From positions 1 to 32,689 of the IMG/VR virus record IMGVR_UViG_3300031521_000238: DNA of 32,689 bases. One strand, 5' to 3'. This document shows positions 1-32,689 of this stretch, piece by piece; position 1 is the first letter of the stretch, and each line of letters opens with the position of its first letter. Made by a program: the position numbers and the translations under genes. The notes under the pieces were generated by a model. It made no database searches and was not told the origin of the DNA. It was given only the letters and a program-made list of their open reading frames with translations. This stretch comes from a virus.

Positions 1-117
1 TTAGCCCCTGAAATGGCCGAAGCAATTTTAGCGTGGAATAGGTTTGAAGGCATTGCGAAACTAGAGGTAGTAACCAATAAGATTCAGAAAATTGTGAAGG
101 GGAAAGAGAATGAATGA
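1..117 (+). CDS. C-terminal end of an unknown phage protein (partial)
   Basis: An open frame enters from the left edge and stops at TGA 115-117, giving 38 residues that begin LAPEMAEAIL and end KGKENE. The segment is hydrophilic and helical-looking, and no domain can be assigned from so short a piece. The following gene starts inside its last codons (ATG at 110), so the two are probably translated from one message. Phage small-protein clusters upstream of terminase often contain such fragments of Ead/Ea22-like proteins, but that resemblance is weak here. Confidence 0.5.
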   Translation, partial: LAPEMAEAILAWNRFEGIAKLEVVTNKIQKIVKGKENE

Positions 118-607
118 TGAAGATATTGTAATGGGTAGAGGTCAGGCATATCGTGGAAATCCAATAGATTTGGAGGATAAAAGGATGAGTGAATTAAAGA
201 AATATGAGTATGCTATGATTGACATTGGCCAGTCAGACAGCAATAAAAAACATTGTATGACTAATTGTATAAACCTTGCTGAACAGGCTGACAATGAGAT
301 CGCAGAGCTAAAAGAAAAACTGGACCGCTCCGAATCAAAGCCCAGCGAAACCGCCAAGGATCAAAGGATTAGGGAGCTTGAAGCTAAGGTAGAAGAAATA
401 TCGATAGCGCACAACAATCAAGGGGAATTGCGTTATATGGCAGAGCAAACCATCGCCGCATTGCAAGCCCAGATTGAGGAATTAAAGGGATACGCAAACC
501 ACCTTCCCAAATGCGGTAAAACCAAACATGCATTTATCCAGGCAATAAAATGCAAGTGCGGATATGACAATATGGTTGCAAAATACACAGCCAAACAAAA
601 GGACTAA
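110..607 (+). CDS. Hypothetical coiled-coil protein with C-terminal Cys cluster
   Basis: No family recognised. The 165-residue frame has a charged heptad-like helix (about residues 55-125, rich in E, K, L, A) and a C-terminal Cys-bearing segment (LPKCGK and IKCKCGYD) that could bind metal. Two starts are possible. ATG 110 has a purine-rich leader and overlaps the upstream gene. ATG 185 (MSELKK) has a perfect GGAGG at 172-176 with 8-nt spacing and is probably the main start, giving 140 residues. It sits at the head of a run of small same-strand genes leading to terminase, so it is probably an accessory early/middle gene. Confidence 0.6.
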   Translation: MNDEDIVMGRGQAYRGNPIDLEDKRMSELKKYEYAMIDIGQSDSNKKHCMTNCINLAEQADNEIAELKEKLDRSESKPSETAKDQRIRELEAKVEEISIAHNNQGELRYMAEQTIAALQAQIEELKGYANHLPKCGKTKHAFIQAIKCKCGYDNMVAKYTAKQKD

Positions 608-618
608 AATGAGATATC

Positions 619-837
619 ATGCTGAGTTTACCTAAAGAAGAATTAGAGCGTTACGGACAATGGGCGGGGAACTCGAAAGGGCAACAAGAAGACATTTCCT
701 GCTGCCGGTACAAAGTATGGCCAAATACTTGCGGACCAACACCTCATCAGTGTAAAAGAAAGCGCGGGTTTGGTTATAAGGGATGGTTTTGCAAACAACA
801 TGCAAAACGATATCCCGAAGATTATGTGCCAATATAA
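619..837 (+). CDS. Small Cys/His-rich protein, putative zinc-binding
   Basis: A 72-residue basic protein starting MLSLPKEELERYGQW. It contains a C-C pair, CGPTPHQCKRKRGF, and WFCKQHAKRY. The order C...C..HxC...C..H suggests a single zinc-binding module. Small proteins with a closing FCKQHA-type motif are common in tailed phages and are annotated only as hypothetical. The two opposite-strand frames here are shadows. It follows the coiled-coil gene by 11 nt, so co-transcription is likely. DNA or RNA binding is a reasonable guess from charge and zinc-type spacing, but nothing shows it directly. Confidence 0.55.
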   Translation: MLSLPKEELERYGQWAGNSKGQQEDISCCRYKVWPNTCGPTPHQCKRKRGFGYKGWFCKQHAKRYPEDYVPI

Positions 838-879
838 GGCGCATAACAACGAGTTAAACCTAACTGAAAAGGACTAACC

Positions 880-1104
880 ATGCCAGATATAGAAAAATGT
901 ACTGGAATACTTTTTGTTACTCAACCGATGGTTTGTGACCCACGCAGTGGAATGGCGCAACAGTACGAATTATATTGTAAGATTAGCAATAAATGCGAGA
1001 GGTTCAAGGCTACATTCTCAGAACCATACCAATGGATTAGCGCACCAGCCCCAGACTTCAAACCAGAATCGGGATGCTCTAATTTTATGGAGGTTAGGAA
1101 ATGA
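880..1104 (+). CDS. Hypothetical small Cys-containing protein
   Basis: A 74-residue protein, MPDIEKCTG to MEVRK, with five cysteines spread through the chain and several aromatic residues. No known domain is seen. The start ATG follows a GAAAAGGACT purine tract at a suitable distance, and its stop TGA overlaps the next start ATG in an ATGA junction at 1101-1104. That supports this frame over the longer overlapping frame at 914-1216, which lacks a proper leader. Confidence 0.55.
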   Translation: MPDIEKCTGILFVTQPMVCDPRSGMAQQYELYCKISNKCERFKATFSEPYQWISAPAPDFKPESGCSNFMEVRK

Positions 1105-1301
1105 AAAAGATTTTAGCAATCGTATTTTTAACCATCGTATTTGGCCTGTTTTATGTATTAATTTTTTGGGTGTACCCATTAGGATTAGACTATCTGTTTA
1201 CTATCAGATTCTTTAATGTTCTGGTGTTTCATTTATCATTCATATGCTTAATGGCAATAATAATAGCAGCAAATGCAGCGATAAAGGAGCTATTAAAATG
1301 A
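1101..1301 (+). CDS. Small two-span membrane protein
   Basis: The 66 residues form two long hydrophobic segments, about 4-28 and 36-60, with a short polar turn between them and a Lys at each end (MKKIL, KELLK). This is the pattern of a two-helix inner-membrane protein. It is linked at both ends by 4-nt ATGA overlaps to the neighbours, so it is translationally coupled. The role is unknown. It is far from the lysis cassette, so a holin role is not favoured. Confidence 0.6.
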   Translation: MKKILAIVFLTIVFGLFYVLIFWVYPLGLDYLFTIRFFNVLVFHLSFICLMAIIIAANAAIKELLK

Positions 1302-1474
1302 TCAAAGCAATAATCCAATTTTTCTATAATTTAACGCATAAGAAATCTTATCGGACTACATCTTATATCGGGGCGTTATCAGCTTGGAATATACCAATAG
1401 GTAACGTTATAATATTCCATATTGATAAAAAGATCATTCACGACATTACCGATGATAGGATTATTAAGCTATAA
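1298..1474 (+). CDS. Hypothetical 58-residue protein
   Basis: Starts at ATG 1298, inside an ATGA overlap with the preceding gene and behind AAAGGAGC (about 1282-1289), the best ribosome site nearby. An upstream in-frame ATG at 1244 lies inside the membrane-protein gene and is less likely. The product (MIKAIIQFFYNL to DRIIKL) is basic at the N-terminus, then has alternating hydrophobic residues. No family recognised. Confidence 0.5.
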   Translation: MIKAIIQFFYNLTHKKSYRTTSYIGALSAWNIPIGNVIIFHIDKKIIHDITDDRIIKL

Positions 1475-1512
1475 TACTTGCACGAATCAAAATATGATGC
1501 TAAGGTGATTAT

Positions 1513-1764
1513 ATGGAAAACAGGTGCGAATGGGATGAAAGATACCCGCCAGAATCATGCATTACAAGAGTACTACATCAATTTACCCTTGAGCGCATGG
1601 ACAAGTCAGCATGGCAACATACAGAATATAAGCCAAATCCAGGACAAAAACCTAAGACAGAAGCGCAAAAGTTAAAGGCTAAATTAGCGGCAAGGAAACG
1701 TGCCAACCTTGAATCAAATAGCAAATATTACAGAGAGGAAATGCCCGATGAATTACCATCTTGA
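1513..1764 (+). CDS. Hypothetical basic protein upstream of terminase
   Basis: An 83-residue protein, MENRCEWDERYPPESC to DELPS, whose C-terminal half is strongly basic (KTEAQKLKAKLAARKRANLE). It reads like a small nucleic-acid-binding or HNH-adjacent protein, but no catalytic motif is visible. Its 3' end overlaps the start of the next gene (ATG 1748) by 17 nt. The alternative frame at 1478-1675 is less convincing: it lacks a good leader and has a less coding-like composition. Confidence 0.5.
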   Translation: MENRCEWDERYPPESCITRVLHQFTLERMDKSAWQHTEYKPNPGQKPKTEAQKLKAKLAARKRANLESNSKYYREEMPDELPS

Positions 1765-2197
1765 TCCATTGACAGCTATAACCGCAAGACCAGAGTTTTG
1801 GCGGTATACCGGTAATTACTCAGTCGAAAAAGGAAAGATTCCAACAGCCGACCAGAAAAAATATACTTATTCGATGATTGTCAAGCAATTCCATATTGGA
1901 TGCCAAACGATAAGAGACGCAAAGATTGCATTATTTGGTGAATTGGTGCAACTGAATGAAGGAAAATATAATAAATTGATCGATTATCTAAAGGATAAAA
2001 TAAATAAGCCAAAATATAAGAAAGGTCTAAATATCGCTACATTGGCTGCTGAATTAGATATTAATAAGTTTACCGCCGTATCAATATCTAAGAAACTATT
2101 AGGTAAAGGAAGTGGGTATACCACTGAGGAATACGAAACCTTGAAAAATCATCTTGCAACTGTTAAGATAGAAAAAAGAGGCCCGTATAAAACTTGA
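1748..2197 (+). CDS. terS: Putative terminase small subunit / DNA-binding protein
   Basis: A 149-residue protein starting MNYHLDPLTAIT. Start chosen at ATG 1748 because AGAGGAA lies 7 nt upstream; the longer frame from 1700 has no ribosome site. The chain carries two helix-turn-helix-like stretches, one around SMIVKQFHIGCQTIRDAK and one around IATLAAELDINKFTAVS, in a basic protein. It ends in a TTGA overlap with the large terminase gene. Small terminases normally lie directly upstream of the large subunit and recognise the packaging site, so position and DNA-binding character support the call. No direct family signature is visible, and a transcriptional regulator is the alternative. Confidence 0.5.
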   Translation: MNYHLDPLTAITARPEFWRYTGNYSVEKGKIPTADQKKYTYSMIVKQFHIGCQTIRDAKIALFGELVQLNEGKYNKLIDYLKDKINKPKYKKGLNIATLAAELDINKFTAVSISKKLLGKGSGYTTEEYETLKNHLATVKIEKRGPYKT

Positions 2198-3438
2198 TAG
2201 AAATTAATTCGGTTTATAAGCAGTTATTTGGTGATGATGGGACGCTTAGGAAAGATGTCAGATATTTTGTTGAAGTAGGCGGGAGGCGATCAGCCAAGAC
2301 ACATGATGGGGCCGTGTCGCCATTGATTATTACCGCACTATCCGAGCCTGAACATTTTATACCATGCATTAGGAAGGTTGCCGCCACACTTAAGGATTCA
2401 GTGTTCTCCGAATTAACTTCTTTCAAACGAGAGCATGATATACCTGGTGCCGTCAATAAAACAGATAAAGAAATAACTTTGCCGAATGGATCTCGGTTTC
2501 GTGGGTTTGGGCTTGATGATCCAGATAAATTAAAATCACTTAGTAAGGCAACAATAATTTGGATAGAAGAAGCTAACGAATTATCCGAGTCAGATTTTGA
2601 TAGTATAGACGCTGGATTGTCTCCCGCTAAATATCCAGGTAGAATAATTTTAACATTCAATCCGATGCCACAAATACCGGGGTCATTGCATTGGCTACAG
2701 CGTCGCTTCCTTCAATGCCCATACGAATTATCCAAGGCATATGTTGACCAAAAGACCAATGCGCTTGTATTGCGTACATGGTACAAAGATAATAAGTTTT
2801 GCCCGCCTGAAACGGTTAAGGTTTTAGAGGGATACGAAAAGACTAATCCAGAACTTTACAAACTTTGGGCCTTAGGTGAATTTACCAAACTTGAAGGCGT
2901 AGTATTTGACAATTGGGATATTGCGCCTTGTGTGCCTGATGGTATTGTTAATGATTCGCAAGGATGCGCCGTAGATTTTGGATTTAGCAACGATCCCGCC
3001 GCATGTGTAAGGCTATGGATTTATAATAACGATATCTACGCCAAGCAATTAGTTTATAAAACTGGACTTCATAATCAAATGTTATTTAATGAAATGAAGG
3101 CGGCGGGGGTTGAAGAGTTTGAAAGAGTAGTAGCGGATAGCGCAAGGCCAGACATTATTAGCGACCTGAAAGATTTGGGGATTAAAGGTATTGATGGTGT
3201 TAAAAAATACTCAGGTTATAAAGAAGAAGTAGCCAATAGAATAAAATCGTATAATATTCATATAGTCGAAGGATCAACGGATTTAATAAGAGAAATATCG
3301 ACATATTCGTGGATGAGAGATAAAAACGGAAAGCAATTACCAAAACTGCAAGACGGAGAAGATCACGCAATTGACTGCATTTTGATGTTTTGCTCTGACT
3401 TCGTTAAAGCCCCTAAGTTTGAAATGTTCTTTGTTTAG
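2194..3438 (+). CDS. terL: Terminase large subunit (ATPase-nuclease)
   Basis: DNA-packaging motor of the Terminase_3/PBSX XtmB type, 414 residues. N-terminal ATPase: Walker A GGRRSAKT at residues 29-36, Walker B-like TIIWIEEANE near 119-128, and the coupling motif ILTFNPMP near 150. C-terminal RNase H-like nuclease: acidic residues in GCAVDFGFSND (about 257-267), in VVADSARPDII, and in GEDHAIDCI near the end. Start is TTG at 2194 in a TTGA overlap with the upstream gene. No strong ribosome site is visible, so translation is probably coupled. Length is normal for the family. The opposite-strand frame at 2214-2660 is a shadow. Confidence 0.95.
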   Translation: MIEINSVYKQLFGDDGTLRKDVRYFVEVGGRRSAKTHDGAVSPLIITALSEPEHFIPCIRKVAATLKDSVFSELTSFKREHDIPGAVNKTDKEITLPNGSRFRGFGLDDPDKLKSLSKATIIWIEEANELSESDFDSIDAGLSPAKYPGRIILTFNPMPQIPGSLHWLQRRFLQCPYELSKAYVDQKTNALVLRTWYKDNKFCPPETVKVLEGYEKTNPELYKLWALGEFTKLEGVVFDNWDIAPCVPDGIVNDSQGCAVDFGFSNDPAACVRLWIYNNDIYAKQLVYKTGLHNQMLFNEMKAAGVEEFERVVADSARPDIISDLKDLGIKGIDGVKKYSGYKEEVANRIKSYNIHIVEGSTDLIREISTYSWMRDKNGKQLPKLQDGEDHAIDCILMFCSDFVKAPKFEMFFV

Positions 3439-3540
3439 CTTTCCCATTTATGCAAAAACGCCATCCATAAAATACATTGACATTTTATAACAATACGTGC
3501 AATATCTCCATTGTGCATAAGTCAATAGAACAAAGTAGCT

Positions 3541-3570
3541 TAGACATTTTCTTATTGAAATATCTAAAAT
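3541..3570 (+). promoter_or_regulatory. Putative sigma70-type promoter for the head operon
   Basis: In the 160-bp gap after terL, TAGACA (3541-3546) and TAAAAT (3565-3570) are each 5/6 to consensus and separated by 18 bp. Transcription would start about 22 nt before the portal ATG, leaving AAGGG (3586-3590) as ribosome site. A second candidate upstream, TTGACA at 3477-3482 with CAATAT 17 bp later, has a perfect -35 but a weak -10. Confidence 0.5.
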
Positions 3571-3598
3571 CTAAATTTACATATAAAGGGCACAACTA

Positions 3599-5752
3599 AT
3601 GGGCCTATTTGATCGCATCCAATCTAATGGCAAAGTATTGTCATGGGCTAAATCTACCATTAGCAAGATGAGCCAACAAGTAGCCGACTCGATTAGAAGT
3701 ATATTCCAGGTTAAATGGAGTTATTCGGCGAGACGCGATGCATTGGCCTATTTGGAGATGTTCCACACTTCCCCAAGATTAAATGCCGTTGATATTATAG
3801 CAAATGATGAGGCTAACGTAGTTTTTAAGGTATACAAAAAATCAGACTTGCGAATGGGTAAGGATGATGCTGAACCAATTGCGGACCATCCTATTTATGA
3901 ATTATTAGAAAACCCGATACCTTCACGGCAAGACTTTGACGGGTTTACTATTCGCTATTTAACCCGTGTGTGGCTTGAGTTGCAAGGCGATTGTTATTGG
4001 GTGGTAGTGCGTGATCGATTAGGCCAGCCCCGTGAAATATATCCTATACCATCCAATTGGGTAATTTCAGCACCGACTATTTCAATGCCTTATTTTTTAG
4101 TAATGCCACAAGGTAATACCGCATCCCAAACATTAGAGATTGCGCCGGAAAATGTTATATGGTTTAAGACTCCTAATGTCGCGCAACCATATGCGCGTGG
4201 ACGTGGGCGTGCCGAAGTTGTGGGCGATGAAATTGAATCGGATGAATATGCCGCCAAATATGGAAAAAACTTTTTCTTTAACGATGCCACGCCACGATCA
4301 ATAATCACTGCCCCGGGTGCTAATGAGGCATCGGTCAAGGCATTAAAGGAAACATGGAACCAACAATATCAGGGTGTATCTAATGCCCAAAAAATGGGCG
4401 TGCTTGGATGGGATGCGAAACTTTTGCAGCTTTCCACAAGCCCCAAGGAAATGGATTTTACTGCTACCCGTACTTTATTGCGGGATATGGTCAACCAGAA
4501 TTGGCAAATACCTCCTGAGATTTTTGGGATATTAGAATCAAGCAACCGCAGTACCATAGACTCTGCATTTTATCTATACGCAAAAAATGTTTTAAGCAAA
4601 AGACTATTGCGCTTTGAATCGTTTATTAATCGCCAACTTATGCCTATGTATGGCAAAGATTGCGCAATTAAGTTTGACAATATCATACCGGAAGATCATG
4701 AGTTTGCTTTGACAATGGCTAACGCTGGATGGGAAAAAGGTACTATTACCCGTGGCGAATGGCGTACTAAAGTAGGTATGGGCAAATTAGGCAATACACT
4801 TGATGATGAGATTGTTATGTCTTATAGCCTTATACCTCAGAACATAAATGAGCCGTCGCCAGATCCTAAGTCTGTAGTTATTCCCACTGACCAACAGGCG
4901 GGCAATGATGAGCCAATAAAACCATCCAAGCCAATTGGTCAAGATTATCCTGATGAAGAGCCTGTTAAATCAGCCAAGAAAGGATTGAATCAAGAGAGAA
5001 AATCCGCAATCTGGAATCAATTTGATAAGGCCGCAACCGCACAGGAATATCCGTTTAGGCAAGCAATTAAAAAGATTGCCGATGCGCAACAGAAAGAGTT
5101 TAATAGAGAGTTTGAAGATTTAATAGGAACAGGGCTATCACCGTCTCAGGCTATGGAAAACGCCGCCGATAAGGTATTTGGTGAAGCTGCAAACAACTCA
5201 TTGAAACGTGCTTTATATAATGGGTGGATGGATTCGATGAAAGCAGGGCTTGCTTTTGCTAATGCAACCGCTGGAACTAAAATTGATTTTACCTTAGTAC
5301 AACCAGGTTTTAAGGCATGGATAGAAAAGTATGGCTTGGAACGTGCCACGCTAATTAATGAAACGTCTAAAAAACAATTAAGCAATTCTTTAAGCCAAGG
5401 CGTTCAGGACGGGGAATCGATCCTTGAATTGCAGGATCGTGTGAAAGATCAATTTGATGGATTGCGAGATTACCGTAGTGAGAGAATTTCACGAACTGAA
5501 TCTACTGCCACAATGAATAGCGGGGCGATTGATACATATAAGGCCGCTGGAATTAAAAGTAAGACTTGGCTGGCTACTATGGACGACAGGACTCGGGACG
5601 CACACGCCGAATTAGATGACCAAACAATCGATATTGATGACGATTTTAATGTGGGCGGTGATATAATGTCAGCCCCTGGATTGGGCAATGACCCCGCAGA
5701 AAATATAAATTGCCGCTGTACCGTGATAGCCTCATTTGAGGATAAAGAATAA
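3599..5752 (+). CDS. Portal protein fused to Mu gpF-like minor head domain
   Basis: 717 residues. The first ~400 are an HK97-type portal: the dodecameric ring at the capsid vertex through which DNA passes, with typical segments such as NAVDIIANDEANV, DHPIYELLENP and VNQNWQIPPEIFGI. A charged, Pro/Lys/Asp-rich linker follows at about 420-465, then a helical region, then a C-terminal Mu gpF-like module (~600-717). That module shows RTESTATMNSGA, TWLATMDDRTRDAHAELDDQ and the closing PAENINCRC. The frame is open throughout, with no stop or frameshift at the junction. These are usually two adjacent genes, so it is either a genuine fusion or a precursor cut later. AAGGG precedes the ATG at 8 nt. 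The next small gene overlaps by one base (TAATG). Confidence 0.93.
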   Translation: MGLFDRIQSNGKVLSWAKSTISKMSQQVADSIRSIFQVKWSYSARRDALAYLEMFHTSPRLNAVDIIANDEANVVFKVYKKSDLRMGKDDAEPIADHPIYELLENPIPSRQDFDGFTIRYLTRVWLELQGDCYWVVVRDRLGQPREIYPIPSNWVISAPTISMPYFLVMPQGNTASQTLEIAPENVIWFKTPNVAQPYARGRGRAEVVGDEIESDEYAAKYGKNFFFNDATPRSIITAPGANEASVKALKETWNQQYQGVSNAQKMGVLGWDAKLLQLSTSPKEMDFTATRTLLRDMVNQNWQIPPEIFGILESSNRSTIDSAFYLYAKNVLSKRLLRFESFINRQLMPMYGKDCAIKFDNIIPEDHEFALTMANAGWEKGTITRGEWRTKVGMGKLGNTLDDEIVMSYSLIPQNINEPSPDPKSVVIPTDQQAGNDEPIKPSKPIGQDYPDEEPVKSAKKGLNQERKSAIWNQFDKAATAQEYPFRQAIKKIADAQQKEFNREFEDLIGTGLSPSQAMENAADKVFGEAANNSLKRALYNGWMDSMKAGLAFANATAGTKIDFTLVQPGFKAWIEKYGLERATLINETSKKQLSNSLSQGVQDGESILELQDRVKDQFDGLRDYRSERISRTESTATMNSGAIDTYKAAGIKSKTWLATMDDRTRDAHAELDDQTIDIDDDFNVGGDIMSAPGLGNDPAENINCRCTVIASFEDKE

Positions 5753-5865
5753 TGCTCTGCCAAAAATGCAATAACGTATTAGTACTATACAAAGGTTATT
5801 ATTGGTGTTCACATTGTGGCAAGATGACTAAACCTCATTTTATTAAAAGGATCGTCAAGAAATGA
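5752..5865 (+). CDS. 37-residue zinc-ribbon microprotein
   Basis: A short gene that fits exactly between its neighbours. ATG 5752 overlaps the portal stop (TAATG), and its TGA 5863-5865 overlaps the next ATG (ATGA at 5862). The product MLCQKCNNVLVLYKGYYWCS continues HCGKMTK and has two CxxC knuckles (CQKC at residues 3-6, CSHC at 19-22), the hallmark of a rubredoxin-like zinc ribbon, followed by a basic tail. Function unknown. Similar tiny zinc ribbons occur next to portal/MuF genes in other phages. Coupling at both ends suggests it is made with head proteins. Confidence 0.7.
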   Translation: MLCQKCNNVLVLYKGYYWCSHCGKMTKPHFIKRIVKK

Positions 5866-6320
5866 CTGAATATAATTTTAGCGTAAAGAAAGGCGATACA
5901 TTCAATGGTGTTTCGTTTACTATTATTGTAAACACTCTTTTTTATGTAAATTTGGTAGTATTTCCGGTCACTGGCGCAACCAATCGAATTTATGTTGCAA
6001 ATGATACAGGCACAAAATATATATGGTCTGGATCGGCTTATACAGTTACCACTAATTCGATTTATTTAGACTTAACTAATGCGTCATTACTCTGCCAATT
6101 TAAGCCAGACGCTTATTCGGCGGCGGCATTGACTTTAACCAATCTATCGGGCCTAACAATCACTAATGCGGTCAATGGTCAATTCCAAATCAATCCACAA
6201 ATTATCAATATTCCTTGGCGCACGTATCAATATGATGTGCAGATTACTTTAGCGGGTGGTGTTGTCAAAACTTATGTATCGGGCACTATGACAGTAACAG
6301 AGGATATTAGCAATGTCTGA
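5862..6320 (+). CDS. Putative virion protein with beta-sandwich domain
   Basis: 152 residues, mostly beta-rich. It opens with SVKKGDTFNGVSF and closes with IPWRTYQYDVQITLAGGVVKTY and TVTEDISNV. This is the layout of the small Ig-like or BppU-N-terminal-like domains found in phage fibres and baseplates. A central segment (DTGTKYIWSGSAYT) resembles a motif common in tail-fibre proteins and appears inserted between the two halves of the sandwich. Start is in an ATGA overlap with the zinc ribbon, and the end overlaps the next gene by 8 nt. With its neighbour it may form an adaptor plus fibre pair. Whether it sits on the head or tail cannot be told. Confidence 0.6.
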   Translation: MTEYNFSVKKGDTFNGVSFTIIVNTLFYVNLVVFPVTGATNRIYVANDTGTKYIWSGSAYTVTTNSIYLDLTNASLLCQFKPDAYSAAALTLTNLSGLTITNAVNGQFQINPQIINIPWRTYQYDVQITLAGGVVKTYVSGTMTVTEDISNV

Positions 6321-7806
6321 TATTATTACTGTCAATGTTATTGACTCGCAAGAAATAGTATCGGTTAGCGTTATCGACGATATAGAATTAATTGATATTA
6401 CTGTTAATGAAATTGGTATTGCTGGATCAAATGGAATCGGGATCCCTCCCGGTGGAGAGCCTGGGCAGGTTTTAGCTAAGGTTGACTATAACGATTATAA
6501 TACACATTGGGTTACTGGTGGAAGTGGCGGCGGCGCAGTTGATAGTGTAAACGGAAAGACTGGCATAGTCATATTAAATAAATCAGATATTGGACTTGCT
6601 AATGTTGATAATACCAGCGATGCAAATAAACCAATATCTACAGCACAAGCAATTGCGATCAATGATAATAGCATAAATCTATCAAATGTCATGAGCACAG
6701 GTCTTATATCTGGCGGTCAATTATCAATAAATGCCGATCCAACTAAGTTTAATATAATGTCCGGTCAAGGTGTAATTGTCGATAATCATACTGACCCGAT
6801 TAATCCGATTAGGACTATTGTCACATGGGCCGATCAGTCGGGATTGACTGACCCATTATTGACTACTGATGCGACTACTTATATTAGCATTAATTCATTA
6901 GGTGCATTTACTTATTCAAATAATATACCATCTAATGCCGAGCGGAGAGACAGTATTTTAATTGGATGGCTGGATCATCCCAATCAATCAATAATTGAAA
7001 CTGTAAAAGTACAACCCAACTCTATCACTGATGTTGCAGCTCAGTTAAATGACTTCATGTTGGCCTTTGGCCCTTTTAATATTAACGGAAATGAATATTC
7101 GCCACAATCAGGGCTACATGTAAAGCGTTCGGCTGGAAATACCTTTGATAGTAATGCTAATTATGTGAATAATAGAGCAAGCCCTAATGTTATAACGACG
7201 GGAATCGAATCTCCTATAAGTTTCTTTTATTATTATCGCGATGGTGTAGGAGATTGGTTTAATAGTGTAGTTCCTCAATCTGTTATTGATCCAGATCATT
7301 GGGATGATAATAGTGGTACTCTTGCCAATGTTCCTGCTGGCAATTGGACTGTTCAGATAATTAGTTTTTATTCTCAAACACAAAGTAATGACATTCAATA
7401 TGGTCAAAAAACATATGCAACATTATCTGCCGCGCAATCTGACCTTCAGTCGGCAATTGCCATAAACCCATATAATGCCTATGACACATTTAGAGCATGG
7501 GCAATTGTAAAGCAAGGGGCTACTGACCTAACTAATCCAGCGCAAGCTTTATTCGTATCAGCCGGTAAACTTGGCATGACATCCATCCAGTCCGGTGGCG
7601 GTACAGGGGGAGAAGTCAATACAGCTTCAAATATTGGCCTAACCGGAATAGGATTATATGATTCAAAAGTTGGTGTTAATTTGCAATTTAGAAACATTCA
7701 AGGCAATGGAGATATTACAATATCTCTTGACAATTCCAATCATTCAGTAGTATTGCAATCAAATGTCAAACCATGCGCGGCGGCAATGGCAATCGCCCTA
7801 AGTTAA
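6313..7806 (+). CDS. Fibre-like structural protein
   Basis: 497 residues. The N-terminus is a run of short valine/isoleucine-rich beta strands, then a glycine-rich stretch with PGGEPGQVLAKVDYNDYNTHWV and SVNGKTGIVILNKSDIGLANVDNTSD. These phrases recur in many phage fibre and head-fibre proteins as shaft or trimerisation segments. The middle and C-terminal parts are Asn/Ser/Thr-rich and beta-like, without recognisable enzyme motifs. Start overlaps the preceding gene by 8 nt. Position between portal and capsid genes rather than at the end of the tail operon suggests a head fibre or an appendage, but this is inference. Confidence 0.65.
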   Translation: MSDIITVNVIDSQEIVSVSVIDDIELIDITVNEIGIAGSNGIGIPPGGEPGQVLAKVDYNDYNTHWVTGGSGGGAVDSVNGKTGIVILNKSDIGLANVDNTSDANKPISTAQAIAINDNSINLSNVMSTGLISGGQLSINADPTKFNIMSGQGVIVDNHTDPINPIRTIVTWADQSGLTDPLLTTDATTYISINSLGAFTYSNNIPSNAERRDSILIGWLDHPNQSIIETVKVQPNSITDVAAQLNDFMLAFGPFNINGNEYSPQSGLHVKRSAGNTFDSNANYVNNRASPNVITTGIESPISFFYYYRDGVGDWFNSVVPQSVIDPDHWDDNSGTLANVPAGNWTVQIISFYSQTQSNDIQYGQKTYATLSAAQSDLQSAIAINPYNAYDTFRAWAIVKQGATDLTNPAQALFVSAGKLGMTSIQSGGGTGGEVNTASNIGLTGIGLYDSKVGVNLQFRNIQGNGDITISLDNSNHSVVLQSNVKPCAAAMAIALS

Positions 7807-7813
7807 GGAAACT

Positions 7814-8014
7814 ATGACAACATTAGCGCACGTTCAAGAATTAATAGATGGTGGACTAATTACCAAAAAGGAAGCAAGGCAATTTTTGAATAATAAAAAG
7901 GATGCATTAAATTTAATTGTTGAAGATATGTATCGTAATTATGACATTGACACATATGCTAATACTAAAAAAGAAATTGAAGATATTAAAACAATAGTGG
8001 CAGGATTAGTATGA
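7814..8014 (+). CDS. Hypothetical 66-residue helical protein
   Basis: Begins MTTLAHVQELIDGGLITKKEA and is predicted from composition to be helical and hydrophilic. AAGGAAACT lies immediately before the ATG. It ends in an ATGA overlap with the following structural gene. No family recognised. Its size and location fit a small adaptor or chaperone for the fibre-like proteins on either side, but there is no direct evidence. Confidence 0.55.
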   Translation: MTTLAHVQELIDGGLITKKEARQFLNNKKDALNLIVEDMYRNYDIDTYANTKKEIEDIKTIVAGLV

Positions 8015-9150
8015 AGTTATTAGTTGGGCAGGACATAGGAAGTTATTCATTTTCGCCTGGGTTATCCAATATTGGCACAGTAACTCTAACGTTGCCATAT
8101 TCAATTAAGCCAGAGCAATTACTTTTAGTTACAAACGTAACGGACGGGATAATTCTTTATAATTTTGCTGATAGTTCAGCTCATGGATCATTTAATAATG
8201 GTGTACTGACATTATTGCTTGACACAAGTTCCATGAGTTCAAGCGATTCATTGCAGATTTATATTGATGTTCCTACCGAAGAAAACATTTATGAAATTGA
8301 ACCGATCCAAGAAAAATATACTTATGATACTAATCTTTCTAATGTTCTTGGTACTAAAATAGCAAATGATGGGCTTGGCAATATACAGACCAAGTCAATA
8401 TTTCAGTCCAGCAAATACCAAGGTATATTACGGAATGCTCAAGATGAGTTTTCAGTTAATTGCGAAGGTTATCAGACTGCCGCAATTCAATTATCGAGCA
8501 CATGGGCTGGGACAGTAACATTTGAAGTGAATGTAAACGGCGGTGATTACTTGCCTATAAACGGGTTTGCGATTAACAGTCCCACAGCCGTATCTGGTTC
8601 AACCACTAACGGGATATACCGTTTTAGCGTATCAGCATTGACACGAATACGCGCACGATTCTCGGCTTATACATCGGGGGCATGTACTGTAGCCATCGTT
8701 CTTTCAGCAGGAGAAGCAGTTGTCAGTACTGGCAACGTGCAAAGAGTGCAAGGCTCACAAGGTCAGGATATAAGCCAACGTGCTACTACTTTTGAGTCTA
8801 ATACTTTTGATACTAACTTATCCAACGTGTTAGGGAATACTGCATTATGGCGCAACGGCTTTACTGGACTTGAGTTTGCAGTCGCTCCCACAATTAACCC
8901 TGCCCAGCCAGCAACTTATCCATCAAATCAATTCGCACAATATCCACAAATATTTCCACGATTGCGAGTCGAAAGCGCAGGAAGTCAAAAGCTGCCATTT
9001 GCTCAAGAGGCAAACACAAACCAAATGTTAGTATCCAACCCATCGGCCGTAACGCTTTTGGAACAGATTCTAATTCAACTCACGCTGCTGAATAACAACT
9101 ATGCAGCATTAAATAATATGCCGTTGCCATTAGGGCAAACGAATATATAG
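8011..9150 (+). CDS. Putative virion protein with internal repeat
   Basis: 379 residues, beta-rich, rich in Ser/Thr/Asn/Gln, no signal peptide. Two copies of a T-x-D-TNLSNVLG phrase lie near residues 105 and 265 (YDTNLSNVLG and FDTNLSNVLG) and bracket a central domain with SSTWAGTVTFEVNVNGGDY, a jelly-roll-like pattern. The C-terminus ends with a helix-like LEQILIQLTLLNN. It is translationally coupled to the small gene upstream, and 10 nt separate it from the next virion gene. A structural role is inferred from neighbours and composition. The exact location in the particle is unknown. Confidence 0.55.
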   Translation: MKLLVGQDIGSYSFSPGLSNIGTVTLTLPYSIKPEQLLLVTNVTDGIILYNFADSSAHGSFNNGVLTLLLDTSSMSSSDSLQIYIDVPTEENIYEIEPIQEKYTYDTNLSNVLGTKIANDGLGNIQTKSIFQSSKYQGILRNAQDEFSVNCEGYQTAAIQLSSTWAGTVTFEVNVNGGDYLPINGFAINSPTAVSGSTTNGIYRFSVSALTRIRARFSAYTSGACTVAIVLSAGEAVVSTGNVQRVQGSQGQDISQRATTFESNTFDTNLSNVLGNTALWRNGFTGLEFAVAPTINPAQPATYPSNQFAQYPQIFPRLRVESAGSQKLPFAQEANTNQMLVSNPSAVTLLEQILIQLTLLNNNYAALNNMPLPLGQTNI

Positions 9151-9160
9151 GAGAAAATAA

Positions 9161-9784
9161 ATGTTAGCAGAAGGCCGTCAAGGGCTTGTCCCTCTTGGTA
9201 ATGGTGCGCCAGGCGTAGTTCGTCTGGACAAAACCAGCGCACTGGTAAACTCACAGGCACATGGTTCATACACTGAGCCAGCGTTGCAGTCTAAATTAAT
9301 GATCGCGTGTAATGCCGCTGCTGGAGTCGCTCCCGGTACTGCATTAAGTACAACGCCTCCATTGGCTATCTGGAATCCACCTTCCAGCGGTTACAATCTT
9401 TCAGTATTGAAAGCTACTGTTGGTTATGTTTCCGGTACTCTTGGAGCTGGAACTATTGCCTATGCTGTAGTCCCAAATCAGACGACTGTACCGTCAACTG
9501 GTACTGAAATTGTCCCGCAATGTACTAATATTGGCGCTCCCCGTGGTGTCGGTCGTGCATTCTCTGGATCAACTCTTGCTGCTACTCCGACCCTGTTGCG
9601 TCCGGGCTGGACTGTAGGCGCATTTGTTAGTACTACTGCATTACAGGCAACCGATGAATGTAACTTAGTCGATGGTGCTATTATCATACCACCCGGAACC
9701 GCATTAGTATTGCAAGAAATTGGTGCCGCTGGTACTACTCCGCTTGTGATTTTTGCTTGCGAATGGGAAGAAATACCCGTATAA
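9161..9784 (+). CDS. Probable abundant virion protein (207 residues)
   Basis: A Gly/Ala/Thr/Pro-rich beta protein ending PLVIFACEWEEIPV, a type of C-terminus often seen in small phage structural proteins. Its Arg codons are all CGT and it favours GGT, GCT and ACT. That bias is shared with the major capsid and major tail genes but not with the terminase or portal, and suggests high expression. The leader TAGGAGAAAATAA is a strong ribosome site. It is the last plus-strand gene before a perfect bidirectional terminator hairpin. It could be a head decoration or fibre-cap protein; no family can be named with confidence. Confidence 0.6.
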   Translation: MLAEGRQGLVPLGNGAPGVVRLDKTSALVNSQAHGSYTEPALQSKLMIACNAAAGVAPGTALSTTPPLAIWNPPSSGYNLSVLKATVGYVSGTLGAGTIAYAVVPNQTTVPSTGTEIVPQCTNIGAPRGVGRAFSGSTLAATPTLLRPGWTVGAFVSTTALQATDECNLVDGAIIIPPGTALVLQEIGAAGTTPLVIFACEWEEIPV

Positions 9785-9791
9785 CCATAAA

Positions 9792-9825
9792 AATAAAGCC
9801 ATGGGTTAATCGCCATGGCTTTATT
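9792..9825. terminator. Bidirectional intrinsic terminator
   Basis: A perfect 13-bp inverted repeat, AATAAAGCCATGG (9792-9804) and CCATGGCTTTATT (9813-9825), with an 8-nt loop. It is AT-rich on both outer flanks, so it can act in both directions. It lies exactly between the convergent genes 9161-9784 (+) and 9841-10092 (-), which supports the call. Confidence 0.85.
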
Positions 9826-9840
9826 AATTCAATCTGTTAT

Positions 9841-10092
9841 TTAATTAATCCCATTATCCAATAATTCTAAGTCATCGTCAAAGTCTGACTCATCAATTGA
9901 ATTGATTTTTTCAATGCCAGTTTTTAGGATTTCTATAATAAAATCCTCATCTCCAATTACATCGTCCATTTTCATTAATTCGCTGGCTTCAAATTGATCA
10001 TTAGCGACAATCATAAATAATTCGCCATCGTTAATGGTTAATGTAATCGAAACATTTTGATTAGCATTCAATAAATCAATTAATTGTTTCAT
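9841..10092 (-). CDS. Small acidic protein of the minus-strand cassette
   Basis: 83 residues starting MKQLIDLLNANQNVSITLTI. A short beta-rich N-terminal half (SITLTINDGELFMIVAN) is followed by a strongly acidic C-terminal half (many D/E, DFDDDLELLD). No domain recognised. It overlaps the end of the upstream RHH gene by 17 nt, so the two are co-expressed, and its 3' end faces the bidirectional terminator. Pairing of a basic DNA-binding RHH with an acidic partner recalls regulator/partner or antitoxin/toxin pairs, but no toxin signature is present. Confidence 0.6.
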   Translation of the reverse strand: MKQLIDLLNANQNVSITLTINDGELFMIVANDQFEASELMKMDDVIGDEDFIIEILKTGIEKINSIDESDFDDDLELLDNGIN

Positions 10093-10318
10093 TTTTCTTT
10101 GACTTCTTTATGATTTGACCGCTCAACTCGGCCTCACCATGCATTAAACCAATGGACGGCTTACCACCAGACCCCATATCGCTAATCACAGGCTTTTGAT
10201 AATCAACTGCCTCTTCTACCATATCAGCAAGCAAGCGGTTGATTGTTCGATTCTTTTGGATAGCTTTAATTTTGAATCGGTCCCATACGTTTTGATCTAC
10301 TGGAATGTCACAATGCAT
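10076..10318 (-). CDS. Ribbon-helix-helix DNA-binding protein
   Basis: 80 residues starting MHCDIPVDQNVWDRFKIKAI. The N-terminal strand plus two helices (to about residue 38, VEEAV) match the Arc/MetJ-type ribbon-helix-helix fold. The C-terminal 40 residues are a flexible basic tail. Start set at ATG 10318 because GGGGG lies 7 nt upstream; the longer 119-residue frame has no ribosome site and runs through the promoter. It is transcribed against the structural operon with its own consensus-like promoter. RHH proteins usually bind operators as dimers of dimers and regulate their own gene. A matching inverted repeat sits in its promoter. It could be a phage moron regulator or an antitoxin. Confidence 0.7.
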   Translation of the reverse strand: MHCDIPVDQNVWDRFKIKAIQKNRTINRLLADMVEEAVDYQKPVISDMGSGGKPSIGLMHGEAELSGQIIKKSKKNETIN

Positions 10319-10342
10319 AATTAATCCCCCATAAATTAAGCC

Positions 10343-10371
10343 ATAGTAATCTAATTTAATTACCATGTCAA
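10343..10371 (-). promoter_or_regulatory. Promoter and operator-like repeat for the RHH cassette
   Basis: On the minus strand, TTGACA (10366-10371) and TACTAT (10343-10348) are 17 bp apart, a near-consensus sigma70 promoter. An interrupted inverted repeat, ATAGTAAT (10343-10350) and ATTACCAT (10359-10366), 7/8 matched with an 8-nt spacer, covers the -10 and touches the -35. This is a fitting binding site for the RHH product. The other side of this 122-bp gap leads into the ferritin gene. Confidence 0.65.
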
Positions 10372-10440
10372 CCATTAGTGATAAATATGTAAAAATGGAA
10401 TTACTATACATTATGGACATTTTGCAACTAATCATCTATT

Positions 10441-10992
10441 ATGAACGGCATGGGAATGTTGCCACGGACAATACTTGACTTGCTCCAAAATCAGTATAAG
10501 CACGAGTCGGCCAATCACTTTAGATATATAGCCCGATCATCTTGGGCTAATAAACGTGGTTTTAATAATACAGCCGTCTATTTTGCAAAAGAAGCTAATG
10601 GGGAGTTAAAGCATTCAAGTATTGTTCGGGACTACATTGAACAAAGAAATGAAGCAGTAGAGCCAAGCGGTTTTGCTTTTGATGATTCGAGTATTTTCAA
10701 AACATTCGATGAGCTTTTCACGACTGCCTTAAAAGTTGAACAAGAAACCACTGACCTATTGAATAACATTTATCAAGAAGCGATTGCTGTTGGCGATTTT
10801 ATGACGTCAACTTGGGTACAGCAACTGATTACCGAGCAAATCGAAGAGGAAAATATTTACCAAACAATTATTGACCGAATGATTCAGCGTGGTGGTGGCG
10901 GCGATGAAGTTACCGCATTAAACAATTTCCGAAAGGATCAATCGGCGTCGCATGACCTTGATGCGTGGATAGGTGAAACATTTAATGACTAA
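10441..10992 (+). CDS. Ferritin (non-heme, diiron ferroxidase type)
   Basis: 183 residues forming a four-helix ferritin that can be aligned along its length with E. coli FtnA. The ferroxidase ligands are all present: E22 (YKHES), E55 and H58 (NGELKH), E100 (LKVEQ), Q133 (TEQIEEE) and E136 for a third site. A Gly-rich D-E turn (QRGGGGDE) and a short last helix follow, then a ~16-residue tail. Such proteins oxidise Fe(II) and store it as ferric mineral in 24-mer shells. No heme-ligand Met is seen, so it is not a bacterioferritin. The start is uncertain: ATG 10441 lacks a ribosome site, and Met6 (10456) aligns best with the FtnA start. The 3' end overlaps the protease start by 8 nt, placing it in the capsid operon. 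Confidence 0.88.
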   Translation: MNGMGMLPRTILDLLQNQYKHESANHFRYIARSSWANKRGFNNTAVYFAKEANGELKHSSIVRDYIEQRNEAVEPSGFAFDDSSIFKTFDELFTTALKVEQETTDLLNNIYQEAIAVGDFMTSTWVQQLITEQIEEENIYQTIIDRMIQRGGGGDEVTALNNFRKDQSASHDLDAWIGETFND

Positions 10993-11938
10993 AGAAAAGA
11001 TCGGCAAGTTTACCGTCAAGCAAGTCGGCGCTGAATCTGATCGTGTATTGCGATTTATTGGCACCGATGAAAGTGAAGATCGTGACGGGGACATTATCAA
11101 GGCTAATGGCTGGAAGTTTGAAAACTTTTTTAAGAATCCAGTTTTTTTGCCATTCCACGATTACAGCAAAGTTCCAATTGGTAAGTGTATAAACGTTCAG
11201 CAATCTCCCGGTTCAACTGGCACAAGTTTTGATATTAAGTTTCCCAGTATTTCCGAATTGTGTAGCGATCCTGAGCATCCAAGCCAAGAGGCAAAATTAG
11301 CTGATACCATTTATATGGCATATAAACATGGTTACATGAATGCCGTTTCTGTTGGCTTTATTGGCCTCGAATCGGTTAAACGTGAAGATCAAAAAGAATT
11401 ACCCGACTGGATGCGCGGGAATATTTTTACCTCTCAGGAATTGCTTGAACTGTCAGCCGTATCCGTTCCCTCTAATCCAAATGCATTACTACAAGCAAGG
11501 TCCGCCAAGGGAATGAAGCCTGACCAATTAAAGATGCTTGAAGAAATACTAAAAGAAAAACCTAACCAGGAGGCCGAAGAAATGACGCCCGATCAAGTAG
11601 AGAAATCAATAGCCGAGGCAATTAAACCATTGCAAGAAGAAATCAAGGCATTGAAAGAAGAAAAGCAACTGCACGCACAAGAAAAAGCAGGGGCAAAGAT
11701 TAGCGCCGATACCAAGAAACAAATGCAGGAATGCTATGACCATGTATCAAAGGGCATCGGTGTTCTAAAAGGTTTGATGGATGGTAGCGGTGAAGAGCCA
11801 GAGGGCCAAGTATCCGATAAACCAGGTACTGAACAAAGCCCCAATGTGCCAGCGCCAGAGAAAACTTATAAAGGGATCGATCTAAATAAGATTGATTTTA
11901 AGAAATATGAATCCGCTTCTGCCTCGAAAGCAGAATAA
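10985..11938 (+). CDS. HK97-type prohead protease with C-terminal coiled-coil extension
   Basis: Peptidase S78 (U35) family; it cuts the capsid protein's scaffold region during maturation. ATG 10985 is chosen because AGGTGA (10971-10976) lies 8 nt upstream. The GTG at 10973 is in frame but less likely. Catalytic His58 is in PFHDYS, catalytic Ser122 in AVSVGF, and LSAVSVPSNPNAL follows, all typical. Residues after about 175 form a long charged helical region (EAEEMTPDQVEKSIAEAI, IKALKEEKQL) and a Pro/Gly/Glu-rich tail to residue 317, which could serve as an internal scaffold. Overlap with the ferritin gene couples the two translations. Confidence 0.92.
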   Translation: MTKEKIGKFTVKQVGAESDRVLRFIGTDESEDRDGDIIKANGWKFENFFKNPVFLPFHDYSKVPIGKCINVQQSPGSTGTSFDIKFPSISELCSDPEHPSQEAKLADTIYMAYKHGYMNAVSVGFIGLESVKREDQKELPDWMRGNIFTSQELLELSAVSVPSNPNALLQARSAKGMKPDQLKMLEEILKEKPNQEAEEMTPDQVEKSIAEAIKPLQEEIKALKEEKQLHAQEKAGAKISADTKKQMQECYDHVSKGIGVLKGLMDGSGEEPEGQVSDKPGTEQSPNVPAPEKTYKGIDLNKIDFKKYESASASKAE

Positions 11939-11956
11939 GACTTAGGAGGTCTAACT

Positions 11957-13177
11957 ATGTCGGAAGTTGCCAAAACTGCCGCCGAAGTACAGTTTGAATC
12001 TCTGCTTGCTCAGGCAGAGGCTAAAGGCGCTAAAGAAGCCTTGGATAAATTAGCCGCAGGCACCGTTGATAAAAGTATCGGCGCTGCTATTACTGGCGGT
12101 TCTATTGATCCTGTCGATCCTGTATTTGGCGATGTTGTTTGTCCCAAGGAAATTACCGCCGCTCGTTTCGTAAAATTGCTTGCCCGCTCTGGTGGCAATG
12201 CTGACCGCATGAGTGAGTTTGCCAAGGCCATGCATCCCCATGATAAGCTGTTGTATCAGTCTATCGGTCAAAAAGCATTGGGCGCAAATATCCCAAGCGA
12301 TGGTGGTATTACCGTACCTCAGATTTTAGCGTCTGAAATCATTATGCCATTGTATACCAAGATTGGCGTTACTAAACTTGGTGGCCGTCGCGTGCCTCTG
12401 TTGAATGGTAATATGACCTTGCCCCGTATTGACACCTCTGCATCCGTTGGCTGGATTGGTGAAAATGCCGTGGCCGGTGTATCTCAGCAAGTAACTGGCG
12501 ATACTAAATTGAACGTCAAGAAATTGGGCGTTATTACTCCGATCAGCAATGATTTACTCCGCTCCGCCGATATTGCCGCCGACCAATGGGTATTGGATGA
12601 TATCCGCAATCGTATGTTTGTCGAAATGGATCGGGCCATGTTGTACGGTAGCAATAGCCAGTATCAGCCCGGTGGATTGGCTACTTTGTTGCCTTCTGCG
12701 AATATTCAGGGATCCAGCTCCACGGCATTTACTACCACTTTAATTACCACCTTGTATGGTGCTTTGCAACAGGCTAATGTAATGTTCCTGAGTCCCGGAA
12801 TTATCATCAATGGCGCTACCGAATCGTATCTGATGAACTTGACTACCACTACCGGTGCATTCTTGTTCTATCAGGAAATGGTCCAGAACAAGACTATCCG
12901 TGGCATTCCTTATGCAGTTTCCAACAATGCATCCTATACCGCTGGTAGCCCTGCCTATGTTGACTTCTTCATTGGCGACTGGTCCGAGTTTATCATCGGT
13001 ACCCAAGGCGATTTGATGGTAGAAACCAGCCGCGATGGTTCCTATGAATCCGGTGGATCGACCTATAGCGCCCTGTCCCGTGACCAGACTATTGTTCGTG
13101 TGTTGAGCTTGCAGGATTACGCAATCCGCCATACTGCATCGTTTATTATGTATACCGCTAAACTGGCAACCAGCTAA
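11957..13177 (+). CDS. Major capsid protein, HK97 fold
   Basis: 406 residues. The N-terminal ~100 residues are helical and Ala/Lys/Glu-rich (FESLLAQAEAKGAKEALD), like the removable delta domain. The core begins about residue 110 with PSDGGITVPQILASEIIMP. Other typical marks are VGWIGENAVAG, LGVITPISNDLLRSAD, MDRAMLYGSN and the final RHTASFIMYTAKLA. The start has a perfect AGGAGGT ribosome site. Codon use is shifted to CGT/CGC, CTG and GGT, consistent with the highest expression. The assembled shell would be built by this protein and processed by the upstream protease. Confidence 0.95.
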   Translation: MSEVAKTAAEVQFESLLAQAEAKGAKEALDKLAAGTVDKSIGAAITGGSIDPVDPVFGDVVCPKEITAARFVKLLARSGGNADRMSEFAKAMHPHDKLLYQSIGQKALGANIPSDGGITVPQILASEIIMPLYTKIGVTKLGGRRVPLLNGNMTLPRIDTSASVGWIGENAVAGVSQQVTGDTKLNVKKLGVITPISNDLLRSADIAADQWVLDDIRNRMFVEMDRAMLYGSNSQYQPGGLATLLPSANIQGSSSTAFTTTLITTLYGALQQANVMFLSPGIIINGATESYLMNLTTTTGAFLFYQEMVQNKTIRGIPYAVSNNASYTAGSPAYVDFFIGDWSEFIIGTQGDLMVETSRDGSYESGGSTYSALSRDQTIVRVLSLQDYAIRHTASFIMYTAKLATS

Positions 13178-13188
13178 TAGCGATTGTG

Positions 13189-13207
13189 GCCCGGTGAATA
13201 GCCGGGC
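13189..13207 (+). terminator. Hairpin after capsid gene
   Basis: GCCCGG (13189-13194) pairs with CCGGGC (13202-13207) around a 7-nt loop. The tail after it is only TTATT, so it is a weak terminator or mRNA-stabilising hairpin, 12 nt after the capsid stop and before the strong ribosome site of the next gene. Confidence 0.5.
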
Positions 13208-13228
13208 TTATTAAAAGGAGTTTTTAGA

Positions 13229-13672
13229 ATGTTTAGTAATTTTATTAATAAAAACGCCGCTGCTACTGGAATACTGCCAATCATTACCGTTGGTAACGGT
13301 GCAGTTAACGGTGTGGCTGTTAATCGGCAAGGTTATTTGTCGGCTGGCGTAATTTATACCGCTGGTATTTGTCCGTCTGTTCCTACTGGTTTTACTGCCG
13401 CATTGAAAGTACAAGATAGCCCCGATGGTTCTACTGGCTGGGCTGACTTTGCGACTATTACCACTCTGGGGACTGCCGCTGACCTTTCCGCCGCATCCAC
13501 TACGCAATATTTTGACGTCAACATTCGTGGAGCCAAGAAGTTCATTCGCGTTGTGCAGACCTTGACTTTTACCGGTGGTGCTTCTCCCTCCCAATTGGCC
13601 GCAATCGCTGTTGTTTTGGGTGACCAGAATATCGAGCCAGCGGGTGTTTCTGCTACTGTATACGGATCGTAA
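13229..13672 (+). CDS. Putative capsid decoration/accessory protein
   Basis: 147 residues, small, neutral, beta-rich, no Cys clusters except one. A hydrophobic beta core is visible (FTAALKVQDSPDGSTGWADF, KKFIRVVQTLTFTGG, LAAIAVVLGDQ). Proteins with this KKFIRVV...GGSPSQ...VLGD pattern often follow the major capsid gene and are thought to bind the shell. AAAAGGAG precedes the ATG at 9 nt. It is bracketed by GC-rich hairpins (13189-13207 and 13680-13703), so its mRNA may be processed separately. Codon bias suggests high expression. Confidence 0.6.
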   Translation: MFSNFINKNAAATGILPIITVGNGAVNGVAVNRQGYLSAGVIYTAGICPSVPTGFTAALKVQDSPDGSTGWADFATITTLGTAADLSAASTTQYFDVNIRGAKKFIRVVQTLTFTGGASPSQLAAIAVVLGDQNIEPAGVSATVYGS

Positions 13673-13679
13673 TTTAATA

Positions 13680-13703
13680 ATGGCCCTGAGTAATCGGGGC
13701 CAT
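13680..13703 (+). other. GC-rich hairpin between head and neck genes
   Basis: ATGGCCC (13680-13686) pairs perfectly with GGGCCAT (13697-13703) around a 10-nt loop. No T-run follows, so a processing or stability element is more likely than a terminator. Confidence 0.5.
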
Positions 13704-13716
13704 ACATGGGGATGGA

Positions 13717-14391
13717 ATGGGTAATCTTACAACAATTGCAAATGTTAAAACACTCTTGCAAATTAGCGATATATCGCAAGATTCCATTTTGTCCCTATTG
13801 ATTGGCTCTGTCTCGGCGCAAATAGAATCATATTGCAATCGGTCATTTGGCTATTCTGCATATGTTGAAACGTTATCATCTAATAATCGCCAGATTCTGC
13901 AATTACAGCAATGGCCTATTAAACAAATAACCTTTATTAAGCAATCGGGGAATACTCTTGTGTCAGGACAAGATTATCAAATCTATCCCCAATATCTTAA
14001 TGCCGGTCAAGTTTATCGTGGAAGTGGCTGGACTGGCCCGTCATGGGTTAGGGGATTAACCGCCGATCCATACGCCGGGGATTTTATCTATGAAGTTAGC
14101 TATTCGGCTGGATATGTCTTACCCGGTACTATTGCGCCAACTCCGCCGCCAATGGTTGACAATTTACCCGCTGATTTAGAGTTTGCGGCAATGTCCATGG
14201 TAACAAAAGCATATGGCCTTATTAATTCTGGTAATCTTGGAGAAAATCTATCATCGATTAAAGAAGGCGGATTAGCATACACTTGGGAAAATCCAGCTAA
14301 GATACCATCCGACTTATTCCAGGTTATTGGCGGGATGCCTGTCCAATTTGCTCAATTGCTTAATCCTTATCGAAAGGTGGCATTCGCATGA
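13717..14391 (+). CDS. Head-tail connector, HK97 gp6-like adaptor
   Basis: 224 residues. The N-terminal helices (TIANVKTLLQISDISQDSILSLLIGSVSAQIESYCNRSF) are the classic gp6/gp15-type adaptor signature: these proteins form a ring beneath the portal. A beta-rich middle follows (LQLQQWPIKQITFIKQSGN) and then a C-terminal helical part (LPADLEFAAMSMVTKAYGL). Longer than the ~100-residue HK97 gp6, matching the larger phiE125 gp8-like relatives. The next gene begins in an ATGA overlap, so the neck genes are translated as a set. Confidence 0.8.
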   Translation: MGNLTTIANVKTLLQISDISQDSILSLLIGSVSAQIESYCNRSFGYSAYVETLSSNNRQILQLQQWPIKQITFIKQSGNTLVSGQDYQIYPQYLNAGQVYRGSGWTGPSWVRGLTADPYAGDFIYEVSYSAGYVLPGTIAPTPPPMVDNLPADLEFAAMSMVTKAYGLINSGNLGENLSSIKEGGLAYTWENPAKIPSDLFQVIGGMPVQFAQLLNPYRKVAFA

Positions 14392-14723
14392 TATTGGATA
14401 GGACAATCGAAATATATAGCCGTACTGAAACAATGAATCCAGCCAATGAGGGTATACCGTCCTATACTTATACGTTGGCCAAATCCACTCGCGCCAGTGT
14501 ACAGCCAATCAATCTATCGTCTACTCAATTATCGCAATGGGGCATATCTGACATTGATGCTAATTCTAAGATTGCGTTTTTCCCTGGTCAATTTTTAGAT
14601 GGTCTTGGTTATGTAGTTAAAGACTTAAAAACCTCTGCGCAATATGAAGTTAGAGGATCCAATCAATGGCCTAATCATGTAGAGATGCTTTGCGTCCCAT
14701 ATCAGGGAGGCGATCCATTATGA
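14388..14723 (+). CDS. Head closure / head-tail joining protein
   Basis: 111 residues, beta-barrel-like: MILDRTIEIYSRTETM, an internal STRASVQPIN strand and YVVKDLKTSAQYEVRGSNQWPNHVEML at the end. This order of strands and position after the gp6-like adaptor match the SPP1 gp16/HK97 gp7-type stopper. It starts and ends in ATGA overlaps. Its role would be to close the portal channel and offer a binding face to the tail. Confidence 0.7.
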   Translation: MILDRTIEIYSRTETMNPANEGIPSYTYTLAKSTRASVQPINLSSTQLSQWGISDIDANSKIAFFPGQFLDGLGYVVKDLKTSAQYEVRGSNQWPNHVEMLCVPYQGGDPL

Positions 14724-15190
14724 GTGATTTTAGCAGCCAACTGAATGATGGATTAAAGGCTTTTGATATTTGGGGAGGCCGTGTCCATGACGCACTGGGC
14801 AAGGCGTTGATTGACGGCGCTTTAATGGTTGAAGGATCGGCAAAGCAGAACGTTAATGTTGACACTGGATATACCCGTAATTCTATCACCGAATCACCTC
14901 TCACTGAGGATGGATCGGAATTATTTATTAGGGTTGGCCCGACTGCAAAAAGCGCACCTAACCTTGAATGGGGATCATCGCCGCATCAATCATCTACTAA
15001 TTCGGAAGAGTTTGTTGAATCAATAACCTTATGGGGAAAACGCAAAGGAATGGATGAGTCGGAAATATACCAGCTCATTAAACATATCCGCCAATATGGT
15101 ACTAAACCGCATCCATTTTTAGGACCTGCTTATTATGCAAATATAGAAAAAATTAAGCAGAAGATTAAAGAGGCATTAGGCAAAGCATGA
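14720..15190 (+). CDS. HK97 gp10-like neck/tail component
   Basis: 156 residues from ATG 14720 (MSDFSSQLNDGLKAF), which follows CAGGGAGG at a good distance and overlaps the previous stop (ATGA). The HK97 gp10 family pattern is clear: VDTGYTRNSITESP, LFIRVGPTAKSAPNLEWGS, and KPHPFLGPAYYANI. The family is needed for tail joining or completion. The longer frame from 14690 lacks a ribosome site. Confidence 0.82.
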   Translation: MSDFSSQLNDGLKAFDIWGGRVHDALGKALIDGALMVEGSAKQNVNVDTGYTRNSITESPLTEDGSELFIRVGPTAKSAPNLEWGSSPHQSSTNSEEFVESITLWGKRKGMDESEIYQLIKHIRQYGTKPHPFLGPAYYANIEKIKQKIKEALGKA

Positions 15191-15570
15191 ATAATATAAT
15201 TAGCTGGATTTACGGAAAGTTTATAACCTATTCGCCTTTAGTTGCTGCATTAGGGACAAGCAATAATATAGTTAGGGCTTATCCAAATGATGCATCTATT
15301 TTGCCAATTGTTGCCCTGATTGAAGCTAATAATCCCAATAGTTATTTTGTTGAAAATGAACCAATTGCAGATAATCAAAACTTAGACGTACACGTATTTA
15401 CTAAGTTTGATGTTCCAACCTCGTCTATTAGTAAATACGTTGATGATTTGATGAAAAGTCTTTTGTATACCCGTGATATGTCCCAAGACATGGACGATCC
15501 GAGCGCAAAAGTTAGACATAAAGTAATGAAGTACTCGCGCCATAACATAGTCGCGCAAGACTTAATTTAA
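15187..15570 (+). CDS. Tail terminator / tail completion protein
   Basis: 127 residues, MNNIISWIYGKFITYSPLV onward, with alternating hydrophobic strands and a helix in the C-terminal half. It lies between the gp10-like gene and the major tail protein, where phages place the tail terminator (gpU-like or gp17-like) that caps the tail tube. The sequence alone gives only weak support for the family (beta-alpha arrangement, VDDLMKSLLYTRDMSQDMDD near the end). ATGA overlap with the previous gene. Confidence 0.6.
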   Translation: MNNIISWIYGKFITYSPLVAALGTSNNIVRAYPNDASILPIVALIEANNPNSYFVENEPIADNQNLDVHVFTKFDVPTSSISKYVDDLMKSLLYTRDMSQDMDDPSAKVRHKVMKYSRHNIVAQDLI

Positions 15571-15582
15571 GGAGGCCCGAAA

Positions 15583-16536
15583 ATGGCAACACCCCAGGCC
15601 GGTGTAATCGGCTTATCTAACATAGTGGCTTGGCCGCTGCTCACTGACCCGGTAGGAGGTTCCGCGACTTTCGGGACTGTATTCTCTCTGGCCGGTGCCG
15701 CAGAAATGAGCTTTGACACTGCCGCAAGCCAAACGCCGTACTTTGCTGACGATGCTTTGGCCGCTGTTGGTTCGACTACTGGATTCCGCAAAATATCGAT
15801 TAAGTTGTACGATATTGACCCGTCTGCCTTGGCTCAGTTAATGGGTCAGACTTATGCAAATGGCCAATTGCAAGATAAAGGCGCTGATACGTCGCCCTAT
15901 TTTGCTGTTGCTGGCCGTGTATTGCGCAATGGTGGAGCTACTCAGCCGGTAGTGTTCTATAAGTGCCAATTCATGAAGCCTAAGAGCGACTGGAAAACCA
16001 AGGGCGCATCGATCAACTTCGTGGAAGTACAATTGGATGGTGCTACTGTTGCCCTGACCAGCAATGGCCAATATGGCTTGACCCAACGCAGTGACGATCC
16101 TGCTGCCTCGGCAACCGCTGCATCTGCTTGGTTTACTACCGTACAATTCAGCAATACTGACAATACTGCTTTGTCTGTTGTGTTTGCTGCCGGTGGTGCC
16201 ACTAAGACTGTAACCGCAACATTCAGCAAAGCCTCAGCGAGTGGATCTATTCCATTCACAATGGCCGATACTGGATTGTTGGCTACTTTGGCTAATGAAA
16301 TATTAGTTACCAAATCTGCTGCCGCTGGTGCGGGTGCTAATGCGGTCTTAACTTGGGTATTGACTACCCCAGGCGCTGGATTTTCCAATAATACAATCGT
16401 ATTTACTGGCACCGTAACATCTGGCGCTATTGCTACTGATAACGTGACCGTGGCTGTACGTACCAATAGTCAGGTTAAAGACAATAACGGCGTGTCCGTT
16501 ACTGCCGTTGGTAAGGGATTCTTGACTCTGGCTTAA
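15583..16536 (+). CDS. Major tail protein (tube subunit)
   Basis: 317 residues. N-terminal ~180 residues are a phi13/TP901-like tube domain (GSATFGTVFSLAGAAEMSFD, FRKISIKLYDIDPSALAQLM, FYKCQFMKPKSDWKTKGASINF). The remaining ~135 residues are a Thr/Ser/Ala-rich domain with Ig- or Big-like strands, probably displayed on the tail surface. Strong AAGGAGG ribosome site. CGT, CTG and GGT codon bias like the capsid gene. It is followed by a hairpin terminator, as expected for a protein needed in excess. Confidence 0.88.
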   Translation: MATPQAGVIGLSNIVAWPLLTDPVGGSATFGTVFSLAGAAEMSFDTAASQTPYFADDALAAVGSTTGFRKISIKLYDIDPSALAQLMGQTYANGQLQDKGADTSPYFAVAGRVLRNGGATQPVVFYKCQFMKPKSDWKTKGASINFVEVQLDGATVALTSNGQYGLTQRSDDPAASATAASAWFTTVQFSNTDNTALSVVFAAGGATKTVTATFSKASASGSIPFTMADTGLLATLANEILVTKSAAAGAGANAVLTWVLTTPGAGFSNNTIVFTGTVTSGAIATDNVTVAVRTNSQVKDNNGVSVTAVGKGFLTLA

Positions 16537-16552
16537 TTAGCCCCTTTTTCTT

Positions 16553-16605
16553 CCTTGCAAGGCATTGCGTTACCTCCATGGCGCATAACCTTGCAAGGCT
16601 TTTAT
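16553..16605 (+). terminator. Terminator or attenuator after major tail gene
   Basis: Two identical 10-bp palindromes CCTTGCAAGG (16553-16562 and 16589-16598) pair as a perfect stem with a 26-nt loop, followed by CTTTTATT. Each arm is also self-complementary, so two alternative folds exist. It would reduce transcription into the chaperone genes. Confidence 0.7.
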
Positions 16606-16627
16606 TAACACATGGAGAGTTTATAAA

Positions 16628-17047
16628 ATGGGTAAATCGGCGAATATTAGAAACTACGTAGGCGCACCAGTAGAAATACTTGGCGAAACGTACAACATGA
16701 AATTGACGATGCTTGGCAGTGATTACTTGGAAGAAATATATGGCAATCCATTAGCTGCCTTTAATAAATATAATGAAATGATTAAACGATTAAAAGAGGT
16801 GGGAGTTGATAAGGACTGCCGGGAAACTTTAATCAATTTTGTTTATGCCGCAATCATTCACAACCAATTTGACGAACAAGGTAATGTAGTTAGAAAACTG
16901 CCTACTGCTTTTGAGTTGAAAAGCTCATTAATGCAAAATGACTTGATTGGTTTATTGCAAGTTATGACGAAAGCCCAAACTGAATCATTACCGGATGTAA
17001 CGGATATTCAGGAGGAAAAAGCAGGGGACCCTATCGAGACGCAGTAA
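16628..17047 (+). CDS. Tail assembly chaperone (gpG-like)
   Basis: 139 residues, MGKSANIRNYVGAPVEILGE onward. It starts with a short beta segment then long helices (EEIYGNPLAAFNKYNEMIKRL, ELKSSLMQNDLIGLLQVM), as in gpG-type chaperones that coat the tape measure during tail assembly. Leader ACATGGAGAG. The frame ends at TAA 17045-17047. A -1 slip near GGAAAAA (17014-17020) would fuse its first 131 residues to the following open frame. Confidence 0.75.
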   Translation: MGKSANIRNYVGAPVEILGETYNMKLTMLGSDYLEEIYGNPLAAFNKYNEMIKRLKEVGVDKDCRETLINFVYAAIIHNQFDEQGNVVRKLPTAFELKSSLMQNDLIGLLQVMTKAQTESLPDVTDIQEEKAGDPIETQ

Positions 17048-17349
17048 GCGACGGGTGGCCGTGGGAGTATTTTTACACTTCGGCAAGAGCTTACTTGCGA
17101 TGGTCTGAGCATGAGTTTTGGATGTCAACGCCGAAGAAATTATTATCGGCATTAGACGAATACTGGTATATGGAGCATATAAAACACTATGAACAAGGTT
17201 CGTATAATTTACAGTTTATTGCGCCTCTTTTGGTCCAGGATCAAAAGCTGCCGGAGCATCCAAAGCGTAAAAATGAAACAAAGAAAACAGCGGCACTTGA
17301 AACTAATGACGCTGGCATTGCCTTGCTTAACCATGGATTTGGGTGGTAA
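17020..17349 (+). CDS. Frameshifted extension of tail chaperone (gpGT-like)
   Basis: Frame -1 relative to the chaperone gene is open from 16984 to the TAA at 17347-17349 and reads DGWPWEYFYTSARAYLRW and EFWMSTPKKLLSALDEYW. This is a clear T-domain signature (tryptophan-rich, then a TP-x5-L-x2-L motif). No start codon with a ribosome site exists at its beginning (a TTG at 17095 would cut off the conserved WPW). The fusion is therefore best explained by programmed -1 frameshifting at G-GAA-AAA-G (17014-17021), with a stop of the short form 25 nt on. The slip site is not the standard X-XXY-YYZ type, so the precise position is uncertain. The long form bridges the tape measure to the tube. Confidence 0.7.
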   Translation, partial: SRGPYRDAVSDGWPWEYFYTSARAYLRWSEHEFWMSTPKKLLSALDEYWYMEHIKHYEQGSYNLQFIAPLLVQDQKLPEHPKRKNETKKTAALETNDAGIALLNHGFGW

Positions 17350-17353
17350 ATAA

Positions 17354-20122
17354 ATGGCCGAAGAGTTTAGTTTAAGCGCGAAAATATCAGGCGATACCTC
17401 AGAATTAAAACAATCACTTGATTCTGGTAAAGATGCGCTTAGAGAGTTTGGCATTGACGTAAATAAGATAACTGATTTTTTAATGGGCGGCGCTGGTATG
17501 GCCGCTGCCTTTGCTTTTGTTGCCGTAAAAGGCATGGAAGCTGCCAAAGAGTTTGACGAGGTTGGCGCTAAACTCGGCAAGATGACCGGAGAGACTGGCG
17601 AGGCATTAAACAGCTTAAAAGATTCATTAAGTAATGTGGTTGGCGAGGGAGTCGTCCAAGGTGTAGAGGATATTGGCGAGGCAATGGGGATGCTCCATAT
17701 CCGCCTTGGCCTTGTCGGGGCCGATTTAGAAAAAGCAACTATGCAATTCTCAACTTTTGCCGATGTAACTGACCAGGACGTCGCTGGAGCCGTTACCGAC
17801 GTGACAAAATTAATGGCACAATGGAATATCCCGGCCAGTGAATTGTCGATTACCTTAGATAAGATTACTCTATCCAGCCAATTGACTGGCGAGAAAGCCA
17901 AGCAATTAACCCAAACACTCTCGCAAGCTGGCCCTATATTTCAATCAGCCGGGATAAGTATAGACCAAGCCGCCGGAATGCTGATTGGCTTTTCTAAAGC
18001 TGGAATTGACGCCCAGACCGCGACGAGCGCCATAAATATAGCGCTTCGTAAGTTTGCCCAAGAAGGTGTCAAGGATTCAGGCGCTGCCTTATCGTCATTG
18101 ATTGAGGAAATACAGAATACCTCCGATAAATCTCGCGCAACTACACTTGCCGTTGAAAACTTTGGCAAGTCTGGCATTACTATGGCCACCGCCATTAGGT
18201 CAGGTGCTTTAGATGTAAAAGAATGGACCGCCAAAATAGCAGAGGCAAAGGGCGCGTTGGAAAAAACCGATGCAGCTACCGAGTCATTTTCCGATGTGAC
18301 CGATAAACTTGGCAACCAATTGCAAGGGTTATTGGCAGAATCGTTCCAATCGGTTTTAGAAGTTATTAAGCCATTTTTGAAAATATTATCCGAAGCAGTT
18401 GCCGCATTTGAGGCATTACCCGGTCCAGTCAAAAAAATAGTAGAAGTATTAGCTCTTGTTGTAGGTGGATTACAGGTTGCAAAAGTTGCGATTGCCGCTT
18501 TTGGTATAACGGCAAATGCATCGCTTGGGCCTATTATATTGGCATTGACTGCAATTGTTGCATTAGCCACTCAAATACCATCATTATTAAATGAGGCGTC
18601 AAAATCAGTCGATATAGATACGGCCAAAAGATACGGGGCCGCATGGTTTGACGCATCTAAATCATTAAAAGAAAATCAAACGCAATTCGATATACTCCGC
18701 ACTAAATATCAGGAGTTTAAGAGAGTTGCCGATATGCTGGAAAAGAAGCAAACAAAGCAAGGGTTTTTGGATCCAGAAGATATAAACCGACTACGCCAAG
18801 CCCAAGAAGGTGTTGAAGCTTTGGCCGATGCTGGCAAGCGTTACGGGGAATTATTAAAAAAACAATCTCAGCTACAAAAAGAGTCAGCGAAAGCCGGTGA
18901 AGTTAAGACGCAAGAAAACACCGACCAATTACATACATTAACCGCTGCCGAAAAGAAAGCCGCCGAAGAAGCACAAAGTATTGAGCGCGAGAAAAACAAG
19001 AAACTTGCTGCACTTGGAAAACAAAGATACGAAGATACCATGCAAGTTGTACAACAAGGCAATTCCTATGAGTTTGCAATGGCTGAAAAGCTATATGAAA
19101 ACCAGGCCGAATTAGCCGCAAAACAACAAGCATTATGGACCGAATCAATCAATGCAGTTAGCCAAACGGTAAGCACAGCATATACGGCTACAAGCGGCAC
19201 TTTTTCATCCGTTTCAAAATTAATCAATACCGTGTCCATTAACGTAAAAAATGGCGTCAAGGATATCGGCGCTTTTGTTAGTGACCTTGCTGGACAAATA
19301 GCTGGATCGGTAAACTCTATTTTTGGAGCCATTCAAAAAGGATACCAACAAACATTACAAACTCAGCAATCGGCAATTGATAAAGAAATAGCCGCAAATA
19401 AAAAGGCTTTAACAAAAGAGCAAGCAGATATTGACAAAGCAACTAAGGCGAAATTAAAGGCTTTAGGGCTTGAAGAAAAAACTACTTTAGAAAAGGACCA
19501 GGCAGAACTTGAAAGCGCCATAGCTACCGGAGATGCAATAGCAATTAAGGCCGCAGAAGATCAATTAGCCAAAGATACGATACTCCAACAAGGCGTAGAT
19601 GCCAAACAAGCCGCCGCCGATAGAGAGGCTGAAACTACCGAGGATTTAGAGCGTAAGAAATCAGACCTTGCCTACAAATCAGCCCATGCACAATGGGAAT
19701 TGCAAGGCGTACAACTTGCAGCCGCATCTGCTTTAGCAATAATGCAATTGTGGGCTGGTAGCGGTACGTATGTCGAAAAAATAGTTATGTCCGCTGTAGT
19801 GGGTGCTATTGGCATCGCCGAGGGCGTTATCCTGGCCAACAATGAACCAAAGCGGTCATCGTATGCAGTAGGTACCTATAACTCAATCGGTGGAGCTGCT
19901 AATCTGGCAGAGCAAGGGCCGGAATTGGTCATCAGTCCAAGTGTTCATAATCTCGCCAAAGGTTCGACGGTATTAAATGCCGCACAGACTGCCAAGGCAA
20001 TGAGCGGCAAAGGATCGACTATTAACGTAAATGTAGGTCATGCGACACAAGGGACTGTCGGCGAAATAGCCAGGGCGATAAATAGCGAATCGCGCAAACT
20101 TGCATTCGCAGGGGTGTTGTAA
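17354..20122 (+). CDS. Tape measure protein
   Basis: 922 residues, the longest gene. N-terminal region has the phage tail tape measure signature (SLSAKISGDTSELKQSLDSG, KEFDEVGAKLGKMTGETGEAL, SQLTGEKAKQLTQTLSQAG, FGKSGITMATAIRSG). A hydrophobic Ala/Val/Leu segment (about 355-410) could insert in the membrane at infection. Coiled coils follow at about 430-600 and 670-770. The C-terminus includes YAVGTYNSIGGAANLAEQGPELVISP, typical of the folded tail-tip end. Using 0.15 nm per residue the tail would be roughly 138 nm long. It overlaps the next gene by one base (TAATG). Confidence 0.93.
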   Translation: MAEEFSLSAKISGDTSELKQSLDSGKDALREFGIDVNKITDFLMGGAGMAAAFAFVAVKGMEAAKEFDEVGAKLGKMTGETGEALNSLKDSLSNVVGEGVVQGVEDIGEAMGMLHIRLGLVGADLEKATMQFSTFADVTDQDVAGAVTDVTKLMAQWNIPASELSITLDKITLSSQLTGEKAKQLTQTLSQAGPIFQSAGISIDQAAGMLIGFSKAGIDAQTATSAINIALRKFAQEGVKDSGAALSSLIEEIQNTSDKSRATTLAVENFGKSGITMATAIRSGALDVKEWTAKIAEAKGALEKTDAATESFSDVTDKLGNQLQGLLAESFQSVLEVIKPFLKILSEAVAAFEALPGPVKKIVEVLALVVGGLQVAKVAIAAFGITANASLGPIILALTAIVALATQIPSLLNEASKSVDIDTAKRYGAAWFDASKSLKENQTQFDILRTKYQEFKRVADMLEKKQTKQGFLDPEDINRLRQAQEGVEALADAGKRYGELLKKQSQLQKESAKAGEVKTQENTDQLHTLTAAEKKAAEEAQSIEREKNKKLAALGKQRYEDTMQVVQQGNSYEFAMAEKLYENQAELAAKQQALWTESINAVSQTVSTAYTATSGTFSSVSKLINTVSINVKNGVKDIGAFVSDLAGQIAGSVNSIFGAIQKGYQQTLQTQQSAIDKEIAANKKALTKEQADIDKATKAKLKALGLEEKTTLEKDQAELESAIATGDAIAIKAAEDQLAKDTILQQGVDAKQAAADREAETTEDLERKKSDLAYKSAHAQWELQGVQLAAASALAIMQLWAGSGTYVEKIVMSAVVGAIGIAEGVILANNEPKRSSYAVGTYNSIGGAANLAEQGPELVISPSVHNLAKGSTVLNAAQTAKAMSGKGSTINVNVGHATQGTVGEIARAINSESRKLAFAGVL

Positions 20123-20979
20123 TGCGCCAGTTAGTTTATACAAATCCATTAGGTAATTCAATAACTTTATACCGTGAGCCTAATCTAATTACTAAACTTG
20201 ACGGCATAGAAATGCCTGAGATCAATATACAAAGCCAGTCAGCCCCATACCAAGACGGTGTTACTGATTTAGATGCTTTATTTAGCGCACGAACAATAAC
20301 GGTAGAAGGTACTTTATTAGTTAGTGGATTACCTGCAATTTACACTAATCGTGCGTTAATGATGGCTCAATTAAATCCTAAACTTGGCCTTGGAACTTTA
20401 ACGTTTACTAACGATTCGGGATCGTTCACTACTGCTTGCCGATGTCTTAGCGCGATATTGCCTAACAAAGAATACACTGAGCCTTATCAATCTTTCCAAT
20501 TCCAATTCTTTTGTCCTGATCCTTATTGGTATGCATTAAATCAAAGTATATCGACTTTACGTGTAGTATCGGGTGGATTTACTTTCCCTATTACCCTCCC
20601 AATTGTATTTGGTAATTATACTGGCACTACTCCTGTTAATTGCTTAAATGATGGTGATTCAACCGCGCCAGTAGTAATTACATTTTATGGACCTGCCACT
20701 AATCCTGTTATTTATAATAATACTACTGGAGAGCAAATCAAATGTAACATCTCACTAAATACTGGCGATGTATTAATAATAAATACCAAGTTTGGCAGTA
20801 AATCAGTATATAAAATAGCGTCATCCGGCGTAATAACAAATCAATCTCAAACATTAGATGCATCGTCAACATTTTGGCAATTGAATATAGGCAACAACTC
20901 AGTTTCATTTAGTGATGACTTGTTTTTAAGCTTAGAATATTGTACAGTATCATGGTTTAATAGATATGTTGGAAAATAA
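20122..20979 (+). CDS. Distal tail protein (Dit-like)
   Basis: 285 residues, MRQLVYTNPLGNSITLYREP onward. The N-terminal half has the Dit/phage tail family layout (IEMPEINIQSQSAPYQDGVTDLDALFSARTITVEGTLL and FQFFCPDPYWYAL). The C-terminal half (from about 150) is a galectin-like beta domain (DGDSTAPVVITFYGPATNPVIYNN, GDVLIINTKFGSKSV). Dit forms a hexameric hub joining the tube to fibres and the hub protein. It directly follows the tape measure gene, as usual. Confidence 0.85.
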   Translation: MRQLVYTNPLGNSITLYREPNLITKLDGIEMPEINIQSQSAPYQDGVTDLDALFSARTITVEGTLLVSGLPAIYTNRALMMAQLNPKLGLGTLTFTNDSGSFTTACRCLSAILPNKEYTEPYQSFQFQFFCPDPYWYALNQSISTLRVVSGGFTFPITLPIVFGNYTGTTPVNCLNDGDSTAPVVITFYGPATNPVIYNNTTGEQIKCNISLNTGDVLIINTKFGSKSVYKIASSGVITNQSQTLDASSTFWQLNIGNNSVSFSDDLFLSLEYCTVSWFNRYVGK

Positions 20980-20993
20980 AGGATTTAGATAAA

Positions 20994-22856
20994 ATGGCTA
21001 CAATAACAACGTTTGCATATGATGCGGTAGGCGGTGTTCCTTCTTATACATCAGGTAATATTGCCGATTGGCTTTATCAATTAACTTTTAGGGCCAATGG
21101 TGTAATTCCTGGTAGTGATGGTGGGTTAGCTGTGAGCTCTGATGGTATTGGCAATGTACTTGTTCAAAATGGAGCTTGTTCGCTTGCGGGGCGTTCGGCT
21201 GTTTTGACTGCCGGTCCGGCTTCTACTGCCATGACCCCATTACCATCCAGCGGATTTAGAACCGCTTATGCAGTTGTCATGCGTTATAATACGTCAACTC
21301 AAACTACATCCATTGTTACTATTGCCGGATCAACTATCGCCAATCCTGGGCCAGCTGTTAATCCTGCATATGTGGAATTAACTGATATTCTATTGGCTTA
21401 TGTTTTAGCGGTAAATACCGCTGGAACCACCGTATACACCGTTACAGATGCGCGGGTGTTCTCAACTAATGCGCTCGAAACGCCGACGGGGTCAACCACA
21501 TATAGCGCGACTGACCTTGGAAAAGACGCCGTTATCATTGCGCCATTATCAGCAAATGCAACCATTGATATTACTGCCGGATCAATTTACCAGGGCAATA
21601 GGCTATTTGTTAAAAATACAACTTCGGGCGGGTTTACTTTAACTTTGCATTATAGTGCCTCGCTTGGGGATATTTCGTTGTCACCAGGTGCATGGATTGC
21701 ATTAGCCTGGGATGGTTCTGTGTGGGTTAATACCACTGTCAACTCTGATTGGGATTTGGTAATAGATTCCAACGCCAAGCTTGACTTATGGTGCCAGCAT
21801 GTTGGCGGATTATATAAACGGGTTTTGATTCGCGCTGGAACTTGGACAGCATCGGCGCTAAGTCCTACTGCTGGTGTTTTAGTAAATCTTGATAATACAG
21901 GAACTAAATATGTATTTGCCGAGAAAGGATCAAATATTGTTTATTCAGCATCGTATGCCGGGACCATGTATGGTTTATATCGAGCGACATTAAATACTGA
22001 TATGTCTCTGGAAAGATTCGAAGGCATATCGATAAATATTACCAATTCCAACGCTTCAAATAGTACAAATGGATTTTATAATTTAACGAATATGACTGAT
22101 TGTAATGGGGTTATTTCTTCTACAATTGGTGGATCTTCATTTATTAATTGTAATAATTTAATTAATTGCATTGCCACTGCAGGCACCAGCGGTAATGCTG
22201 GATTAAAGGGATTTAATACCTGTAATTATTTGACCGGATGCACTTCTACGATGTCATCAGCATCGGCAACTGGGAGTATTTATGCATATTTTGGATGTAA
22301 TCAATTATCAAATTGCCAAGGATTAATTGGCTCATCCATAACAGGGGGAAATAATTTATTTGCAAATTGTTCATATTTGAGTAACTGTAATGCGAAGGCA
22401 TCTTTATCGATTACTGGATCAAGCATAGTCGGATATACAACCTGCGAATATATAACTGGATGCTTGGCTACTATAACTAACTCTGGTTTGGGGCAAAATC
22501 CAGCAGGATTCGCTGTCTGTAATTACATATCATCTTCACAGGCCATTGTAGTTGGCCCATCCAATGCATCTGCGATTTGTTTTCAAACTTGTAAGGATAT
22601 AAATTCTTGTAATGCGAATGCATCAGGAGCATCATCTGCAACAAATTATGGGTTCTTAAATTGCAGTGGAATAGTAGCATGCATTGCGTCATCTACCAAT
22701 GCAGGGGCTGGATTGGGTTATGGATATGGAACAAGTAACAAGATGCAGCAAAATAGAGTTGGCACCTTCAAGAGCAGTATTTATAATAACTGCTTTGCTG
22801 ACGCGGGAACCGCACAGGCCTGTTCCGATACCGCTGCGGGTGGATATAATTCTTAA
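20994..22856 (+). CDS. Tail spike / receptor-binding protein with Cys-ladder beta-helix
   Basis: 620 residues. The N-terminal ~170 residues are a virion-attachment beta domain (TSGNIADWLYQLTFRANGVIPG, YVELTDILLAYVLAVNTAG, DARVF), followed by a beta-sandwich (SANATIDITAGSIYQGNRLFV). From about residue 360 to 565 there are nine imperfect repeats of about 22-30 residues with the core F/Y-x2-C-x2-L/I-x2-C: INCNNLINC, NTCNYLTGC, FGCNQLSNC, ANCSYLSNC, TTCEYITGC, AVCNYISSS, QTCKDINSC, LNCSGIVAC and a degenerate first copy. This fits a right-handed beta-helix with stacked cysteines. No lyase or hydrolase residues can be named. TAAAGGATTTAG is its leader. Confidence 0.75.
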   Translation: MATITTFAYDAVGGVPSYTSGNIADWLYQLTFRANGVIPGSDGGLAVSSDGIGNVLVQNGACSLAGRSAVLTAGPASTAMTPLPSSGFRTAYAVVMRYNTSTQTTSIVTIAGSTIANPGPAVNPAYVELTDILLAYVLAVNTAGTTVYTVTDARVFSTNALETPTGSTTYSATDLGKDAVIIAPLSANATIDITAGSIYQGNRLFVKNTTSGGFTLTLHYSASLGDISLSPGAWIALAWDGSVWVNTTVNSDWDLVIDSNAKLDLWCQHVGGLYKRVLIRAGTWTASALSPTAGVLVNLDNTGTKYVFAEKGSNIVYSASYAGTMYGLYRATLNTDMSLERFEGISINITNSNASNSTNGFYNLTNMTDCNGVISSTIGGSSFINCNNLINCIATAGTSGNAGLKGFNTCNYLTGCTSTMSSASATGSIYAYFGCNQLSNCQGLIGSSITGGNNLFANCSYLSNCNAKASLSITGSSIVGYTTCEYITGCLATITNSGLGQNPAGFAVCNYISSSQAIVVGPSNASAICFQTCKDINSCNANASGASSATNYGFLNCSGIVACIASSTNAGAGLGYGYGTSNKMQQNRVGTFKSSIYNNCFADAGTAQACSDTAAGGYNS

Positions 22857-24451
22857 TGGCTACCATTCCCCCAAAAGCCCCAATTCAAGTATTCGACTCA
22901 TCCCTCAATTTCTTGGGTGAGGTCGATACTTATGAATCATTGGACCACACAAGGGGATGGAATAAACCTGGGCCTTGGTCTTGCGCGATCAATTGGAATA
23001 TTTTTGATGATTCAGGAATGTTACGTTATGCCTCTTTGTTTACAATTGGCGGGTATATAACAATAGGCTGCGATGGATATAAAAACGGAATCATTAATGC
23101 AATAGATCAACCTATCGGATCGGATGGCAAGCAAAGCCAAATAATTACCGTATCTGGCACGGAAATTACAGGGATATTTAATAGGCGCTTATTAAATGCA
23201 CCGGCTGGCCAAGATGTATATTCTCTTACCGCTCCAGCCGAAACCGTTATTAAATCAATAATATCAGGCCAATGCGGACCGACTGCATTAAATGCCAATA
23301 GAAAGTTTCCTAACTTGGTTATTGCTGCCAATCAAGCAAGAGGTGACAATTACTTAGTCAGTAATGCATATACTAATTTATTGGATGAAATTGCTAATTG
23401 TTCGATTGCTACATTATTGGGGTGGTCAATTTACTTTGATCGTGCGAATAGGCAATTAGTTTTAGATTGCGCATTAGGCGATAATCTCGTTACAGGCCAG
23501 CCGAATAATGCGATATTTTCGACTGATTATGACACATTATTATCTGCCGATTTGACTATTACCAATGAACAATATCGAAACTTAGCTACGGTAACAGGTA
23601 AGGGAAATGGTGCAGCAAGACCGGTTTTAGATGTTTATAATGGAACTGAACCAAGCGGATTTGAACGATTTGAAACATACGTTAATGCCAATGATAAATC
23701 ATCAACTCCTGACCTGACATCTAAGGGACAAGCTCAATTGGGCACTTATAAATATACCTCCACTTTAGAGGGGATGTGTTTGGCCAAATCGCCTTTAACT
23801 TATGGTGTAAATTATAATCTTGGCGACTTTGTAACGATTGAAGCTTATGATTATTCACTTAATAAGCAGATTACAGCAATACAGGAATCATGGGGAAATC
23901 TATCTTATGAATTAACTCCGACATTCGATAAAGCCCCGGCCACTATCACAAGTCAAATGGCTAATTCATCGGCTAATTTAGGTGCACAGGTTAGTAAACT
24001 TGGTGTAAATACTCCTGGAATACTTTATTTATCAAACTCTGAAACCGGCATAAATACGCCCGGATCAATTGCCAAAACTTTATCGGGCGGTGCAGGTACA
24101 GCAGCAGAAAACGGGTCATTAATTGTCGCCGATACCGCTACTACCGTTTATGATATGACATATTCCGGAACTTGGTCAAAAATAGAATTGCAAGTAATGA
24201 CTGTTATAGATAGCCAATGGGTAAACATTGAAGAAATTGGAGGCTCATCGTTTGGGTCACTGGGCCCAGGAAGCAGTCAAACAATCGCATCAGATACAAC
24301 AGGTATGGCTATATGTAAAAATATTTCAGGGCAGGTAAGAATGCAACAAAATAAATTTGCTTGTATTTTCGCTGCCAGTAATAAAACATGGTCAAATCTA
24401 ATCGGTTTTTCCGATGGCGTTACGAGATGGCGCATAAAGATTACCGGATGA
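22856..24451 (+). CDS. Baseplate hub protein, ReqiPepy6 Gp37-like
   Basis: 531 residues. N-terminal segment (IQVFDSSLNFLGEVDTYESL, WSCAINWN, ISGTEITGIFNRRLL-type spacing, LLDEIANCSIATLLGWSIYFD) and FKTYVNANDKSS-type strands agree with the Sipho_Gp37 family, the functional counterpart of Tal/gp27-like hub proteins at the tail tip. The C-terminal ~150 residues (after TITSQMANSSANLGAQVSKLG) form a beta-rich domain with GGAGTAAENGSLIVADTATT, similar to fibre tips. It overlaps the spike stop by one base (TAATG), so the spike and the hub are produced together. Confidence 0.82.
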   Translation: MATIPPKAPIQVFDSSLNFLGEVDTYESLDHTRGWNKPGPWSCAINWNIFDDSGMLRYASLFTIGGYITIGCDGYKNGIINAIDQPIGSDGKQSQIITVSGTEITGIFNRRLLNAPAGQDVYSLTAPAETVIKSIISGQCGPTALNANRKFPNLVIAANQARGDNYLVSNAYTNLLDEIANCSIATLLGWSIYFDRANRQLVLDCALGDNLVTGQPNNAIFSTDYDTLLSADLTITNEQYRNLATVTGKGNGAARPVLDVYNGTEPSGFERFETYVNANDKSSTPDLTSKGQAQLGTYKYTSTLEGMCLAKSPLTYGVNYNLGDFVTIEAYDYSLNKQITAIQESWGNLSYELTPTFDKAPATITSQMANSSANLGAQVSKLGVNTPGILYLSNSETGINTPGSIAKTLSGGAGTAAENGSLIVADTATTVYDMTYSGTWSKIELQVMTVIDSQWVNIEEIGGSSFGSLGPGSSQTIASDTTGMAICKNISGQVRMQQNKFACIFAASNKTWSNLIGFSDGVTRWRIKITG

Positions 24452-24460
24452 GGATTAAAA

Positions 24461-24877
24461 ATGTCACTTGAACAATTTGGAATTATATCTGGAATATTCT
24501 TTGGGTTAATAGGTTCTGCCGCTGGTATTTTGGCATTCGTACAGCATAATAGGTCTAAAAAAATAGCACTTGAAGAAAAGCATGCAAAAGATTTAGAGGA
24601 AGCCGAAAGCAAGGGCGCACACGATCAACGCGAAAGAGAAATGAAGGACCAGATAGACCATGCCCATAAGAAAATTAGAGAGGACATTATGCCTAAACTT
24701 GCCGAACTCGACAAATCTCATGCTGAAATTAATACTACATTTGCATACATAAAGGATTCAATGGATGAATCCAAGGCGATGATAAAAGAAATGTCAATCC
24801 ATATTATTGAGCTTGGTGTACAGGTGGCAGGTATTCAGGGTGAGCGACGTGCAGGAAGGGCTAAGGGGGCCGAATAA
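24461..24877 (+). CDS. Membrane-anchored coiled-coil protein, holin-like (BhlA/XhlA type)
   Basis: 138 residues with one N-terminal membrane span (residues about 6-29, FGIISGIFFGLIGSAAGILAF), then a long charged coiled coil (HAKDLEEAESKGAHDQREREMKD, EINTTFAYIKDSMDESKAMIKEM) and a basic tail. It is the first gene of the lysis group, directly before the endolysin. This shape recalls BhlA/XhlA-like proteins that help lysis, though a tail-tip membrane role cannot be ruled out. Leader TGAGGATTAAAA. Confidence 0.6.
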   Translation: MSLEQFGIISGIFFGLIGSAAGILAFVQHNRSKKIALEEKHAKDLEEAESKGAHDQREREMKDQIDHAHKKIREDIMPKLAELDKSHAEINTTFAYIKDSMDESKAMIKEMSIHIIELGVQVAGIQGERRAGRAKGAE

Positions 24878-24878
24878 G

Positions 24879-25508
24879 ATGGTTATCAATAATTCCGATG
24901 GTTTTCCGAATTGGACGCAATTAAATAATGCTGATGAGCCATTGTCTACTTGCAATGTTACAAGTGCAATAAATGCCGCGCAATGTTGCGGGTTTGATGT
25001 TGAAAAATTAAGACGTTCACCCGATACCAATAAGCGCCCCGCCGATGATTTATATGAGTTTATCAATGCTGATTCAGAATGTTTGGCAATGCGTGATAAG
25101 ATAGCCCCAAGTGTACCGCCTAATCAATTAATGGCAGTGTTGGCGTTTGGACTTGGCAAATGGCTCATGTCACCTAATTCTGTAGAATGGCATTATGGAT
25201 TACCATTAACTCTAATAATGAATCACGTTATTAATGGTGGATGCGGAATACTTCACGGACACTACCCAACGCAAACACACGATATTGACCATATGAATGC
25301 ATTGGTCGGTATTGATTATAATGATCAAACACTTAATGCATTTATAATCGATGACCCATACGGTGATTATCGCAAACTATATACAAATCATATGGGAAAT
25401 GATATAGTCATGCCATTAAGTGATATTCTTAAATATATTAAAGATATTGGGGATATTCACAATAAAGATATTATTTTAATTCATAAGGCGGGATTACAAA
25501 ATGATTAA
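24879..25508 (+). CDS. C39-like cysteine peptidase, probable endolysin
   Basis: 209 residues from ATG 24879, which has AAGGGGG 9 nt upstream; a longer frame from 24807 runs into the previous gene and is rejected. Papain-like C39 motifs are visible: catalytic Cys25 in LSTCNVTSAINAAQ, His138 in DIDHMNALVGIDY, and an Asp at 158/159 in IIDDPYGDY. In phages such enzymes cleave peptide cross-links of peptidoglycan. It has no signal peptide, so it would need a holin: membrane proteins flank it on both sides. It overlaps the next gene by 8 nt. Confidence 0.78.
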   Translation: MVINNSDGFPNWTQLNNADEPLSTCNVTSAINAAQCCGFDVEKLRRSPDTNKRPADDLYEFINADSECLAMRDKIAPSVPPNQLMAVLAFGLGKWLMSPNSVEWHYGLPLTLIMNHVINGGCGILHGHYPTQTHDIDHMNALVGIDYNDQTLNAFIIDDPYGDYRKLYTNHMGNDIVMPLSDILKYIKDIGDIHNKDIILIHKAGLQND

Positions 25509-25719
25509 GTTTTTTAAGAGTATTTATACCACTAATAACGGTACAGAAATCAATCGCAACGCTGTATTTGGAACAGTTTATTTCATCGCTGGATTCGTTT
25601 ATTTGTTCGTAATTAAACCAGGTGATATACTTGGATTTATTGCAATCGAATCTTTTGCCGCTGTCAACCTTGGCCTGTCGATTCCAGAGGATAAAAATAG
25701 TACAAGCGCGTCTCAATAA
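25501..25719 (+). CDS. Holin-like membrane protein
   Basis: 72 residues with two hydrophobic segments (residues about 21-39, FGTVYFIAGFVYLFVI, and 43-60, ILGFIAIESFAAVNLGL) and charged ends. This is the size and topology of a class II-type holin, in the right place between endolysin and spanin-like genes. It starts within the last codons of the endolysin gene. Strong functional proof is not possible because holins are poorly conserved. Confidence 0.65.
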   Translation: MIKFFKSIYTTNNGTEINRNAVFGTVYFIAGFVYLFVIKPGDILGFIAIESFAAVNLGLSIPEDKNSTSASQ

Positions 25720-25729
25720 AGGGGTTTCG

Positions 25730-26161
25730 ATGTGGTTACATGGATTAAAAATCATTTGCTTATCTGTTTTCTTGGCTGTTTTATCCTTGGGATTGTCGGC
25801 GCAGGAATCACCGTTTCCATCATCGACAATGGACGACTTGGACAACTCGATAAAGACATTGCAGCAGGTCGAGCAACAATTGAAAGACTTACAGCTATCG
25901 GAAGCGAACTTACAGCAGAAAATACTCGACTTACAAGTCTCAACGAACAGCAGCGCCGAGGAATTACAGAAGCAATCGAAATTATTAGAGGACAACAAAT
26001 CGCAACAGCTGATATTGTCCAAAAATTACGAGGGGTTATTGACACTTTGCAAAAAGTTAAAAGCAAGCTTGCAACTCTCGCAGACGTTAAATAAGATCGC
26101 TATTCCTGTTGCGGTTGGCGGAATCATTGCCGCTGTTTTAATCGCTATATTCAAGAAATAA
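25730..26161 (+). CDS. Signal-peptide, coiled-coil, C-terminal-anchor protein (spanin-like, frame 2)
   Basis: 143 residues: a signal peptide (MWLHGLKIICLSVFLAVLSL ending near LSAQ), a Gln/Leu-rich coiled coil (about 35-110, DLDNSIKTLQQVEQQLKDLQ), and a C-terminal membrane span (KIAIPVAVGGIIAAVLIAIF) with terminal lysines. No lipobox Cys follows the signal. AAAGGGG lies 5 nt before the ATG. Leucine is mainly TTA/TTG, as in the rest of the phage. From 25817 to 26023 not one of 69 codons ends in T: six of six Asp are GAC and four of four Asn AAC, unlike neighbours. T-ending codons return after the overlap with the next feature ends. This suggests both frames are translated. Confidence 0.65.
   Translation: MWLHGLKIICLSVFLAVLSLGLSAQESPFPSSTMDDLDNSIKTLQQVEQQLKDLQLSEANLQQKILDLQVSTNSSAEELQKQSKLLEDNKSQQLILSKNYEGLLTLCKKLKASLQLSQTLNKIAIPVAVGGIIAAVLIAIFKK
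25732..26094 (+). CDS. Rz-like inner-membrane spanin candidate (frame 1, nested)
   Basis: 120 residues starting GTG 25732, two bases after the ATG of the neighbour and sharing its ribosome site. Layout fits an i-spanin: N-terminal signal-anchor (HLLICFLGCFILGIVGAGIT), then a periplasmic helix (about 35-115, GRLGQLDKDIAAGRATIERL). Codons follow an RNY-like pattern. It lies wholly inside the longer gene in another frame, as Rz1 lies inside Rz in lambda. Here, however, neither product is a lipoprotein, so the pair would differ from known two-part spanins. Part of the similarity in hydrophobicity could come from the frame shift itself. Confidence 0.6.
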   Translation: MVTWIKNHLLICFLGCFILGIVGAGITVSIIDNGRLGQLDKDIAAGRATIERLTAIGSELTAENTRLTSLNEQQRRGITEAIEIIRGQQIATADIVQKLRGVIDTLQKVKSKLATLADVK

Positions 26162-26162
26162 T

Positions 26163-26199
26163 CTTCCAATAAGTATCAATTATCTATACTTGCTGGAAG
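26163..26199. other. Imperfect inverted repeat after the lysis genes
   Basis: CTTCCA (26163-26168) pairs with TGGAAG (26194-26199), and AAGTAT (26171-26176) with ATACTT (26186-26191), with a two-base mismatch and a 9-nt loop. It lies just after the lysis operon stop and before a promoter. It may be a weak terminator or an operator. Confidence 0.45.
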
Positions 26200-26212
26200 T
26201 ACTTTAACTAAT

Positions 26213-26239
26213 TTGACATTATGTAGATTATCGTATAAT
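26213..26239 (+). promoter_or_regulatory. Consensus promoter for metallophosphoesterase gene
   Basis: TTGACA (26213-26218) and TATAAT (26234-26239) are both perfect hexamers with a 15-bp spacer, slightly short. Transcription would begin near 26246, just before AAAGGGG (26248-26254) and the GTG start at 26260. It marks a new transcription unit after the lysis genes. Confidence 0.7.
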
Positions 26240-26259
26240 CTTTTGGCAAAGGGGATTAT

Positions 26260-27225
26260 GTGCAATTAACAGACAGAATCAGACAAATCAATGAACACAT
26301 TGCAGATCACGGCATAGATTCTGCCATGGTCCTATTTAATATATCAAGAGAAACCGCACGACGATATAGCCGTTCTGCCCGTGAAGAAAAAGAAGAAACT
26401 GAACCAGAAAAGTTTGATCGTGAACAATCTGCTATTAAGCAATTAAAAGAAAGATTCACAATTCAAGAGTTAGAAAATATTGCCAATGGCAGGGCATTAA
26501 ATCCAGAGCAAATTAATAAACCAATTATTAATTTTGATGGTGAAGATGTTATTATTGGATATTGTACTGATACCCATATAGGATCAAAATATTTCCATCA
26601 ACATTATTGGGAATCGTTTTTAGAAGAATGTTATAAACAAAATGTATCAATGATTATGCATGGCGGCGACTTGATTGACGGAATGAGCAATCGCCCAGAC
26701 CATATTTATAGCCTAACTCATATCGGGTATTCTGCTCAGATGGACTATGCCGCTGAAATGTTGGCTATGACCGATTTACCAATTAATATAATAGATGGGA
26801 ATCATGATAGGTATGGTATTAAATCCGGCGGACTAATGGTAGTAGAAGATGTGGCCAACAGACTAAGTCATGTTACATATTTGGGCCATGATGAGGGTGA
26901 CATAGTTATTAATGGAACCGTCTGGCGCTTATGGCATGGCGAAGATGGGTCAAGTTACGCAACTTCATACCGATTGCAAAAAATCATTGAAAGTTTCACG
27001 GGTGGAGAAAAGCCTCAAGCTTTATTTGCCGGACATACTCATAAACAATTATATATGTTTGATAGAAATGTTCATGTTGTATCTGGTGGTGCCATGTGCA
27101 GTCAATCGGCTTGGATGCGGTCAAAGAAACTGGCTAATCATGCTGGCTTTCATATTATTAGGGCAACGATTGCAGAAAACGAAATTAAATCATTCTCTGC
27201 TACATTCTATCCGTTTTATAAGTGA
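26260..27225 (+). CDS. Calcineurin-like metallophosphoesterase with N-terminal HTH-like region
   Basis: 321 residues from GTG 26260 (AAAGGGG leader; the ATG two bases earlier runs into a stop). All family motifs are present: D104-x-H106 (CTDTHIG), GGD at 135-137, GNHD at 180-183, H226 (LWHGED) and GHTH at 258-261, which bind two metal ions. The N-terminal ~45 residues (RQINEHIADHGIDSAMVLFN, RETARRYSR) look like a helix-turn-helix, unusual for a plain phosphatase. The role may be nuclease-like or nucleotide phosphatase activity; the substrate cannot be deduced. It is the first gene of the region after the late operon. Confidence 0.88.
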   Translation: MQLTDRIRQINEHIADHGIDSAMVLFNISRETARRYSRSAREEKEETEPEKFDREQSAIKQLKERFTIQELENIANGRALNPEQINKPIINFDGEDVIIGYCTDTHIGSKYFHQHYWESFLEECYKQNVSMIMHGGDLIDGMSNRPDHIYSLTHIGYSAQMDYAAEMLAMTDLPINIIDGNHDRYGIKSGGLMVVEDVANRLSHVTYLGHDEGDIVINGTVWRLWHGEDGSSYATSYRLQKIIESFTGGEKPQALFAGHTHKQLYMFDRNVHVVSGGAMCSQSAWMRSKKLANHAGFHIIRATIAENEIKSFSATFYPFYK

Positions 27226-27232
27226 GTAAATA

Positions 27233-27700
27233 ATGACAATTAATCTTATTAATACACAATTTCAAATAGACAAGGAAGATTGGGATGTATTAAAAAACTA
27301 TCCCTGGCGGTTACTTGGAAAAAATAATAGATATATTGTTGCTAAAATAGGAGATAAGAATAGCGCAAGACTACACCGTATTATAATGAATGTTACTGAT
27401 CCAAAGGTATTGGTTGACCATATAAATATGGATACTATGGATAATAGAAAATGCAACCTACGATTATGCAATTGCAATGGGAATGTTCAAAACAGAGATA
27501 AACCTATAACAAATACAAGCGGATATAAGGGCGTGAGTTGGCATAAGCAAACTAAAATGTTCAGGGCTAATATATTTATAAATAACAAACAGAAATACCT
27601 CGGTCTATTTACTACGCCATAACAAGCCGCAATAGAGTACAATAAAGCAGCCATCAAATACCATGGCGAGTTTGCAAGATTAAATCTTATTGAGATTTAA
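27233..27700 (+). pseudogene. HNH homing endonuclease with AP2 domain, broken by an in-frame stop
   Basis: The open frame runs 27233-27622 (129 residues). HNH core: LHRIIMN (48-53), LVDHINMDTMDNRKCNLRLC (60-79), NVQNR. It then begins an AP2 DNA-binding domain (SGYKGVSWHKQTKMFRANIF, NNKQKYLGLF). At TTP the expected Glu codon is TAA (27620-27622). Reading through it, the frame continues QAAIEYNKAAIKYHGEFARL to a natural stop at 27698-27700, exactly the missing end of AP2. A single base change has therefore truncated the DNA-binding helix. The HNH part may still be made but is probably inactive for homing. Free-standing homing gene inserted between accessory genes. Confidence 0.82.
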
Positions 27701-27723
27701 GATATAAACATGGAGGTATCCAA

Positions 27724-28056
27724 ATGACCGAACAAGACTTTCACGAACTACGCGAAAGGACCACAAAAGAGCGATGGGGTATGGGCGATAAAAAAGGCGA
27801 CTCATACACCATGCATAGCGATGACAGATTGGCAAACTTCAAGGAATGCGCCAAAGCAACAAAGCAAAAGCCCGAACAAGTCTGGCTAACCTATTATTAC
27901 AAGCACTATTGCGCTTTGGTTGATTTTATCGCAACAGGGAAAGAAGGGCCAGAAGGCGTAAATAGCAACATATCCGATATGCTAAACTATCTTGACCTAT
28001 TGCGTGGCCTAATCATCGATTCACAGAAAGACAATTCAGTATCTATTATTACGTAA
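27724..28056 (+). CDS. Hypothetical phage protein (110 residues)
   Basis: Starts MTEQDFHELRERTTKERWGM with CATGGAGGT as leader. The middle DDRLANFKECAKATKQKPEQ and VWLTYYYKHYCALVDF, then ISDMLNYLDLLRGLI, match a pattern seen in small phage proteins of unknown function (a helical protein with NFK and KH signature). No catalytic residues. It is the last plus-strand gene before a convergent minus-strand cassette, and a hairpin at 28082-28108 separates them. Confidence 0.65.
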   Translation: MTEQDFHELRERTTKERWGMGDKKGDSYTMHSDDRLANFKECAKATKQKPEQVWLTYYYKHYCALVDFIATGKEGPEGVNSNISDMLNYLDLLRGLIIDSQKDNSVSIIT

Positions 28057-28081
28057 ACTCTCATAATAAACACCAACAATA

Positions 28082-28108
28082 GCGCGTAAGATCCGTTTAA
28101 TTACGCGC
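28082..28108. terminator. Bidirectional terminator-like hairpin between convergent genes
   Basis: GCGCGTAA (28082-28089) and TTACGCGC (28101-28108) form a perfect 8-bp stem with an 11-nt loop. It overlaps the end of the minus-strand gene (stop at 28097) and lies 25 nt after the plus-strand gene. No long T-run, so efficiency is uncertain. Confidence 0.6.
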
Positions 28109-28237
28109 ATTGTATTCACCAATATAAGACAGTATCATCCTCATATCATCCCGACTTAATTTACCATATACCAATTTAGCCATTAATTCCATTGGAACAT
28201 TCCAACAGATTAGGCATATTTCCTTGTGCATTTTCAA
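28097..28237 (-). CDS. 46-residue small protein coupled to the lipoprotein gene
   Basis: A short minus-strand gene. Its TTG start (28237) overlaps the lipoprotein stop in a TTGA junction, and ACGGAGG lies 7 nt upstream, an excellent ribosome site. The product MKMHKEICLICWNVPMELMA continues to NARN: a CxxC near the N-terminus and a helical, basic remainder. Function unknown. Arrangement and ribosome site make it a real gene despite its length. The stop lies inside the hairpin at 28082-28108. Confidence 0.6.
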   Translation of the reverse strand: MKMHKEICLICWNVPMELMAKLVYGKLSRDDMRMILSYIGEYNARN

Positions 28238-28710
28238 TTGAACACCTCCGTAAAACTATAGCTATAATTAGCATTATAATTAACTTGTCCGCCTGTTTGC
28301 GGTTCTATTATCATGGAACCAAACCGGCAAACCGCATGATTAGAATCAATCCCGCCAGCCTCAATCTTTCTTGGTGAATCCTTAACGCATATAATCTCGA
28401 CGTCCTGTTTCATACCATAATGTGCGATATTCAGGAATAAAACTGCAAAATCCGCGCATGATCCTTTCTTGCTGCTAATCATATCTTCTGGATTTTTCCA
28501 ATTGGCAGCGTCATCATTTGAATCGTACCTTATGCCATGATATTGTATCCATCCGCTAATCTTACTTGGTGTATCAAGTGTATCGAACACTGGCAAATAA
28601 TAAAGTTTATGTCCCATGGCCTCAACTTGAAAAACCGAATCTACAATTATATTACAGCCAGACAATAATAAAACAAGCCCACTAAACAAAATAATGATTA
28701 ATTTATTCAT
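28234..28710 (-). CDS. Lipoprotein with transglutaminase-like cysteine peptidase fold
   Basis: 158 residues from ATG 28710 (GGAG 6 nt upstream; the in-frame ATG at 28722 overlaps that site). It has a signal peptide with lipobox LLLSGC, lipidated Cys19, then a domain with C85 (KKGSCADFAVLFLNIA), H125 (DSNHAVC) and E136 (MIIEPQTG). This is the Cys-His-acid order of transglutaminase-like peptidases, with Glu in place of the usual Asp. It would be anchored in the host envelope. A phage lipoprotein with its own promoter on the opposite strand suggests a lysogenic-conversion or superinfection-exclusion gene, but no homologue of known function can be named. Confidence 0.75.
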   Translation of the reverse strand: MNKLIIILFSGLVLLLSGCNIIVDSVFQVEAMGHKLYYLPVFDTLDTPSKISGWIQYHGIRYDSNDDAANWKNPEDMISSKKGSCADFAVLFLNIAHYGMKQDVEIICVKDSPRKIEAGGIDSNHAVCRFGSMIIEPQTGGQVNYNANYSYSFTEVFN

Positions 28711-28729
28711 TTGAATCTCCATATAAATA

Positions 28730-28758
28730 AGTATAGGCCGAATATTTAATCAATGCAA
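28730..28758 (-). promoter_or_regulatory. Promoter for the lipoprotein cassette
   Basis: On the minus strand, TTGCAT (28753-28758) and TATACT (28730-28735) are separated by 17 bp; the -10 is 5/6 to consensus and the -35 only 3/6. Transcription would start about 14 nt before the lipoprotein ATG, close to the GGAG ribosome site. It is divergent to the promoter at 28783-28811. Confidence 0.5.
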
Positions 28759-28782
28759 GCTTTATTTTAATTATCTTTTTGC

Positions 28783-28811
28783 TTGACAATGGTTTTCCTA
28801 TGTGCTAACTT
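28783..28811 (+). promoter_or_regulatory. Promoter for a possibly leaderless gene
   Basis: TTGACA (28783-28788), 17 bp, TAACTT (28806-28811; 3/6). The predicted start point coincides with the ATG at 28818, and no ribosome site lies between them, so the mRNA may be leaderless. Confidence 0.45.
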
Positions 28812-28817
28812 GTCGGC

Positions 28818-29000
28818 ATGGGTAAGAAAAAGTATGAAACTAAACCAGAGCGTATGGTAATTACTGCTTTCGGTAGTTTGGAAATGATGGAAAAGGTCAA
28901 CAATTATTTTGCTAACCATCCCAAGGTAATCAAGGGATATGAGGTTATGGACATGATTGATGAAGGCATCGATAGGCGAGAGGCGGAGGAATTGCGGTGA
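28818..29000 (+). CDS. Hypothetical small basic-acidic protein
   Basis: 60 residues: MGKKKYETKPERMVITAFGS then MMEKVNNYFANHPKVIKGYE and MDMIDEGIDRREAEEL. A basic start, a possible strand (RMVITAF) and two helices could form a ribbon-helix-helix-like fold, though this is weak. It has no ribosome site, but a TTGACA promoter places the transcription start at the ATG. Its end overlaps the next gene (GTGA). It might be a small regulator of the divergent pair. Confidence 0.45.
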   Translation: MGKKKYETKPERMVITAFGSLEMMEKVNNYFANHPKVIKGYEVMDMIDEGIDRREAEELR

Positions 29001-29212
29001 AAGTAAACTATAAACCTGTCAATGATATTTTGCTCGGCCAAAGTAAATCAAGTAAAGGCGTGCGTTTTGCAAATCAACCAGGCGCTAAGTTATTGCGTAA
29101 GTATTTGCGTGAAACCTATCGACGCATGGCACGATTCCAAATATTGGCAGAGTTTAAGAAAATGCCCGATTGTTTTATTGGTCATCGGATTGATAATAGT
29201 TTCAAAAAATAG
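28997..29212 (+). CDS. Hypothetical 71-residue basic protein
   Basis: Starts at GTG 28997, in a GTGA overlap with the previous gene; GGCGGAGG lies ahead of it. The product, MKVNYKPVNDILLGQSKSSK onward, is strongly basic (GAKLLRKYLRETYRRMARFQ), with one Cys, so nucleic-acid binding is possible. The alternative frame at 29022-29216 lacks a leader. Followed within 10 nt by the tRNA gene. Confidence 0.5.
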   Translation: MKVNYKPVNDILLGQSKSSKGVRFANQPGAKLLRKYLRETYRRMARFQILAEFKKMPDCFIGHRIDNSFKK

Positions 29213-29219
29213 TTGAACC

Positions 29220-29292
29220 GCTGTCTTAGCTTAGTTGGTAAAGCACCATACTTGTAATATGGATATCATCTGTTCGATTCGGATAGACAGCA
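29220..29292 (+). tRNA. tRNA-Thr (anticodon TGT)
   Basis: All arms can be drawn. Acceptor GCTGTCT (29220-29226) pairs with AGACAGC (29285-29291), with A as discriminator. The anticodon stem CCATA/TATGG encloses the loop CTTGTAA, giving anticodon TGT. The T-arm ATCTG/CGGAT (one wobble) encloses TTCGATT. No CCA is encoded. It reads ACA codons. Confidence 0.92.
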
Positions 29293-29338
29293 AAGCCAAT
29301 AACTGGCTTATAATGAGTTTCGGGAAAAGATGTTGTAT

Positions 29339-29373
29339 CCCATCCGGTACGTTGTGCAGGGTGGGCAGTTTTT
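29339..29373 (+). terminator. Intrinsic terminator after the tRNA
   Basis: CCCATCC (29339-29345) pairs with GGGTGGG (29359-29365; one G-T wobble) around a 13-nt loop, followed by CAGTTTTT. A smaller hairpin AAGCCA/TGGCTT (29293-29309) sits right at the tRNA end and may guide processing. Confidence 0.65.
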
Positions 29374-29388
29374 AATGGGGGATAAATC

Positions 29389-29658
29389 ATGATAGAAATG
29401 GATAACTGGAACTGTGAAGAAGATAAAATAGAATTCGTTAAACCAGGAAAGAAAGAGCGCCGTAAAATATTCAAGCAGAAAGTTAAGGATTCATTCAAGC
29501 GGATTGTCAGTATTTTTTTGACTGTTATTGGCTTGGCTATAATTGTCTTAATCTTTATAGCCTATCATAATCAACCAAAAGAAACGACAATTGATAAAAT
29601 GAAAAGCGAATTAGAGATTCAGTTGGATCGATTGCAAGCGGATAAGGTGAATAGATGA
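29389..29658 (+). CDS. Single-span membrane protein with coiled-coil tail
   Basis: 89 residues. A cytosolic basic part (GKKERRKIFKQKVKDSFKR) precedes a membrane span at about 42-60 (IFLTVIGLAIIVLIFIAYH), then a helical charged tail. TAATGGGGGATAAA provides the ribosome site. It ends in an ATGA overlap with the next membrane gene. No family recognised. Confidence 0.6.
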   Translation: MIEMDNWNCEEDKIEFVKPGKKERRKIFKQKVKDSFKRIVSIFLTVIGLAIIVLIFIAYHNQPKETTIDKMKSELEIQLDRLQADKVNR

Positions 29659-29789
29659 GTATAAAATCAGCGACTAAATGGTGGGTTATTTTATTATTTG
29701 GATTATTAATTGCGCATCAGTTTGATATCGACCAATCAATAAAAAACTTAAAAAGTGACTTGTTTGATTTACAACAAAAAATCCACTAA
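29655..29789 (+). CDS. 44-residue membrane microprotein
   Basis: ATG 29655 overlaps the stop of the previous gene (ATGA). The product MSIKSATKWWVILLFGLLIA then a polar helix (HQFDIDQSIKNLKSDLFDLQ) is a one-span membrane protein with an extra-membrane helix, similar in layout to its upstream partner. The pair may form a heteromer. Function unknown. Confidence 0.55.
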   Translation: MSIKSATKWWVILLFGLLIAHQFDIDQSIKNLKSDLFDLQQKIH

Positions 29790-29800
29790 TTAGAAATTAA

Positions 29801-30157
29801 ATGAATAAATACCGCAATATTAAAACAGTAATCGATAATATAACTTTTGACAGTGCGCTTGAAGGTAGGCGTTATTCATTCCTTAAAATGATGGAAAGGG
29901 CTGGCGAGATAACCGGATTAAAACTTCAGCCAAAATATTTATTGCAAGAATCATATTTGCATAAACAAAAGAGAATACGTGAAATATCATATATTGCCGA
30001 TTTTGAATATACTTATAATGGTAAAAGAATAACGGAGGACTGCAAAGGAATAAAAACAGAAATCTATAAGATGAAATTAAAGATGTTTCAGTTTAGATAT
30101 CCACATATTAATTTCTATGAAGTTTACAAAGATAATGATTTAGGAGGAATGGTTTGA
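29801..30157 (+). CDS. DUF1064 family nuclease-like protein
   Basis: 118 residues with the DUF1064 order: KYRNIKTVIDNITFDSALEG, Glu21 in the first helix (EGRRYSFL), IADFEYTYNG with Asp67, and ITEDCKGIKTEIYKMKLKMF with Glu79/Lys82. The acidic and Lys residues form a PD-(D/E)xK-like core, so it may act as a Holliday-junction or endonuclease in phage DNA metabolism. It follows the membrane microprotein by 11 nt. It ends in a TTGA overlap with the next gene. Confidence 0.78.
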   Translation: MNKYRNIKTVIDNITFDSALEGRRYSFLKMMERAGEITGLKLQPKYLLQESYLHKQKRIREISYIADFEYTYNGKRITEDCKGIKTEIYKMKLKMFQFRYPHINFYEVYKDNDLGGMV

Positions 30158-30339
30158 TTCTTTGTATAGGTTTCAAAATAGTAAATAAATTACAAATCAA
30201 TTGTCCCGTCAAGTTTAACTGCAAATTGCATAAATTGGCTGGACAGAATGATATTAAACTCCAGCCAATTGACGATATTGTAGAAAAAGGTTGCCGCAAG
30301 TTTGATCCTGTTTATAAAAAGGAATTGGGGAAGAAATAA
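30154..30339 (+). CDS. Hypothetical small protein (61 residues)
   Basis: TTG start at 30154, in a TTGA overlap with the nuclease gene; TAGGAGGAAT lies directly upstream. The product, MILCIGFKIVNKLQINCPVK onward, carries four cysteines (two near the N-terminus, then FNCKLH and EKGCRKF) and is basic. No known domain; metal binding possible. The last base overlaps the next ATG (TAATGG). Confidence 0.5.
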   Translation: MILCIGFKIVNKLQINCPVKFNCKLHKLAGQNDIKLQPIDDIVEKGCRKFDPVYKKELGKK

Positions 30340-31151
30340 TGGCTAAAACAAGATGGTTACATAATTTACTGCACAAAGCTGATTTTGTGGACGATGGTGC
30401 TTTATTGTTCCTAACATTAATCGACATAGTTTTGACTGTCGTTTTCTTTGTGGCTTGTTCAATTGATGTGCTAACCATGATAGCTTTAATCATGCTTGGT
30501 ATATTAATTCCATTAGTAAAGGTAAGGGCATGGATTAAGCTAAAGTTTGCACCTGCTTTGATTTGGGCAATTATAACGGCTTTTGCTGGATGGTCCTTTA
30601 TGCTTTCGACTATTAGCACACAAGATGAACAGCCCAAAGTACCACAATATGTCACCGATTCAAAAAAATCATTAGATGATTTGATGACTCAGCAAAAGGA
30701 TTTTAGAGATAAAAATCAACGATCAAATGCCAACGCCATGCAGGAGTCAATTGATAAGGCGCAGGATTTATACAATAAGAATATTGATAAAGCAAGCAAA
30801 GAAATAAGTCATGTTAAAGCCCTTTCAGTATTTGGAAGAATACCGACTATTATAGCAAACCCAAGTTTAGCATTAATTATTGCCACTATTTTCTACCTTG
30901 CTATATTTAGCGGATTTGAGTGGACAATTTTTAGTATTGCAACGGATATGGGAAAAAACAAGCCAATACAGGAAAAAACTCCAATCGAACCAAGAAAATC
31001 TAAACCAAAGCGCAAACGAATCCGCAAGCCAACACCTAAGTTGGAAGTTGCTTTTGTGGACAGTGAGCCTGAGCAATTTGAAGATGACCCGATAGTTGAA
31101 GGCGAAACTAAGCCAATAGAAATGTTTCCAGCTTATCAATTTAAGCCATAA
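30339..31151 (+). CDS. Multi-span membrane protein with periplasmic/cytosolic coil
   Basis: 270 residues. Hydrophobic spans at about 20-40 (ALLFLTLIDIVLTVVFFVA), 42-60, 70-86 (FAPALIWAIITAFAGWSFML) and 165-190 (PSLALIIATIFYLAIFSGF). A charged helix between 95 and 160 (KKSLDDLMTQQKDFRDKNQR) could be a coiled coil. The C-terminal 70 residues are basic/Pro-rich then acidic (KSKPKRKRIRKPTPK, EPEQFEDDPIVEGE). No family identified. It might be a membrane receptor blocker or part of a host-takeover complex; neither is supported directly. Confidence 0.6.
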   Translation: MAKTRWLHNLLHKADFVDDGALLFLTLIDIVLTVVFFVACSIDVLTMIALIMLGILIPLVKVRAWIKLKFAPALIWAIITAFAGWSFMLSTISTQDEQPKVPQYVTDSKKSLDDLMTQQKDFRDKNQRSNANAMQESIDKAQDLYNKNIDKASKEISHVKALSVFGRIPTIIANPSLALIIATIFYLAIFSGFEWTIFSIATDMGKNKPIQEKTPIEPRKSKPKRKRIRKPTPKLEVAFVDSEPEQFEDDPIVEGETKPIEMFPAYQFKP

Positions 31152-31169
31152 TATTTCCAGATTGCGCCA

Positions 31170-31198
31170 TTGACATTTATTGAAAATTAATCCATAGT
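31170..31198 (+). promoter_or_regulatory. Promoter before the HNH gene
   Basis: TTGACA (31170-31175), 17 bp, CATAGT (31193-31198; 4/6). The expected start point lies at or next to the ATG at 31205, so translation may be leaderless; no ribosome site is present there. Confidence 0.5.
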
Positions 31199-31204
31199 TC
31201 TTTT

Positions 31205-31696
31205 ATGAAAAAAGAAAGAAAGGAATTAAACTGCCTCGAATGTGGTGGTATACACTATAAGTTGGATTGCCAATTGACTGGTGGCCGTGGTAAGTTCTGT
31301 TCTAAAAAATGTGCAAATGACCATCGGAGAAATGGCTCTGAATTATCTTGTTCATTTTGTGGGGATAAATTTTATAGGAGATTTGGAGAGCAGGGCAATA
31401 CCATTTTGTCATTTTGTTCGCTTGAATGTTACAGAAACAATAGAATAAAAACAGCAAAGCCAAATACATATCTAAAATATGGGGCAATTCATAGACATAT
31501 TGTTATTGCCGAAATTGCATTAGGAAGGAAATTAAATTCATCAGAAATTGTCCATCATATAGATGAGGATAGACATAATAATCTTATAGAAAACTTAGCT
31601 ATATTACCAGATCAAGAATATCATGCAAGAGTTCATTTTGGTAAAATTGGATTTGATGAATACCGACTTATAAATATAATAGCAAGGGGAATATAA
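31205..31696 (+). CDS. HNH endonuclease with two N-terminal zinc knuckles
   Basis: 163 residues. Two Cys clusters (C10-x2-C13 with C32-x3-C36, and C49-x2-C52 with C71-x3-C75) look like zinc-ribbon modules that recognise DNA. The C-terminal HNH domain is AIHRHIVIAEIALGRKLNSS, then IVHHIDEDRHNNLIENLAIL and EYHARVH; likely catalytic residues are H117/H118, N126, H140 and H144. It is probably a free-standing homing endonuclease. It lies directly upstream of the helicase gene, overlapping by one base (TAATG), and may target the intact neighbour gene in related phages. Confidence 0.85.
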   Translation: MKKERKELNCLECGGIHYKLDCQLTGGRGKFCSKKCANDHRRNGSELSCSFCGDKFYRRFGEQGNTILSFCSLECYRNNRIKTAKPNTYLKYGAIHRHIVIAEIALGRKLNSSEIVHHIDEDRHNNLIENLAILPDQEYHARVHFGKIGFDEYRLINIIARGI

Positions 31697-32689
31697 TGGA
31701 TGATTATGAAGAGTTTATCAATAATAAATTAAAAAATATTATATCGAGCGGGTTCGTTGTTAATGATAATGAATTACCAGATATTATGTTTCCATTCCAG
31801 AAATGGGTAGTTAAAAAATGTTTAGAAAAAGGAAAGTTTGCCGTTTTTGGAGATTGCGGAACTGGTAAGAGTTTTATGCAATTGGTTTGTGCAAGAAAAG
31901 TTTCTGATTATACTGGCGGTAAAACATTAATATTTGCGCCATTGGCAGTGGTTGACCAGACAAAAGAGGAGGCAGTTAAATTCGGTATTAGTTTGGAAAA
32001 TATTGATATAACCAATTATGAACAATTGGATAATATTAATCCAGACGATTATATCTGCATGATTCTCGATGAATCGTCTATCCTGAAAAACTTTGAAGGC
32101 GCAACAAAAAAGAATCTTATTGACTCATTCAAAAACACCCCATATAAGTTTTGCTTTACCGCAACACCAAGCCCTAATGATCCAACAGAATTAGGTAATC
32201 ATTCTGAGATATTGGATGTAATGCCAAGAACCGAAATGCTTGCAATGTTCTTTGTTCATGATGCTGGTGATACTGGCGAATGGCGTATTAAGGGTCATGC
32301 GGTTAAACATTTCTATCAGTGGGTTTCTACGTGGGCGGTCATGTTCAACAAACCTTCTGATATCGGATTCCCAATGGCCGGATATGATTTACCGCCAATG
32401 GAAATGATAGAGCATAAAATCACTACGGAATTAAAGGGTATTGATTTATTTAATGATACAGCAATATCGGCCACGGAATTCAACGGTGAATTACGCAGAA
32501 CCATGACTGAACGATTGGCAAAAACTGCTGAACTTGTTAACGGGTCGGTGGATTCATTTATTATCTGGATTAAACAAAATGAGGAAGGCGTACAACTTCG
32601 CCGATTGATTCCAGGGGCAATTGAGGTATCGGGAACTGACGATAACGATTACAAAAAGAAAATGCTTCTCGGATTCGCTCATGGTGATT
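31696..32689 (+). CDS. SNF2/DEAD-like helicase (partial, runs off the right edge)
   Basis: Open from ATG 31696 to the window end (331 residues seen). Superfamily 2 motifs: Walker A GDCGTGKS (52-59), motif II MILDESSILKNF (DESS variant common in phage SNF2-like helicases), motif III FTATPSPNDPTE. Motifs IV-VI would lie beyond or near the edge. The section WRIKGHAVKHFYQWVSTWAV shows an insert typical of the phage group. AAGGGGAATATA gives the ribosome site. Probably acts on phage DNA replication or recombination. Confidence 0.9.
   Translation, partial: MDDYEEFINNKLKNIISSGFVVNDNELPDIMFPFQKWVVKKCLEKGKFAVFGDCGTGKSFMQLVCARKVSDYTGGKTLIFAPLAVVDQTKEEAVKFGISLENIDITNYEQLDNINPDDYICMILDESSILKNFEGATKKNLIDSFKNTPYKFCFTATPSPNDPTELGNHSEILDVMPRTEMLAMFFVHDAGDTGEWRIKGHAVKHFYQWVSTWAVMFNKPSDIGFPMAGYDLPPMEMIEHKITTELKGIDLFNDTAISATEFNGELRRTMTERLAKTAELVNGSVDSFIIWIKQNEEGVQLRRLIPGAIEVSGTDDNDYKKKMLLGFAHGD

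Follow-up and report, generated by a model that had tools for sequence, protein, structure and literature searches.

In the window, the whole 32,689-base stretch of a virus record that was analyzed, a complete ferritin with an intact ferroxidase site is the first gene of a rightward run that leads into the prohead protease and the capsid, and related ferritins in other phages are found again and again next to the portal gene. Ferritin is a protein cage and the iron store of cells, and the standard models of head assembly include no iron handling. That distantly related phages keep a ferritin beside the portal points to a link between iron handling and either particle assembly or the time at which DNA is packaged. 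The finding also bears on a possible iron load of phage particles, as in the “Ferrojan horse” idea, and on the origin of the partnership between an HK97 shell and ferritin-like cargo in encapsulins. No report of a ferritin conserved at the portal was found in the open-access full text searched (subscription papers and preprints lay outside its scope), and the “ferritin” genes found at this position in cultured phages are divergent throughout and have no recognizable ligands.

A complete ferritin with an intact iron site

The open reading frame at 10441-10992 on the plus strand (183 amino acids) matches the Pfam Ferritin family PF00210 with 61.9 bits against a cut-off of 24.5 (Table 1), and the closest solved structures are those of bacterial non-heme ferritins, for example, Escherichia coli FtnA (E=5e-13). 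The frame itself, as given in an earlier note on this DNA, is real, with a correction to its start. Position 10441 is merely where the longest frame begins; since the relatives all begin at a Met aligned with M4 of the window protein, translation probably starts at 10450, for a protein of 180 residues.

The earlier note had also described the protein as a complete ferritin with every named ligand in place, and this holds up. Residues E22, E55, H58, E100, Q133, and E136 align with E17, E50, H53, E94, Q127, and E130 of FtnA, leaving ferroxidase sites A and B ligand-complete (E, E, H, E, Q, E). Relatives lacking the ligands, which were said to speak against the idea, are not seen among 18 aligned divergent phage ferritins, in which the site A and B ligands are invariant. 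What went unmentioned is site C, where E49 of FtnA is replaced by Gly in the window protein and in related head-module ferritins, and by Asp in contig L040 (L numbers denote the contigs and loci compared). Site-C E49 is a trait of FtnA and not a requirement for all ferritins. The Gly was considered as a signature of all head-linked ferritins and rejected, since the phrog_6547 group and L098 keep a Glu at this position; going by the alignment, it marks only some of the head-linked groups.

An AF2 model made from the alignment of the 18 phage ferritins (mean pLDDT 94, pTM 0.88) has the four-helix bundle and helix E expected of a maxi-ferritin (Ftn), and it fits maxi-ferritins over its full length (model residues 1-180, helix E included) with Z of about 23. 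The same full fold is shared with the bacterial non-heme ferritins of E. coli (FtnA), Vibrio cholerae, and Thermotoga maritima (rmsd 1.2-1.7), the best-described match being 3qz3 (Z 23.3, rmsd 1.2 over 163 residues). Structure prediction and alignment with FtnA, the checks that had been proposed, are thus in agreement on the ligands, and the resemblance of the model to 24-mer ferritins makes a 24-mer cage plausible. A Dps (mini-ferritin) identity was ruled out by the presence of helix E and by intra-subunit ligands aligned with those of Ftn. Compared with the bacterial non-heme ferritins, the window protein is only 22-25% identical, has the Gly at E49, and is encoded in a phage head operon.

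Purifying selection is seen in the ferritins of L017 and L018, which have a dN of 0.15 and a dS of 2.5, the latter being near saturation. The proteins of the window, L022, L038, L044, and L104 match PHROG 16594 (E 1e-11 to 3e-21), which is listed as “unknown function” and carries no function label, unlike the ferritin identity given here.

The locus in the window

Table 1. Features of the window around the ferritin gene and the head module.
Feature	Coordinates	Strand	Evidence
Terminase large subunit	2194..3438	+	PF04466 1.7e-37
Portal protein fused to Mu-F domain	3599..5752	+	PF04860 5e-49, PF04233 7e-19
Divergent small gene, no PHROG family	10076..10330	-	tblastn to L006, L007, L009, L011
Conserved promoter-like block	10391..10424	+	Alignment with ferritin-less L006; ferritin begins just downstream
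Ferritin gene (probable start)	10450..10992	+	PF00210 8e-17; start aligned with relatives’ MGxIS; AF2 pLDDT 94, Z 23 vs ferritins
Prohead (head maturation) protease	10985..11938	+	PF04586 3e-4, over cut-off; PHROG head maturation protease 1e-17
HK97-fold major capsid protein	11957..13177	+	PF05065 Phage_capsid 2.6e-33

The overlap between ferritin and protease is as the earlier note had observed: the ferritin stop codon TAA (10990-10992) overlaps the protease ATG at 10985 by 8 nt (ATGACTAA), and the protease start agrees with that of the relative L006. Its placement of the ferritin “between portal and protease” is too simple, in that tail-fibre-like genes and two minus-strand genes intervene after the portal. 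Two small divergent genes without a family are seen on the minus strand at 9841-10330, and a homologue of the second flanks the protease in ferritin-less relatives. The pattern of the promoter-like block occurs, among the fetched loci, only in L006 and in copies of the window locus. A TGGACA-17-TATTAT match is present at 10414-10442, though such matches are no commoner than in shuffles, and a leaderless transcript from the ATG at 10450 is possible. The locus is unlikely to be a chimera or an accident of assembly, because L001, a separate IMG/VR record, repeats it with 6 mismatches in 9,181 bases.

Ferritin next to the portal

Scans seeded with the ferritin yielded L017, L018, L020, L021, and L030, whose ferritins are 48-60% identical to that of the window, along with the more distant L022, L037, L038, and L040 (34-38%). 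In 9/9 of these, ferritin is the gene directly before the portal. The search for a ferritin between portal and protease in related phages, as it had been proposed, therefore has a divided outcome: relatives with the same capsid are without ferritin, and related ferritins lie directly upstream of the portal. The ferritin stop and the portal start overlap by 1 nt in L017, L018, L021, and L022 and by 4 nt in L020, L030, and L037; they are 3 nt apart in L038 and abut without overlap in L040. The window portal is 39-42% identical to the portals of L017, L018, and L020, which follow a ferritin.

A scan with the portal only, blind to ferritin, returned 8 contigs, 2 of them new (L108 and L110, in which the ferritin stop likewise overlaps or abuts the portal start). 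Because ferritin was directly before the portal in 8/8, the pair is a stable unit in the L017-type portal family. A small Cys-rich protein (CxxC ... C-R/K-x-PP ... CG) is encoded immediately upstream of the ferritin, or close to it, in L021 (82-267), L030 (426-641), L017 (1039-1311), and L018 (5065-5328). It belongs to no clear family, and a part as metal or electron-transfer partner is possible.

The neighborhood is not confined to one portal family. The phrog_2739 portals of L042, L044, and L098 are immediately followed by a ferritin, and so are the phrog_6547 portals of L103 and L104, where a 400-residue gene and a capsid gene (phrog_11589 in L104) come next. In L054, ferritin occupies the gap between the terminase and a P22-type portal, and in L046 one gene separates it from the portal that follows. 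L023, a phage with a Mu portal, has it upstream of the terminase, and in L079 it precedes the capsid gene by three genes. The same ferritin-portal layout is present in L048, L088, L092, L095, and L099, whose portals are recognized only by resemblance to scanned portals. In total, about 22 non-identical contigs have ferritin and portal as neighbors, a count drawn from unevenly sampled contigs that are mostly fragments. A crude chance product for four lineages under uniform gene order comes to about 2e-6, a value that ignores any preference of foreign genes for module borders.

In the tree, which has long branches and moderate support at the deepest splits, the phrog_6547 group is placed among cellular ferritins near FtnA, while the window clade and the phrog_2739 group are on another branch; the window ferritin itself is on a viral branch, apart from the ten sampled cellular ferritins. 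Because the AU test rejects a single origin of all head-linked ferritins (p=0.0099), the ferritin-portal neighborhood would have formed on two or more occasions, if the tree is right.

Probable acquisition in the window lineage

A scan seeded with the capsid recovered contigs whose capsid is 60-78% identical to that of the window, and no ferritin was present in these relatives, either in the fetched stretches or in the whole records, which are fragments. Since they live without the gene, ferritin is, to judge from gene content, dispensable for the window-type capsid, and in the window genome it looks like an acquisition. A random recent insertion in one genome had been named as evidence against a head-linked role; this partly applies to the window genome but not to the wider family, which is no random insertion. 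The empty site can be seen in L006, where the same divergent promoter-like block is followed directly by the protease.

The window ferritin is 58-60% identical to the ferritins of L017 and L018, compared to 39-41% for the portals. In pairs among the L017-type phages, ferritin and portal identities mostly differ little. The simplest reading would be a transfer of the ferritin from an L017-like phage into the window lineage, behind the operon promoter. The window ferritin, which overlaps the protease, is not portal-adjacent, but it nests in a portal-adjacent clade with support of 99/98. Scans of genome contigs with the capsid and ferritin alignments gave no relative and hence pointed to no host or cellular donor.

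Ferritins elsewhere in viruses

A second group of phage ferritins comprises around 10 contigs (L041, L043, L049-L053, L055, L056, L058, and L059), several of them from large phages. Here the gene is located in a common replication-type neighborhood, mostly with a ClpP-like protease gene close by; in L055 this gene matches both the phrog_94 head maturation protease and ATP-dependent proteases. Ferritin is also found elsewhere in L002 and L033, in L002 outside the head module. Because the ClpP-adjacent group and L002 are outside head modules, gene position indicates that the head is not a necessary site of action for a ferritin in phages.

The remark in the earlier note that virus-coded ferritins are unusual goes too far, as ferritin and Dps have already been annotated in phages and giant viruses. 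What the open-access literature does include is Dps in phages, ferritin in giant viruses, a single ferritin-like protein of a virion (identified by Phyre2 and mass spectrometry), and the annotation in phage PMBT24. The enzymes of gut phages (Gratiaviridae) and Lactobacillus phages are likewise phage-borne members of the ferritin superfamily, but they are Dps mini-ferritins, and those of the Lactobacillus phages are encoded near DNA metabolism genes rather than the portal (PMC8008677, PMC6669764). In the Vi01-like phage Sajous1, a ferritin-like protein, gp217, was detected by mass spectrometry in CsCl-purified phage (PMC10892097). It differs in being ferritin-like by Phyre2 only and in being encoded near a tail completion gene.

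No ligand-bearing ferritin in a head module was found among the 50,697 phage records searched. A ferritin-annotated gene takes the slot of the L042 and L044 ferritins in Enterocloster phages (PMBT24) and Thomasclavelia phages; PMBT24 ORF39 and TR-TP1 gp13 are both located 1-2 genes downstream of the portal and upstream of the capsid gene. Their ferroxidase ligands are not recognizable and their profile homology to ferritin is weak, so a relationship could not be demonstrated by profile comparison. Should this gene be a ferritin whose iron site has been lost, the head would have a use for the fold as such. Ferritin matches in five further “phage” records (OR845001, OR850087, MT836766, MT838998, and MT839617) were set aside as contaminants, being bacterial-looking DNA with cellular ferritins.

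What could a ferritin do at the phage head?

Ferritins oxidize Fe(II) and store iron. The product of the window gene would be a ferritin of the 24-subunit type that oxidizes Fe(II) and stores the ferric mineral; iron oxidation in vivo, assembly of the 24-mer, and late expression are what we infer for it. It would belong to a phage-borne lineage whose usual place is the head module, beside the portal, and which would be made along with the head proteins. In the window lineage, the gene would have been acquired and put behind the protease-capsid operon promoter, again with an overlapping stop and start. At the assembling head, the ferritin could clear reactive iron where DNA is packaged, or it could ride on or in the particle. 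That a ferritin lineage is tied to head modules, produced together with head proteins, and active at the assembling head is a proposition we consider evenly balanced. In its favor are the invariant ferroxidase ligands, the purifying selection, the overlaps with head genes, and the repeated position beside portals, all of which are observed, with Sajous1 gp217 and the ferritin-like folds among BFVD “prohead protease” entries as precedents; the ferritin-less relatives with the same capsid and the ferritins outside head modules weigh against it. Physical contact with the prohead or virion is the least certain part of it, and here the balance tips slightly toward doubt. In a bolder form, held only tentatively and with a good deal of doubt, ferritin would be a part of the head or virion that recurs among tailed phages, namely a ferroxidase cage translated together with the portal, assembling with the prohead, and recruited independently more than once. 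If true, particles would carry iron or be built under iron control, a DNA-packaging parallel to encapsulins.

A free cytoplasmic ferritin made late in infection, acting as an auxiliary metabolic gene, is a serious contender, although we would put it somewhat short of an even chance. It would store iron or protect from Fenton chemistry in the infected cell and be in the head operon only since that operon is late and strong. An intact ferroxidase site and a maxi-ferritin fold suffice for such a task, other phage ferritins and Dps are found outside head modules (PMC8008677, PMC6669764), and the ferritin of a giant virus has been interpreted as cytoplasmic iron storage or Fenton protection in the infected cell (PMC7136201). 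It does not, however, predict that the portal would be the neighbor so often, in at least three portal families and with at least two origins. Because the neighbor is so often the portal, the head-associated role is weighted slightly above the cytoplasmic one; portal adjacency may also reflect merely late expression. Neutral or opportunistic cargo, that is, a moron gene that settled at a module border where insertions are tolerated and that brings no enduring advantage, is disfavored and seems improbable. It would account for the insertion-like appearance in the window lineage, beside a conserved promoter-like block and absent from relatives, and for a ferritin about 60% identical to that of L017 when the portals are at 39%, as a later transfer would give. 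The retention of all ligands, a dN/dS far below 1, and maintenance beside the portal over deep divergence argue against it.

The head-associated role also has to be separated from that of encapsulin cargo, which the earlier note had brought to mind. Encapsulins with ferritin-like cargo (Flp, IMEF, and Bfr) do combine, as here, an HK97-fold shell with a ferritin-like protein from neighboring genes. Their cargo, mostly decamers or dimers, is loaded via a C-terminal targeting peptide (PMC8346489), and their shell is without DNA-packaging machinery, whereas the window has a maxi-ferritin beside a DNA-packaging capsid. This capsid is of the ordinary PF05065 phage type, accompanied by terminase, portal, and protease, and in the model, helix E includes the C-terminus of the window ferritin (AWIGETFND), in which there is no targeting motif. 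Membership in an encapsulin system is thus not borne out. A viral counterpart, in which an HK97 shell packs a ferritin by means of a targeting peptide, is highly improbable on the same grounds, even with capsid and ferritin sharing an operon and with the ferritins of L022 and L040 ending in WIGSL, at the helix E position, in weak resemblance to the TVGSL-type targeting motif (PMC8346489).

Additional domains in prohead proteases

The proteases of L007, L009, L011, L012, and L038 have an inserted domain of about 110-130 residues (KGAIPYKKFPLAE...LPHH...ARGGV...HY), and the insert with KGAIPYKKFPLAE is absent in the window, L006, L010, L013, and L017. A ferritin-like nature was considered for the insert of L007, L009, L011, and L012 and rejected, as the sequence does not look so. 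Among BFVD entries labeled “prohead protease,” three from uncultured Caudovirales phages (A0A6J7XDU5, A0A6J7WIS1, and A0A6J7WPK9) match the ferritin model by fold, which suggests that ferritin/Dps domains are fused to prohead proteases in these entries.
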